From contig JAPOTY010000047.1 of NCBI GenBank assembly GCA_026708965.1, positions 55,021 to 119,020 of the forward strand: a stretch of DNA of 64,000 bases, in the 5' to 3' direction. This stretch comes from Gammaproteobacteria bacterium. GTDB taxonomy: Bacteria > Pseudomonadota > Gammaproteobacteria > Steroidobacterales > Foliamicaceae. Both the position numbers and the translations under genes were made by a program. This document shows positions 1 to 64,000 of the stretch, piece by piece. Below the pieces are notes generated by a model, which saw only the letters and a list, made by a program, of their open reading frames with translations, made no database searches and was not told where the DNA came from. The stretch's first letter is position 1. Every line of letters starts with the position of its first letter.

Positions 1-2040
1 CGCCGCCATCGGCGCGCGCGGCCACCATAAAGCCGCTGTTCCCGTTCGCGCCGTTCTTGAGGGCCTGCGCGTGCCACACAATCTCGTCGTCGCGGAACAG
101 CCAGAAGTAGTCTTCCGCGAAGCGGACCCATAGAGCGCGCGCCTCGTCCTCCGCCATCCCCCGAGCGCCCAGTTCGAGCAGGGCGGCGCGCTCGCGGGCC
201 GCCAGCAGTTCCCCGGCACCGCCGGAGCGCTCGATATTCATGCGCAGGGCCCTCTCCGTTTGGCGGTAGAGATCCTCGAACAGGCGCGCCTTCCAGACGG
301 TCCAGAGGCTTGGATTGGTGCCGCGCACATCCGCCACCGTCAGCAGATAGAGGTGGTCGAGATGGACCTTGTCGCCCACCAGGCCGGCAAATTCCGCCAC
401 CACCGCCGGGTCGTACACATCCTTCTTCTGGGCGGTTGTCGATAGGGCGAGATGGTGGCGCACCAGCCAGGCCGCCAGCGCCGCGTCGCGGGGGGGCAGG
501 CCGTGGTCCAGCGCAAATCGTTCGGCATCGGCGGCGCCGAGCTCCGAGTGGTCCCCGCCGCGCCCCTTGGCGATATCGTGATAAAGACCTGCCACGTAGA
601 GCGGAAGCGGATCTTCGATGCCCTGCATGATTTCGCTCAGCCGGGCATCGTGGCCGCCTGCGTCGGCAATGCCGAAGCGGCGCAGGTTGCGGACAACCCG
701 CAGGCTGTGCGCATCCACCGTGTAGCTGTGAAAGAGGTCGTACTGCATTCGCCCGGTAATTTGGCCGAATTCCGGGATGTACGCGCCCAGAATGCCATAG
801 CGGCTCATGGCCTCAAGCTGGCTGGGCGCGTCGGGCGGCGCTGCCAGGATCTTCAGGAACAAGCGGCGGATTCTCGGGTCGGCGCGGAAGCGGTCATCGA
901 TCCGCGGCGCGCTTTCGATCAGGCCCTCCACCAGCCCGGCGCTGAACCCGCGGATATCCGGTTGGCGCTGGCGCAGCAGAAACGGCTCAAGGACCGCCTG
1001 GGGCGAAGCCTCGAACAGGCCCGCGCGCCTGGGATGAAGGTAGCCGTTGCGCAACACGAAGCGCGCGTTGAGCCTGCGGGCGCTGCCGCGCGCGGGCGCA
1101 ATGAGTTCTCCCAGCCGCCGGGTGGCGATTTCGGTGAACAGCGAGACGCTGCGCGTGGTGCGGTAATAGCGCTGCATAAACTGCTCCACGGCGCGGTTCC
1201 CCGTGCGGTCGTGGTAGCCGAAGGCTGCGGCGAGCTGCTTTTGGTGGTCGAACAGCAGCTGGTCCTCCATGCGGCCGGCTTGAAGATGCAGCGCAAAGCG
1301 GACCCTCGACAGGAACTCCCGCGCCGCGCGCAGTTCCTGGAGTTTTTCCGCAGCGATCAGCCGGTGTTCCAGCAGCGTTTCCAGCGATGCCCGCCCGAAA
1401 CGCCTGAGCGTGATCCAGTTGACCGTGTGCAGGCTCCTGAGTCCGCCCGGCCCATTCTTGACATCCGGTTCCAAGTTGGATGCCGTGTCGCCGTGCTCGC
1501 GCCGCCTTTCAGCCTGTTCGCCCACCTTGGTGCGGAAAAACTGGCCGGCAGGCCACACGCTGCGGGCATTGATCGCCTTGTCCAGTTTCCCGAACAGGTG
1601 TTCGGAACCGGTCACGAGGCGCGCTTCCATCAGCGCGGTCATGATCGTGATATCGGCGCGCGCCCGGTCGCGCGATTCCGCCACGGTGCGGGCGCCATGG
1701 CCCAGCATCAGTCCCGCATCCCAGAGAAAGGCCAGGAATTCGCCCACCTCGGCGCGCGCGCCTTGCGAATACCCCTGCGGCAGCAGCACCAGCACATCCA
1801 CATCCGAAGCCGGATACATTTCCGCGCGGCCGTATCCCCCCACCGCAAGCAGCGCCGCGCCGCGCAGCGCTGGCCCGGCATGCAGCCGCCAAGCTTCGCG
1901 CAGCAGCTCGTCGAGCAGGTCCGAGCGCAGCCTCAGCAATTCCTCCGCGCTTTTTTCCCCTTGCTCAAAGCAGTGCCGCACCTGCTTTCCATGTGCTTTG
2001 ATGCGGGTGCGCCAGGCGCTTAGGCCGGCTTGCCGCCGTT
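1..2040 (-). CDS. glnD: [Protein-PII] uridylyltransferase GlnD, partial (3' end runs off the window start)
   Basis: Minus-strand translation reads ...SAWRTRIKAHGKQVRHCFEQ...AVGGYGRAEMYPASDVDVLVL...ARTVAESRDRARADITIMTALMEARLVTGS...KNGPGGLRSLHTVNWI...GLYHDIAKGRGGDHSELG; GlnD nucleotidyltransferase and HD motifs. Absent from ORF track because there is no stop inside the window. Start codon uncertain. Confidence 0.88.
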
Positions 2041-2078
2041 CCGCGGCGGTCGCTGTGTCCTCTGTCGGAACTGCGCGC

Positions 2079-2849
2079 TCAGGGCTCAAGCGGGCCCGCT
2101 CCCAAAGTGAGGACCTCGTAGCCGCCGGCGGTGACCAGCACGGTGTGCTCCCACTGCGCCGACAGCTTTTTATCCCGGGTCACGACCGTCCAGCCGTCGG
2201 GCAGCAGGCGGGTTTCCGCCCGCCCCTCGTTAAGCATCGGCTCCACGGTCATCGCCATTCCCTCGCGCAGGGTCATGCCGGTGCCGGGTTCCCCGTAGTG
2301 CAGAACATTGGGCGGCTCGTGGAACCCGCGGCCTATGCCGTGGCCGCAGTATTCGCGCACCACGCTCAAGCCCTGCGATTCCGCCAGCGTTTGGATGGCG
2401 TGGCCCACATCGCCCAGCTGCTTGCCGGGGGCAATCTCGCGGATTCCCGCCCACATGGCCTCGAACGTGATCCGGGCCAGGCGCTGCGCCTTGATGCGCG
2501 GCTGGCCCACATGGAAGATCCGGCTGGTGTCCCCATGGAAGCCGTCCTTGATGACGGTGATATCGATATTGAGCATGTCGCCGTTTTTAAGCCGCCGCTT
2601 GCCGGGAATCCCGTGGCACACAACGTGGTTCGGGGAGGTGCAGATCGAGCGGGGGAAGCCGCGGTAGTTGAGCGGCGCCGGCACGGCCTTTTGCTGTTCG
2701 GTAATGTAATCGTGGCAGATCCGGTCCAGCTCCCCGGTGCTGATTCCGGGGCGCACATGGGCTTCGATCATGTCCAGCACTTCGGCCGCAAGCCGTCCCG
2801 CAACGCGCATGCGCTGCTGTTCCTCGGCTGATTTGATGGTGACTCGCAT
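2079..2849 (-). CDS. map: Methionine aminopeptidase type I
   Basis: 256 aa ORF; MRVTIKSAEEQQRMRVAGRLAAEVLDMIEAHVRPGIST...VVREYCGHGIGRGFHEPPNVLHYG; typical MetAP divergent from rpsB. Confidence 0.95.
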   Translation of the reverse strand: MRVTIKSAEEQQRMRVAGRLAAEVLDMIEAHVRPGISTGELDRICHDYITEQQKAVPAPLNYRGFPRSICTSPNHVVCHGIPGKRRLKNGDMLNIDITVIKDGFHGDTSRIFHVGQPRIKAQRLARITFEAMWAGIREIAPGKQLGDVGHAIQTLAESQGLSVVREYCGHGIGRGFHEPPNVLHYGEPGTGMTLREGMAMTVEPMLNEGRAETRLLPDGWTVVTRDKKLSAQWEHTVLVTAGGYEVLTLGAGPLEP

Positions 2850-2917
2850 GAGGCTCGACGCTCGTTTTCGGTAATAGTAGCGCGCAAGCCGCCCTGCCCG
2901 GAACCCGCCTGCGGATG

Positions 2918-3023
2918 CCTTTTGCGGATGCCCCGTCTCGCGGAGCGTCGGCGGCAGGACAGCCGCCGCCGAGCCCTAGGGATGGGTTTATGCGTCTCCG
3001 CGAGACGGGGCATCCGCAAAAGG
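2918..3023. repeat. Hairpin repeat element, copy 1: perfect 28-bp inverted repeat (2918-2945 / 2996-3023) around a 50-nt core
   Basis: Left ccttttgcggatgccccgtctcgcggag is the exact reverse complement of right ctccgcgagacggggcatccgcaaaagg; core cgtcggcggcaggacagccgccgccgagccctagggatgggtttatgcgt nearly matches the core at 36186-36233. Confidence 0.9.
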
Positions 3024-3118
3024 CGGACCTGCCGCAGGTGCAGCGCCAATGCCCGATGTTATAGAATTGCGCGCTCGCTTCGAGGAGCGTTGGCGGCTGG
3101 CATTCGGCCCCTGCGGCT

Positions 3119-3144
3119 GCCCCGCGGCTAACCGGGGCGTTTTT
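3119..3144 (+). promoter_or_regulatory. Terminator/attenuator-like hairpin in the rpsB leader
   Basis: GCCCCG (3119-3124) - 8 nt - CGGGGC (3133-3138) followed by gTTTTT, ending ~22 nt before the proposed rpsB start. Confidence 0.5.
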
Positions 3145-3166
3145 GAGATTCTTGAGGAGCAGACGA

Positions 3167-4390
3167 TTGGCGGATATCACCGTGCGTGACATGTTGGATG
3201 CGGGCGTGCATTTCGGGCACCGGGCAAGGCATTGGAACCCGAAAATGGCGCCTTTCATCTATGGCGAACGCAACCAGCTTCATATTATCGACTTGGAGCA
3301 GACAGTCCCGCTCTACAGGAAAACCTGCGACTTCGTGCGATCGGTGGCCGCGCAGCGCGGCACCGTGCTGTTCGTGGGAACCAAGCGCGCCGCGCAGCAT
3401 GCCATACGCAACGAGGCCACGCGCTGCGGCATGCCGTACGTCAGCCACCGGTGGCTGGGCGGCACGCTCACCAACCTCAAGACGATCAAGAAATCGATTG
3501 CTCGGCTGGAAGAGCTTGAGGCGCTCGATGAGGACGCGACCCGGGAGCGCTTCACCAAAAAGGAAGTGCTGGGGCTGAAGCGCGAGCGGGAAAAGCTGCT
3601 GCGCTCGCTGGGCGGAATCCGCGATATGGATTCCCTGCCGGATGCGGTTTTCATTATCGATCTGGAGCACGAGCGCATCGCGCTCAACGAAGCCAGGAAA
3701 CTCGGCATTCCGGTGGCCGCGGTGGTCGATACCAATTGTTCGCCGCAGGATGTGGACTACATGATTCCCGGCAACGACGACGCGATCCGGGCGGCCGAGC
3801 TCTACGCCCGCGGCATCGCCGACGCCATCATGAAGGGCCGCGAGGAAATGCCGGAAATCTCGCTGGGCGAGGATGAGTTCGTGGAGTTGGACGAGTCCGG
3901 GAAACCGATCGCCAGGAGCGACCGGCGCCGCTCCCGGTCCAGCGCGCCTTCACGATTGCGCGGCGTGTCCAGGCGGATGCCGCGGCGCACCGCGGCGGTT
4001 GCCAGGGAGCGCGAGGACCGCGATTCCAAGTCGGATGAATCTAGGCCGGATGAAGCCATGCCTGTTGCCGCGCCGCCGGTCGAGGCTGCATCCGCTCCGC
4101 CCGCCGCCGAAGAGGCATCCGCTCCGCCCGCCGGGGAAACGGCCCCGGACGCGCCTGCCGCTGATGCCGCGCCCGCTTCTGAAGCCGCGCCTGAGGTGCC
4201 GGCGCCTTCTGATTCAGGAGCCGAGCCCGAACCTGCCTCCGCCGCGCCTGCGAGCGAAGCGCCTGCTCCCGAACCCGCGCCGGACGAAGGCGCGGCGGTC
4301 GTGCCGGATGCCGAGCAAGCCGCCGAGGCGGCCGCTGCGGTCGAGCCAGCCCCTGCGGCTGAGTCGGCCTCCAAGTCCAAGGAGGATTAA
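3167..4390 (+). CDS. rpsB: 30S ribosomal protein S2 with long Ala/Pro/Glu-rich C-terminal extension
   Basis: [49 protein letters not shown]...; proposed TTG start at 3167 with upstream gagg; last ~150 aa low complexity. ORF track starts at 3143. Confidence 0.93.
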
Positions 4391-4393
4391 GGC

Positions 4394-5266
4394 GTGGCCA
4401 TTACCGCCGCCGAAGTCAAAGCCCTGCGCGAAGCGACGGGCGCAGGCATGATGGACTGCAAGCGCGCGCTCACCGAAACCAACGGCGATGCCGAGGCGGC
4501 CCGCAACCTGTTGCGCATGAAAGGCGCCGCAGCCGCTGAAAAGAAAGCCGGCCGCGCCGCTGCGGAAGGCGTGATCGCCGTGGTCGAGGGGCCCGGCGCT
4601 GTGGCCATGGCCGAAGTCAACTGCGAGACCGACTTTGTGGCCCGTCGCCAGGAATTCCAGGATTACGCCTCCTCGGTGGCCCGTATTGTCCTTGAGAAGG
4701 ATCCCGCCGATCTCGATGCGCTGCTGGCCTTGCAGGTGAATGGGCAGTCGCTGGAGCAGACGCGCCAAGAGGCCGTGGCCCGGATCGGCGAGAACATCAC
4801 GCTGCGCCGTTTTCAGCGCCTTGCGCCGCAGGGCGCTGCGGTGAGCTACGTCCACAACGACCGCATCGGGGTGATCGTGGACCTCGAAGGCGGCGATGCC
4901 GAACTGGGCAAGAATATCGCCATGCATGTGGCGGCCATGCGCCCCCAGCATGTGGCTCCCAACGATGTGCCCGCCGAAGTGGTGGAGCGCGAGCGCGCCT
5001 TTCTCGCCGGCCAAGCCGCCAGTTCCGGCAAGCCGCCGCAAATCGTGGAGCGGATGGTGGAAGGCCGTTTGCGCAAGTTCCTAAGCGGCATCTGCCTCAC
5101 CGGACAGGTGTATGTGCGCGACAGCGATCTCACGGTGGGCAAGCTGTTGGCTTCCCAAAAGGCCCGCGTACACGCCTTCGTGCGATTCGAGGTCGGCGAG
5201 GGCATCGAGCGTCCGACCAGCGACCTCGCCGAAGAGGTGGAAGCCCAGCTCCGCGAACACCGCTGA
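4394..5266 (+). CDS. tsf: Translation elongation factor Ts
   Basis: AITAAEVKALREATGAGMMDCKRALTETNGD...; GTG start immediately after rpsB. Confidence 0.97.
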   Translation: MAITAAEVKALREATGAGMMDCKRALTETNGDAEAARNLLRMKGAAAAEKKAGRAAAEGVIAVVEGPGAVAMAEVNCETDFVARRQEFQDYASSVARIVLEKDPADLDALLALQVNGQSLEQTRQEAVARIGENITLRRFQRLAPQGAAVSYVHNDRIGVIVDLEGGDAELGKNIAMHVAAMRPQHVAPNDVPAEVVERERAFLAGQAASSGKPPQIVERMVEGRLRKFLSGICLTGQVYVRDSDLTVGKLLASQKARVHAFVRFEVGEGIERPTSDLAEEVEAQLREHR

Positions 5267-5285
5267 TCCTTCGGCGGCACGGGCC

Positions 5286-5963
5286 ATGGTGAAACCTGCC
5301 AAGGTTACCAAGTGGGCTTTCGGCGTATGCGCCGTGCTGGCTGTGGTCATTATCGCGGTCGTGACCGGCTCAATGGATCGCGGCGGCGTGGAAAACCCTG
5401 TTCAAGCTCCAGACCCATCGCCTCAAAACCGGTCATCGGAAGATTCGGCCTTGCTCTCCAAACCCCCGCAATCTGAAATTCCAGCCGACTCTTCGATGGC
5501 CCTGAACCGGTTCGCCGACGGCGCCCAACCCGGCTGGACCGTGGTCAACCAAGGTGCGGTCGAGGCGGAACGGCTGCCGCCGCGCCAAGACACGTACACC
5601 GATGCGAGGCTGGTCAGCTTGGCTGGCGACTGGGGGAGCTGGGGGCCGGGGGCGCGCGTTATTTTCGATATCCCCCACACCGGCCGGAGTATTGAATCGG
5701 TGATTGAGCGGGTCGAGAGCGGGCTTGCCGGAAACATCTCCTACATCGGCCGCGTTGACCGCGACGATATCCTGCAAAGGATTATCGTGACCGTGGGCGC
5801 GCGCAACGCCTTCGCCTTCATCGCTTCTGACCAAGGCAGCTTCGAGATGGTGGGCAACCGCGAGTTCGGCTGGCTGATGTCCACGGCCGGCATGGAACAG
5901 CATGTGGACTACAGCAAACCCGACTACTACATCCCTGGATACAGCCTGCCGGACGGCTCATGA
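5286..5963 (+). CDS. Hypothetical membrane-anchored protein
   Basis: ATG at 5286 gives a 225-aa product MVKPAKVTKWAFGVCAVLAVVIIAVVTGSMDRGG... with one N-terminal TM/signal anchor; TGA overlaps the candidate ATG of the next gene (ATGA at 5960). Confidence 0.7.
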   Translation: MVKPAKVTKWAFGVCAVLAVVIIAVVTGSMDRGGVENPVQAPDPSPQNRSSEDSALLSKPPQSEIPADSSMALNRFADGAQPGWTVVNQGAVEAERLPPRQDTYTDARLVSLAGDWGSWGPGARVIFDIPHTGRSIESVIERVESGLAGNISYIGRVDRDDILQRIIVTVGARNAFAFIASDQGSFEMVGNREFGWLMSTAGMEQHVDYSKPDYYIPGYSLPDGS

Positions 5964-8900
5964 TCCTGCATCGCCCCCCCCCCCTCTTAAGCGGCAACGG
6001 AGCGAATCGTTTCTGAATTTCGGCGCCGTTATCCCTGTCGTTATGGCATTCGCCTTCGCGGCGGTGTTTTTCCCGCCGAAAGCATCCGCCAACGGCGACA
6101 ATCTCTATCTTGAATGTCCTTGCAGTATCGAGGGCGACGGCTCAGCGCTCAAAGTCAGATTTGGCATTCGAAGCTTTCGCGCCACGGACAGCGGTCCGGC
6201 AAGTATCGCGGTTCGTGCTTCGGAGACAGCGGAGGGCGGCGGACTTGAGGTCGCCACAAGGATCGTCAGGCAGTCGGTTCCGGCGGGAGCGAGATTAACC
6301 GGGATCTCCGTGCGACTACAGCTTGTAAATCCCCTCCCCTCCGGTCTTCAGAACCTCTTTCTTGAACTGACAGAAGAACCGGTCGCCGGTTCTGGGCTGT
6401 ACCAAGATGAGGTCAGAATGGCAACCAGGGTTGATCTGACCGAGCGGTTCGACATTGGCGATCTGGATTATCTTAAGGACACGGACGGAGACGGCGTGGG
6501 CGATGTTAACGAGCGCGCCGAAGGAACCGATCCGGACGACCCCGATTCGATGCCCGGCGCGTCCACAATCGACATGCTCGCCTTGTACAGCCAAGGATTC
6601 CCGGACCTTTTCGATGGCGATCCCACAACGCACATTCAACATCTGACAACACTGGCGAACGTCATGTACGAAGACAACGGGCTGGCTATTCGGCTTCGTC
6701 CCGTGGGCGCGGCGCAGTTGGAAGTCGATGAGCATGACGAATGGGCACGCCCCGAAGAGGCGGCTCTCAGCGAGCAGGTGCAATTGCACGGTTCGGACCT
6801 GACAGTGCTTTTTCGTCCATCGGCGCCCAATGCCGGAACCTGCGGCTGGTCTTTCCTAGGAGGGTGGGGCGCTCGCGGGAGGCTATCCCGGGAACAGGCG
6901 CTAAAAAATCTTTCAACCGTCATGGGCATTTGCGGCGCCGACACGCTTGCCCACGAATTGGGGCACGCCCTAGGGTTGGGCCACTCGTTATGGCAGAACG
7001 AGATTGGCACCTGGCGCTGGTCGAGGGGACACGCGGTTGAGGACGACTTCAGCACCATCATGAGCTATGGCCGCGGCGGTCGTGGACTCGAAGCATTCTC
7101 GGATCCGGACGCGGTCTGCCGCGGCGAGCAGGAAACCGACAGGCCCTGCGGCGAACAGAGGGAAGCGGTTGCAGGCGCCGACGCGGCGGCGAGCCTCGAC
7201 GCGGTGCGCTTTCAGGCCGCGGCGTTTCAGGAAGGATTTCCCGACACCGACGGCGACGGCTTCGTGGATCCGGCGGACGAGCTGCCGCGGGACGATAGCG
7301 ACTGGCTCGACACCGACCGGGACGGGGTGGGCAATCGTGCCGACACGGATGACGATGGCGACGGCATTGAGGACGAACTCGATGCCTTTCCGCTCGATGC
7401 GGCGGAAACCACGGACACCGATGGCGATGGCGTGGGCGACAACGCCGATACGGACGACGATGGCGACGGCGTTGAGGACACGCTCGACGCCTTTCCTCTC
7501 GATGCGGCGGAAACCGCGGATTCCGACGGCGATGGGGTGGGCGACAACGCCGATGCGTTCCCGAATAATCCCAATGAGTCGATGGATACCGATGGCGATG
7601 GGGTGGGCAACAACTCCGACACCGATGACGATGGCGACGGAGTCATCGATCAGCGAGATGCCTTTCCCTTCAACGCCGGGGAAAGCGCGGATTCTGACGG
7701 CGACGGGGTTGGCGACAATGCTGACGCGTTCCCGCAAGATCCGTTGGAAACGATGGACACAGACGGCGATGGGATCGGCGACAACGCTGACAAGCTTCCG
7801 AACGATCCGAACGAATGGTCCGACTTGGATGGCGACGGGGTCGGCGATAACTCCGATGGCGATATCGATGGGGACGGCTTGGTGAACGCGGACGACCCGC
7901 GACCGCTCGTTTTCGATACCGATCCGGATAAGCCGGCGGTGGCTTCGTACGCGTTTTTAGCCGAATCTCCCGGCCAACTTAAAGTTTTGCATGCGGCTGG
8001 CGGCGAGGATGGACGAGTGGTGATCGGCGCGCCGTTCGAAGATTCATGGCGTGGTGCCGTCTATGTGGTCGCCGCCGCCGATTTCGACGCTATCGATGCT
8101 CTGGACGGCAGCGTGGATCGCGAGATCCACCTCGCCAATGTGGCGCGAGGCGCCGCTTCATGGAAGTTGCTCGGAGAAGAAAGTGACGATTCTGCCGGTT
8201 TGAGCGCGGACTCCGCGGGCGACATGGACGGCGATGGCTTGGCGGACTTTCTCGTTGGCGCGTCCGGCGTCTCTGATCATGAAGCGTACAAATGGGGTAG
8301 CGGGGCGGTCTATTTTGTCTCCGGCGCAAATCTTGCGTCGGCGGACGCGGCCGACGGAACGGTCGATGGGAACGTGTCCTTGGGGCAAATCGCCGCGCAG
8401 CCGCGTTCCTGGAAAATCGCGGGTGAATTTTCATACACAAGTTTGGGTTATAGCGTTGCGGCCGATAACTTGTACGGCGACGGCAAAGCCGAACTGGTGC
8501 TCGGCGCGCCGGATGCAGGGCAGAGCGAGGAGCCCGGCGGCAATGCCTATGTCATAGCGCTGGAAGACCTCCCTGCGGCAGATGCCGCCGATGGCGCAGC
8601 GGACGGCATCGTCCGGGTTGATCAAGCCGTGGGGCAGCCCGCCTCATACCGGCTGAAGGGTGCTGCCGACAATGCCCGTGTCGGGGAAAATGTGGGGATC
8701 GTCGGCGATCTGGGCGGCGACGGTCTAACCGATATCGGAATCAGCGCCCCGCGCGCCAAGGATGATGATCAGGAAGCGGTCGGCACTGTCCACCTGGTCT
8801 CCGCTGGCGGGTTGGCATCCGCCGATGCCGCCGATGGCCAAGCCGACGGCATCGTGCAGTTGAAGGATGCCGCTGGCCAGCCGGGTTTCTGGAATATAAC

Positions 8901-11847
8901 GGGCGAAGAAGCGTGGGAGCGACTGGGCTACCATGGCTTTGCCAAGGGCCGCGCGGGCGAGTTCTTGGTTCTGGGAAGCCGTCATTCATATCTGTTTGCG
9001 GCAGATGAGCTGGCCGCATTGGACGGGGCGGACGGCGCTGCGGATGGGGTTATCGCGGCGGAAAGCGTCGCGGGCGCCTCAAGCTCATGGAGGCTGGGTT
9101 GGATGCGCGAGGTCCGGTCGTTGACGGAAGGCACCGAAGGAAACGATGCCGATGACCTGATTGGCGTAGGCGGTCAGGAACTGATGCTATTCGAGCCGAA
9201 CCGGTTCAACGAGCTTTACGAGGCCGGTCGCGCAGAGAACAGGAACATCTCCCGGTGGGAAATCGAAAACCTTTCCGAGACTTGGCGCATAAGGTGGCCT
9301 GCGCCTGGTCAGTATGCAGGATCCCTTCCCGCCGGCGATATGGACGGGGACGGCCTTGCCGATTTGCTCCTGGCGGAGGACCCCGCGAAAGCCCGGTCGA
9401 AGTTGCCGGGCCGGGCGTACCTGCTGTTTGGCGCTGACCTTTCGGCGCTGGATGGCGCCGACGGCGAGTCTGACCGGCATCTGAATCTAGGAGATGTGGC
9501 TGGCGACACCGATGGCGACGGCATCGGCAATACTGCGGATAGCGACGACGACAATGATGGCCACGCCGACATTAAAGACCGTTTTCCGCTCGACCCCGGC
9601 GAGTGGGCTGATACCGATGGCGACCGCTATGGCGATAACGAGGACGCTTTCCCGGACGATTCCAGCGAACAGTTCGATTCGGACGGTGACGGCGTGGGCG
9701 ACGGAACGGACGAAGACGACGACGGCGATGGCGTTCCTAACGACGAGGACGAATGGCCGCGCGATACAGACAACGACGGCCTCGAAAATTGGGAGGATTC
9801 CGACGACGACAACGACGGCGTGGACGATACGGAGGACGCGTTTCCGCTCGATCCTGATGAATGGGCCGATAGCGACGGCGACGGCATCGGCGACAACGCC
9901 AATGCGGACGGCGACGGCGACGGTGTGCTCGATGCGGAGGATGCGTTCCCGCTCGATGCAACGGAATGGGTCGATAGCGACGATGATGGCATCGGCAACA
10001 ACGCCGACCCGGACGACGACAACGACGGCGTGCCCGATATTGAGGATGCGTTCCCGCTCGATGCAACGGAATGGGTCGATAGCGACGATGATGGCACCGG
10101 CAACAACGCCGATGCTTTTGCGGATAATCCAGACGAATGGGCCGACAGCGACGGCGACGGCATCGGCGATAATGCCGACCCGGATGACGATAACGACGGC
10201 ATTCCCGACGGAGAGGATGCCTTTCCCTTTGAAGCCGCCAACCGCATGAGCTTGAAGTCCTACCGGTTTGTGGCCGAAAGCGGAACAGATCAACTCGGCG
10301 AGGCCATGACAGGATTGGGGGATCTGGACTGGGATGGCCGGCCGGAGTTGCTCTTGGGCGCGCCTATACTCGCCCCCAACGGCGCCGCCTATCTGATATC
10401 GTCGCGCGACCTCGAAAATTTGGATAAGGCGGATGGTTCGCGCGATGGCGTGATATCGGTCGGACACGTCGCATCGCAGCCCAACTCGTGGAAACTCCTC
10501 GGCGAAGATGGATTGAATCTGGGCAGCGCGATGGCCTCCACCGGTGATTTGAATGGTGATTCCGTGCCGGAATTTATCGTGGGAGCGAGCGCCTTGGTGG
10601 GCGCGGCCTACGTGCTGTCGATTTCCGATTTTGCCGCAGGCGACGCGGCCGATGGAGAGTCCGACGGTGTCGTTTCGCTCGGCGGCATAGCGGAGTTTCC
10701 AGCTTCATGGAGGTTGGACGGAGACTGGGGAGCTGCAACGGGCACCAGTTTTGACAGTGGCGGCGGCTTGAATGACGGCATCAGGCAAATCTTCGTGGGG
10801 CAGTGGGGCGGCCGGGCAGGCGACGGCCCGGGGACCGCGCACCTGCTCGACGCGAACCGCTTGGCTGTCCTTGACGCGGCCGATGAAGATGCGGATGGTC
10901 AGATTGCCTTCCGGAGCATCGAAAACCTTGACGGGCAGCGGTTATTCACGGGCGAAAATCCTAGGGATGCGGCAGGGAGCGGCTTGGCCATTTTGGATTT
11001 CGACGGCGACGGCGGAACCGATGTGGCGATCGGTGCGCCAAGGCATGATGCCCTCGCACAGAATGATGGCGCGGTCTATATAGTCGGCGGGAAGGATTTC
11101 GAGTCCGGGGCGAAGTTTGAACTGGCGCGGGCCGCTGGCGGGAATGCCTCCTTCAAGATCATCGGGGAAGGGGCGGAAGAACAGTTGGGGGGCGCGATCG
11201 CGGTGGGCGATGTGGATGGAGATAGCCTGCCGGACCTCGTTCTCAATACCGCGTCCGGAAGCAGTTCGCGCGCCATTGTCCATGTGGTTTCGCTGGCTGG
11301 CGCCCATCTTGGGAATCTGGATTCCGCCGATGGCAGGCGGGATGGCGTCATCAAGCTGGGCAGTGAAGGCGGCGCCGGCCACTGGCGAATCACGCACCAT
11401 GACAATGGCTGGCCTCCTGCAGGATTTCGGGACTCGATTGCCGTGGTGGATAGCGACGGCGATAGACGCCCGGATTTGCTTGTTCCGCTGTATAACAGTG
11501 GTGGCAGCGACCGTGCGAGTTTCCTGTTGCTCCCGGCTGCCGATATAGCGTTGGGAAGCGGTGCGGGCGGCATCGTGACAACAACGGAAATCATCGATGA
11601 ATCCGGTTACGCCTTCCATCTGGATACGACCGACTGGATGGCCCTTTCCGTCAGCGGCGCTGGTGATGTGGACGGCGACGGGCGCGGGGATCTCATGCTG
11701 GGGATGACGGCGCGCAGCAGCGAGAGCGAAAACAAGCTTGATTCGGTTTACCTCATCGTTTTCGCCGATCTGAGATGGCTCGACGGGGCGGACGGCAGCG
11801 AGGACCGTGTCATTCAACTATCCAGCGTCGTGGGCCCGCGGCAATAG
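5960..11847 (+). CDS. Giant secreted Ca-binding protein: metzincin-type metalloprotease + thrombospondin type-3 repeats + FG-GAP/integrin-like repeats; start is out of frame by one base across C11 in this assembly
   Basis: Frame open to 11847. HELGHALGLGH zinc motif near 6952-6984, Met-turn-like IMSYGR; DTDGDGVGDNADTDDDGDGV repeats; DMDGDGLADFLVGAS-type FG-GAP repeats. Signal peptide LKRQRSESFLNFGAVIPVVMAFAFAAVFFPPKASA lies downstream of C11 with no good in-frame start. Confidence 0.85.
5974..5984 (+). repeat. Homopolymeric C11 tract (simple sequence repeat)
   Basis: tcg CCCCCCCCCCC tctta just downstream of ATG 5960. Confidence 0.97.
7240..7905 (+). repeat. TSP3-like Asp-rich coding repeat block 1
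   Basis: Repeated gac acc gat ggc gat ggc gtg ggc gac aac gcc gat units encoding DTDGDGVGDNAD. Confidence 0.88.
9505..10225 (+). repeat. TSP3-like Asp-rich coding repeat block 2
   Basis: Repeated EDAFPLDATEWVDSDDDGIGNNADPDDDNDGVPDIEDAFPLDATEWVDSDDDG units, including near-identical adjacent DNA copies around 9940-10100. Confidence 0.88.
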
Positions 11848-11976
11848 CGGAACGGGAGGGCGACATCCAGGCTTCGCCTTTGTAAAATGCGCGGCGGGTT
11901 GTGAAGAAGGTTAGGCAGTCGCTTTGAATAACGAGAGTCCGGCGCAAGAAGAAACATCTCGGTTTCGGGAGCGCCG

Positions 11977-12723
11977 GTGAATCCCGCGTCCTCGCCTTCG
12001 CCGGCGCCCTTGCTGCGCCGCATTTTGCTCAAGCTTAGCGGCGAGGCCCTGATGGGGCGGCAGCCGTACGGAATCGATATGTCCATGTTGCAGCGGATTG
12101 CCGGAGAGATCCGGGAGCTGTCGGCCATGGGCGTGGAGACGGCGGTGGTGGTGGGCGGCGGCAATATCTTCCGCGGCGAGGGCTTGGCGCGGGCGGGCAT
12201 GGACCGGGTGACGGCCGACCATATGGGCATGCTGGCCACGGTTATCAACGCCTTGGCATTGCAGGACGCGCTGGAGCGGCTGGGAACGGGCGTGAGGGTG
12301 ATGTCCTCCATGGCGGTGCGGTCGGTTTGCGAGGACTATATCCGGCGCCGCGCGCTGCGCCATCTGGAGAAGGGCCGGGTCTGCGTTTTCGCCGCCGGCA
12401 CCGGCAATCCCTATCTTTCCACCGATACCGCCGCCAGCCTGCGCGCCATCGAAATCGGAGCGGAGTTGCTGATCAAGGCCACCAAGGTGGACGGCGTCTA
12501 TTCCGCCGATCCGAATCTGGAGCCGGACGCGAAGCGTTACGAGCGCATTTCCCATGAGGAACTGATCGGCGGGCGGCTTGGAGTGATGGATTCGACGGCG
12601 GCGGTGATGTGCCGCGACAACGATCTGCCGATTCGCGTTTATGATGTGGCCTCGTCGGGCGATCTTTTGCGGATTGTGCGCGGCGAGAATGTCGGCACGC
12701 TGGTCAGCAGCGAAACGCCGTGA
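11977..12723 (+). CDS. pyrH: UMP kinase
   Basis: [14 protein letters not shown]...[44 protein letters not shown]. Confidence 0.97.
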
Positions 12724-12751
12724 TCCAGGCGCGCTTGGGCAGGGGCCGCAG

Positions 12752-13309
12752 ATGATTGACGAACTGAAGGGCGACGCAATCGAACGCATGGAAAAAAGCG
12801 TCGCCGCCTTGCGCTCGAATCTTGCCAGATTGCGCACCGGCCGCGCCCATGCCGGGCTGATCGACCACCTTGCGGCGCCTTACTACGGCGCCGACACGCC
12901 CTTGCGCCAGGTGGCCAGCATTACCGTGGAGGATGCCCGCACGCTGGCTGTTTCTCCCTGGGAGGCATCGATGGTGCAGCCTATCGAGAAGGCCATCCGG
13001 GAATCGGGCCTCGGTTTCAACCCGGTCACCGCCGGCAACGTGATCCGCGTTCCGATCCCGGAGCTGAACGAAGAGCGCCGCCGCGAGCTGGTTCGGGTGG
13101 CGCGCCAGGAGGCGGAGATGGGACGTGTCGCCGTGCGCAATATTCGCCGCGACGCGCTCGCCGATGTCAAGCAGCTGGTGAAGGAAAAAATGGCGACCGA
13201 GGACGAGGAAAAGCGCGCGGCCGAAGAGATCCAGAAGCTCACCGACGAACACGTTGGCCGAATGGACGCGATGCTCGCGGATAAGGAACAGGAAATCATG
13301 TCCATCTAG
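12752..13309 (+). CDS. frr: Ribosome recycling factor
   Basis: MIDELKGDAIERMEKSVAALRSNLARLRTGRAHAGLIDHL...; 185 aa from ATG 12752. Confidence 0.96.
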   Translation: MIDELKGDAIERMEKSVAALRSNLARLRTGRAHAGLIDHLAAPYYGADTPLRQVASITVEDARTLAVSPWEASMVQPIEKAIRESGLGFNPVTAGNVIRVPIPELNEERRRELVRVARQEAEMGRVAVRNIRRDALADVKQLVKEKMATEDEEKRAAEEIQKLTDEHVGRMDAMLADKEQEIMSI

Positions 13310-14036
13310 CGGGCGGCATAGCACACTACACGTTCGGTTCAAGTTTCTGCGGCATCTGGCGATCATCATGGACGGGAACGGCCGCTGGGCGCTCCAGCGC
13401 GGCCTGCCGCGGTCGGATGGCCATAAGGCCGGCGTGGAGGCGGCCCGCAGGATCGTGGAGGCCTGCGCCCGGCGCGGGCTGCCGGCCCTCACGCTATTCG
13501 GGCTGAGCAGCGAGAATTGGCAGCGGCCAAGCAGCGAAGTGAGCGGCTTGATGACGCTTCTGACTGAGAGTCTCCGGGGGCATATGGACCTTCTCAACGA
13601 TAACGGGATCCGCCTGCGTTGCATTGGCGACCGCCGCCGCTTTTCGCGCGGCATACGCAACGCGCTGGACAAGGCCGAGGAAGGCACTCGCGGAAATCAT
13701 CGCATGAGCCTGGTGGTGGCGCTTTCCTATGGCGGCCAGCAGGAGATCGCCGGGATCGCGCGGCGGTTGGCGCTGCGCGCCGCGCGCGGAGAGCTGGACC
13801 CGCGGGGGATTTCCGTGGAGATGTTCGCCCGCCAGACCGGGCTGTCGGACCTGCCGCCGCCCGATCTCATGATTCGCAGCGGCGGCGAGCAGCGGATCAG
13901 CAATTTCATTCTCTGGCACCTGGCCTACTCGGAACTGCATTTCACGCCGGTGCTTTGGCCCGATTTCGGCATCGGCGACCTTGAGGCGGCGTTGGACGAC
14001 TATGCGGCGCGTCAGCGCCGCTTCGGCGCGTCATGA
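13254..14036 (+). CDS. uppS: Undecaprenyl diphosphate synthase (start uncertain)
   Basis: LRHLAIIMDGNGRWALQRGLPRSDGHKAGVEA...LPPPDLMIRSGGEQRISNFILWHLAYSELHFTPVLWPDF. Confidence 0.93.
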   Translation: MAEWTRCSRIRNRKSCPSSGRHSTLHVRFKFLRHLAIIMDGNGRWALQRGLPRSDGHKAGVEAARRIVEACARRGLPALTLFGLSSENWQRPSSEVSGLMTLLTESLRGHMDLLNDNGIRLRCIGDRRRFSRGIRNALDKAEEGTRGNHRMSLVVALSYGGQQEIAGIARRLALRAARGELDPRGISVEMFARQTGLSDLPPPDLMIRSGGEQRISNFILWHLAYSELHFTPVLWPDFGIGDLEAALDDYAARQRRFGAS

Positions 14037-14869
14037 ACCGGTCGGCGGACCCGCTTGGCGGAGGATGGGGCATGCCCCCGCGGCTGCTCACCGCGGCCGC
14101 GCTCCTCGCGGCTGTCGCCGTCGCCGTTGCGGCGCCGCTGGCCCTGCGGCTGGCCATGATCGGACTGGTGCTGCTGCTGTGCTGGCGCGAGTGGCTGCGG
14201 ATGGCGGGCATCAATCGCCCGCTGGCGAGGTCTTCGGCCATCGTGCTGTTTGCCGGGCTGCTGGCCTTGCCGGTGGCTTGGCCGCTGCCGTCCTCATTTT
14301 CCTATGCCGCCATGGTGCTGGGGGTGGCCTGGTGGTGCTTGGCGCTGCCGGTTTTGCGCGGGCCGGCCCGTCCGCTCGGCAACGCGGCCGCGGCGGCTTG
14401 CGGACTATTGGCGCTGGCGCCCGCCTGGCTGGCCGTGCTGGCCCTGGCCGCAGCGGAACAGACCGGCCTGCTGCTGTTGCTATTGCTGCTGGTCGCCGCC
14501 GCGGACACCGGCGCTTTTACTTTCGGCAAGCTTTTCGGCAGGCGCGCGCTGGCGCCGAAGCTGAGCAAGGGCAAGACGATGGAGGGCGCGGCAGGAGGCG
14601 TGGCGATGGCGACCATTGCCGGCTTTGGCGCCTCTTTTCTGGTGGAGAACTCCGCCCTCTACTGGACGCTTGCGGGCATGGCGATCGGTTTTTTTTCAAT
14701 GCTCGGAGACCTCACCGTGAGCCTGTTCAAGCGCCGCGCGGGAATCAAGGACAGCGGCCGGTCCCTGCCCGGGCATGGCGGCATGCTGGACCGCTTGGAC
14801 AGCGGTTTGGCAACCGCGCCCCTGCTGGTCCTGCTGGTCTTTGAGCCGCTGGGCTGGCTGCCTTTGTAG
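14033..14869 (+). CDS. cdsA: Phosphatidate cytidylyltransferase
   Basis: Multi-TM; C-terminal SMLGDLTVSLFKRRAGIKDSGRSLPGHGGMLDRLDS signature. Confidence 0.95.
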   Translation: MNRSADPLGGGWGMPPRLLTAAALLAAVAVAVAAPLALRLAMIGLVLLLCWREWLRMAGINRPLARSSAIVLFAGLLALPVAWPLPSSFSYAAMVLGVAWWCLALPVLRGPARPLGNAAAAACGLLALAPAWLAVLALAAAEQTGLLLLLLLLVAAADTGAFTFGKLFGRRALAPKLSKGKTMEGAAGGVAMATIAGFGASFLVENSALYWTLAGMAIGFFSMLGDLTVSLFKRRAGIKDSGRSLPGHGGMLDRLDSGLATAPLLVLLVFEPLGWLPL

Positions 14870-14914
14870 CAGGCGGGAACCCAGCGGGTGTTTTTGCTAG
14901 CATAGGCCCCCGAT

Positions 14915-16297
14915 ATGTTTGTGGACACCTTGATTGCGATTGGCGCGTTTGTGTTGGCGATCAGCCTGCTGGTCGCGGTGCACGAATGGGGGCACTATAT
15001 CGCGGCCCGCCTCTGCGGAATCAAGGTTCTGGAGTACTCGATCGGCTTCGGGCCGTTCCTGTGGCGCAGAAAGGCGGGCCCCGACGCCACCGAGTACCAG
15101 TTGCGCCTTTTGCCAGTGGGCGGGTTCGTGCGGCTTCTCGACGAACGCGAAGGGCCGGTGGACGAAGCGGAGGCGCATCGCAGCTTCACCCGCCAGCCTT
15201 ACTGGCGGCGCATCTTTGTGCTCGCCGCCGGCCCCGGGATGAATTTTATTTTCGCCATCGTGGCCTACTGGGCCATCTTCATGGCCGGCGTGCAGTCGAT
15301 CGCGCCGTATGTGGGCGCCGTGGAACCGGACGGCCTGGCCGAGGAGGCCGGTTTGCGCGCCGGCGACCGCATCGTGGCCGTGGAGGGCCGCGAGACATCC
15401 ACTTGGCAGGCGGTCATCATGGCGCTGGTCGAGGAGATCCTGGGCGACCCTGCCGTGGGACTCGCCGTCGAAACCGGGGAAGGCGCAAATCGCAATCTGG
15501 TCCTCAATCTTGAGAACCAGAGCAAACGCATTCTGGAGAACGGCGATCTGTTCACTGCCGCCGGCCTGCGGCCGATGGCGGCATTCCCCATTATGGGCGA
15601 GATTGATCCCGGCGGACCGGCGGGGCGCGCCGGATTTGTTGCGGGCGACCGGGTGCTGGCGGCCGGCGGCGAGCGCATCTCGAGTTGGAGGCAATGGGTC
15701 GATTACGTTCGCGCCCGGCCGGGCCAGGCCGTGCCCGTGACTGTGCTGCGCGATGGCTATGAGCAGCGCTTGCTGGTGGAAATTGGCAGCCGCCAGGAGG
15801 CTTCGGCGGAAAACGCCTCCGGTCCGTCAAGCATCGGCTTTGTGGGCATCGGACGATCGCCGGACGCGCGTTCCGCGTTGTACGTGACCGAGCGCTTCGG
15901 GCCGTTGGAGGCGCTGATGCGCGGCGTTGCGGAAACCGGGCGGATCACCGGGCTGACCCTCCGGGTGCTCGGCAACATGTTCACGGGCGACGTGTCCCTG
16001 CGGACCCTGAACGGGCCCGTGGGCATTGCCCGCTACGCCGGCGAGGCCGTGCAGGTGGGCTGGGTGCCTTTTGCGACTTTTCTTGCGCTGGTGAGCGTGA
16101 GCCTCGGCATCCTGAACCTGCTGCCGGTTCCGATGCTGGACGGGGGCCAGATCGTGAGCCAGACGATCGAGCGGATGCGCGGCCGCCCGATCGCGGAACG
16201 CACTCAACTCGCGGTGCAGCGGATGGGATTGGCGCTGATTCTGACCATCATGTTTATCGCGCTCTTCAACGATATCAGCGGCTTGTTCGGCCCATGA
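14915..16297 (+). CDS. rseP: RIP zinc metalloprotease RseP
   Basis: AVHEWGHYIAARLCGIKVLEYSIGFGP, two PDZ-like segments, C-terminal NLLPVPMLDGGQI. Confidence 0.95.
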   Translation: MFVDTLIAIGAFVLAISLLVAVHEWGHYIAARLCGIKVLEYSIGFGPFLWRRKAGPDATEYQLRLLPVGGFVRLLDEREGPVDEAEAHRSFTRQPYWRRIFVLAAGPGMNFIFAIVAYWAIFMAGVQSIAPYVGAVEPDGLAEEAGLRAGDRIVAVEGRETSTWQAVIMALVEEILGDPAVGLAVETGEGANRNLVLNLENQSKRILENGDLFTAAGLRPMAAFPIMGEIDPGGPAGRAGFVAGDRVLAAGGERISSWRQWVDYVRARPGQAVPVTVLRDGYEQRLLVEIGSRQEASAENASGPSSIGFVGIGRSPDARSALYVTERFGPLEALMRGVAETGRITGLTLRVLGNMFTGDVSLRTLNGPVGIARYAGEAVQVGWVPFATFLALVSVSLGILNLLPVPMLDGGQIVSQTIERMRGRPIAERTQLAVQRMGLALILTIMFIALFNDISGLFGP

Positions 16298-18711
16298 GGC
16301 TGGACGCGAAACTGGCCCTGGCCGCCGCGCTGGCCCTGCTGGCCTTGCCTGCGGGCCGCGCCGCGGCGCAGGAGCCGGATTTCGTGGTGCGCGATATCCG
16401 CATTGAGGGCTTGCAGCGCATTTCCGAGGGCGCGGTGCTGAATTATCTGCCGGTGAATATCGGCGACACGTTGGATGCCGGGGAAATCGGACAGTTGCTG
16501 CGCGGCCTCTACGGTTCCGGCTTTTTCTCCGATATCGAGTTCCGCCGTGACGGCGATGCGCTGGTGGTGGCGGTGCGGGAGCAACCCACCATCGAATCGC
16601 TCCTGATTGAAGGCAATAAGGATGTAAAGACCGAGGATCTGAACCGGACTCTTTCGAGCAACGGCATCTCCGAGGGCAGCCTGGTGAAGCCGTCGGTTCT
16701 GGAGGAAGTCGAGCTGTCGCTGACCGACCTGTATTTCGGCCGCGGCAAATACGGCGCCGAGGTTGAGGTGGACGTCACGGAATTGCCCGACAACAAGGTG
16801 GATGTGGTGATCGATATCAGCGAGGGCGAACGCTCGCGCATCCGGCAGATCAATATCGTGGGCAATGAGCTATTCACCGACAAGGAGCTCAAAGAGGATT
16901 TTGAGCTGAAAACGCCCAACTGGCTGTCGTTCATTCGCCAGGACGACCGCTATTCGCGCGAGGCGCTGCAGGGGGACTTGGAAAAGCTCCGTTCCTACTA
17001 CCTCGATCGCGGCTATGCCGATTTCAACCTGGAATCCACCCAGGTGGCCCTGTCGCCCGACCTGAAGGATGTGTTCATTACCATCAATATCCGCGAGGGC
17101 AGCAACTATATTGTCTCGGAGATGAAGCTGGCGGGCGATTTCGTGGTGAGCGAGGAGGAGCTGAATCCCTACGTGCTGCTGAAGCCGGGCATGCGCTACT
17201 CGCAGCAATTGATCACCCGGAGCAGCGAGCTGATCCGCCTGCGCCTGGGCCAGGAGGGCTATGGCTTCGCCGAAATCACGCCCATCCCCGAAATCGATGA
17301 GGACAGCGAAGAGGTGGCCGTTACTCTGCTGATTACCGCCGAGCGGCGCGTGTACGTGCGGCGCATCAGCTTCGACGGCGCCGCGTCCATCGACGACGAG
17401 GTTCTGCGCCGCGAGATGCGGCAGTTCGAGGGCGCCTACCTGTCCAACGACCTGCTGGAGCGCTCGAAGATTCGCTTGCAGCGCCTGCCCTACCTTGAGG
17501 AAGTCGATTTCGAGACGCTCCGGGTGCCCGGCTCGCAGGACCAGGTGGATGTGGTGTTCAGCCTTACGGAGCGCCAGCCGGGGGAATTCCAAGGCTCGGT
17601 GGGCTATACCGGGTATTACGGGCTGCAGCTGAGCGGCAGCGCCGTGCATACCAACCTGTTCGGCCGCGGCAACCGGCTCGCGCTCGGCCTCACGGGCACA
17701 AGCTATTCAAGGCTTTATAACCTGTCGTACACCGATCCCTACGTCACGATGGACGGCATGAGCATTACCGGTTCGATCACCTATCAGAACTATAGCCAGT
17801 TCTTCAGCGCCGGATCGGACCTCGACACCACCACCGCGTCGGCTTCCGCCGAGGTGAGCTATCCGATTACCGAGTTGCAGAGCCTGATTTTCGGCGCCAC
17901 CCTACAGCAGGCCGACCTGATTACCACCCAGTTCAGCAACGAGCAATCGCGCCAGTGGGTGCAAACCAACGGCCGGCCCTACGAGCGGACCGTGCCGGGC
18001 GTTGGCGGCGGCGAGCCGCAACTGTATTACGGCTCCAAGTTCAACAGCCTCGAACTGCTGCTGGGCTGGCTCTACGACAGCCGCAACCGGGTTCTCTTCC
18101 CCGATCGCGGCATGCGCCACCGCCTGTCGCTTTCGGCCGCCATTCCGGGGAGCGATGTGGAGTACGCCAGCGCCCGTTACCAGTACACGCACTATCTGCC
18201 GTTTCCAGGCCTTCGCTGGTTCAGTTTCCGCCTCAACGCCGATGTGGGCATCGCCGAGGCTTTCGGCGACACCACTGCGGTCCCGCCTTACAAGCACTTC
18301 TACGGGGGAGGCCCGGACTCCGTGCGGGGCTTCAAGGAGTACCGTCTTGGGCCCAAGGATCGTTTTGGCAATGCCTACGGCGGGAATATGCTGGTGACCG
18401 GACAGGTGGAGCTGATCCTGCCTCTGCCGGAAAGGTTCCGGCAAAATGCCCGGCTGGCGGCATTTGTTGATGTGGGCAACGTGTTTTCCACTTCCGATCT
18501 GGAGTTCTACGACCGCATGGGCGATCCGTTGAGTTACGACTTTGACGCGGGTAAACTTAAACGTTCGGTTGGAATAGGCGCGGAATGGCTGGCGCCGCTG
18601 GGTCTGTTGCGATTCAGCTTTGCCGCCCCGCTCAACGCCGATCCCGAAACCGACCGCTTTTGGGGGGACGAGGTTGAACGCTTCCAGTTTTCGCTGGGGG
18701 GTGCGTTCTAG
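16294..18711 (+). CDS. bamA: Outer membrane protein assembly factor BamA
   Basis: POTRA-like repeats; FYGGGPDSVRGFKEYRLGP; C-terminal FQFSLGGAF. Confidence 0.96.
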   Translation: MRLDAKLALAAALALLALPAGRAAAQEPDFVVRDIRIEGLQRISEGAVLNYLPVNIGDTLDAGEIGQLLRGLYGSGFFSDIEFRRDGDALVVAVREQPTIESLLIEGNKDVKTEDLNRTLSSNGISEGSLVKPSVLEEVELSLTDLYFGRGKYGAEVEVDVTELPDNKVDVVIDISEGERSRIRQINIVGNELFTDKELKEDFELKTPNWLSFIRQDDRYSREALQGDLEKLRSYYLDRGYADFNLESTQVALSPDLKDVFITINIREGSNYIVSEMKLAGDFVVSEEELNPYVLLKPGMRYSQQLITRSSELIRLRLGQEGYGFAEITPIPEIDEDSEEVAVTLLITAERRVYVRRISFDGAASIDDEVLRREMRQFEGAYLSNDLLERSKIRLQRLPYLEEVDFETLRVPGSQDQVDVVFSLTERQPGEFQGSVGYTGYYGLQLSGSAVHTNLFGRGNRLALGLTGTSYSRLYNLSYTDPYVTMDGMSITGSITYQNYSQFFSAGSDLDTTTASASAEVSYPITELQSLIFGATLQQADLITTQFSNEQSRQWVQTNGRPYERTVPGVGGGEPQLYYGSKFNSLELLLGWLYDSRNRVLFPDRGMRHRLSLSAAIPGSDVEYASARYQYTHYLPFPGLRWFSFRLNADVGIAEAFGDTTAVPPYKHFYGGGPDSVRGFKEYRLGPKDRFGNAYGGNMLVTGQVELILPLPERFRQNARLAAFVDVGNVFSTSDLEFYDRMGDPLSYDFDAGKLKRSVGIGAEWLAPLGLLRFSFAAPLNADPETDRFWGDEVERFQFSLGGAF

Positions 18712-18760
18712 GGTCGCGTCCCGCCATACCTTTTGAAACAAGAGGCTTTTCGACAAAGCA

Positions 18761-19294
18761 ATGAAAATCGCAAAGACACTGCTCGCGGGCGCCGCTGCGG
18801 GCCTGTTTGCCGCCGGCGGATTGCTGGCCCAGGAGTCCGCTCTGAAGATCGGTTTCGTTAATCTGGAGGCCCTCACCGTGGAGTCGCCCCAGGGACGCGA
18901 GGCCAATGAAAGAATCAGCGAGATGTTTGCGCCGCGGCAGCGCGAACTCAATGCCAGCCAGACACGCCTTGAGGAACTCACGGAAAACTACGAGCGTGAC
19001 AGCGAAACCATGGGCACCGAGCAGTTGCGCACCGCCGAGCGGGAAATCATCGCCCTGAGGCGGGAAATCCAGCAGATGAACCAGGCTTTGCAGGAGGATT
19101 TCCAGTTGGAGCAGGAAACCAGCCGCCGCGATCTGGGCAGCACTTTCCTTTCGCATGTGCGGCAGGTGGCTGAGGCAAACGAATACGACCTGGTCCTGAC
19201 CGGGGGCGTGGTGTACTTCAGCGATGCCGTGAATATCACCCCGCAGGTGCTCGGCGCCCTCCAGGAAACCTACAGCAGCAACCAGCAGGATTAG
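18761..19294 (+). CDS. skp: OmpH/Skp family periplasmic chaperone
   Basis: Signal peptide, LKIGFVNLEALTVESPQGR...coiled coil; downstream of bamA. Confidence 0.88.
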   Translation: MKIAKTLLAGAAAGLFAAGGLLAQESALKIGFVNLEALTVESPQGREANERISEMFAPRQRELNASQTRLEELTENYERDSETMGTEQLRTAEREIIALRREIQQMNQALQEDFQLEQETSRRDLGSTFLSHVRQVAEANEYDLVLTGGVVYFSDAVNITPQVLGALQETYSSNQQD

Positions 19295-19406
19295 GGCCTG
19301 GCCCGGATATTGCACCGATGGCGTGGAGGCCGCGCGGGGGAAAGGCTCCGTCTGCGGGCTTGAAGCATAGCCGTGCCTATGGCGCGGCGATCTGCATGAG
19401 GTTTTA

Positions 19407-20447
19407 ATGCAGCGGCTTTCGCAGCACGAGCGAGGACTTACGCTTGGCGAACTGGCCCGGCGCAATGATTGCGATTTGCGCGGCAAGCCCGATATTCGTG
19501 TTCATCGCGTCGCGCCGCTGGCACGCGCCGACTCCCGCTGCGTTGCCTTCTTTCTTCAGCGGGCCTATCTCGACGACCTGCGCGCCACCTCCGCCGCCGC
19601 CGTGATCCTGAGCGAGCGGCACGCCGGGGAATGCCCTGTTGCGGCGCTGCTCACTCCCGATCCGTATGGCGCTTACGCGCGCGTCGCCGACGATCTGCAT
19701 GCGCTCGCGCCGCTCAATCCCGGGGTTCATCCCCACGCCACCGTGTCGCCCGGCGCCGCCGTGGATGCCTCGTGCGAGGTATCGCCCGGCGCCCGCGTGG
19801 GCGCGGGAGCCGTGCTTGAGCGGGGTGTGTTCCTAGGGCCGAACGTGACGGTGGGCGCCGGCGCCCGCATCGGCGAGGATTCCCGACTGCTGGCCAACGT
19901 CGCGATCGGCGAGGAGGCGAGGATCGGGCGGCGCTGCATCGTGCATCCCTCGGCCGTGCTCGGCTCCGATGGCTTCGGGCAGGCGCCGTCGGAGGACGGA
20001 AGCTGGCGCAAGATTCCGCAGTTGGGTTCGGTGCGGGTGGGTGACGATGTTGAGATCGGCGCCGGCGCCGTGATCGACCGGGGCGCGCTGGAGGATACCG
20101 TGATCGGCGATGGCGCGCGGCTGGACAACCTGATCCAGGTGGGACACAACGTGCATATCGGCGAGCACACCGCGATTGCCGCCGGCTGCATGATTGCCGG
20201 CAGTGCTAGGATCGGTCGGCGCTGCCGGATCGCCGGCGGCGTGGGTATTGCCGGCCATCTGCAAATTTGCGATGACGTGGTCCTGCTTGCGCGCACCGTG
20301 GTGACGAGCTCGGTGAAGGAACCCGGCACGTACGCCGGCTCCATGACGCCGATGGAGGAGGTCGCGAGCTGGCGCAGGAACGCCGCGCGATTTCGGCGGC
20401 TCGACGAGCTGTATCGCCGGGTGCGGCGGCTGGAGCGCCGCAAATGA
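19407..20447 (+). CDS. lpxD: UDP-3-O-acylglucosamine N-acyltransferase
   Basis: Left-handed beta-helix hexapeptides; VLGSDGFGQAPSEDGSWRKIPQLGSVRVGDDVEIGA. Confidence 0.95.
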   Translation: MQRLSQHERGLTLGELARRNDCDLRGKPDIRVHRVAPLARADSRCVAFFLQRAYLDDLRATSAAAVILSERHAGECPVAALLTPDPYGAYARVADDLHALAPLNPGVHPHATVSPGAAVDASCEVSPGARVGAGAVLERGVFLGPNVTVGAGARIGEDSRLLANVAIGEEARIGRRCIVHPSAVLGSDGFGQAPSEDGSWRKIPQLGSVRVGDDVEIGAGAVIDRGALEDTVIGDGARLDNLIQVGHNVHIGEHTAIAAGCMIAGSARIGRRCRIAGGVGIAGHLQICDDVVLLARTVVTSSVKEPGTYAGSMTPMEEVASWRRNAARFRRLDELYRRVRRLERRK

Positions 20448-21223
20448 CCGCGATCCATCCTACTGCGGTGGTCTCGTCGCGGGCCCGGCTTGCGGCGGAT
20501 GTCAGGGTGGGGCCTTACGCGGTGATCGGCGCCGGCGTGGAGATCGGAAACGATTGCGAGATCGGTTCGCACGCGGTGGTGGAGGGCCCTACCCGCATGG
20601 GCGCCCGAAACGTTGTCCATCCGCATGCCGCCATCGGCCGCGATCCGCAGGATCGCAAGTTCCAACCGGGAGAAGCCAGCCGTCTTGAGATCGGCGACGG
20701 CAACACGATCCGCGAGTTCGTGACCATCAATCGCGGCACCGAAGCCGGAGGCGGCGTGACGCGCATAGGGAATGGGTGCTGGCTGATGGCGAGCGCGCAT
20801 ATTGCCCATGACTGCATCGTGGGCGACGATGTGGTGATGGCGAACTTCGCCAGCGTGGCGGGCCATGTGCAGGTGGGCAACCACGTCACCATGGCGGGCT
20901 TTGCCGGGGCCCACCAGTTCTGCCGGATCGGCGACTACAGTTTCGTGGGGATCTACTCAGGCGTTACCCGCGACGTGCCCCCCTATGTGCTGGTGGCCGG
21001 GCAGCCGCCCAAGCCCAGAGGCGTCAACGTCACCGGGCTGCGGCGCCATGGGTTCAGCGCCGGGCAGCGGGCCAATATCGAGCGCGCCTACCGAACGCTG
21101 TACCGCAGGGGACTGAGCCGCGCCGAGGCCGTGGAGGCGATCGCCGAGTCGGCGGGCGAGCAGCCCGAGCTCGACCGGCTGATCCGATTTCTTGCCGAAT
21201 CCGGCCGCGGCCTCTTGCGTTGA
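20444..21223 (+). CDS. lpxA: UDP-N-acetylglucosamine acyltransferase
   Basis: IHPTAVVSSRARLAADVRVGPYAVIG...IREFVTINRGTEAGGGVTRIGNGCWLMASAHIAHDC. Confidence 0.96.
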   Translation: MTAIHPTAVVSSRARLAADVRVGPYAVIGAGVEIGNDCEIGSHAVVEGPTRMGARNVVHPHAAIGRDPQDRKFQPGEASRLEIGDGNTIREFVTINRGTEAGGGVTRIGNGCWLMASAHIAHDCIVGDDVVMANFASVAGHVQVGNHVTMAGFAGAHQFCRIGDYSFVGIYSGVTRDVPPYVLVAGQPPKPRGVNVTGLRRHGFSAGQRANIERAYRTLYRRGLSRAEAVEAIAESAGEQPELDRLIRFLAESGRGLLR

Positions 21224-21230
21224 GCGCAGA

Positions 21231-22382
21231 GTGCTGACGGGTTCCAGGGTCCGGCCTCTGCGGATCGCGGTGGTTGCCGGCGAAGCCTCCGGCGATCGCT
21301 TGGGCGCGGGTTTGATCCGCGCCCTGGTTGTCGGGCCCCGGGCGGTGGAGATCGCCGGTGTGGCCGGCCCCGAAATGCGCGAGGCCGGCTGCAGGCCGCT
21401 GATGGACGCATCAGGGTTTGCGGTGATGGGCCTTGCGGAAATCCTCTCGCATCTGCCCCGGCTCTGGATGCTTCGGCGGCGGCTTCTTGGGCAGCTTGCG
21501 GCGTTTCGCCCGGACGTTTTCGTGGGCATCGACTCGCCGGAACTTAATCTCGGTCTGGCAGCGCGCATGAAGAAGCTGGGCGTTCCAACCGTGCAGTACG
21601 TTTGCCCTTCCATATGGGCTTGGCGGGCAGGCCGCGCGCGGCGCATCCGGCGCTGCTGCGATTCGGTTCTTTGCCTGCTGCCGTTTGAGCTTCCCCTGCT
21701 GCGCGAGCAGGGCATACCGGGCGAATTCGTGGGCCATCCGCTGGCCGATGCGGCGCGGAACGGGAGCCGCCGGGAAGGCAACCGCGGAAACAGCTTGCTG
21801 GTGGCGCTGCTGCCGGGCTCCCGGCGTTCGGAAATTCTGCGCATAGGCCCGTCGATCGCGCAAGCGGCGGCGTGGCTGGCCGCACGCCGTTCCAGCGCCC
21901 GGTTTGCCTTCGCGGCGGCCACAGGCCTGGGCGCCGTTCAATTTTCCGCAATCCTGAAGCGGTTTGCGCCTGATATTGAGGTGCGGACTTGGTCCGGCAG
22001 CGCCCGCGCCCTGCTGGCGAAAGCCGACCTCGCCTTGGCGGCTTCGGGCACGGTCACGATGGAGGCCATGCTATCGGGCTGTCCGCTGGTGGTTGCGTAC
22101 CGGGTTGCGCCGCTAACCGCATGGATCGCGCGCGCCTTTCGGCTCGTGAAGACGCCTTGGATTTCGCTGCCCAATATTCTGGCCGGGAGCGGGATCGTGC
22201 CCGAGCTGCTCCAAGGCCGGGCCTGCGGCGAGTTGCTGGGCGCCGAATTGCTGCGCCTGCATGACGATCCGCAGGCGCGCCGGAGCATGCGCGCGGAATT
22301 TGCCCGGCTGTCGGCGTTGCTGGGCCGGGGCGCGAGCGCGCGGGCGGCGAAGGCGGTGCTGGCTGCGGCGCGCGCTTTCTAA
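21231..22382 (+). CDS. lpxB: Lipid-A-disaccharide synthase
   Basis: LRIAVVAGEASGDRLGAGLIRAL...QYVCPSIWAWRAGRARRIRR...LPGSRRSEI; GTG start proposed at 21231. Confidence 0.94.
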   Translation: MLTGSRVRPLRIAVVAGEASGDRLGAGLIRALVVGPRAVEIAGVAGPEMREAGCRPLMDASGFAVMGLAEILSHLPRLWMLRRRLLGQLAAFRPDVFVGIDSPELNLGLAARMKKLGVPTVQYVCPSIWAWRAGRARRIRRCCDSVLCLLPFELPLLREQGIPGEFVGHPLADAARNGSRREGNRGNSLLVALLPGSRRSEILRIGPSIAQAAAWLAARRSSARFAFAAATGLGAVQFSAILKRFAPDIEVRTWSGSARALLAKADLALAASGTVTMEAMLSGCPLVVAYRVAPLTAWIARAFRLVKTPWISLPNILAGSGIVPELLQGRACGELLGAELLRLHDDPQARRSMRAEFARLSALLGRGASARAAKAVLAAARAF

Positions 22383-22384
22383 AC

Positions 22385-22966
22385 ATGGAAAAGCTGCTTG
22401 CGGGAGTCGATGAAGCGGGCCGCGGCGCATTGGCCGGACCGGTTGTTGCGGCAGCCGTGGTGCTGCCGGCTGGCGGGCGCGTGCCCGGAGTGCGCGATTC
22501 CAAGCAGCTGGCCCCCGGGCGCCGCGCCGTGCTGGAACGCCGAATCAGGATCGAGTGCCTTTGCTGGGCGGTAGGCCTGGCCACCGTCGAGGAGATCGAC
22601 CGCTTGAATATTCTGCAAGCCAGCCTCTTGGCCATGCATAGGGCCTTGGGCGGGCTGTCGCGCCGCGCCGCGCTGGTTCGCGTGGACGGTCCGCATCTGC
22701 CGGAGTTGCCGCTTGGCTGGAGGGGCAAGGTTCAACTAGAAGCGATGGTTGGCGGAGATCGCCGTTGCCCGGCCATCGCGGCGGCTTCCGTGCTGGCCAA
22801 GGAGTGGCGGGACCGCGCGATGCGGCAGCTGGCCCTCCGCTGGCCGGGCTACCGCCTAGCGCAGCATAAGGGCTACGGAGTCCCGGCGCACCGCTTGGCT
22901 CTGCAGCGCCTTGGGGCCAGCCCGGCGCACCGGATGAGTTTCCGCCCGGTTCGTGACGCCTTGTGA
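22385..22966 (+). CDS. rnhB: Ribonuclease HII
   Basis: LLAGVDEAGRGALAGPVVAAAVVL...RDSKQLAPGRRAVL. Confidence 0.96.
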   Translation: MEKLLAGVDEAGRGALAGPVVAAAVVLPAGGRVPGVRDSKQLAPGRRAVLERRIRIECLCWAVGLATVEEIDRLNILQASLLAMHRALGGLSRRAALVRVDGPHLPELPLGWRGKVQLEAMVGGDRRCPAIAAASVLAKEWRDRAMRQLALRWPGYRLAQHKGYGVPAHRLALQRLGASPAHRMSFRPVRDAL

Positions 22967-25900
22967 GGTCCGAACGGAACATGCAAGCGGTCCCCTTCGT
23001 TCATCTGCGCGTGCATTCGGAGTTCTCGCTGGTTGATTCGGTTCTGCGCATCAGCGGAAGCAACGCCAGCTTCTGCCGCGCCGTCCGCGAACGGGGCATG
23101 CCGGCTGTGGCTTTGACCGATCTCAACAATATGTTCGGCGCGGTGCGCTTCTACCGCGCCGCGCTGCGGGCCGGCATCAAGCCCATTCTGGGCGCCGATC
23201 TGCATCTGGCGCCGGGCACGCCGGGCGGGGCGCCCGGTCGGCTCACGCTGTTGTGCCGGGATGCCGCGGGCTATAGGAGGCTGCTGCGCCTTGTTTCGCG
23301 GATGCATCTGGAGATGGAGGCGCGCGAAGCGCCGCTGCTTGATCCGCAGTGGCTAACGGCCGAAGCGTTGCAGGGCCTGTTTGGATTAACGGCGCTGGAA
23401 AGCTCGGCGGCCGGCCCGCCGTCGCGCGCCGAGCATGACCGGGTGCTGGCGCTGCGCAGCGTTATGGGCGAGCGCCTATTTTTGGAGGTCAGCCGGCTGG
23501 GCCGGCCCGGCGAGTCCCGGATGACGCAGCGGACCGTGGAAATGGGCGCCGCGCAGGGGATTCCCCTAGTGGCGGTTAACGATGTTCGTTTCCTGGACAA
23601 AAGCGAATTTACGGCGCATGAAGCCCGCGTGTGCATCCATCAAGGCGAAATCCTTAACGATCCTCAGCGCAGTAGCCTGTACACGGCCCAGCAGTACCTG
23701 AGAACGCCCGGAGAAATGGCCGGGTTGTTCAGCGACCTCCCCGAGGCTCTTGGAAACACGGTGGCCATTGCGCGCGCCTGCAACGTGGAGTTGAACCTAG
23801 GGCATCCGCGCCTGCCCAAGGCGCGAGTGCCGAAAGGGGTGGACGAGGGCCGCTTTCTCCAATCGGAGGCACAGGCCGGGCTGGCCAAGCGCTTGGGCAT
23901 CGAGACCGCGGGCGGGCTTGAGGCCGGGTTGCCGGAAAAATATGAAAAGCGCTTGCAGGCCGAGCTGAAAGTAGTGGAGCGCATGGATTATCCGGGCTAC
24001 TTCCTGATCGTTGCCGATATCGTTCGCTGGGCGCGCCAGAACGATGTGCCGGTGGGCCCGGGCCGCGGGTCGGCGGCCGGCTCGCTCATCAGTTACGCGC
24101 TGGGCATCACCGCCATCGATCCGCTGCGCTACGGATTGATCTTCGAGCGCTTCCTGAATCCTGAGCGGATTTCCATGCCTGATATCGATATCGATTTTTG
24201 CGGCGAGCGGCGGGAACGGGTGCTGAGCTATGTGGCGCGGGAGTACGGCGAGGATCGCGTTGCCCAGATCATCACTTTCAATCGCCTCGCGGCACGCGCG
24301 GCGATCAAGGACGCGACCCGGGTGCTGGCCTATCCGCTGGGGCTGGGCGAGCAGATCGCGGGGCTCATTCCTCCTTTGCCGGTTGGGGTGACCATAGAGC
24401 AGGCGATGAAGGACGACCGGGAGCTTCGCCACCTCTACAATACCGACGGAGAGGCGCGCGAAGTGGTTGATTTGGCGCTTCAATTCGAGGGATTGCCTCG
24501 AAACGCCAGCACCCATGCGGGCGGGGTCGTGATCGCTCCATCGGAGCTGGAGCACTTTACGCCGCTCTACCGCCAGGATAGCGATTCCCCCACCGTGACC
24601 CAGTTCGACAAGGACGATATCGAGTCCGTGGGCTTGGTCAAATTCGATTTTCTGGCGCTGAACGACCTCACCACCATTACCCGCACCGTGGACAAGGTCA
24701 ATCGCGACCGCGCGGCCTGCGGCAAGGGTCCCATCGATATCGCGAATATTCCCCTGGACGATGCCGGAGTATTCGAATTGCTTCGCAACCTGCGCACGCG
24801 GGCAGTGTTTCAGCTGGAATCCAGGGGCATGCGCGAACTGATCCGCAACCTCAAGCCCGACCGCTTCAGCGACATGATCGCGCTGGTGGCGCTGTTCCGC
24901 CCCGGGCCTTTGCAAACCGGCATGGCCGATACCTACATCCGGCGAAAGCACGGCCAGGAAGCCGTGGACTATCTGCACGAGGATCTCCGCGAGCTGCTCG
25001 GCGAGACTTACGGAGTGATCCTTTATCAGGAGCAGGTCATGGAGATCGCGCGGCTGATCGCGGGCTACAGCTTCGCCCAGGCCGACGGGCTGCGGCGGGC
25101 GATGGGCAAAAAGCTCAAGGAGGAAATGGCCGACCAGCGCTCGGTATTTGTGAACGGGGCGCTTGAGCACGGCCTGGCGCGCGACAAGGCTGAGCATATC
25201 TTCAATCTGATGGAGACTTTCGCCGGTTACGGCTTCAACAAGTCGCATTCCGCCGCCTATGCGACGGTCGCCTACCAGACGGCTTGGTTGAAGGCGCGCT
25301 ATCCGGCGCAGTACATGGCATCCACCATGACCACTGACATGAGCGCGCATGAGCGCCTCTACTGGATGACGCAGGAATGCCTGGCCCTAGGCATTGAAGT
25401 GCTGCCGCCGGATGTGAACCACTCGGAGGTCGGTTTCAGCGCAGTGGACGACAAGACCGTCCGTTGCGGGCTGGGCGCCATACGCGGGCTGGGACAGGGC
25501 GCCGCCAAGGCGATTTTTGCCGAGCGCAGTTCAGCCGGGGCATTCGCGTCGCTGGGCGACTTTTTTGCGCGGGTCAGCGCTTCGGGTCTGCATCTGCGTC
25601 AGGCCGAGCCGCTGGGGCGGTCCGGCGCCCTCGACAGCCTTTGCGGCAATCGCGCAGCGGTGATGCAGGTGCTGCCCACCGCCTTGGCTGCGGCCGCCCA
25701 GGCCGCCCGGGATGCCGAATGCGGCCAGGAGGGCTTGTTTGAAGACGGCGGCTCCGCCGAGCGGATCGAGATTCCCGGCGTGCCCGAATGGGGGCTTCGC
25801 GAGCGGCTGGACGGAGAGCGGCGCAGCCTGGGTTTCTGCTTGAGCGGTCATCCCTTCGACGAGTACAGGGACGAGGCGGGCAGGCTCACGGGCGGCAGCC

Positions 25901-26466
25901 TGCGCGAGATCCTCGATGGTGTCCGGGCGGGAACGCTGGAAAAGAACGACGCGCCAACGATCATGGTGGCCGGCAGCGTGCTGCGGAAGTGGCGCAGGGG
26001 CGGCGCCAACTTCTTCGACCTTGACGATGGCGAAGCGCGCCTGCCGGTGCGTCTGCCGCGCTGGGACTCGGGGGCGCCGCCTGCCGGGCTTATCGCGCCG
26101 CACTCCCTGGTTGCGGTGAAGGGCCGCCTGGTCCGTTTGATGCGCGGCGAGCGCAACCTGTTCGCGGACTCGGTGGAGTCGCTCGACGATATGATGGATA
26201 TCCGCGCCCAAGAGCTGCTTTTGCGCTGCGCCTCCTCACCCGAACCTAGGGAAATATTCGCCCAATTGCAGCGATTGCTGAAAGGCCACACTCCGGGCAA
26301 CGCCGTCGTTGTCATTCGGCACACGGGTCGTGGCGCGACCGGCCGGCTGCGGCTGGGGGCCGGCTGGAGAGTCCGGGCATCGGAGTCCTTGCGGCATGCG
26401 CTGCGGCAGTCTCCAGCGGTGGAGGAATTCGAGTTCCGGTACGGGCGCCAGCCTCGGCAGCCTTAA
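22963..26466 (+). CDS. dnaE: DNA polymerase III subunit alpha
   Basis: FVHLRVHSEFSLVDSVLRI...VGPGRGSAAGSLISYALGITAIDPLRYGLIFERFLNPERISMPDIDIDFC; real start may be 22981. Confidence 0.97.
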   Translation: MRSERNMQAVPFVHLRVHSEFSLVDSVLRISGSNASFCRAVRERGMPAVALTDLNNMFGAVRFYRAALRAGIKPILGADLHLAPGTPGGAPGRLTLLCRDAAGYRRLLRLVSRMHLEMEAREAPLLDPQWLTAEALQGLFGLTALESSAAGPPSRAEHDRVLALRSVMGERLFLEVSRLGRPGESRMTQRTVEMGAAQGIPLVAVNDVRFLDKSEFTAHEARVCIHQGEILNDPQRSSLYTAQQYLRTPGEMAGLFSDLPEALGNTVAIARACNVELNLGHPRLPKARVPKGVDEGRFLQSEAQAGLAKRLGIETAGGLEAGLPEKYEKRLQAELKVVERMDYPGYFLIVADIVRWARQNDVPVGPGRGSAAGSLISYALGITAIDPLRYGLIFERFLNPERISMPDIDIDFCGERRERVLSYVAREYGEDRVAQIITFNRLAARAAIKDATRVLAYPLGLGEQIAGLIPPLPVGVTIEQAMKDDRELRHLYNTDGEAREVVDLALQFEGLPRNASTHAGGVVIAPSELEHFTPLYRQDSDSPTVTQFDKDDIESVGLVKFDFLALNDLTTITRTVDKVNRDRAACGKGPIDIANIPLDDAGVFELLRNLRTRAVFQLESRGMRELIRNLKPDRFSDMIALVALFRPGPLQTGMADTYIRRKHGQEAVDYLHEDLRELLGETYGVILYQEQVMEIARLIAGYSFAQADGLRRAMGKKLKEEMADQRSVFVNGALEHGLARDKAEHIFNLMETFAGYGFNKSHSAAYATVAYQTAWLKARYPAQYMASTMTTDMSAHERLYWMTQECLALGIEVLPPDVNHSEVGFSAVDDKTVRCGLGAIRGLGQGAAKAIFAERSSAGAFASLGDFFARVSASGLHLRQAEPLGRSGALDSLCGNRAAVMQVLPTALAAAAQAARDAECGQEGLFEDGGSAERIEIPGVPEWGLRERLDGERRSLGFCLSGHPFDEYRDEAGRLTGGSLREILDGVRAGTLEKNDAPTIMVAGSVLRKWRRGGANFFDLDDGEARLPVRLPRWDSGAPPAGLIAPHSLVAVKGRLVRLMRGERNLFADSVESLDDMMDIRAQELLLRCASSPEPREIFAQLQRLLKGHTPGNAVVVIRHTGRGATGRLRLGAGWRVRASESLRHALRQSPAVEEFEFRYGRQPRQP

Positions 26467-26498
26467 GGGCATAAAATCCCCAGTCCCGTTCGGACCTT

Positions 26499-27461
26499 AT
26501 GTCTATGGAATCTTTCCTTGACTTCGAGCAGCCCATCGCGGAGCTGGAGAGCAAGATCGAGCAACTGCGGTTTCTCGATAATGACTCGGGCGTGGATGTG
26601 GCTGCGGAAATCCAGCGGCTTGAGCGCAGCCGCCGCTCGCTCACGCGCAGAATCTACCGGAAGCTTTCGCCTTGGCAGACCGCGCAGGTGGCCCGCCACC
26701 CCAAGCGCCCCTACTCGCTGGACTATATCGCCAGCCTGAGCGCCGACTTCCAGGAACTGCACGGCGATCGAATATACGCCGACGACTTCGCCATAGTGGG
26801 TGGGCCCGGCAGGATCGACGGAACCCCGGTCATGTTTATCGGCCACCAGAAAGGACGCGACACCGCGACCCGGGTGCGACGAAATTACGGCATGGCCCGC
26901 CCGGAGGGCTACCGCAAAGCCCAGCGGCTGATGAGGCTTGCGGAGAAGTTCGGCCTGCCGGTGGTGACGCTGATCGACACGCCTGGCGCTTACCCCGGAA
27001 TCGGCGCGGAGGAACGCGGCCAGAGCGAAGCCATCGCTTCGAGCCTGAACTGCATGGTGGGCCTCAAGACGCCCATCATCAGCGCCATCATCGGCGAGGG
27101 CGGCTCGGGCGGCGCGCTCGCCATCGGCATTGCCGATGTGGTGGTCATGCTTGAGTACAGCATCTACTCGGTGATTTCACCGGAAGGCTGCGCCAGCATC
27201 CTATGGAAGAGCGCCGAGCACGCTGCCGAGGCGGCCGATGCCATGGGCGTGACCGCCAGCCGCCTGCTCAAATTCAAGCTGGTTGACGAAGTGCTTGACG
27301 AGCCTCTGGGCGGCGCCCACCGTAATCCCGACGAGGTCGTGGAAAGTCTCAAAAAGGCGATCAACAAACACTTGGCGCATCTCACCCGCCTCGATATTCC
27401 GCAACTGCTCGAACGCCGCCAGCAACGCTTGCTGAATTACGGCGTTTTCCGCGAAGCTTGA
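26499..27461 (+). CDS. accA: Acetyl-CoA carboxylase carboxyltransferase subunit alpha
   Basis: [19 protein letters not shown]...[44 protein letters not shown]. Confidence 0.97.
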
Positions 27462-27472
27462 CACACTCAGAC

Positions 27473-28657
27473 ATGCAACAGGGTGATACTCTGCCTCCGC
27501 CACCGAAGTATCGGCTGCCACCTGAACGATCAGCTTTCCAATCGGTGTGGATATGGACCGCCAAAATCCTTATCTTTATTGGATCGCTTGTTTTTGCGAT
27601 CACTTGCGTCCAACTGATTACCGGGTTTCCTGATGCTTACGGATGCATTTGCTTTGCGTATATTGCGCTTATCCTAGTTCTGGTGGGCATTGTGGTTGAA
27701 AATTTGTTTTGCTACAGGGAGCGGGTGTTCAAAAAACGGGTCGAGGATCGGAGTCAGGTCCAATGGCTGCTTCAGGAAGCGGAGTCCTTCATATGCCATA
27801 TTGAGAAAGGGAATCGTTCTTCAGGGAAGATGCGGAATCCAAATAGGCTAAAGAAAGAATTGGAAAGACTTAAATGTTTGGGGCCACAATGCTGGACGGA
27901 ATATCAAATACTCCCCCTGGATTGCCTGCTGGCCGATTTCTTTCCGCTAGCTGACTTGAAGGCTCGGGCGCTTTCTGGGCTAGCGGAGCTAAGGGAGTAT
28001 GCAGTCGGCGCCGCCTTTTCTTATGATGTAAATCTCTACTACGAGTGGGAAAAAAGAATTAACTCGATCATTGAGAGAATAGAAGATTACGAGATGCCAG
28101 CAGATGATTCTGGGAACGCTAATTCACCTGTAGAAAGTGAAGTTGGCGAACTTAGAGCTAACTTGCGGTCCCTTCGCGAGCATATTGCAGACTATCAGTT
28201 TAACTGGGCAAGGGGATCAACAATTGTCTCAAGCATACGTGTGTGTGGTTCGGTCGGTGTCGTGGTCTTTCTACTCTTGGGGCTTTTGCCTGTTTTGTCT
28301 AACTTCTCGGATATGCAATCTTCCACTTTGGGCATCTTGGACTGGGGATTTCTTGGGGCAGCGGGGGCAATGGCAGGCATTTTGCTAGGCCTTCGTAATT
28401 CCGACGAAGTTGAGGTTGGCAATACTGAGGGAGAAAAGGAACTTTGGCGGGCCGTACTAGGAATTCCGCTAGGACTGCTTTCTGGCATCTTGGCGTATGC
28501 GGCCCTCAAGGGCGGAATCATCAAGTCTGGCGCGGTAGTCCCAGAACTAGACGATCCATCGGCCTCAGATCTTGCTCTTTCAATCGTGTGGGCTGTTGTC
28601 TCTGGGTTAGGGCTTGAGAGGATTTTTGAGCGGGTCAGAGGCGCCGCTGATCTTTAG
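27473..28657 (+). CDS. Hypothetical multi-TM membrane protein
   Basis: Two N-terminal TM segments, a charged central region, C-terminal TM segments (VVVFLLLGLLPVL, FLGAAGAMAGILLGL, LGIPLGLLSGILAYAAL, LALSIVWAVVSGLGL). ORF track starts at TTG 27458 overlapping the accA stop. Confidence 0.7.
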   Translation: MQQGDTLPPPPKYRLPPERSAFQSVWIWTAKILIFIGSLVFAITCVQLITGFPDAYGCICFAYIALILVLVGIVVENLFCYRERVFKKRVEDRSQVQWLLQEAESFICHIEKGNRSSGKMRNPNRLKKELERLKCLGPQCWTEYQILPLDCLLADFFPLADLKARALSGLAELREYAVGAAFSYDVNLYYEWEKRINSIIERIEDYEMPADDSGNANSPVESEVGELRANLRSLREHIADYQFNWARGSTIVSSIRVCGSVGVVVFLLLGLLPVLSNFSDMQSSTLGILDWGFLGAAGAMAGILLGLRNSDEVEVGNTEGEKELWRAVLGIPLGLLSGILAYAALKGGIIKSGAVVPELDDPSASDLALSIVWAVVSGLGLERIFERVRGAADL

Positions 28658-28671
28658 ATGGGGCCGTTCGA

Positions 28672-29124
28672 ATGACAGTCTCGATTGGTTTAGGCAGTGA
28701 GGGCCGGTCGTCACATATTCATAGTAGAGTCTATGGCTTTGAATTATTACTTGACCTGCAAGGGTGTGATTCCGAACTTTTCAATCGACCTTATATCGAT
28801 CAGTACTTCACAGATCTTTGCAAATTAATTGATATGGAGAAGTGCGATGTTCACTTTTGGGATGATGTAGGTGTTCCTGTCGATGAAAGGCAGACTTTGC
28901 CTCATGCGAAAGGAACGTCAGCCGTGTGCTTCATACTTACAAGCAGTATCGTTATTCATACGCTTGATCTACTAGAGGCGGTCTTCGTAAATATCTTTTC
29001 ATGCAAGTCTTTTGATCCAAAAGTAGCGGAGAAATTTACAAGGGAGCGATTTGCCGCAGATTTCAGCAGCATGAGGTTTGTTGAGCGCAGGTTGTTAAGT
29101 CAACATTCGAGGGATACATCGTGA
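28672..29124 (+). CDS. S-adenosylmethionine decarboxylase-like protein
   Basis: YGFELLLDLQGCDSELFNRPYIDQYFTDLCKLIDMEKCDVHFWDD...HAKGTSAVCFILTSSIVIHTLDLLEAVFVNIFSCKSFDPKVAEKF; resembles AdoMetDC (SpeD/SpeH) with TS-x4-HT and FSC aligning to the pyruvoyl Ser, His and Cys motifs. Confidence 0.72.
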   Translation: MTVSIGLGSEGRSSHIHSRVYGFELLLDLQGCDSELFNRPYIDQYFTDLCKLIDMEKCDVHFWDDVGVPVDERQTLPHAKGTSAVCFILTSSIVIHTLDLLEAVFVNIFSCKSFDPKVAEKFTRERFAADFSSMRFVERRLLSQHSRDTS

Positions 29125-30497
29125 AAGTAAAGGAATTGGAGCTTCATCTTCCCGTGGATCTTGGGAAGCAGAATGCTTTAGCTCAAATAAGAGAAGCTCT
29201 TATGTTTCGCTTGCCGCAGGACATTAGGCCGCTCAAATTCGCTGTAACGAATTCAAATGGCTCGCGAGTCAGATGTGTGCTGAGTGGTTTGGAGGGCGAT
29301 ACAAACACAGTTCAGGAGCAATCGATATTCGACGTGAGATTGCGCCATTACGAACGTACAAGTCAATTCAACGTGGTGTTAGTTGTGCCTACCGGGATAG
29401 GTGCAGAGATTGGGGGACATGCAGGCGATGCTACTCCTGTCGCGAGACTGGTCTCGCAAGCATGCGACAACCTTGTTCTGCACCCAAACGTAGTAAATGC
29501 CTCCGACATCAACGAAATACCGTCAAATGCGATATATGTTGAGGGTAGTGTCTTGACTCGATTATTGATGGGAACGATTGGCCTTGCCCCTGTTCGTTCC
29601 AATCGGGTATTGCTGGCAGTGTCTGAGCACGAGGACAAATTGTTTGTGAACGCAGCTATCAATGCAGTAGGGGCAGCTAGGGCTTCTTTTGGTATAAATT
29701 GCCCCTATGTCCTGAAACTCTCGGATCCATTGGTAATGAAAGTACGCTTTACGGATGCTGGAACGGCGGCAGGTGAGATCGGCGGATTAAGAGAATTGTT
29801 TGCTACATTAGAAGAAAATCGAGCGGATTACGATGCTTTGGCAATTGCCTCAGTGATTTCTGTGCCCCCAGAATTCCATGAACATTACTTCCGATCGGAG
29901 GGAAGTATGGTAAATCCATGGGGGGGGGTTGAAGCAATGCTAACGCATGCGATATCAAACAAATTGAACGTGCCTTCTGCACACTCGCCAATGTTGGAGA
30001 CTCGCGAAATAGCCAATCAGGACTACGGGATAGTAGATGTGAGAATGGCAGCTGAGGCCGTATCACTGACCTTTCTTCACAGTGTTTTAAAAGGACTTCA
30101 CACAAGTCCCAGAATTGTGACGGATTCTTCACAGCTTGTTGCGCCTGGAGTGATTTCTGCCACCGATATTTCGTGTTTGGTCATACCAGATGGGTGCTTG
30201 GGCTTGCCCACTTTGGCAGCGCTCGAGCAGGGGATTGCTGTTATTGCGGTCCGAGAAAACAAGAACTTCATGCGCAACGATTTGACTTCACTTCCTTGGG
30301 GGGCTGGCCAGCTTCATATAGTCGAGAATTATTGGGAAGCGGTCGGTGTTCTTTGCGCCTTAAGGGGTGGAGTAACGCCAGATTCTGCAAGACGCCCTAT
30401 CCGCCCCACCATGGAATTAAGCCAACAACATTTAGGTGTTCCGCCTAAATTTGGATCTTTTGAGAAATCCAAACGGGCCAGCGGAAAAGCTCAATAG
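29121..30497 (+). CDS. DUF3326 family protein
   Basis: FNVVLVVPTGIGAEIGGHAGDATPVARLVSQACDNLVLHPNVVNASDINEIPSNAIYVEGSVLTRLLMG...NPWGGVEAMLTH; GTG start overlaps the preceding stop (GTGA). Confidence 0.72.
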   Translation: MKVKELELHLPVDLGKQNALAQIREALMFRLPQDIRPLKFAVTNSNGSRVRCVLSGLEGDTNTVQEQSIFDVRLRHYERTSQFNVVLVVPTGIGAEIGGHAGDATPVARLVSQACDNLVLHPNVVNASDINEIPSNAIYVEGSVLTRLLMGTIGLAPVRSNRVLLAVSEHEDKLFVNAAINAVGAARASFGINCPYVLKLSDPLVMKVRFTDAGTAAGEIGGLRELFATLEENRADYDALAIASVISVPPEFHEHYFRSEGSMVNPWGGVEAMLTHAISNKLNVPSAHSPMLETREIANQDYGIVDVRMAAEAVSLTFLHSVLKGLHTSPRIVTDSSQLVAPGVISATDISCLVIPDGCLGLPTLAALEQGIAVIAVRENKNFMRNDLTSLPWGAGQLHIVENYWEAVGVLCALRGGVTPDSARRPIRPTMELSQQHLGVPPKFGSFEKSKRASGKAQ

Positions 30498-31761
30498 TCC
30501 TTGCCATTACCTTGGGAATAAGCAGCTAATCGAGGATAAAGGTTTGAGTCGTCCTGAAGTGCGAGATTCTTCGCTCAACAAGAGCACTGTATATGAGCGC
30601 CGCCATTACCGAGTGCGAAATGTTACCAGCGCGAAGAAAGTGTGTCGAAATTATCTTAGGACCATTGACTTGGATAAGGTTGTGGGGTTTGGTTTGCCGG
30701 AGGTCGACGATCGTTACCACATATGGAGAGTACCTCTGAAAGCAAATGATGGGAGAAAAGTCGGAGAAATTGTGGTTGACGCATTCACAACATTTGTGGA
30801 CAACAATAGAACTACGGATAAGCATGTGCTTGAGGCACGCTTGCTTGGGCGCTCCGTGCGGAAGGCCAAAGAATCCAGAAAGAATAACTTGCCAAGAGTC
30901 TCACACCTGCGGAATACGGTTGGCCTAGGCGACAGCGAGGACTTACTGGCGGAGACACCCGCAGAATCGGTCGATCTCATTTTTACTTCTCCGCCCTATT
31001 ACAACGCTCGTCCAGAGTACGCAGAGTACATTCAATATGAGGAGTATTTGCTGAAGATGAAGAAAGTCATTCATCAATGCCACAGAGTATTGAATGAGGG
31101 GCGTTTTTTTGTGATCAATGTGTCTCCGGTACTTATTCGGAGAGCAAGTCGCAGCGAAGCATCCAAGAGAATCGCAGTTCCTTATGACTTTCATCAAATC
31201 TTTGTGGAAGAGGGATTTCAGTTTATTGATGACATTATCTGGATTAAGCCTGATGGAGCAGGGTGGGCTACAGGACGAGGGCGGCGCTTCGCAGCTGACA
31301 GACATCCTCTGCAATATAAGGCAGTGCCTGTAACGGAGTACGTTCTTGTGTATCGGAAGGCGACAGACAAGCTGATTGACTGGAACATTAGAAAGCACCC
31401 TAACCAAGAACTTGTGGCCAAATCGAAAATTAGCGATAGCTACGAGAGAACAAACGTCTGGAAAATTCATCCGGCGCATAGCAAGAAGCATCCTGCGGTT
31501 TTTCCAATAGAGTTGGCAGATAAGGTGATTCGCTACTACTCCTTTGAGCAGGATGTTGTTCTAGACCCGTTTGCTGGGATCGGGACGGTTGGCGAAGCGG
31601 CATCAAAGGCCAATCGGCGCTTTGTGTTGTATGAGAATAACGAGGATTACGTTACGGAAATCAAGTCGAATATTGAGAGTTGGCTACGACACAATGTTGG
31701 CGATGTGCATTGGGTGAATTGCGCTCCCTTGTCAGCCACAGAGAACTGGCTTGGATTGTGA
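30436..31761 (+). CDS. DNA methyltransferase, beta-type motif order (N4-cytosine or N6-adenine)
   Basis: VDLIFTSPPYYNARPEYAEYIQYEEYLLKMKKV (motif IV TSPPY) precedes VVLDPFAGIGTVGEAASKANRRFVLYENNEDY (motif I). Confidence 0.9.
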   Translation: MFRLNLDLLRNPNGPAEKLNSPCHYLGNKQLIEDKGLSRPEVRDSSLNKSTVYERRHYRVRNVTSAKKVCRNYLRTIDLDKVVGFGLPEVDDRYHIWRVPLKANDGRKVGEIVVDAFTTFVDNNRTTDKHVLEARLLGRSVRKAKESRKNNLPRVSHLRNTVGLGDSEDLLAETPAESVDLIFTSPPYYNARPEYAEYIQYEEYLLKMKKVIHQCHRVLNEGRFFVINVSPVLIRRASRSEASKRIAVPYDFHQIFVEEGFQFIDDIIWIKPDGAGWATGRGRRFAADRHPLQYKAVPVTEYVLVYRKATDKLIDWNIRKHPNQELVAKSKISDSYERTNVWKIHPAHSKKHPAVFPIELADKVIRYYSFEQDVVLDPFAGIGTVGEAASKANRRFVLYENNEDYVTEIKSNIESWLRHNVGDVHWVNCAPLSATENWLGL

Positions 31762-32896
31762 GGCGCTTCCGCCTCCGCACATCAGGATGAGTAATGAAAT
31801 GAATTACCAAGACCTTTGCGACAAGGCGCTTAGCCATTGGTCTCGGGTTGCAGAACCCCGCGCCGACTACGGTGGTGCGGAATTACTGGACAGAATCGGT
31901 GAAGAGGTTGTCCGGGAGGCTGTTATCTCGGTATTGTCAGGTGGTAACGTTAGGTCACTGACGGAGAATTTGACAAGACAGCGACTGACGCTGGCCAATG
32001 CTGCGCTTTTCGTATCCTTTCTTCAGACTCACTCTGAAATCAGTGACGCAAAGGGCAGATTCTTACATGTTGTGCGAGCAGGATTGAAGACTGCGAAAAC
32101 GCCTGAACAGAGGCAGTTTCTACAGTGGTGCGTGGGACTAACGCAAAAGGGAATACAAAATATTCTCCGAAGCGACAACACACTTGCTTTGGACGAATAT
32201 CTCGAAAATCTTGAGAATTCGCTCGCGCAAGCAGCCAAGCAGTGCGAGATGTCGCACGGCGAAGTACGTGGTGTTTTTGAGTTGGGTGCCAAGAGCCACG
32301 CAATTGACTGGCCCTTCCTGCTTCATTTGTTCGTCGCTATTGGGTCTCAGACGCTCACTATTCGAGGTTCGGAGAAATCGAAATACGGAAAGCTATTTGA
32401 AAAGCTGATACTTGGATCCGCCCTGACTCTTTTGGGTTTCAAGAGGGTGGGTCAAAAAGATATCACCGTAACCTCGAATGCGTTTTGGTTATCGTCAAGG
32501 GGGCAAAAGCGTGAAAGCGATGCCACGGTATTGTATCGTCCAGGTGTTGGTGTGAAGTTTGACATTGGATTCATCGGCCCCGGAAATACTGAGATTTCCT
32601 TGGACAAGGTATCGCGGTTCGAGAAGCAAATTGAACATGGGGAAGAGAGATATTCGATGTCTACTATAGTCTTGGTGGACAGGATAGGAGAAGGTAGTCG
32701 CATCGACGAAGCCGCCCAAAGCATTGGTGGCACGATTGTGCAAATGAGCATGACGCACTGGGTGCGAGAGGTGGCACTCGTACTGGGTGAGAAGATCCGG
32801 TTTAGGCATCCGATTTGCAACATGAGCGGCGACCAGAGTTTGCGGTTCATAAGTCAGGAGATGCGAAAAGTTGATCTGAAAGGGATCATTGATTGA
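31751..32896 (+). CDS. Putative type II restriction endonuclease, possibly CfrBI-like
   Basis: Overlaps the methyltransferase gene; KYGKLFEKLILGSALTLLGFK...ESDATVLYRPGVGVKFDIGFIGP has PD-(D/E)XK-like arrangement. Family name from recall only. Confidence 0.6.
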   Translation: MDCEALPPPHIRMSNEMNYQDLCDKALSHWSRVAEPRADYGGAELLDRIGEEVVREAVISVLSGGNVRSLTENLTRQRLTLANAALFVSFLQTHSEISDAKGRFLHVVRAGLKTAKTPEQRQFLQWCVGLTQKGIQNILRSDNTLALDEYLENLENSLAQAAKQCEMSHGEVRGVFELGAKSHAIDWPFLLHLFVAIGSQTLTIRGSEKSKYGKLFEKLILGSALTLLGFKRVGQKDITVTSNAFWLSSRGQKRESDATVLYRPGVGVKFDIGFIGPGNTEISLDKVSRFEKQIEHGEERYSMSTIVLVDRIGEGSRIDEAAQSIGGTIVQMSMTHWVREVALVLGEKIRFRHPICNMSGDQSLRFISQEMRKVDLKGIID

Positions 32897-32992
32897 TCGA
32901 GTTCATGCTCTACATGGGGCGACCTTACGAGCTGAGATTTGCATACCATGCAAGCAAACCCTTGCAACGGTTGGTTGATGAGGGATTTTTTT

Positions 32993-33003
32993 GGGGGGGG
33001 GGG
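32993..33003 (+). repeat. Homopolymeric G11 tract upstream of the DUF1838-like gene
   Basis: tttttttGGGGGGGGGGGcacaaag, 30 nt upstream of ATG 33034. Confidence 0.97.
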
Positions 33004-33033
33004 CACAAAGCATATGGTTGCTTGGAGGAATGC

Positions 33034-33933
33034 ATGAGTGGACCTATTGATCGCCGCATGGTTTTGGCCGGCGCGCTTGGCGCGCCGCTTCTGGCCGGAT
33101 TGCCCGCTGGCGCGCAAGCTGGCGAGTATTCGGGGCTTACCGATCTGGATTTGAGCGACGATGAAATGCTGCGCTATTTCGTAAAACTGCGCGGCAGCCT
33201 GGATGATCGCGTCACCATGGGCTGGGTGGACGCAGTCAACTATGCGTTCATCGATGGCGTGACTTATCCGATGTACCGGCTTTTGTCCACCACTATCCGC
33301 CAGACGCGCAAGGTCGATGACAGCGTCTACAACAGCGTCTCGTTGGAAGTCGCCATGTACATGGATATCGAAACGGGAAAGCTGCTGGACCAGCTGGCCA
33401 TGCCGGTGACGGGCAACATGGTGGATGTGCCCTTGTACCGCGCCGGCCCCTCGCATATGGATCTGGTCGCGCGCGCCGAGGAGACCAGCGAGTTCACTAT
33501 GGGCGAGGAAACGGTCGATGGCGAATCGTTCTTTGCCAAGGGGCAGGTCGATAGCCAGCGTTTCCTCAGCCTGCCGCAACGGCGCGGCGACGACTTCTAT
33601 ATTCGCCAGGATATCAGCGCGCGGGTATTCCCGCCCGGCGGGTCGCGCCCCAGCTTCTTCTACCGCGAGTGGACCATCAACCAGGGCAGTTGGGCCGCGC
33701 TCGCCAATCCGTCAACCGTGTCGGCGCCGGTGGACGTGGCCTATATCGCCAACACGGCGTTCCGGCCTTGGATGCAAATGGGCGATACGCCCGGCCATAC
33801 GGTGCAGAACGGGCGGGGCGGCAAGGCGGAAAACCCCGAGGGCTTGCCGGTTGAGTTGCTCCGCTTGGTAAAGCTCCACCACCCGGACCTGATCGAGGAT
33901 CCCGAAGGCGTCCTGGCCGGAGAATCCGCATAG
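33034..33933 (+). CDS. DUF1838-like protein with Tat-type signal peptide
   Basis: MSGPIDRRMVLAGALGAPLLAGLPAGAQA signal; ggagga SD; ...YRLLSTTIRQTRKVDDSVYNSVSLEVAMYMDIETGKLLD... Confidence 0.65.
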   Translation: MSGPIDRRMVLAGALGAPLLAGLPAGAQAGEYSGLTDLDLSDDEMLRYFVKLRGSLDDRVTMGWVDAVNYAFIDGVTYPMYRLLSTTIRQTRKVDDSVYNSVSLEVAMYMDIETGKLLDQLAMPVTGNMVDVPLYRAGPSHMDLVARAEETSEFTMGEETVDGESFFAKGQVDSQRFLSLPQRRGDDFYIRQDISARVFPPGGSRPSFFYREWTINQGSWAALANPSTVSAPVDVAYIANTAFRPWMQMGDTPGHTVQNGRGGKAENPEGLPVELLRLVKLHHPDLIEDPEGVLAGESA

Positions 33934-34002
33934 GCTGGCGGCGGTAGCGGTAGGCTGGCGATCGCTTTCGTTCTCAAGTCTCTACAGGCGGCGCTTGGCC
34001 GC

Positions 34003-34941
34003 TTGCGGCCTGACTGGCAGGAGCGTCCCTTGCTGGTGGCGTTCAGCGGCGGGGCCGATTCCACCGCTCTCCTGCTGGCCACGCATGAATTGCTCGAAGC
34101 ATCCGCAGGCAAGCGATTGCGCGCGGCGCACGTGAATCACGGCTTGCAAAGCGAAGCAGGCGGTTGGGCGGAGCACTGCAAGGCGGTGGCGGGCGATTTG
34201 GGTATTCCCATCGAGTGCCGCGAAATGAAGGTGCGGGCTGCCGGCCGCGGCTTGGAGGCCGCGGCGCGCCGCGCGCGCTATGCGGCTCTTGAGGACATCA
34301 TGCAGCCCGAAGAGTGCCTGCTCACCGCGCATCACCAGGACGATCAGTGGGAGACGCTCCTGTTGCGCATGCTGAGGGGCACCGGCGTGGCGGGGCTTTC
34401 CGGCATTCGTGAGAGCCGTCCTCTTGGCGGCGGCTGGCTGTTGCGGCCGCTGCTGGATATGCCTCAGGCGAACTTAAGGTCATGGCTTGAGAGCAAAGGC
34501 GCGAAATATGTTGACGATCCATCCAACCGGGATTCCGGCCTGGACCGCTCGTTCCTGCGCAACGAAGTGCTTCCGCTGCTGCGGGACCGCTGGCCCGGAG
34601 GCGGCGCTACAGCCGGCCGTCTGGCGCGGCTGGCGGGCGAAACCCGCGAGCTGCTCGGTGCGCTGGCCGGGAAGGATGGCCACGGGATTGCGCGGGCGGA
34701 CTCTATCGATTGCGAGGGCCTGCGCAAACTTTCGCCGGCGCGCCGCGCCAACCTGCTGCGTGAGCGCTTGGCGGCGCTGGGGCTGGCCGCCCCTGCCCAG
34801 GCGCGGCTGCACGCGGCGCTCGAGATGCTGCTGAACGCGGCCGCTGACCGGCATCCCGAGGCGCGCTGGCGGGGCGCGCGGCTGTCCCGCCGCCGCGGCC
34901 GCATCCATATTTCCCCGCACACGCCGGCGAAACCGGACTGA
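34003..34941 (+). CDS. tilS: tRNA(Ile)-lysidine synthase
   Basis: LLVAFSGGADSTALLLATHELLEASAGKRLRAAHVNHGLQ...LTAHHQDDQWETLLLRMLRG; start may lie slightly upstream. Confidence 0.93.
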   Translation: MRPDWQERPLLVAFSGGADSTALLLATHELLEASAGKRLRAAHVNHGLQSEAGGWAEHCKAVAGDLGIPIECREMKVRAAGRGLEAAARRARYAALEDIMQPEECLLTAHHQDDQWETLLLRMLRGTGVAGLSGIRESRPLGGGWLLRPLLDMPQANLRSWLESKGAKYVDDPSNRDSGLDRSFLRNEVLPLLRDRWPGGGATAGRLARLAGETRELLGALAGKDGHGIARADSIDCEGLRKLSPARRANLLRERLAALGLAAPAQARLHAALEMLLNAAADRHPEARWRGARLSRRRGRIHISPHTPAKPD

Positions 34942-34995
34942 TCCCCGGGCGCTCGCCAACAGCAAGGAGCTTTCTGCTGCAGGCCGGGGCTGGTG

Positions 34996-36051
34996 TCAGT
35001 CGTGGCGATCCAGCGCCCAGCGGACGTGTTCTCGAACGAGATCGCTGGTATGCGAGGCGCGCTGGCGCAGCGCCCCGATGACGGATGCGGAACGCGCGGC
35101 GTTTCCCAGCGCCACGGCCAGGTTTCTGAGCCAGCCGATATAGCCCGCGCGGCGCAGGGCGCTTCCGCGGGTCCTCTCGCGCCACTGTTTTTCGGACCAG
35201 CCAAACAGCGAAGTCAGCGCAATATCGTCGAGGCCGCCCCGGGGCGCGAAGGCCGCTTCTTCGCTGGCTCGGGCATGGCGGTTCCAGGGACAGACCAGTT
35301 GGCAGTCGTCGCAACCGAAAACGCGGTTGCCGATCATCGCCCGAAGTTCCCGTGGAATCGCCTCGCGATTTTCGATGGTCAGGTACGAGATGCAGCGGCG
35401 GGCATCGAGTTGATAGGGAGCTACGATTGCCTGCGTGGGGCAGATATCGATGCAGGCCTGGCAACTGCCGCAGTGATTGGCGACGGGTTGTTCAACCGGC
35501 AGCGGCAGGTCGGTATAGATTTCACCAAGAAAGAACCATGAACCCTCATGCCGGTTGATTAGGTTGGTGTGCTTGCCCATCCAGCCCAGCCCGGCCTGCG
35601 CCGCCAGCGGTTTTTCCATCACCGGCGCGCTATCGACAAAGACGCGGTAGCCCATGGGCCCGGCGAGCCCGGCGATGCGCTCGGCCAGTTTCCTGAGCCG
35701 CTTGCGCATCAGGCGGTGGTAATCGCGGCCTAGGGCGTAGCGCGAAATATAGGCCTTTTGCGGGTTGGCCAGCACCGACAGCGCGGGCGCCGCCCGGCGC
35801 GGCCAGTAGTGCATGCGAAAGCACAGCACCCGTAGCGTGCCGGGCAGCAGCAGGTTCGGACGCGAGCGCTTGCGTCCATGGCGCGCCATCCAGCCCATGC
35901 TTCCATGTCGGCCCAGCTCCAGCCAGCGGTCCAACCGCGTTTCGGCTTCTTGCAGCTCGATCCCGGCCACGCCAGCCTGCTCGAAGCCGAACTCCCGGGC
36001 CAGATCCGGCAGCTCGGCGGCAAGGCGGGAATAGTCCGTGGCATGCGGCAT
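34996..36051 (-). CDS. queG: Epoxyqueuosine reductase
   Basis: Ferredoxin motifs CGSCQACIDICPTQAIVAPYQLDARRCISYLTIENR and CDDCQLVCPWNRHA. Confidence 0.95.
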   Translation of the reverse strand: MPHATDYSRLAAELPDLAREFGFEQAGVAGIELQEAETRLDRWLELGRHGSMGWMARHGRKRSRPNLLLPGTLRVLCFRMHYWPRRAAPALSVLANPQKAYISRYALGRDYHRLMRKRLRKLAERIAGLAGPMGYRVFVDSAPVMEKPLAAQAGLGWMGKHTNLINRHEGSWFFLGEIYTDLPLPVEQPVANHCGSCQACIDICPTQAIVAPYQLDARRCISYLTIENREAIPRELRAMIGNRVFGCDDCQLVCPWNRHARASEEAAFAPRGGLDDIALTSLFGWSEKQWRERTRGSALRRAGYIGWLRNLAVALGNAARSASVIGALRQRASHTSDLVREHVRWALDRHD

Positions 36052-36157
36052 AACACCAATATTGCCGTAGCGCGGCCCATAGCGTTGAATAGAGGAAGCC
36101 GCTTGCCCGGGAAAGGGCGCGGCCTGTACGCCCCTTGGCGCAATATCCGGGCTAAAG

Positions 36158-36333
36158 CCCTGCGCTTGCCCCCGCCTCGCGGGAGCGTCGGCGGCAGGAG
36201 CCGCCGCCGAGCCCCATGGATGGGTTCATGCGTCTCCCGCGAGGCGGGGGCAAGCGCAGGGCGAGGGCCGAGATGACGCCGGAGCAGATGGATAGGTTCA
36301 TGCGTCTCCCGCGAGGCGGGGGCAAGCGCAGGG
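36158..36333. repeat. Hairpin repeat element, copy 2, with one left arm (36158-36185) and two identical right arms (36234-36261 and 36306-36333)
   Basis: Left ccctgcgcttgcccccgcctcgcgggag; both right arms ctcccgcgaggcgggggcaagcgcaggg (exact reverse complement). Core 36186-36233 matches copy 1. Confidence 0.92.
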
Positions 36334-36367
36334 CGAGGGCAAGCGCGCTGGTGCAATATACGTGTTG

Positions 36368-37909
36368 ATGGAATCTCGAAACGCTTACCCCGCTGCGGTG
36401 GTGCGCGCGCTCGAAGAGGCCGTGATGACGGTCGAAGGCATCAGCGGCAATGCGCTGATGGAGCGTGCGGGCGCCGCAGCTTTCGAGCATGGGCGGCGGC
36501 GCTTCGCGCAGGCCCGCCGCTGGCTGGTCCTCGCCGGTTCGGGCAACAATGCCGGCGACGGCTTTGTCATTGCGCGCTTGGCGAAGGAATACGGACTTGG
36601 CGTCGAGACGCTGCTTCTGTCGCCGCCGAACCGGCTGCGCGGCGATGCGGCGACGCAGTTCGAGGCCATGACCGCCGCTGGCGTACCCGTGGCGTCCTAC
36701 GGGGGAGGGGGGCTGCCCCCATGCGATCTTATCGTGGACGCCATGCTCGGGATCGGCTTGGACCGTCCGTTGAAGGGCCGCTATCTCGAAGCGGTTCAGG
36801 CCGTGAATGAGTCCGGCATTCCGGCGCTGTCCGTTGATATTCCCACCGGCATTCACGCCGATAGCGGCCGCCGCATGGGCGCCGCCGTTCGAGCGGCGCT
36901 CACCGTCACGTTCATTGCCGAGAAAAGCGGTCTTTTCCTAGGCGAAGCCCCCGATCACGCCGGGCAGCGGGTGATGGAGCCCCTTGGCCGCATTCCGCCG
37001 CAACCGCATCGCAAGGTCGAGGATGCCGCAGACGGGAGGCAGCGGGGCTTGCGGATTTTTGCCGAGCAGGACTGGCGCGCCATGCTGGCCGCCCGGCGCC
37101 GAGCGGACCACAAGGGCCGGTTCGGGCATGTGCTGGTGATAGGCGGGGGGCCTGGCATGGGCGGCGCCGCCTGGCTGGCCGGGGAGGGCGCCTTGCGAGC
37201 CGGCGCGGGGCTGGTTTCGGTAGCCACCCACCCGGAACATGCGGGCGAATGGATCAGGGAGAGGCCCGAACTGATGGTGCGCGCGGTGCGCGGCGGCAAT
37301 GATCTGGCGCCCTTGCTCGAGCGCGCCACGGTGGTGGCCGTGGGCTGCGGCCTGGGGCAGGACCGCTGGGCGCGCGAGCTGTTTGCCGCGGTGCGCGAAA
37401 GCAGCCTGCCTTGCGTCATCGACGCGGACGGATTGAATCTGCTTGCGCGGTCGCCCGCTCGGAGCGAGCCGCGCAGCAATGCCCCGCCTCTCGTCATCAC
37501 GCCTCATCCGGGCGAGGCGGGTCGGCTGCTGGGCCTTTCCAGCGGACAGGTGCAGGCGGATCGGCTGCGGGCACTGGGCGAACTTCGGCAGCGCGTTGCC
37601 GGGGTGGTGCTACTCAAGGGCGCGCACACGCTTGTTTCAGCTGAACAGGGACCGCCCTGGGTGATCGATGCCGGTAATCCCGGGATGGCGACAGCCGGCA
37701 TGGGCGATGTGCTTGCCGGCTTGCTGGCGGGGCTTTGGGCGCAATTTGCGGATGCGATTCCCGAGAATGTCGCGGCCCTCGCCGCCTATGCGCATGCGCG
37801 CGCCGGAGATATCGCCGCCGCCGCCGGGCAGCGCGGCATGATCGCCAGCGATCTTGTCGCTGCTTTGCGGCAAGTGGTCAATCCCGAGACGCTTGAGCGA
37901 GGTCAGTGA
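36368..37909 (+). CDS. nnrD: Bifunctional NAD(P)H-hydrate epimerase / ADP-dependent dehydratase
   Basis: LVLAGSGNNAGDGFVIARLAKEYG...GRFGHVLVIGGGPGMGGAAWLAGEGALRAGAGLVSVAT...GNPGMATAGMGDVLAGLLAGL. Confidence 0.94.
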   Translation: MESRNAYPAAVVRALEEAVMTVEGISGNALMERAGAAAFEHGRRRFAQARRWLVLAGSGNNAGDGFVIARLAKEYGLGVETLLLSPPNRLRGDAATQFEAMTAAGVPVASYGGGGLPPCDLIVDAMLGIGLDRPLKGRYLEAVQAVNESGIPALSVDIPTGIHADSGRRMGAAVRAALTVTFIAEKSGLFLGEAPDHAGQRVMEPLGRIPPQPHRKVEDAADGRQRGLRIFAEQDWRAMLAARRRADHKGRFGHVLVIGGGPGMGGAAWLAGEGALRAGAGLVSVATHPEHAGEWIRERPELMVRAVRGGNDLAPLLERATVVAVGCGLGQDRWARELFAAVRESSLPCVIDADGLNLLARSPARSEPRSNAPPLVITPHPGEAGRLLGLSSGQVQADRLRALGELRQRVAGVVLLKGAHTLVSAEQGPPWVIDAGNPGMATAGMGDVLAGLLAGLWAQFADAIPENVAALAAYAHARAGDIAAAAGQRGMIASDLVAALRQVVNPETLERGQ

Positions 37910-37973
37910 CCGCCTCAGGCAGGATTATTAGAAAAAATAGGATATGATGTTCCATATTTCCTGACATAGTTCC

Positions 37974-39122
37974 ATGATTGAGCGTGATCGTCATATCCGG
38001 GCGCTGCGAAGGCTGTTTTCCAGTCATGCCGTGGTTGTGTTGATGGGGCAGCGTGGAGTCGGCAAGACCACGCTCGCGCAGGAGTTCGCCAGCCGTTGGC
38101 GCTGGAATTCCTACTATTTCGACTTGGGGAAGGCCGCCGACCGTGCGCAGATCGAAGATCCCGGTGCGGGCTTGGCCAAGTTGCAGGGACTGATTATCCT
38201 CGACGAAATTGACCGCTTCCCGAGTGTGCTGCCGGTGATTCGGAATCTCGCCCAGCGAACCTGGACCCAAGCCCGCTTCCTGCTGCTCAGCAGCATCGAC
38301 CACAAGAGCCTCGGGGGCAAAATGCAACCGCTTGAGGATTTGCTGGCGCGATATGAGCTTCCAGGCTTGCTGGCGGAGGAGCTGCCCGTGCCGCAGTTGA
38401 ATACGCTTTGGCTACGGGGTGGTTTGCCAAATTCGTTTGCCGCCAGCAGCGACCGCGGCAGCTACGAATTCAGGGAGCGGTGCATCCGCGATTTTTTCGA
38501 GCGCGATATCTATCGTCTGACCGGCAATACATCCGTTGCGCTGGTGGAGCGTTTCTGGACCATGCTGGCGGGGTGCCACGGCCAGGTGTGGAATGGTTCG
38601 GAGCTGGCGCGGTCGCTGGACGTTTCCCACCACACCGCTCGGCGTTATCTGGAAATTCTGGAATCGGCCTTTCTGGTCAGGCGCATTCGGCCTTGGCAGG
38701 CTGATCTTCCGCGGCGCCAGGTGAAGTCTCCGAAGGTCTATTTCCGTGATTCGGGATTACTTCACTGCTGCCTTGGAATGACCACCTACGGGGAGCTTGA
38801 GCGGCACCCGAGGTCGTGGGCCTCCTGGGAGGGATTTGTCTTGGAGAACCTCATGCATTCGCTTGGGCAGGAAACCAACCAGTATTACTTCTGGGCCGCG
38901 CATACCGGCGCCAAGGTCGATCTCATTGTGCAAACCGGCGCCGTGTTGCGCGGATTCGCGATTCGCCGAAGCCTCCGCCCCCGTCTGACCCGCACCATGC
39001 AGAAGACCATGGAGGAACTGTCGCTCTCGCGGATGGACATCGTGCATGCCGGTCCCGATAGCTTCTCGTTGGGACAGCGCAGCCGGGCTTTTTCCGTCCA
39101 GCGATTGCGCGAGGATCTGTGA
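37974..39122 (+). CDS. ATP-binding protein, AAA + DUF4143
   Basis: Walker A GQRGVGKTTLA, LIILDEIDRFP, C-terminal VYFRDSGLLHCCLGM...GFVLENLMHSLG typical of the DUF4143 ATPase family. Confidence 0.85.
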   Translation: MIERDRHIRALRRLFSSHAVVVLMGQRGVGKTTLAQEFASRWRWNSYYFDLGKAADRAQIEDPGAGLAKLQGLIILDEIDRFPSVLPVIRNLAQRTWTQARFLLLSSIDHKSLGGKMQPLEDLLARYELPGLLAEELPVPQLNTLWLRGGLPNSFAASSDRGSYEFRERCIRDFFERDIYRLTGNTSVALVERFWTMLAGCHGQVWNGSELARSLDVSHHTARRYLEILESAFLVRRIRPWQADLPRRQVKSPKVYFRDSGLLHCCLGMTTYGELERHPRSWASWEGFVLENLMHSLGQETNQYYFWAAHTGAKVDLIVQTGAVLRGFAIRRSLRPRLTRTMQKTMEELSLSRMDIVHAGPDSFSLGQRSRAFSVQRLREDL

Positions 39123-39125
39123 TTC

Positions 39126-39686
39126 TTGGGCGGTCGCCGGTCAGCCCCCGAGGCTTCTTTCAGGGTTGGCAGCGTTAGCGGTCTGGTGGCCTTGGGACGG
39201 GCCATGGGCGAGGCCCTGGCCGCTGTGGCGGGCCTGAGGGAAAAACTGATCCTTGGCTTCGACGGGGAACTCGGCGCAGGAAAGACCACGCTGATCGGCG
39301 GGACCCTGCATGCGCTGGGTCTTGAGGCGCCGGTCACCAGCCCGACCTACGGGCTGGTGCATCCCTATGCCGTGCGGCCGCCAGGCTGGGAAGTGACGAT
39401 GGAAATTCTTCATATCGACCTGTACCGCCTTCAGCAGCTGTCGGAGCTGGATGAACTCGGATTGCCGGAGGAATTGCCCGGCTCGCCCGCCGGTCCTGGC
39501 GGAGTGCTCTTGGTGGAGTGGTTCGCAAACGCGCGCGGTCGGCTGGGCAAGCCGGATTTGGCTATTTTGCTGGGCCATGCCAACCCCGGCAGGACCGTGC
39601 GCGTGAGGGAATATTCATCCTCGGGCAGCGAGATAGCGCGCCGTCTCGGCATAGTCAGCCATCCGGATGTGGTCGCGCGGATTTAA
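39126..39686 (+). CDS. tsaE: tRNA threonylcarbamoyladenosine biosynthesis ATPase TsaE
   Basis: FDGELGAGKTTLIGGTLHALGLEAPVTSPTYGLVHPY...HIDLYRL...LLVEWFANA. Confidence 0.92.
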   Translation: MGGRRSAPEASFRVGSVSGLVALGRAMGEALAAVAGLREKLILGFDGELGAGKTTLIGGTLHALGLEAPVTSPTYGLVHPYAVRPPGWEVTMEILHIDLYRLQQLSELDELGLPEELPGSPAGPGGVLLVEWFANARGRLGKPDLAILLGHANPGRTVRVREYSSSGSEIARRLGIVSHPDVVARI

Positions 39687-39741
39687 TGAAAGCTGCATTA
39701 AGTAGTACTAATACCTTCCTAATAAATATAGATTTTCTCTC

Positions 39742-39769
39742 TTGACAAGCCGACCCTGAAGTCTATACT
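39742..39769 (+). promoter_or_regulatory. Sigma70-like promoter upstream of the amidase gene
   Basis: TTGACA (39742-39747) - 16 nt - TATACT (39764-39769). Confidence 0.65.
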
Positions 39770-39798
39770 CGCGAGCGAGGGACTTCGGAGGTGTCCGT

Positions 39799-41130
39799 GT
39801 GAGAAGGCACTGGTCAGGCATCACTGCTTGCCGCTTGGCCGCCGGTTTCGGCGCGGCGCTGCTGGCTGGCGCCCTGAGCGCCGCGCCTGCCCGTGTCGAA
39901 GCCATTCGGGTGGCCGAGTACGATGCCCGCACGCGAGTGGTCATCGAACTGGACCAGAACCGGAGCCACAGTTTGCTGGTTCTCGACCACCAGCCGCGCG
40001 TGGTCGTGGATATTTCCTCAAGCACGCTGCATGCCAGCCTCCCGGAGCGGGGCAGGGGAATTGTGCGGCGCATGCGCCACGCCCGCCACCAGGATGGAGA
40101 GCTGCGCATGGTTTTCGATCTGCGCGCCACCGCCACCGCCAGCAGCGTCGCGATCGCGGCGAGCAGGCCGGGCGAAGGGCACCGCATTGTGGTGGATATC
40201 TTCTCCAGCCGCGGGGATGCCGGCGCGCCAGCGAAGGCAAACGGAACCCAGGTTGCGCGCGATGTCCTGATTGCGATCGACCCGGGCCACGGCGGCAAGG
40301 ATCCTGGCGCCATCGGACGGAACGGCTTGTACGAGAAAACCGTGGTTTTAGGGATTTCCCGGAGATTGTCGCGGCTGATTGAGCGCGAACCCGGCATGCG
40401 GGCGCTGCTGACCCGGGACGGGGATTACTACCTGAAGTTGCGCAGCCGCTACGAACTGGCCAGGCAGCGCAATGCGGATTTGTTTGTTTCCGTTCACGCC
40501 GATGCGGTTCGGGATCGGCGGGTTCGGGGATCAAGCGTGTATGTGCTGTCGGAGAAGGGCTCCTCGGACGAGGCGCGCCGTCTCGCCAAGCGTGAGAATG
40601 CATCCGACTTGGTGGCGGGCGTGGAGTTGGACGAGTATCCGCCGACGGTTGCCACGGTGATTATTGATCTGCAGCAGAATGCCTCCATCGGCGCCAGCTT
40701 GGAGGTGGGCGACGAGGTGTTGCAGCATTTGCACGGGGTGGGCCGCGTGCGTAAGGTCAGGGTGCAGAAGGCGCCTTTCGCGGTGCTTAAGGCACACGAT
40801 GTGCCGTCCATTTTGGTGGAAACGGCGTACATTTCCAATCCGCAGGAAGAGCAGCTGCTGAATACCGCTGCCTATCAGGAGAAGCTGGCGCGCGCGCTGC
40901 TGGCCGGCGTCAGGTCCTACTTCTACAGGAATCCTCCGCGCGGCACGCTGATCGCAGAGCGGGTGGCGATGGGCGAGGTCCCGCAACAGCAATACGTGGC
41001 CCGAAGGGGCGACACGCTCAGCGGCATTGCGCAACGCTTCAGGGTGCCGGTGCCGGTGCTGATGCGCGCCAACAAACTTCCGAACGACCGCCTGCGTGTC
41101 GGCCAGGTTCTCATGATCCCCGCCACCTGA
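39799..41130 (+). CDS. N-acetylmuramoyl-L-alanine amidase (AMIN + Amidase_3 + LysM)
   Basis: VLIAIDPGHGGKDPGAIG...ADLFVSVHADA...ILVETAYISNPQEE; C-terminal LysM YVARRGDTLSGIAQRFRVPVPVLMRANKLPNDRLRVGQVLMIP. AmiB/AmiC type. Confidence 0.95.
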   Translation: MRRHWSGITACRLAAGFGAALLAGALSAAPARVEAIRVAEYDARTRVVIELDQNRSHSLLVLDHQPRVVVDISSSTLHASLPERGRGIVRRMRHARHQDGELRMVFDLRATATASSVAIAASRPGEGHRIVVDIFSSRGDAGAPAKANGTQVARDVLIAIDPGHGGKDPGAIGRNGLYEKTVVLGISRRLSRLIEREPGMRALLTRDGDYYLKLRSRYELARQRNADLFVSVHADAVRDRRVRGSSVYVLSEKGSSDEARRLAKRENASDLVAGVELDEYPPTVATVIIDLQQNASIGASLEVGDEVLQHLHGVGRVRKVRVQKAPFAVLKAHDVPSILVETAYISNPQEEQLLNTAAYQEKLARALLAGVRSYFYRNPPRGTLIAERVAMGEVPQQQYVARRGDTLSGIAQRFRVPVPVLMRANKLPNDRLRVGQVLMIPAT

Positions 41131-41228
41131 GATCATCTGCCGATGGGCGCAGCCCTGCGGAGCCGGAGGTGCTTCGGCAAAAGGTTGAAGCGGGATTGCC
41201 AGCCTTCCGGCCCGTACAATTCGCGCCC

Positions 41229-43835
41229 ATGAGTTCATATCCGTTCGCCGAAATCGAGGCGAAGTGGCAGGCGCGCTGGGAAAAGGACGGCACCTTCCGT
41301 ACGCCCGGCGTCCCCGACCGCTCGCTTCCCAAGGCGTACATCCTCGACATGTTCCCCTATCCCAGCGGGACCGGCCTTCATGTGGGGCACCCCGAAGGCT
41401 ACACGGCCACCGACATTGTGGCCCGCTACAAGCGCATGCGCGGCTGCAACGTGCTGCATCCCATGGGCTGGGACGCTTTCGGCCTGCCCGCCGAGCAATA
41501 CGCAGTGCGGACCAATACCCATCCGCGGGTGACCACGCGGCGCAATATCGACCGCTTTCGGACACAATTGAAGTCGCTGGGCTTTTCCTACGACTGGTCG
41601 CGCGAAATCAGCACCGCCGATCCCGACTACTACCGCTGGACGCAGTGGATTTTTCTGAAGCTGCATGAGCGCGGCTTGGCCTACCAGTCCGAGCAGCCGG
41701 TCTGGTGGTGCCCGGACCTGGGCACCACGCTGGCCAACGAGGAAGTCGTGGAAGGCCGGTCGGAAGTGGGCGGTTTTCCGTGCGAGCGACGGCCGCTGCG
41801 GCAATGGATGCTAAAGATCACGGACTATGCGGAGAGATTGCTGGAAGGACTCGACGGCCTGGATTGGCCCGAGTCCACGCTGGAAATGCAGCGCAACTGG
41901 ATCGGCCGTTCAGTAGGCGCCGAGATCCGCTTCGCGCTGGCCAATGCCGACCAAGCCGTCAGCGTGTTCAGCACCCGGCCGGACACGCTGTTCGGCGCTA
42001 CCTTCCTGGCCCTTTCGCCGGAGCACCCGCTGGCGGAAAAAATCGCCTCCCCGCAGCGGCTTGACGAGGTGCGGCGCTATTGCCGCGCGGCCGCGCGCAA
42101 GAGCCAGCTTAGGCGCGCGGCCGATGCGCATGACCGCAGCGGCGTCGATACCGGGGCGCGGGCCATCCATCCCGCCACCGGCAAGGAGATTCCGGTATGG
42201 GCGGCCGACTACGTGCTGATGGGTTACGGCACGGGTGCCATTATGGGTGTGCCCGGCGAGGACCAGCGCGACTGGGAGTTCGCCCAAGCTCATTCGCTTG
42301 AAGTGGTGCGCACCGTGCAGCCGCCCCAGGGGCACGAGGATGGCGCCTTCAGCGGCGAGGGCACCGTGATCAACAGCGGCTTTCTTAACGGAATGCGGAT
42401 GGAGGAGGCCAAGCAGGCCGCCATCGGCTGGCTTGAGCGCAACGGGCGCGGCCGGGCGCGGACCGCCTACCGCTTGCGCGACTGGCTGTTCAGCCGGCAA
42501 CGCTACTGGGGCGAACCTTTCCCGGTGGTATTCGTGGACGGCATCGCCAGGCCGCTGCCGGAAACGGAACTGCCGCTCACGCTGCCGGAACTCGACGACT
42601 TTCGCCCCAGCGGTTCGCCCGAAGGCCCGCTGGCCAAGGCCGGCGAGTGGCTCAAAGCCATCGATCCGCAAAGCGGCCGGCCGGCCCGCCGCGAGACCAA
42701 TACCATGCCCCAGTGGGCCGGCTCCTGCTGGTACTATCTGCGCTTTATCGATCCGCGCAATCCTGGCCGGCTGGTGGACCCTGAACTGGAGCGCTACTGG
42801 ATGCCGGTGGATCTCTATATCGGCGGCGCCGAGCACGCAGTGCTGCACCTGCTCTACGCGCGGTTTTGGCATAAGGTGCTGTACGACGCGGGCCTGGTTT
42901 CCACCGACGAGCCGTTCCGCAAAGTGGTGCACCAGGGCGTGATTCTGGGGGAGCGCGAGTTCACCGCTTATCAGGATGGCTCGGGAGCCTTCGTTTCCGC
43001 AGTGCGCGCCCGTCGTGTGCCGGGCTCTCAGCCGCCCGCCTGGGCCGATGGGGAAAGCGGCGCGGACCTTGCGCCGCAAGCCCTTGACGAGGAACAGGTT
43101 CGCAAGCGCGGCGAACACTTCGTGCTGGCCTCCGATTCCTCAATCGTGCTTGAGTCCCGCGCCCACAAGATGTCCAAATCGCGCGGCAACGTGGTGAACC
43201 CCGAGGAGGTGCTCCAGCGTTACGGTGCCGACGCATTCCGGCTTTATGAAATGTTCATGGGTCCTTTGGAGAAGTCCAAGCCTTGGAGCACGCGCGGCGT
43301 GGAGGGCCCGTTCAGATTCCTCGGACGTTTGTGGAGCCTGGTGGACGGCGGCATGAGCGAAGGCGAGGCCGCGCCCGAGCAGTTGCGTTTGCTGCATCGC
43401 ACCATTGCCAAGGTCACGGCCGATATCCGCGAGCTGAAAATGAACACCGCCATCGCTGCGCTGATGGAGTTCGTCAACGCGGCGGCCCGCTGGAAGGAAT
43501 TGCCGCGAAGCGTGGCGGAACCGCTGGTGCTGATTGCAAGCCCCTTTGCCCCGCATATTGCCGAGGAATTATGGGAGCGGCTGGGACATGGCGAATCGCT
43601 TGCGCATGCCCCTTGGCCCAAGGTGATCGGCCAATGGCTGAAGGATGAAACCGTGGAGATCGCGGTGCAGGTTAACGGCAGGCTCAGGGCCAGCATTCGC
43701 GTGGCTGCCGATGCCGGGCGCGAGGCGGTGCTGGCGGCGGCGCGCGGCGACGAGCGGGTGGCCGCGCGCTTGGCTGGAGAGGTGGTGCGAAGGGAAGTTT
43801 ACGTTCCGGGCCGCATCGTCAATTTCGTGCTATGA
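41229..43835 (+). CDS. leuS: Leucyl-tRNA synthetase
   Basis: YPFAEIEAKWQARWEKDGTF...YILDMFPYPSGTGLHVGHPEGYTATDI...HKMSKSRGNVVNPEEV. Confidence 0.97.
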   Translation: MSSYPFAEIEAKWQARWEKDGTFRTPGVPDRSLPKAYILDMFPYPSGTGLHVGHPEGYTATDIVARYKRMRGCNVLHPMGWDAFGLPAEQYAVRTNTHPRVTTRRNIDRFRTQLKSLGFSYDWSREISTADPDYYRWTQWIFLKLHERGLAYQSEQPVWWCPDLGTTLANEEVVEGRSEVGGFPCERRPLRQWMLKITDYAERLLEGLDGLDWPESTLEMQRNWIGRSVGAEIRFALANADQAVSVFSTRPDTLFGATFLALSPEHPLAEKIASPQRLDEVRRYCRAAARKSQLRRAADAHDRSGVDTGARAIHPATGKEIPVWAADYVLMGYGTGAIMGVPGEDQRDWEFAQAHSLEVVRTVQPPQGHEDGAFSGEGTVINSGFLNGMRMEEAKQAAIGWLERNGRGRARTAYRLRDWLFSRQRYWGEPFPVVFVDGIARPLPETELPLTLPELDDFRPSGSPEGPLAKAGEWLKAIDPQSGRPARRETNTMPQWAGSCWYYLRFIDPRNPGRLVDPELERYWMPVDLYIGGAEHAVLHLLYARFWHKVLYDAGLVSTDEPFRKVVHQGVILGEREFTAYQDGSGAFVSAVRARRVPGSQPPAWADGESGADLAPQALDEEQVRKRGEHFVLASDSSIVLESRAHKMSKSRGNVVNPEEVLQRYGADAFRLYEMFMGPLEKSKPWSTRGVEGPFRFLGRLWSLVDGGMSEGEAAPEQLRLLHRTIAKVTADIRELKMNTAIAALMEFVNAAARWKELPRSVAEPLVLIASPFAPHIAEELWERLGHGESLAHAPWPKVIGQWLKDETVEIAVQVNGRLRASIRVAADAGREAVLAAARGDERVAARLAGEVVRREVYVPGRIVNFVL

Positions 43836-43861
43836 CGGCCCCGGCCCGCCTATTGCGCCAA

Positions 43862-44023
43862 GGGGCGGAGAATTCGCGCAGGATTTTGCTTGCCGCAGGC
43901 CATTCTCCGCCCCCCTCTTCCAGGAGACGCATGAACCCGTCCATGGGGCTTGCTTCGTTCGCGCCGGGACATCGGCGCTCACCCTGCCTCCGATACTCCC
44001 GGAAGAGGGGGGCGGAGAATGGC
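43862..44023. repeat. Hairpin repeat element, copy 3 (core on minus strand), with a third arm-like segment
   Basis: gccattctccgcccccctcttcc (43899-43921) pairs exactly with ggaagaggggggcggagaatggc (44001-44023); core ggagacgcatgaacccgtccatggggct is the reverse complement of the copy 2 core (one mismatch: gat>gac); extra ggggcggagaat at 43862-43873. Confidence 0.85.
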
Positions 44024-44050
44024 TTCATCGTTCCGCTTCGCGCAAGCGCC

Positions 44051-44551
44051 ATGCGGATATTCGTGCTGTCGTGGCTGCCCGCGCTGCTGCTGTCCGCCTG
44101 CGGCTTCCAGTTCCAGGGGGCGCTCAGTTTTCCGGCGCTGTCCGGCGGGATATGGCTGCAAAGCGCCCACGGCGCCACGCCGCTTAAGCGGGCGCTCAAG
44201 GAGCAGTTGCGGCTGGCGCAAGTCGATGTGCGGGGCGGGCCTGGCGAAGGCGTCGCGATCCTGCGGCTGCTGGATGACGAGAGCCAGGAGAGCCTGGTGG
44301 CGATTTCGGCCAATAATCTCCCCACGGTGACCGAAATCAGTTACCGCGTCAGGTATTCCCTGCGCCTGGGAGGCCGGCGGCTGATCGAGGAGCGTGAGCG
44401 GGAGGCCAACCACACGCGGGTGCAGGACGAGTTCCGGGTGCTGGGCATGGAGCGCGAAGCCGAGGTTTTGCGCGAGGCCCTGGCCAAGGAATTGGCGCGG
44501 CAGATTCTCCGCGATCTGGCGGCCTTGCCCTCCCACGCCGCCCAGCAATAG
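44051..44551 (+). CDS. lptE: LPS assembly lipoprotein LptE
   Basis: MRIFVLSWLPALLLSACGFQFQGALSFP, lipobox LSAC; follows leuS. Confidence 0.88.
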   Translation: MRIFVLSWLPALLLSACGFQFQGALSFPALSGGIWLQSAHGATPLKRALKEQLRLAQVDVRGGPGEGVAILRLLDDESQESLVAISANNLPTVTEISYRVRYSLRLGGRRLIEEREREANHTRVQDEFRVLGMEREAEVLREALAKELARQILRDLAALPSHAAQQ

Positions 44552-44553
44552 CC

Positions 44554-45981
44554 TTGATTCGCCTTTACAACACGCTGGGCCGCGAGTTGCAGACTTTCGT
44601 GCCTGGGGACCCGTCACGGGTCACGATGTACGTGTGCGGTCCCACCGTGTACGGCCCCGCGCATATCGGCAATGCCCGCCCGGCCGTTGTCTTCGACGTG
44701 CTGGCCCGTGTGTTGCGGCGGCGCTATCGCTTGGTTTACGCCAGCAATATCACCGACGTGGACGACAAGATCAACAAGGCCGCAGCCGAGGAGGGCGTGG
44801 AAATCGCCGCGATCGCGCGGCGCTGGGCGAAGGTATGGGAGGAGGATATCGCGGCGCTCGGCGTGCTGCCGCCCGACCATCGACCGCGGGCCACGGAACA
44901 TATCCCGCAGATGATTGGCCTGGTGGGGCGGCTGCTGCGAACAGGGCATGCCTACGAAGCCGAAGGACACGTTCTGTTCCGGGTGGGCGCCTGCTCCGGG
45001 TACGGCCAGTTGTCCGGCCGCGCCCGCGAGGAGCAGATTGCCGGAGCGCGGGTGGAGGTGGCCCCGTACAAGGAAGACCCGGCGGATTTCGTGCTATGGA
45101 AGCCATCGCCGCCGGAGCTGCCTGGCTGGGAAAGTCCTTGGGGCCGGGGGCGTCCCGGCTGGCACTTGGAGTGCTCGGCCATGGCGCGCGAGCACTTAGG
45201 CGAGACCTTGGATATTCATGGAGGAGGGCAGGACCTGATCTTTCCGCACCACGAAAACGAGATCGCCCAGAGCGAATGCGCGCACGCCGCGCCGCTGGCC
45301 CGCTACTGGATGCACAACGGCATGATTCGCATGGGCCGCTCGAAGATGGCCAAGTCCGCAGGCAATATCCTGACTATTCGCGGGCTGCTGGAGCAGCATC
45401 GGGGCGAAGTGCTGCGGCTCGCCTTGCTCAGCGCGCGCTACCGCGACCCGCTGGAATGGAGCGGCGAGCTGATCGCGGCCAGCCGCCGGCGCTTGGACCG
45501 CATGTACCGGGCGTTGCACGATTGCCCCCCGCGCAACGAGGCGCAGGAAAGCGGAGAGGCGGCGCCTGCGGGGGAACTGGTCCGGGCCTTGGAGGACGAC
45601 CTGAACACGCCTGCCGCGCTTGGCGTATTGGCGGGCCAGGCGCGCGAACTCCGGGCAGGCAGGGGCGACCCGCAAGCGACGGCCGAATCGCTCCGGGCCG
45701 GCGCTGCGCTGCTCGGACTTTTGCGGGCCGAGCCTGAGGAGTGGTTTACCGCTCCGGTTGAGGGTGCGGCAGCCGAGGCCGGGGGAGTCCCGGGAGAAGG
45801 CGTGGCGGAAACGCCGCTTGCGTCCCTGACGGCCGCCGAGATCGAGGCGCGCATCGATCAGCGCGCGGCAGCGCGCGACCGCCGCGATTTTGCCGAGGCC
45901 GACCGGATACGCGAGCGGCTCAAGACCTTGGGCGTGGCGCTGGAGGACGGCCCCGGCGGAACCACTTGGCGGCGGATCTGA
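44554..45981 (+). CDS. cysS: Cysteinyl-tRNA synthetase
   Basis: [55 protein letters not shown]...[19 protein letters not shown]...KMAKSAGN. Confidence 0.96.
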
Positions 45982-46003
45982 CGGCAGGCGCTATGATTGC
46001 AGC

Positions 46004-46474
46004 ATGAGCAAACTATTTGCAGCCAGGCGTTCGGTGGTCGAGGTGGAGGAGGGCTCGCAGCTCGCGCCGAAATTCAACCAACAGGGCCTGATACCGGCTG
46101 TGGTGACCGACCATGCCAGCGGCGAGCTTCTGATGCATGCGTATATGAACAGCGACGCGCTCGAACGGACGATCGGCACCGGCGAGGCGCATTACTACAG
46201 CCGCAGCAGGGACAAGCTGTGGCGCAAGGGAGAGACCAGCGGCCTGATCCAGAAGGTGCGCGAGCTGCTGGTGGACGACGATCAGGACTGCGTGTGGCTG
46301 CGCGTGGAGGTAGCGGGCGGCGCAAGTTGCCACGTGGGCTACCGTTCCTGTTTTTATCGCCGGGTCCCGCTGACTGCGGATAAGGGGCCGGTGGAGCTTC
46401 AGTTCACCGAAAGCGGCAAAGTGTTCGATCCGGAGCAGGTTTACGCAGGGCACGAAAACCCGACCCGCTTGTGA
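46004..46474 (+). CDS. hisI: Phosphoribosyl-AMP cyclohydrolase
   Basis: [57 protein letters not shown]...[12 protein letters not shown]. Confidence 0.93.
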
Positions 46475-46908
46475 GTGCCGGGAAGCCGTCTTGCGGCAGC
46501 TTGCGGGAAGCTCAGGAGGAGTTGCTCGAAGAGTTGGGTTTTTTCGACAGTTGGATGGAGCGCTACCAGCATATTATCGAGATGGGCCGAAGCGCTCCGG
46601 AGTTTCCTGAAGAGTGGCGCATCGAGGACAACCGGCTGCGCGGGTGCCAGTCTCAGGTATGGCTGAAGTCTTGGCAGGAAGATGGCCGGCTGTTCTTCCG
46701 GGCCGTGAGCGATTCGGCCATCGTTTCCGGGCTTGCCGCCTTGCTGATGCGCGTCTATAGCGGTCGTTTGCCCTGCGAGATCGTCGAAACGCCGCCTGAC
46801 TTCATAGCCGGCGCGGGCCTGGACCATCACTTAAGCCCCACGCGAAGCAATGGGCTGCATTCCATGGTGAGCCAGATCCGCGGGCTGGCCGTAAAATGTC
46901 TCCAGTGA
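46471..46908 (+). CDS. sufE: SufE family Fe-S cluster protein
   Basis: [41 protein letters not shown]. Confidence 0.92.
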
Positions 46909-47144
46909 AATCGCTCGCCATTGGACTGATACGCGCGTATCAGCTTTGCATTTCTCCGTTTCTGGGCTCGCGATGCCGTTTCCAGCCGACCTGTTCGAAG
47001 TACGCGGCGGAAGCCATTGAAGTTCACGGCCTGCTTCGCGGCTTCGGGATGTCGGCGCGGCGGCTGCTGCGCTGTCATCCGCTCGGTCCGTCAGGCTGGG
47101 ATCCGGTTCCGCCAACGGGCGCGGACCAGCCGCCGCGCCGATAA
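46896..47144 (+). CDS. yidD: Membrane protein insertion efficiency factor YidD
   Basis: [64 protein letters not shown]. Confidence 0.95.
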
Positions 47145-47149
47145 AGGCC

Positions 47150-47413
47150 GTGGAAGACAGCTTCCTGTTGCTATTGCGATGCCCCAGAACCGGCGGCGGG
47201 CTTGAGCGCGCCGGTGCGGAGACGCTGGCCGCGCTCAACGATTCCGTGCGCAAGGGCGAGCTGGCCGATGCCTCAGGACACAAGCTGGAGGCGCCGTTGG
47301 AAGCGGCGCTGGTTTCCGCTTGCGGACGCTGGCTGTATCCCGTTCGGGAGGGCATCCCTGTGCTGCTCGTCGATCAGGCGATCAAGGCGGCAAACGCGAA
47401 GGACACGGCGTGA
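47150..47413 (+). CDS. Trm112/YcaR-like small protein
   Basis: FLLLLRCPRTGGGLERA...VSACGRWLYPVREGIPVLLVDQA. Confidence 0.8.
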   Translation: MEDSFLLLLRCPRTGGGLERAGAETLAALNDSVRKGELADASGHKLEAPLEAALVSACGRWLYPVREGIPVLLVDQAIKAANAKDTA

Positions 47414-48435
47414 GGCTGTCCTGCAACGAATTGCCGGATGCCTTGGAAAAGGGGCTGGCGCCGCTGTACCTGTTGTCGGGCACCGAGCCTTTGCTGCTCG
47501 AAGAGGCGGCGGATCGGCTCCGGGCGGCTGCCCGCAAGGCCGAATTCTCCGAGCGCGCGCTGCATGTGGCCGACGCGCGCTACAACTGGAGCGCATTGAA
47601 GGCCGACGCCCGCAGCCGCTCGCTGTTTGCCCGCCGGCGGCTGGTGGAAGTGCGCCTCGCCAACGGCAAGCCCGGCGCGGCGGGCGCGAAAGTGCTCAAG
47701 GAGCTGGCTGATTCGCCGCCGGAAGACACCCTGCTCATGGTGATTGCCGGAGGCTTGGACCGCAATGCTAGAAAAAGCGCATGGGTGCGCGCCCTGGACG
47801 CTGCCGGCGCTTGGATCGATGCCCCGATTCCATCGGGCGCCGAACACCGGGCCTGGATACGGGAACGCCTTGCCCAGGAGCGATTTCAGCCCGACCCCGA
47901 GGCGGTGGCCCTGTTGGCGGAGCGCACCGAGGGCAATCTGCTGTCGGCGCGCCAGCAGATCGACAAGCTGGCGCTGACCAACGAGCCAGGGCCGCTCGGT
48001 TTGGAAGCGGTGATGGGGGCGATCTCCGATGCCAGTCGCTTCGACGTATTTCAGCTGGGGGCGGCCGCCTTGGGCCAAGATCTGCGCCGCGCCGCCCGCA
48101 TTCTCTCAGGCTTGAAGCGGGAGGCCGCGCCGCCCACGCTGATTCTCTGGGTTCTGGTGCGCGACATCACCACGCTGGCCGACCTGCACTGGCGGACCGC
48201 GCGCGGCGACAGCCTGCCCTCGGCGATGGGCGCGCTGGCTGTCTGGTCGAGCCGCAAGGCGGAATTCCGGGCTGCCCTGAAGCGGCACGGGGCGCGCTCC
48301 ATCGCCGGCCTGCTGCGCGGGTCGTCGAGGGCGGACCAGGTGATCAAGGGCGCCAGAACGGGTGAGCCGTGGGCGGAGCTGGAGCAACTCGCTTTTGCCT
48401 TGGCGGAGCCTCACCGCATGGGTGGCGGGCGTTGA
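47410..48435 (+). CDS. holA: DNA polymerase III subunit delta
   Basis: LAPLYLLSGTEPLLLEEAADRLRAAA...LLSARQQIDKLAL; before nadD. GTG start 47410. Confidence 0.9.
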   Translation: MRLSCNELPDALEKGLAPLYLLSGTEPLLLEEAADRLRAAARKAEFSERALHVADARYNWSALKADARSRSLFARRRLVEVRLANGKPGAAGAKVLKELADSPPEDTLLMVIAGGLDRNARKSAWVRALDAAGAWIDAPIPSGAEHRAWIRERLAQERFQPDPEAVALLAERTEGNLLSARQQIDKLALTNEPGPLGLEAVMGAISDASRFDVFQLGAAALGQDLRRAARILSGLKREAAPPTLILWVLVRDITTLADLHWRTARGDSLPSAMGALAVWSSRKAEFRAALKRHGARSIAGLLRGSSRADQVIKGARTGEPWAELEQLAFALAEPHRMGGGR

Positions 48436-49085
48436 GCGGATCCGATGTCTTGGGTCTCATGGGAGGCGCCTTCGATCCCGTCCACAAGGGACACATCGAG
48501 CTGGCGCGCAAGTTGGCCGCAGCGGCGGAAATCAGCGAGGTTCGCTTCGTGATCGCGGCCCGGCCGCCTCACCGGGGCGCTCTAATGGCGGGCGCTTCGC
48601 TGCGCCGGCGGATGCTGGAGGCGGCGATCGCCGATATTCCGGGCTATGCGGTGGAGGATTGCGAGCTTGAGCCTTCGGGGCCGCGCTACACAGTGGATAC
48701 TCTGTCGCTTCTGCGGCGCCGTTATCCAAGCCGCCCGCTTTGCTGGATGATGGGATTCGATTCTTTTGCCGGTCTGCCGCAATGGCGTGACTGGCGAACC
48801 TTGTTTGATCTCGCTCATTTCGTGGTGGGAGCGCGGATCGGCTACACCGATGGCCTGTCCGCAGCGCTGGAGCGGGAGATTGCCGCGCGTTCCGCCGCCC
48901 ATGCGCGGGAACTGCGGACCATCCGGTCTGGTCGGATACTGATGTGCGCGCAGCCTGTTGCGGCGATTTCCGCCAGCCGGGTTCGAAAGGCGGCGCGCGC
49001 CGGTCGCCTGGAGAGCGATCTGATCCCGGCGCCGGTGGCGCGGATCATCCGCGAATCCGGCGCCTACGCGGAAGGCAGCCCGTGA
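48432..49085 (+). CDS. nadD: Nicotinate-nucleotide adenylyltransferase
   Basis: LGLMGGAFDPVHKGHIELARKLA...PHR...PAISASRVRK-like C-terminal motif (VAAISASRVRKAAR). Confidence 0.93.
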   Translation: MSGSDVLGLMGGAFDPVHKGHIELARKLAAAAEISEVRFVIAARPPHRGALMAGASLRRRMLEAAIADIPGYAVEDCELEPSGPRYTVDTLSLLRRRYPSRPLCWMMGFDSFAGLPQWRDWRTLFDLAHFVVGARIGYTDGLSAALEREIAARSAAHARELRTIRSGRILMCAQPVAAISASRVRKAARAGRLESDLIPAPVARIIRESGAYAEGSP

Positions 49086-49414
49086 GCGCTGATCTGTTGC
49101 CGGCCTTGGCCGAGAGCGTGCTCGACGAATTGCAGGCCGCCGATGTGCGCTGGCTGGATGTGCGCGGCCAAACAGCGGTGACCGACCGCATGGTGATCGC
49201 CACTGGCCGCAACGCCCGTCATATCAAGGCGCTTGCGGACCGCCTCGTCGAGCGCGGCAAGAAAGCGGGATGCCCGGTGCTTGGCGTGGAAGGCCTGCAA
49301 TGGTGCGACTGGGTGCTGATCGATTTCGGCGATCTCGTGATCCATCTCATGCGCCGAGAAACACGCGACTTCTACAAGCTAGAGGACTTGTGGGAGTTTG
49401 ACGGTGCGGCTTAG
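49082..49414 (+). CDS. rsfS: Ribosome silencing factor
   Basis: VTDRMVIATGRNARHIKALADRL...EGLQWCDWVLIDFGDLVIHLMRRETRDFYKLEDLW. Confidence 0.94.
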   Translation: MSADLLPALAESVLDELQAADVRWLDVRGQTAVTDRMVIATGRNARHIKALADRLVERGKKAGCPVLGVEGLQWCDWVLIDFGDLVIHLMRRETRDFYKLEDLWEFDGAA

Positions 49415-52400
49415 TGTCGACGGCATTGAAAAGGGCGCTGCGCTGGGTGCTCGGTTCTGTCGGCGTGTGCCTGCTGCTCCTCGCCTTGCTACTCGGCGCC
49501 CTGCGGCTGCTTCTGCCCCTGACGCCGGCGTTCCAGGAGGAAATTGCGCGCTGGACCAGCGAAAGCCTTGGCTATCCTGTGGAGTTTGCGCGGATCGAGC
49601 CTTCTTGGGGGTTGACCGGGCCGGAATTTCGGCTCCGCGGCGTGCGCGTGATGTCCGAACGCGGCGGCGGACCCTTGTTGCTGGCCGACGAAATACAACT
49701 GGGAATCAATCTTTGGAGGCTGCTGCCGGGACGCGGTCTCACCCTGGACCGCATGTCCATTGCCGGGGCGCGTCTCTCTCTGCTGCGCCAGGGAACTGGG
49801 GCCTTTTCGATCCAGGGGCGTGACCCTGCCTACTATCCGGGCGGTCCGGCGCGCCTGCTGGCCTTTGTGCCCGGCGACATCAGGATTCGGGATATCTGGA
49901 TCGAGTACTTGGATCCCGCCCGCGAGGCGCGCGAAAACTTCTGGCTGGAGCGGCTTTCAATCAAGATTGCCGACGGGCGGATCGTTCTGGATGGGCGCCT
50001 AGTCCTGCCGGAGGAATACGGCGAATGGCTCGCGCTGGGCGCCGACATTGATCTGCAGCAATGGACCCGCTCGCTGGCGCCCTCCGGCGCTTGGCGGCTC
50101 CATCTTGAGGGGCGTGCAATTCGGCTGGCGCGCATGCGGGAACTGATAGCGGAAGCCGCTTCCCTGCCCGTCATAGGGACCGGCGACTTCAACCTGTTTG
50201 CGGATCTTGCAGGCACGGATATCGAGCAACTTTTCGGAGAGCTTGATTTCACCGATTTTCGCATGACCGAGGATTTGATCGACCCTATTGTTTTCGACCG
50301 CTTAGGCGGACAGTTCGAATGGCAGAGCCGGGGGCGGGAGCACGCCTTGAATGCCGGGCGCATCCGTGTCGTCCGGACTGGCGAGGCCTGGCCGGAGACA
50401 GAGCTCCACGCTCGCTGGTCGGCTGAAGAGGACGGAAGGCTGACCGGCCTGAAGCTTGAATCGAGCTTTGTGCGGCTTGATGATGTGGCGCCTTCGCTGA
50501 TAGGACTGGCATCGCGCGCCAACCTTGCCTTGCCTTTGCTGCCGCTGCGGGGCGACCTTGCGAACCTGAAGATGGAATGGGCGGAGGTTGGCGTATCGCT
50601 GCCGGACATACAGGCGGACTTCAGCGGATTGGACCTGGGCTGGGCTGAAAGCGGGCTGGCCTTGACGGGTGTGGATGGGCAGCTGCGGCACCGGGCGGGA
50701 TCCGGAAGCGCTAGGCTCGCGGTTTCGGGCGGCGTGATGAAGGCGCAGTGGCTGGAAGAGCCGGCGGGCGTGGACGAGTTGCAGGCGGAATTGAGCTGGA
50801 GTCATAGCGGAGGGTGGCTGCTGGAGGGCAATAATTTGCGCATCAGCGCACAGGGCATGGATTGGGCTGGCCGGTTTTCACTGGCTTTGCCTGCGGACGG
50901 CGGTTCGCCGGTGCTTGATCTGAGCGGCGGCGGCGAGCGCTTGGAGGACCTTCCGCAGGCCCTTCGCCTCCTGCCCTGGCGGAACACTCCCGGGCTTCCT
51001 TTCGGCTGGATGAGCAATGCGCTGCATTCGGGGAAAGGGGAAGGCTGGAAACTGCTGGTGAGCGGCCCGCTTCATTCGTTTCCTTTCGGCGGCGGCGTGC
51101 TGCGCCTTGAAATGAGCCTTCGCGATGCCCGGATGACACTTTTCCCGGACTGGCCGGATGCGCTGGACGTGGCTGGGCGAATCGTGCTGAATGGGCCGAG
51201 ATTGCTGATTCAGGAGGGAGAAGGCGATCTGGCCGGGGTCTGGTGGCGGGATGTTCAGGTGGAGGTGGCTGATCTCAGCCACCCTATGGTGGAGGTCAGC
51301 GCCGTGAGCGAAGCTCCTGTGCCGCGCTTGCTGCAGGGTTTGCGGCGCACCCCCGTGGCCGATCGGATTTACGGCGGGTTGCTGCAGGCTGAAACTTCCG
51401 GCCCGGCCAGCACCCGTTTCGGCTTTCGCCTGCCGATCCCGAACCGCAGCGCTTGGCGGATGCACTCCGAAACCGTCTTGGACGGAGTTGATTTGCAGCT
51501 GAACGAGCTGGTCCCGCCGGTTCGGGGTATGCGCGGCACGGTCACGGTAACCCGCGATGGCGTGCTCGCGGATAACCTGCGAGGCCAGTTTCTCGGCCAG
51601 CCCCTGGCCATTCGTTTGGGCAAGGCGCCCATCGGCGCGCAGGGCTATGGCTACCGCCTCGAGCTCAACGGGGCAGCATCCGCGGATGCTTTGCGCGACC
51701 TGTTCAACTGTTGCGGGCTGGACCGTTTGTCGGGGGAATTCGCTTGGACCGGCGAGATCCTTGTGCCTTCGATGGATGTCGAGCCCATGCGCGCTGCGCG
51801 CGCGCGCCTGGAGACGGATTTGGCGGGTCTGGCCAGCGCTTTCCCGCATCCCATGGGCAAGCTCGCGGCCACGCCAGGCCCAACCTGGCTGGAGTTGAGA
51901 TGGGGTTCGGCGCAGCCGCCGCGCCTCGCAGGGCGTCTCGGCTTGGGCCCCGGCATCGCCATGGAGTTCGTTGATGCCGACGAGGGATGGCGCATCGGCC
52001 GGGGGCGTTTGCGTTTCGGGGACGCGCTGCCGCAATTGCCTGTTTCCGCCGGCCTTCTGGTGGACGGGGAGCTTGACTGGCTGAGGCCGGGGGATTGGAC
52101 AAGCCTGTTTGCGCGTGATGGAAGCGCGACGGGCCTGCCCTGGGAGATCGACCTTAAGGCGGGCGCCTTGTATGCCCTTTCCAGCGAATGGCCGGAGCAG
52201 CGGGTCCAGGTTCGTCCGCAGCCCGGCGGATGGCAGGTGGAGCTTCAGGGGCAGGCTGCCGATGGTCGGATATTCTGGCCGCGGCCTGATGCCCAGGGAG
52301 CGGAACTGCTGGCGGATCTGAACTGGCTGCGGTTGACGCGGCGGGATCCGCGCCCGCCGCCGCCGGCCGACCCCCGCAGCCTGCCGGCCGGGAAGCTGCT

Positions 52401-53397
52401 GGTGGACGATCTGGAAATCGGCGCGATGCGGCTGGGCGCAGTGCGGGCGCGTTACGGGAAAACGGCCGGCGGACTGGGTTTGGATTGGTTCAGGACCGAA
52501 TCCCCGGCTTTCTCCTCGGAGGGCAGCGCGGCCTGGCTGGTGGCGGACGAAGCAGCCACGCAGCACTTGGGACGGCTGGATCTGGCGATGGAGAGTTTTG
52601 ATGTTGCCGCGGCGCTGGAGCAGCTCGGCTACGCCCGCGGGATTTCCGGGGATCGAGGCCGGATGTCGCTGTCGGCGAGCTGGGAAGGGCCGCCCGCTGG
52701 CGATTTTCTCGCTCGTGCCAACGGCACGGTCAGCATCGAGGTCGAATCCGGCGACGTGCCGGCGCTGGATCCCGGCGGCGGCCGGATGCTGGGCGTGCTG
52801 AGTGTTGCCCGGCTTCCGCGCCGGCTGGCGCTGGATTTTCGCGAGATGACCGAAGAAGGCCTGCCTTTTGATCGGCTGGCCGGCGATTTCAGCCTTCGCG
52901 CCGGCCAGGCCTATACTTGCAACATGGGCCTGCAAGGCGCAGTGGCCGGTTTGGCCCTGTTCGGTCGCACCGGGCTTAATGACCGCAGCTACGACCAGGT
53001 TGCCGTGGTGTCGCCGAATTTGCCCGGCCTGCTGTCATTGGGCGGCGTCATCGTGGGCGGCACCGGATTAGGCGCCACCATGCTGCTGCTGTCCCAGGCG
53101 TTCCGCGAACCGCTGCAAGCCATTTCGGCTAACTATTACCGGGTTGGCGGAAGCTGGGACAACCCGGATGTCAACCGGGTTCTTCGCGAAGAAATCGACT
53201 TTGAGGCGTTTGCCGACTGCGCCCGCTACTTAGAGGAACATCTCACCGACATGCCGGATATCGATTGGGACGCCCTGCTCAGCCAGGCGGAAGAGGCCGA
53301 GGCGGTGCCCGGAAGCGGCGAGCCGGAAGCGGAAACATCGGCGAGCGAGCCGCCCTCGACTCCCGAGGCGCCGCCGCCCGCAGCGACTGCGCCATGA
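49414..53397 (+). CDS. yhdP: YhdP/AsmA-like TIGR02099 family protein
   Basis: 1327 aa, N-terminal TM, AsmA-like beta-rich body, C-terminal NLPGLLSLGGVIVGGTGLGATMLLLSQAFREPLQAISANYYRVGGSWDNPDV; next to nitrilase-tldD. Confidence 0.9.
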   Translation: MSTALKRALRWVLGSVGVCLLLLALLLGALRLLLPLTPAFQEEIARWTSESLGYPVEFARIEPSWGLTGPEFRLRGVRVMSERGGGPLLLADEIQLGINLWRLLPGRGLTLDRMSIAGARLSLLRQGTGAFSIQGRDPAYYPGGPARLLAFVPGDIRIRDIWIEYLDPAREARENFWLERLSIKIADGRIVLDGRLVLPEEYGEWLALGADIDLQQWTRSLAPSGAWRLHLEGRAIRLARMRELIAEAASLPVIGTGDFNLFADLAGTDIEQLFGELDFTDFRMTEDLIDPIVFDRLGGQFEWQSRGREHALNAGRIRVVRTGEAWPETELHARWSAEEDGRLTGLKLESSFVRLDDVAPSLIGLASRANLALPLLPLRGDLANLKMEWAEVGVSLPDIQADFSGLDLGWAESGLALTGVDGQLRHRAGSGSARLAVSGGVMKAQWLEEPAGVDELQAELSWSHSGGWLLEGNNLRISAQGMDWAGRFSLALPADGGSPVLDLSGGGERLEDLPQALRLLPWRNTPGLPFGWMSNALHSGKGEGWKLLVSGPLHSFPFGGGVLRLEMSLRDARMTLFPDWPDALDVAGRIVLNGPRLLIQEGEGDLAGVWWRDVQVEVADLSHPMVEVSAVSEAPVPRLLQGLRRTPVADRIYGGLLQAETSGPASTRFGFRLPIPNRSAWRMHSETVLDGVDLQLNELVPPVRGMRGTVTVTRDGVLADNLRGQFLGQPLAIRLGKAPIGAQGYGYRLELNGAASADALRDLFNCCGLDRLSGEFAWTGEILVPSMDVEPMRAARARLETDLAGLASAFPHPMGKLAATPGPTWLELRWGSAQPPRLAGRLGLGPGIAMEFVDADEGWRIGRGRLRFGDALPQLPVSAGLLVDGELDWLRPGDWTSLFARDGSATGLPWEIDLKAGALYALSSEWPEQRVQVRPQPGGWQVELQGQAADGRIFWPRPDAQGAELLADLNWLRLTRRDPRPPPPADPRSLPAGKLLVDDLEIGAMRLGAVRARYGKTAGGLGLDWFRTESPAFSSEGSAAWLVADEAATQHLGRLDLAMESFDVAAALEQLGYARGISGDRGRMSLSASWEGPPAGDFLARANGTVSIEVESGDVPALDPGGGRMLGVLSVARLPRRLALDFREMTEEGLPFDRLAGDFSLRAGQAYTCNMGLQGAVAGLALFGRTGLNDRSYDQVAVVSPNLPGLLSLGGVIVGGTGLGATMLLLSQAFREPLQAISANYYRVGGSWDNPDVNRVLREEIDFEAFADCARYLEEHLTDMPDIDWDALLSQAEEAEAVPGSGEPEAETSASEPPSTPEAPPPAATAP

Positions 53398-54206
53398 GCG
53401 CCATGGCGGTTATTCAGATGTGCTCGGGCGACGATCCCGCCGCCAACCTCGGGCGGGCCTCCGCGCTCTTGCGCGAGGCCGCCGACCAGGGCGCGGCGCT
53501 GGCGGTGTTGCCGGAAAATTTCGCCCTTATGTCCAGGGATGCGGAGCGCAGACGCTCGAAGCATGCCGAGCAGCCGGGTTCCGGCCCCTGGCAGGACTTT
53601 GCCGCGGAACAGGCGCAGCGTCTGGGCCTATGGATTGTGGCCGGCACCATTCCCATGCGTTCGGATGATCCGAAGCGGCCGAGTTCGGCCTGCTGTCTTT
53701 TTGACGGCGCCGGCGCCATGGTGGCCCGCTACGACAAGGTGCATCTGTTCGATGTGTCGGTTCCGGGGCGCGCCGAGTCCTACCGCGAATCCGCCAATAC
53801 CACGCCCGGACGCAAGCCGGTGGTGGCGGAAACGCCGTTCGGGCGTGTGGGGCTGGCAGTGTGCTACGACCTTCGCTTTCCGGAGCTGTTTCGCGCCATG
53901 AGCGAGCGCGGCGCCGAAGTCATTGCCTTGCCGGCCGCTTTTACCCGCGCCACCGGGGAAGCTCACTGGCATGTGCTGCTGCGGGCCCGCGCGGTCGAAA
54001 ACCTTTGCTATATGCTCGCCTCCGCCCAGCACGGCAACCATCCCGGCGGGCGCGAAACCTATGGCTATTCGATGCTTGTGGAGCCCTGGGGGCGAGTGGC
54101 CGCGGAGCAGGGCGAAGGCGATGCCGTTTTGTGCCATGAGGTGAATCTGGCCACACTCGAGCGCCTGCGCGCGGGTTTTCCGGCGCTGGACCACCGCCGC
54201 CTGTGA
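53394..54206 (+). CDS. Carbon-nitrogen hydrolase (nitrilase superfamily)
   Basis: LAVLPENFALM...YDKVHLFDV...RVGLAVCYDLRFPELFRAM (Glu-Lys-Cys motifs). Confidence 0.92.
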   Translation: MSAMAVIQMCSGDDPAANLGRASALLREAADQGAALAVLPENFALMSRDAERRRSKHAEQPGSGPWQDFAAEQAQRLGLWIVAGTIPMRSDDPKRPSSACCLFDGAGAMVARYDKVHLFDVSVPGRAESYRESANTTPGRKPVVAETPFGRVGLAVCYDLRFPELFRAMSERGAEVIALPAAFTRATGEAHWHVLLRARAVENLCYMLASAQHGNHPGGRETYGYSMLVEPWGRVAAEQGEGDAVLCHEVNLATLERLRAGFPALDHRRL

Positions 54207-54299
54207 GTGCCGGAGCCGGCTTTCTTGCGCCGTCCGATCAATTCCTTCGGGCGGGGGCTTGACCTGCGCCGCCGATTGCTCTGAAATCCGCGATTCGCT

Positions 54300-55775
54300 A
54301 TGAACGCCCCCCTCGACCCCTCCACTCACGCCGTGCGGCCCGATGCGGTTGCGCTGGCCCGCGCCAGCCTGCTGGAATCGTGCGATCTGGGCGAACCGCA
54401 GCTCGACCGGGCGCTCGGTGCCCTGCTGCGGCCCGGCGTGGACTGGGGCGATTTGTATTTTTCGGAGCACTCCGGCGAATCCTGGGTGCTGGAGGACGGC
54501 ATCGTCAAAACCGCGAGCCACGACCGCGGACGGGGCATGAGCGCTCGCGCCGTGAGCGGCGACAAGTCCGGGTTTGCCTATTCCGACGAGCTGGATCCCT
54601 TCACCCTGCTCCAGGCCGCGAGCACTGCGGGCGCGATCGCCCGGAGCGGCGGCCGCGGCCAGCTGAGGATGCGCCGCGAGCGCGCCAGCCGGGCCCTGTA
54701 CGCGCCGGGCGATCCCGGTGCGGGATTCTCCGACCCGGCCAAGGTGGAATTGCTGCATATCCTTGATCGCGAGGCGCGCGCCGCCGATTCCCGCGTCCGC
54801 CAAGTGATCGCCAACCTTTCGGTTGCGCGGAAACGGGTGTTGGTCTGCTCCTCGGACGGGCGTATCGCGGCGGACGACCGTCCGCTGGTGCGGCTGGGGG
54901 TGACGGTATTGCTTGAAGACAAGGGCGAAGTGCGCCATGGCGTGTCCGGCTGGGGCGGGCGGCTGCCGCTGGCGGAGCTTTTCAGCGAGGAAAGCGGGCG
55001 CGGGCATGCGCGCGAAGCCGTGCGCCAGGCGGCGGTGAACCTGGACGCGCAGCCGGCCCCGGCCGGCGAGGAGATCGTGGTGCTGGGTCCCGGATGGCCG
55101 GGCGTGCTGCTGCATGAAGCCGTGGGCCACGGCTTGGAGGGCGACTTCAACCGCAAGGAGGTGTCGGCCTTCGCCGGGCGTATCGGCGAGAAGGTGGCCA
55201 GCGGGCAGTGCACGGTGGTGGACGACGGCAGCCTTCCCGGGCGCCGCGGCTCGCTGGAGATGGATGACGAGGGCACGCCCACGGGGCGCACCGTGCTGAT
55301 CGAAAACGGCATCCTGGCCGGCTACATGCAGGATCGGCTGAACGCCGGCCTGATGGGCGCGAGGCCCACCGGCAACGGTCGCCGCGAGTCGTACGCCTGC
55401 CTGCCCATGCCGCGCATGACCAATACCTTCATGATGCCCGGCCCGCATGATCCGGAAGAGATTATCCGCTCGGTCAAAAAGGGCGTTTACGCGAAGAATT
55501 TCGGCGGCGGCCAGGTCGATATCACCTCCGGCAAATTCGTGTTCTCCGCCAGCGAGGCCTACCGGATCGAGAACGGCAAGCTGGGGGCGCCGCTGCGCGA
55601 TGCGACCCTGATCGGCGACGGACCCACGGTTCTGACGAGGGTGTCGATGGTCGGCAGCGATCTGGCGCTCGATCCGGGCATCGGCGTGTGCGGCAAGGAG
55701 GGCCAGAGCGTGCCGGTGGGCGTGGGCATGCCCACGGTCCGCGTGGACGGCATCACCGTTGGAGGCACGGCCTGA
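54300..55775 (+). CDS. tldD: Metalloprotease TldD
   Basis: GVLLHEAVGHGLEGDFNRKEVSAFAG (HEXXXH); RESYACLPMPRMTNTFMMPG. Confidence 0.95.
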   Translation: MNAPLDPSTHAVRPDAVALARASLLESCDLGEPQLDRALGALLRPGVDWGDLYFSEHSGESWVLEDGIVKTASHDRGRGMSARAVSGDKSGFAYSDELDPFTLLQAASTAGAIARSGGRGQLRMRRERASRALYAPGDPGAGFSDPAKVELLHILDREARAADSRVRQVIANLSVARKRVLVCSSDGRIAADDRPLVRLGVTVLLEDKGEVRHGVSGWGGRLPLAELFSEESGRGHAREAVRQAAVNLDAQPAPAGEEIVVLGPGWPGVLLHEAVGHGLEGDFNRKEVSAFAGRIGEKVASGQCTVVDDGSLPGRRGSLEMDDEGTPTGRTVLIENGILAGYMQDRLNAGLMGARPTGNGRRESYACLPMPRMTNTFMMPGPHDPEEIIRSVKKGVYAKNFGGGQVDITSGKFVFSASEAYRIENGKLGAPLRDATLIGDGPTVLTRVSMVGSDLALDPGIGVCGKEGQSVPVGVGMPTVRVDGITVGGTA

Positions 55776-55867
55776 ATCCCGCGAAGAGCAACGGGGCAGG
55801 CCCTCGCTCAGCCCTCAATCAATCACCATAACCAACCCATCTCATACACCTGCAAAAGGAGCAAGAA

Positions 55868-56356
55868 ATGACCAAAAAGGTGGCCATTCTCATGGGGTCG
55901 CATTCCGACTGGAAAATCATGGAGCACTCGGCCGTGACGCTGGACAAGCTGGGTGTGGAATGGGAGGCCCGGGCGCTGTCCGCCCACCGCGCCCCCAAAT
56001 TGCTGGCGGAATACGTGGAGCAGGCCGAGGATAACGGCTTCGCGGTGATTATCGCCGGAGCGGGCCTGGCCGCCGCCCTGCCGGGAACGGCCGCGGCGCT
56101 CACCTCGCTGCCGGTTTTGGGCGTTCCCCTAGCCAGCGCGGCGTTCGGCGGCGCGGATGCGATGCTATCGATCGCGCAGATGCCGGCCGGCGTGCCGGTG
56201 GGCACGCTCGGAGTGGGGCGCCATGGCGCGGTCAACGCCGCGCTGCTGGCTGCCGCGATTCTGGCCTTGAGCGACGATGGCGCGCGCGCCGCGCTCAAGG
56301 CGCATCGCGAAGCCCAAACCGCCGAAGCCGTGCGCAACAGCGATGTCGCCGGATGA
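55868..56356 (+). CDS. purE: N5-carboxyaminoimidazole ribonucleotide mutase
   Basis: KVAILMGSHSDWKIMEHSAVTLDKLGVEWEARALSAHRAPKLLAEYVEQAEDNGFAVIIAGAGLAAALPG. Confidence 0.95.
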   Translation: MTKKVAILMGSHSDWKIMEHSAVTLDKLGVEWEARALSAHRAPKLLAEYVEQAEDNGFAVIIAGAGLAAALPGTAAALTSLPVLGVPLASAAFGGADAMLSIAQMPAGVPVGTLGVGRHGAVNAALLAAAILALSDDGARAALKAHREAQTAEAVRNSDVAG

Positions 56357-57662
56357 CCTAAGCGAGCGCGTGGCCGATGCCCTGGCGCACGCCCGCAAGG
56401 GCGGCGCCAGCCAAGCCGCGGCTTCCGCATCCAACGATTCGGGGCTCACGCTGCGCGTTCGGATGCGCTCCGTGGAAACCTTGGAGAGCCACCAGGGCCA
56501 TTCGCTGGGCGTGACGGTGTACCTGGGACGGCGGCAGGGCTCGGCCAGCACTTCGGACTTGTCGTCCCAAGCCGTGCGGGGAACTGTTGACAAAGCGCTG
56601 AGCCTGGCGCGCTTCGCCGCCGAGGACGAATTCGCCGGCTTGGCCGATGCCGACCGCATGGCTACGGAATTCCCGGAGCTGGATCTCCACCACCCTTGGG
56701 ATCTGGATGCGGAACAGGCCATGGAACTGGCGCTGGAGTGCGAGGCGGCGGCGCTGGATGCCGATCCCAGGATCAGCAACTCCGAAGGCGCGGGCGTGGA
56801 TAGCGGCGAATCCAGCCACGCCTACGGCAATTCGCACGGCTTTCTCCGCAGCGGGCGCTCCAGCAGCCACAGCCTCTCCTGCGCGGTGCTGAGCGAGCAG
56901 GACGGCCGCATGGAGAGCGATTACGAATTCTCCGCGGCCCGGGCGCCGGAGGAGCTCGCGCCGGCCAAGGAAGTGGGAGCGAAAGCCGCGCAATACACAT
57001 TGCGGCGGTTGGGCGCGCGCAAGATTAAAAGCACCCGCGCGCCGGTGGCGTTCGCGCCGAGGGTGGCCCGCAGCTTGATGGGGCATTTCTGCGCGGCGGT
57101 GAGCGGACGCGCGCTCTACAATCGCGCCAGCTTCCTGCTCGACAGCCTAGGCAAGCCGGTGTTCGCGGATTGCGTGAACCTGTCGGAGCTTCCCCATGTG
57201 CCGCGCGGCATGGCCAGCCGCGCTTACGACGCGGAGGGCGTGGCCACCGTGAACCGCGAGGTGGTTGGCGGCGGCATGCTCAACGGCTATTTCCTGGGCA
57301 GCTACTCGGCGCGCAAGCTCGGCATGGGAACCACCGGCAACGCCGGCGGCGCGCATAACCTAGTGCTCCAAAGCACCGGCGAAACGCTTGAGGAGCTGCT
57401 GGCCGAAATGGGCGAGGGCCTAGTGGTTACCGAACTAATGGGGCAGGGCGCCAATATCGTGACCGGCGACTACTCCCGCGGCGCCTCCGGCTACTGGGTC
57501 AAGGACGGCGCGCCGGCCCACGCCGTGCATGAAATCACCATTGCCGGCAACTTAAAGGATATGTTCCGCAATATCCGCGCTATCGGCGCCGACATGGACC
57601 GCCGCGGCGGCATCCACACCGGCTCCATCCTTATCGACAACCTAAGCATCGCCGGCGCCTGA
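56343..57662 (+). CDS. pmbA: Metalloprotease PmbA/TldE
   Basis: GLTLRVRMRSVETLESHQGHSLGVTVYLGRRQGSASTSDLS...GTTGNAGGAHNLVLQ...LVTELMGQGANIVTGDYSRGASGYWVKDG. Confidence 0.95.
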   Translation: MSPDDLSERVADALAHARKGGASQAAASASNDSGLTLRVRMRSVETLESHQGHSLGVTVYLGRRQGSASTSDLSSQAVRGTVDKALSLARFAAEDEFAGLADADRMATEFPELDLHHPWDLDAEQAMELALECEAAALDADPRISNSEGAGVDSGESSHAYGNSHGFLRSGRSSSHSLSCAVLSEQDGRMESDYEFSAARAPEELAPAKEVGAKAAQYTLRRLGARKIKSTRAPVAFAPRVARSLMGHFCAAVSGRALYNRASFLLDSLGKPVFADCVNLSELPHVPRGMASRAYDAEGVATVNREVVGGGMLNGYFLGSYSARKLGMGTTGNAGGAHNLVLQSTGETLEELLAEMGEGLVVTELMGQGANIVTGDYSRGASGYWVKDGAPAHAVHEITIAGNLKDMFRNIRAIGADMDRRGGIHTGSILIDNLSIAGA

Positions 57663-57761
57663 TCCGCAATAAGCGCCTTCTCGTCCGCAACGGCGACTCA
57701 ACAAGCGCGGAATACCCGGAAATCGCCTACACACTGGCTGCGCAAGAAAGTAAACTGCAAT

Positions 57762-59027
57762 ATGCGGGCTAGGCTCGATGCGCAAGGAGAAATAGTTATG
57801 CGGCCTTTGGCGATCACGGACGATGAGTTGGCGGGACTGATCGGTTCGCGCGAATCCACCCGAACTGAGTTCAAGGAAACCTTGCAGGGCAGCGCGCCAA
57901 GGAAAATTCGCGAAGCTATATGCGAGTTCGCCAATGATCTTCCGGGCGACGGTAAGCCAGGCATTGTTGTTGTCGGTTTAAGGAACGACAGCACGCTTGC
58001 CGGCACCGCCATAAGCGACGATTTGCTTCTTGCGTTGACCCACATGCGCAGCGACGGAAACATCGTGCCCCCTCCAACCATCCTGGTGGAGAAAAGGGCG
58101 TACAGGGCTGGCGATATTGCCGTGGTAACGGTTTGGCCATCCGATTCGCCGCCAGTGCGCTATAAAGGCGCAATCCACATTCGCAATGGGCCAAGAAGGG
58201 GCATCGCGACAGCCCAGGAAGAGCGAATTCTTAATGAGCGCCGGAGACATGGCGACCATCCGTTTGATATTTTTCCGGTCAATAACACGGGGGCTGCCGA
58301 CTTGAACCGACGGCGGTTTGAGGACGAATATCTGCCGCACGCAGTGCGCCGCGACCTTTTACGAGAGAACGACAGGACTTTTGATCAACGCTTGGCTGCC
58401 GCCAAGATGACGGCTTCTGTCGAGGACGGGCGCGCCACAATTCTTGGATTGCTGGTTATCGGAGTAAGGCCGCGCGACTTCATTCCCGGAGCCTATGTTC
58501 AATTTTTGCGGATAGCCGGAAAGGATTTGTCCGACGACATCATTGACGAGCTTCAGATTGATGGCGCAGTATCAGATGTAATGGAACGTCTCGAAGACAA
58601 GCTTCGAGCGCACAACAGAAAGCAAATTGATTTAGTTAGCAATGACAGGGAGCAGCGCGCGGACAGTTATCCTATCGCGGCGCTGCAGCAGCTCACGCGC
58701 AATGCAATAATGCACCGCACTTACGAGCACACCAACGCCCCGGTTCGCGTGACATGGTTCGATGACAGAATTGAGATCCAGAATCCCGGCGGGCCATTTG
58801 GCACAGTTTCCCGCGAAAACTTTGGGCAACCCGGCCTAACGGACTACCGGAACCCGAACTTGGCAGAGGCTATGAAAGTGATGGGATATGTGCAGAGGTT
58901 CGGCGTGGGCATTGCCATCGCCCGAAAACAGCTGCAGGAGGCAGGGCATCCAGATATTGAGTTCGCCGCGACGCAATCCCATATTTTGGCTACAGTGCGG
59001 ATTGCTCGCAGGAAAGGGAAGCCCTAG
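57762..59027 (+). CDS. AlbA_2/Schlafen-type ATP-binding protein
   Basis: ESTRTEFKETLQGSAPRKIREAICEFANDLPGDGKPGIVVVGLRNDSTLAG; C-terminal LTRNAIMHRTYEHTNAPVRVTWFDDRIEIQNPGG...RNPNLAEAMKVMGYVQRFGVGI. Confidence 0.88.
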   Translation: MRARLDAQGEIVMRPLAITDDELAGLIGSRESTRTEFKETLQGSAPRKIREAICEFANDLPGDGKPGIVVVGLRNDSTLAGTAISDDLLLALTHMRSDGNIVPPPTILVEKRAYRAGDIAVVTVWPSDSPPVRYKGAIHIRNGPRRGIATAQEERILNERRRHGDHPFDIFPVNNTGAADLNRRRFEDEYLPHAVRRDLLRENDRTFDQRLAAAKMTASVEDGRATILGLLVIGVRPRDFIPGAYVQFLRIAGKDLSDDIIDELQIDGAVSDVMERLEDKLRAHNRKQIDLVSNDREQRADSYPIAALQQLTRNAIMHRTYEHTNAPVRVTWFDDRIEIQNPGGPFGTVSRENFGQPGLTDYRNPNLAEAMKVMGYVQRFGVGIAIARKQLQEAGHPDIEFAATQSHILATVRIARRKGKP

Positions 59028-59029
59028 CA

Positions 59030-60028
59030 ATGTCGGTTCCCGTGCTCACTTTTCTCAACAACAAGGGCGGCGTGGGCAAGACCTCCCTCGTCTACCACTT
59101 GGCTTGGATGCTCCCGGAAATCGGGGAGCGGGTGCTGGTTTGCGATCTTGATCCTCAGGCCAATCTCACCGCGTCGTTCCTTAGCGAAGACGAACTAGAG
59201 TCCTTGTGGGATGATCCTGCCTCGAACCGAACCGTTTTTCAATGCGTGGCGCCGTTAATAAAGGTGGGGGATATTCACGAACCCTGCGTGCATCAGGCTG
59301 CTGATGCGCTGGGACTCATTCCCGGAGATCTGGCGCTCTCCGGTTTTGAGGATAATCTCTCCAGCGAATGGCCGAACGCTCTCGAGGAATCCAATCTTTA
59401 TCGACCGTTCCGCATTCTTTCCGCATTCTGGCAAATCATGCAGGCGGGCGCTAAGGAAATGGAGGCGTCAATCATTTTGGCGGACGTGGGCCCCAACCTC
59501 GGCGCTCTGAACCGCTCGGCGCTGATCGCAACCGATCATGTGGTTGTTCCTCTTGGCGCTGATCTGTTCTCCCTGCAAGGATTGCACAATTTGGGGCCAA
59601 CACTTGCGAGATGGCGCCGCGAATGGTCGAAGCGGCGCGCGAACTGGCAAGAGCCGGACTTTGAGTTGCCCAAAGGCGCAATGAGTCCGATCGGATACAT
59701 CGTGCAGCAGCACGGCGTGCAACTTGGGCGGCCAGTCAAGGCTTATGACAAATGGGTCAATCGCATGCCCGAGGCTTATGCCAGCCGTCTAATGGACGAA
59801 AAGAAAGGCCCGTTTGCCCAAACGCCCGCGCATGACAAGTTGTGCATAGCGACCGTCAAGCACTACCGAAGCTTAGTGCCCATGGCGCAGGAAGCCCGAA
59901 AGCCCATCTTCGAGCTAACCAGCGCGGATGGCGCCATCGGCGCGCACGCTGCCGCCGTTCGGGAGGCGTACAAGGATTTCCGAAAGCTGGCAAAGTCAAT
60001 TAGCGAGCGGGTAACCGCTGCTGCGTGA
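59030..60028 (+). CDS. ParA-like ATPase
   Basis: LTFLNNKGGVGKTSLVYHLAWMLPEIGERVLVCDLDPQANLTASF (deviant Walker A). Confidence 0.92.
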   Translation: MSVPVLTFLNNKGGVGKTSLVYHLAWMLPEIGERVLVCDLDPQANLTASFLSEDELESLWDDPASNRTVFQCVAPLIKVGDIHEPCVHQAADALGLIPGDLALSGFEDNLSSEWPNALEESNLYRPFRILSAFWQIMQAGAKEMEASIILADVGPNLGALNRSALIATDHVVVPLGADLFSLQGLHNLGPTLARWRREWSKRRANWQEPDFELPKGAMSPIGYIVQQHGVQLGRPVKAYDKWVNRMPEAYASRLMDEKKGPFAQTPAHDKLCIATVKHYRSLVPMAQEARKPIFELTSADGAIGAHAAAVREAYKDFRKLAKSISERVTAAA

Positions 60029-60081
60029 TCCTGCCCCACCCAAGAGCATGCAAAGCAAGCAATAATCACGCCGCTTTGGGG

Positions 60082-62621
60082 TTAGGCGGGGAGCATGGCG
60101 TTGAGGCGGTTCTGCCATTCGTCTTCATCCACGATTTCGAAGCGCATGACCCTATCGCGCATTGCCGGGACGAATTCCGCCCAATCCTTCTTTGCCGCGT
60201 GCTTGGAGCAGATATCGAATACTGACCGTTTGTAGTCGGTGTCGGCTGATTGCTTCAAGTGGATGCCTTTGGTCTCCACCACGAAAACCTGATGGTATTC
60301 ATCCTCGGTGCCGGGCTCGTCCGCTTTCAGAGTGAAGATGAAGTCGGCGTAGATTCGTCCGCGCTTCCATCCTTGCACGTAGTAGTCCTTGCGGGCGCGG
60401 TTGCGGTACCAGAAAAATAGGCGTTCCTGCTGGTCCAAGTAGGTTGCGACCTTGTTTTCCAAGCCGTTTAGCTCGTCCTCGTTTGTGCGCTCAAACAGGT
60501 TGAGCAAGTACTGGCCGCCGTCTTCGCGGTTAGCCTGCTTTCCCGGGACGGCATCGATTTTTGCGGGAAGCTGATTGAAGCGCATGTTTTCGGCCACCAC
60601 AAGGAACCTCATCGTTCCCGATTCCAGCAAATCCGAAAAAACCTTGCGGGACAAACGGTCGCGCTCGCTTTCCAGATGCCGCCGCAGCGATTCCAAAATG
60701 AAGGTGTAGTTATCCGAAACCTTTTTCGTTGAATGCCGCTCCAGCAACGCGTCGAATGTCTGCCGGGCAATCTCGCGGCCACGCCAGGGATTGGGCATGA
60801 CTTCCAGCAGATGGCTGGCGGCGAAGAGGTAGTCGATTGCGGGTTCCTTATTCGCTGCGGGCATCGCCGACCGCCCATTAGCGGGATGCTCCATGAGCGG
60901 CTCGCTGTCCAGGCCGGCGCGCAACTCCATATCTCCGCGGCCGCTTTCGATCAGGCTCAGCCCCGCCAGCGGGGTTACGTCAATCTCGCCCCACGGCACC
61001 CGCGACAGAATGTCCGCTTCATAATGAACCAGCCGCCATTCGCCTCTGTCCCGGATCATGAATGCGGGCAGAACCAGATCCTTGGCAACTTTTCTGAATT
61101 GCTCGCGCTGCCTCAGCGCAACCGATTGCTGCGGCTGCATGGTGCCTTCCGCATCAGCCGTGATTCGTCCTTCCAGGCCCTCCAACCCCTCCAGCCCGAA
61201 GCCTTTCCGAACTTCGCCCAGCAATTCCGCGCCTCGGCGCTGAAAGCAGAACACGTAGCTCTGATCCAGCTCGGAAACACCCGTCTTGCAGGCATTGGGC
61301 TGGCGCAGAATGCGCCCAACGAGTTGCGTTAGCGCCGTTCGCGAGCCGGGATTGGCCAGGATAGCCAGCACGTAGGCGAACGAGCAATCCCAACCCTCCT
61401 GCAGCGCCTGCTTGGTGATGATGAAGCGGATGGGGCAATCGCGCCCCATCAGCCCGCCTAGCTCATCCACTTCCTTCAATTCATCGCGCTGGCTGGTCTT
61501 GATGGCAATTTGCTCCGGGCGGATCTCAGGGTGCCGGAGGAGGTATTCCCGGGCATCCTCGGCATGGATCAAACCGGGCTTTCGCTGCTCCCTGCCGGTG
61601 CGCTCCACCTGAATCACGCAAATCGGACGGATATAGAGGCCCGTGTTGGCCTCGTGCGCCCGCGCCCGCTCCTCCAGCAGCTTGCGATGCTCAATCGCCG
61701 CCAGCAAAGTGTCCTGCCAACTGGCGCTGGCGAGATTCCTGATGTTGAGATCGAGCTTGATCATTTCCTCGGCATTTAGCTCGGTTCCTTTGATATCGAC
61801 CAGGACGTTGGCGATTTTGGGCGGAGTTGCCGAAAGCTCCACAATCATGCATGGATTGAATCCATCCAGCGTCTTCTTGGCGTTGGGGCTGTAGGCTTTA
61901 TGCCCTTCGTCGAGAATAATCAGCGGCTGAAGCAGGCGCAGCGTGTTGCCGAGCGAGGTTTTGGCGTGGCGGCCCCACATGCCGCCCTGCTGCTCGAAAG
62001 CGTCAAGATTCGGAATCTTATCCAGCAGTTGCTTATGGCCGGAGATGTCGTCCTCGCCGGGGAAAAACGCTCGAATCCGCCGCTGTCGCGGAACATCCGC
62101 AGTTGCTTTTTGGTTGCGCGGTTGGCCGACGGCAGCATGAGAATCAATACGCAGAGGCAGTCGCGAATATCCCGGGGGCCGAATCGGCTGATTTTTTCCA
62201 GAACCAGCGTGCGGCCTGCCGAGGCCAGGTCCAACTGCTGGCGGTACGGATGGTCGCGGTCCTTGAGCGCTTTGAGCGTCTGGTTGTAGATCTGCGTGGT
62301 GGGCACAACCCACAGCACGAGGCCGGTTTGCTGGCGGCGGTAGTGGGTATTGACCAGATCAATGACTTTTGTGGCGAGAAGCGTCTTGCCGCCGCCTGTG
62401 GGAATCTTCAGGCAGAACGCGGGGAGCGGTTCGTCAAGCCCATTTCGACGCGGCATGTACGGACGCGTTGAATTTTTCTTCCAAGCCTGTTCGGCCCAAT
62501 CGATTTCCATATCAGGGAATTGCTTGCGTATTTCTTGCGCCTTCCCGCGCTGTTCGGCCAAATGCTCCACGAACCCGCGAACCTGATCGAGGACGCGCTT
62601 TTGGAATTCCTTGAGAATCAC
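60082..62621 (-). pseudogene. Type III-like restriction enzyme Res/helicase subunit, frameshifted
   Basis: N-terminal part in ORF 61920..62621 (FCLKIPTGGGKTLLATKVIDL), remainder in ORF 60082..62313 (IILDEGHKAYSPNAKKTLDGF...QALQEGWDCSFAYVLAIL...QLVGRILRQP). Reading switches at an A5/T5 run at 62063-62067. Confidence 0.85.
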
Positions 62622-64000
62622 GGGCCGGCGCGAGGGGCGCTGGCCGCGCTTAAGTTGTCCACCGCCTCGTAAATCTGGAAAGGCAACTGCTGAAACGTGA
62701 TCCGGTACTGGTGCAGGAACTCCCGGTCCAGGTATTTCGTGGGCGCGAAAACCAATCGGTTGCGGTTGTGCTGCGCGGGCGGCAGCGCCCGGGCCTTGTC
62801 CAGAGTCAGCGCCATATTCTTCAGCGTTTCCACTTCCGGCTCGTAGATGAGAAAAACGTCATAAAGTCGGCTGCTGCCAATAAACCAGTCCTTGCGGCGG
62901 ATGCGCTCCGGCAGGAACTCCTCCCCGGTGGCCGTGAAGAAAACGTAGCTGGCCAGCTTCTCGTAACTGGGCAGATTGGAGCCATCCAGCAGCGATTCCT
63001 GACGCATCGGTTTGCCCAGCTCGAAATAGCTGAACGACCCGCCCAAGCCAGATTTGAGCGCTTCATCCTTGGCTGACGGGACTCCCTGAATGACCCGCCG
63101 CACGCGCTCCGCAGTGATCGAATCCACGTAGTCCTCGCACTCAATCAGCACAAATCGGCGATTGCCGCCATCCTGCTTGTTGAGTGCGAGCACTGCATGG
63201 GCCGTGGTGCCGGAACCAGCAAAGGAGTCCAGCACGATGGAGTCGGGGGCGGTAGCGAAGGAGAGCAATTCGGCGATCAGCGTGGAGGGCTTGGGGTTCT
63301 TGAAGGCTTGAGGCTTTCGGGGAAAGATTTTCCGGATCTCGTTCGCTCCGCGGCGTGAGTCAATCCCATCAATGACGCTGCCCAGTTTGGCCTCGTAGTC
63401 GTCCACATATGCCTTGAGCTCGATGATCTTCGATTCGTCCGCGCCGAAAATCACACGATCTTCGGCGAGCAGGCGATCCATTGTGGATTCCGGGAAGCGG
63501 TAACCCATCAGCGGCTGCTTGCACGGCTTGCCGGTCACGGGGTGGATCACGTCGTAGCGGTAGCCCTCGCGGCCCGGGTTGTGAACGCTCCGGCTACCCG
63601 CGTAAATGCCCTCTTCGTCGATGAACTTGTAGTCGTCGAGAGGTTTGACTTCCACTTTGTGTTCCTTCAGCCAACTTGAGTATGCCTGCTGGCTTTCTTT
63701 GAGCGAGTGATGAGTTTTAAGGAGTTCGGCGCCTATGCGCTGCAAGGCCGCCTTAGAGCCGGAGCTTGCCGCCTTCCAGACCTCTTCAAGAGTCTGCTTG
63801 TTTGCAGCGTAGCAGACGATGTACTCGTGCTCGATGGCGATATTCGTCGGGTTGTTGTCGGTGGAGCCGTGCCAGATGATCTGCCCTACGCGGTTCTGCT
63901 GCCCAAACACCTCGTCCATCGGGCAGCGCCGATGGTGCATCTTGTTGTCGTCGATGGACAAGAGGATCACGCCGTCCTGCGCGAGCTGCTCTCCGAGGAC
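62618..64000 (-). CDS. Type III DNA methyltransferase Mod subunit, partial (5' end beyond the window)
   Basis: VILLSIDDNKMHHRRCPMDEVFGQQNRVGQIIWHGS...PSTLIAELLSFATAPDSIVLDSFAGSGTTAHAVLALNKQDGGNRRFVLIECEDY; stop overlaps Res start (GTGA). Confidence 0.9.
   Translation of the reverse strand, partial: VLGEQLAQDGVILLSIDDNKMHHRRCPMDEVFGQQNRVGQIIWHGSTDNNPTNIAIEHEYIVCYAANKQTLEEVWKAASSGSKAALQRIGAELLKTHHSLKESQQAYSSWLKEHKVEVKPLDDYKFIDEEGIYAGSRSVHNPGREGYRYDVIHPVTGKPCKQPLMGYRFPESTMDRLLAEDRVIFGADESKIIELKAYVDDYEAKLGSVIDGIDSRRGANEIRKIFPRKPQAFKNPKPSTLIAELLSFATAPDSIVLDSFAGSGTTAHAVLALNKQDGGNRRFVLIECEDYVDSITAERVRRVIQGVPSAKDEALKSGLGGSFSYFELGKPMRQESLLDGSNLPSYEKLASYVFFTATGEEFLPERIRRKDWFIGSSRLYDVFLIYEPEVETLKNMALTLDKARALPPAQHNRNRLVFAPTKYLDREFLHQYRITFQQLPFQIYEAVDNLSAASAPRAGP

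Follow-up and report, generated by a model that had tools for sequence, protein, structure and literature searches.

Why does a hairpin whose arms differ in almost every copy remain almost perfectly paired within each copy, and what keeps the sequence between the arms constant? These questions are raised by three inverted repeats in the window, the stretch of 64,000 nucleotides analysed here, which comes from a sponge-symbiont-type gammaproteobacterial MAG of 47 contigs (G000).

Three hairpins in one window

The initial annotation had claimed three intergenic copies of a hairpin with a constant core, and all three are present (three core matches versus 0.01 expected). Copy 1 (2917-3024, plus strand) lies between divergent map and rpsB, the gene names being read from sequence alone. 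Its arms (2917-2945 and 2996-3024) pair over 29 bp at 100% and enclose a core of 50 nt (2946-2995), in which covariation places the hairpins P2 (2946-2971, with the loop AGGACA at 2956-2961) and P3 (2975-2986, with the loop AGGGAT at 2978-2983). Copy 2 (36157-36262, plus strand) also has arms of 29 bp that are 100% complementary (36157-36185 and 36234-36262), around a core of 48 nt (36186-36233) with the loops AGGA (36196-36199) and ATGGAT (36216-36221); it is followed on the same strand, at 36288-36334, by an incomplete direct repeat of its right half, which consists of the core end and the right arm without the left arm. Copy 3 (43899-44023, minus strand) has arms of 28 bp (43899-43926 and 43996-44023) that are 96% complementary, with one G.T mismatch, and a variant core of 69 nt (43927-43995) that carries an insertion of about 20 nt in the P2 loop. 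The arm lengths given at the outset (28, 28 and 23 bp) were slightly short. The proposed minus-strand peptide reading of the core, ETH[EK]PI, looks incidental because the observed constraint falls on base pairing and loops.

A fourth position in the window, 19330-19360 (no strand), is a deletion scar. A full copy is present here in JAPYNE, a relative of about 93% identity (locus L144), and around 19,338 the window has lost the hairpin but kept its outer flanks and a portion of one arm; in the alignment with L144, C12:74358-74372 of G000 corresponds to window positions 19338-19352.

A high-copy intergenic family

A search of the whole genome with the core, at up to three mismatches, returned 95 matches versus 0 for a reversed control pattern, and a total of three copies would be about 30-fold too low. 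As far as sequence comparison can tell, each genome carries about 100 members of this family of small mobile DNA hairpins, placed between genes. Full copies whose arms reach 23 bp or more number 78; 54 of these are perfectly complementary and 70 have distinct right arms, and 98.3% of their 2,261 arm pairs are Watson-Crick. Inverted repeats with exact arms of at least 20 bp numbered 117 in the 1.75 of 2.47 Mb that were scanned (contig C20 being excluded from this count) versus 0 in a Markov shuffle. Apart from one C-rich contig end, the long near-perfect inverted repeats in these 1.75 Mb almost all belong to the superfamily, some being variants whose core differs. Several copies are 5'-truncated. 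Contig ends fall within a hairpin copy in the first 50 or so bases of C6, C24, C27, C32, C33, C44 and C47 and in the last 50 or so of C20; the element thus breaks the assembly, and the true copy number therefore exceeds the count. At one contig end (C20:61-191) a long run of C interrupted by G is probably an assembly artefact.

The gene context was assessed with codon-based ORFs called in the present analysis. Convergent gaps are enriched for copies (32/89 vs 86/463, p=6e-4) and divergent gaps are avoided; in tandem contexts a copy lies about 57 bp past the upstream stop, and the strand bearing the GGA loops is co-directional with the genes in 22 cases and opposed in 22. The genes between neighbouring hairpins appear to be housekeeping genes, and no transposase was recognised among them by eye.

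Two further arrangements were observed in this genome. In one composite, BIME-like in its layout and present four times (C6:9136-9392; C43:70330-70586; C43:141701-141957; C47:1-249), two hairpins from different subfamilies, inverted relative to each other, share a middle of about 40 bp. The motif TTGGCGCAATATGCGGGCTA is found at 25 intergenic places, for example near window position 36,134, and was considered as the outer end of the element; this was rejected, as the motif occurs both with and without a hairpin beside it.

A conserved three-way junction

Alignment and pair counts yield a fold in which P1, formed by the arms, meets the P2 and P3 hairpins in a three-way junction with a TTCAY bulge. 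In this genus P1 ends in GGAG/CTCC, and TTCATGCGT comes after P2 and P3. Across copies the loops are kept and the stems vary: 95.8% of cells are paired in the copies of this genome, versus 71.6% after shuffling, and in a wider set of 23 sequences, mostly from other genera and with largely unrelated arms, the values are 98.4% and 57.8%, with a two-sided change at 39 of 42 pairs. Information in the wider set amounts to 1.44 bits per column in the core versus 0.3 in the arms. The arms are the least conserved part of the element, and MITE-type conserved terminal inverted repeats are absent. The P2 loop reads A(N)GGA in 22/23 sequences of the wider set and the P3 loop ANGGA[TC] in 23/23, the second loop base being free, in a set found by a model made from the copies of this genome and hence partly biased to GGA loops; within the genome itself, where copies were gathered by their core, P3-loop conservation is partly built in. 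In 78 of 82 copies the two GGA motifs lie 16-20 nt apart.

Pairs other than Watson-Crick are unevenly distributed on the core strand, with 50 G.T versus 20 A.C (p=4e-4, for copies that are not fully independent), which suggests some additional selection or repair acting on the folded core strand. Selection for structure, as first proposed, is supported for the core by its class-wide pairing and is not needed as an explanation for the arms. The window holds 0 Rfam matches at the gathering threshold; permissive matches on the three loci were mostly chance hits to long-hairpin microRNA models and were discarded.

How the arms stay paired

Nine orthologous loci, restricted to pairs with arms at least 70% alike, contain 18 two-sided changes from one Watson-Crick pair to another versus 14 one-sided changes, although 7 of the 18 come from L172/C29, which could be a replaced arm. 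Divergence per site is about 9.9% in the arms and 8.3% in the intergenic flanks, and the arms are therefore not slowed by selection. The ratio of transitions to transversions is the same for two-sided changes (12:7) as for flanks (1265:713, p=1), and there is therefore no bias towards G-U intermediates. At L049/L172 adjacent double transversions are exactly mirrored in the partner arm, and L178, L189, L190 and L202 are orthologous pairs with only one or two paired changes. The core is moreover inverted between near-identical arms at L108 relative to L109, L146 and L180, and at L185 and L162 relative to G000; at L152 it is inverted relative to its own flanks. In these inversions the flanks, like the arms, are unchanged. 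Arm-to-arm copying, one of the mechanisms initially suggested, is strongly supported, as orthologous sites show both the paired changes and the inverted cores.

Homogenisation of arms and inversion of the spacer are the published signature of polymerase template switching (PMC8604942, PMC8794818), and multi-base paired changes extend the likeness to this quasipalindrome type of mutation. The published cases concern short scattered repeats and rRNA stems (PMC8604942, PMC8794818), whereas in the present genomes the signature is seen in a single family with about 100 dispersed members per genome. We infer that replication keeps the arms paired because the paired arm changes and core flips match the outcome of template switching. 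The hairpin is probably a non-autonomous mobile element of the YPAL/RU-2 superfamily whose arms are matched by template switching during replication and whose core is bound by a class-conserved factor. While the DNA is being replicated, the long arms would fold into a hairpin or cruciform and the polymerase would switch template between them, so that a new mutation is either removed or also written into the opposite arm; where the switch crosses the loop to the other strand, the core would be inverted. Such switching would let the arms drift freely while remaining perfectly paired. The core would be kept because both A(N)GGA(Y) loops, presented by a single folded strand, are recognised by a class-conserved factor, which may be a mobilising enzyme or, more speculatively, the RNA-binding CsrA/RsmA.

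It might be argued that both arms change at once because whole hairpins are overwritten by other copies. About 100 donor copies are available for such ectopic gene conversion, and the outer arms of L055/L172, which differ at many positions and still pair perfectly, are what it would produce. However, the 78 right arms include 70 different ones, one or two paired changes are all that separates many orthologous pairs, and in-place inversion of the core with unchanged arms is left unexplained, all of which make this route unlikely. Template switching has a consequence for how such families are read: strong covariation need not mean selection on RNA, because arm copying at the DNA level creates covariation. 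About 100 natural hairpins per genome also provide material with which arm copying and loop inversion by template switching can be measured.

The GGA loops and CsrA/RsmA

The two A(N)GGA(Y) loops resemble, by their sequence, the sites bound by CsrA/RsmE. This raises the possibility that each copy is transcribed and serves as a CsrA/RsmA decoy or an mRNA-stability hairpin, with compensatory arm changes being fixed by selection on the RNA. The P2 and P3 loops equal the ANGGAN hexaloop of RsmE sites, UACARGGAUGU matches the CsrA SELEX consensus RUACARGGAUGU, and the spacing of the GGA motifs lies within the CsrA dual-site range of 10-63 nt (PMC7652899). G.T is favoured over A.C on the core strand, and CsrA is encoded in 9/9 genomes of the genus. 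The family also shares multiple hairpins, A(N)GGA loops and a spacing of about 20 nt with the Csr/Rsm antagonist RNAs (CsrB/C, RsmX/Y/Z), but differs from them in being dispersed and mobile and in matching no Rfam family. ANGGAN apical loops are thus present, and a sense orientation to host transcripts is not seen: orientation to tandem genes is random (22:22) and cores flip. Furthermore, the arms change at a neutral rate and contain few wobble pairs, the searches themselves were partly biased to GGA loops, and one genome with 8 copies (G504, 98% complete) is without detectable CsrA. The presence of CsrA in 41/46 element-bearing versus 30/34 element-free genomes is uninformative. A functional RNA is a possible reading that we doubt.

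A bolder version, somewhat more doubtful still, would go further: the copies may be class-wide mobile and invertible RNA elements whose dual CsrA/RsmA module is the sole conserved business end. They would act as a decoy, selfish or domesticated, that retunes the Csr network as it spreads into intergenic regions, and template switching would let the arms drift without loss of the fold. Equally, a mobilising enzyme might use the A(N)GGA(Y) motif as its recognition loop. The shared loops make a connection to the regulator CsrA/RsmA that can be tested directly.

Mobility

Mobility, also suggested initially, is supported by filled and empty sites, and many such pairs are seen between G000 and JAPYNE (about 93% identical, compared over the 8-kb stretches of the latter) and in other congeners. 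The rpoB-rpoC spacer, for example, is empty and 28 bp long in G001, G003, G006 and G007, holds a sense copy in G000, JAPYNE and G004, and in G005 carries a copy from another subfamily that points the other way. Insertions extend 20-100 bp beyond the arms, and no clean target-site duplication or element ends could be established; a possible CTCATG duplication is seen at L139 only, intergenic flanks being too diverged elsewhere. An origin of the arms from target sequence was rejected, as empty sites contain no arm sequence. At L156 of JAPYNE, compared with C15:43,336 of G000, the adjacent 5' DNA consists of several tandem units of about 46 bp (CTTGATGCGCCCAGGACAGGCAAGCTTCCC...), which include part of the left flank and arm.

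High copy number, intergenic position, palindromic structure, the enrichment in convergent gaps and the BIME-like look of inverted pairs would all suit REP-like elements that depend on a Y1 tyrosine transposase (RAYT) for their movement. The suggested RAYT/TnpA-like enzyme is, however, not found: PF01797 is absent from all nine genomes of the genus, including G000, and from the three copy-bearing g18 genomes, which carry 3-33 copies. GTAG-REPs and BIMEs are likewise high-copy extragenic palindromes near 3' ends whose stems vary by complementary changes (PMC2817692), but here there is no GTAG or GTGG head, the conserved motif being GGAG/CTCC at the joint of arm and core, and the arms are several times longer than REP stems. 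Mobilisation by RAYT is thus already largely refuted and very unlikely. CGTC-REPs (PMC3733652) likewise have no dedicated transposase, and in the present family CGTC or TGTC stands directly before the P2 hairpin; they are, however, short solitary stem-loops, mostly alphaproteobacterial, with AT first pairs and a CCA tail, whereas the CGTC bases of the present family are paired as part of a larger three-way junction. The unpaired CGTC head, AT first pairs and CCA tail are accordingly not found: the first base of the motif is paired (U-A in 43, C-G in 19) and the first stem pairs are not AT.

Arms that flank a structured core, together with several 5'-truncated copies, could also recall a retro-element, a retron or an integron-cassette site. 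A reverse transcriptase had been proposed for inspection, and its presence does not track the element, RVT_1 being absent from G000 and from g18 and occurring within the genus in G001, G003, G005 and G007 only. No Rfam match reaches the gathering score, and it is the middle that is conserved here, unlike in attC sites, which conserve their ends; this origin is extremely improbable.

Relation to YPAL and RU-2

The non-autonomous mobile hairpin favoured here is spread widely. A covariance model made from the copies of G000 finds 26-65 copies in each of the other genomes of the genus. At E 1e-5 it matches 46/298 genomes of an order sample, nine of them from the genus itself, and 46/290 other genomes of a class sample, or 42/239 genera sampled, although some of the weakest class matches (E around 1e-6 to 1e-8) may be hairpins of another origin. 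The covariance search thus recovered relatives across the Gammaproteobacteria.

YPAL, the Yersinia palindromic sequence, was reportedly described by De Gregorio in 2006. The RU-2/YPAL sequence printed by Delihas in 2007 holds the same core, cgtccgcgccAAGGATggcgcggctcgagcctacATGGATgtatttacggcgt (PMC2759123), which also occurs on a Y. similis plasmid (L315), where the copy matches the model at E 3.7e-8. Published work describes YPAL as a miniature mobile element whose sites may be filled or empty and whose target duplications vary (review PMC2229807); these duplications measure 3-26 bp, and the element is reported as a conserved Yersinia/Erwinia family of about 168 bp. The two share a core that is homologous in sequence and structure, an intergenic position, filled and empty sites, and repeats that are internal rather than terminal. 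In contrast, the arms of the YPAL copy examined are imperfect, whereas here they measure 28-33 bp and pair nearly perfectly, almost every copy having arms of its own; the core flips as well, and members of the superfamily occur in 42 of the 239 genera sampled. The conserved full length of about 168 bp is not seen, the outer flanks being subfamily-specific or not conserved, and the family is therefore a relative of YPAL and not YPAL itself. By these comparisons it is a larger, new branch of the YPAL/RU-2 superfamily, and the proviso that it might match a described MITE family proved partly justified, as the core is homologous to the Yersinia element. The kind of element is already known; for its breadth, its three-way-junction core and the behaviour of its arms, no description was found in the literature searched, and searches for the core motif strings returned nothing relevant. 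An element described only for Yersinia/Erwinia is thereby joined to a superfamily present in about one in six sampled Gammaproteobacteria.

The core was found in 0 viral contigs and the class core in 0 phages. A YPAL-like core (84.7% over 72 bases; L316, H2-H6) is present in 5/5,426 complete E. coli genomes; all five carriers are wastewater isolates, four of them bear the core on plasmids, and a recent horizontal arrival is apparent.
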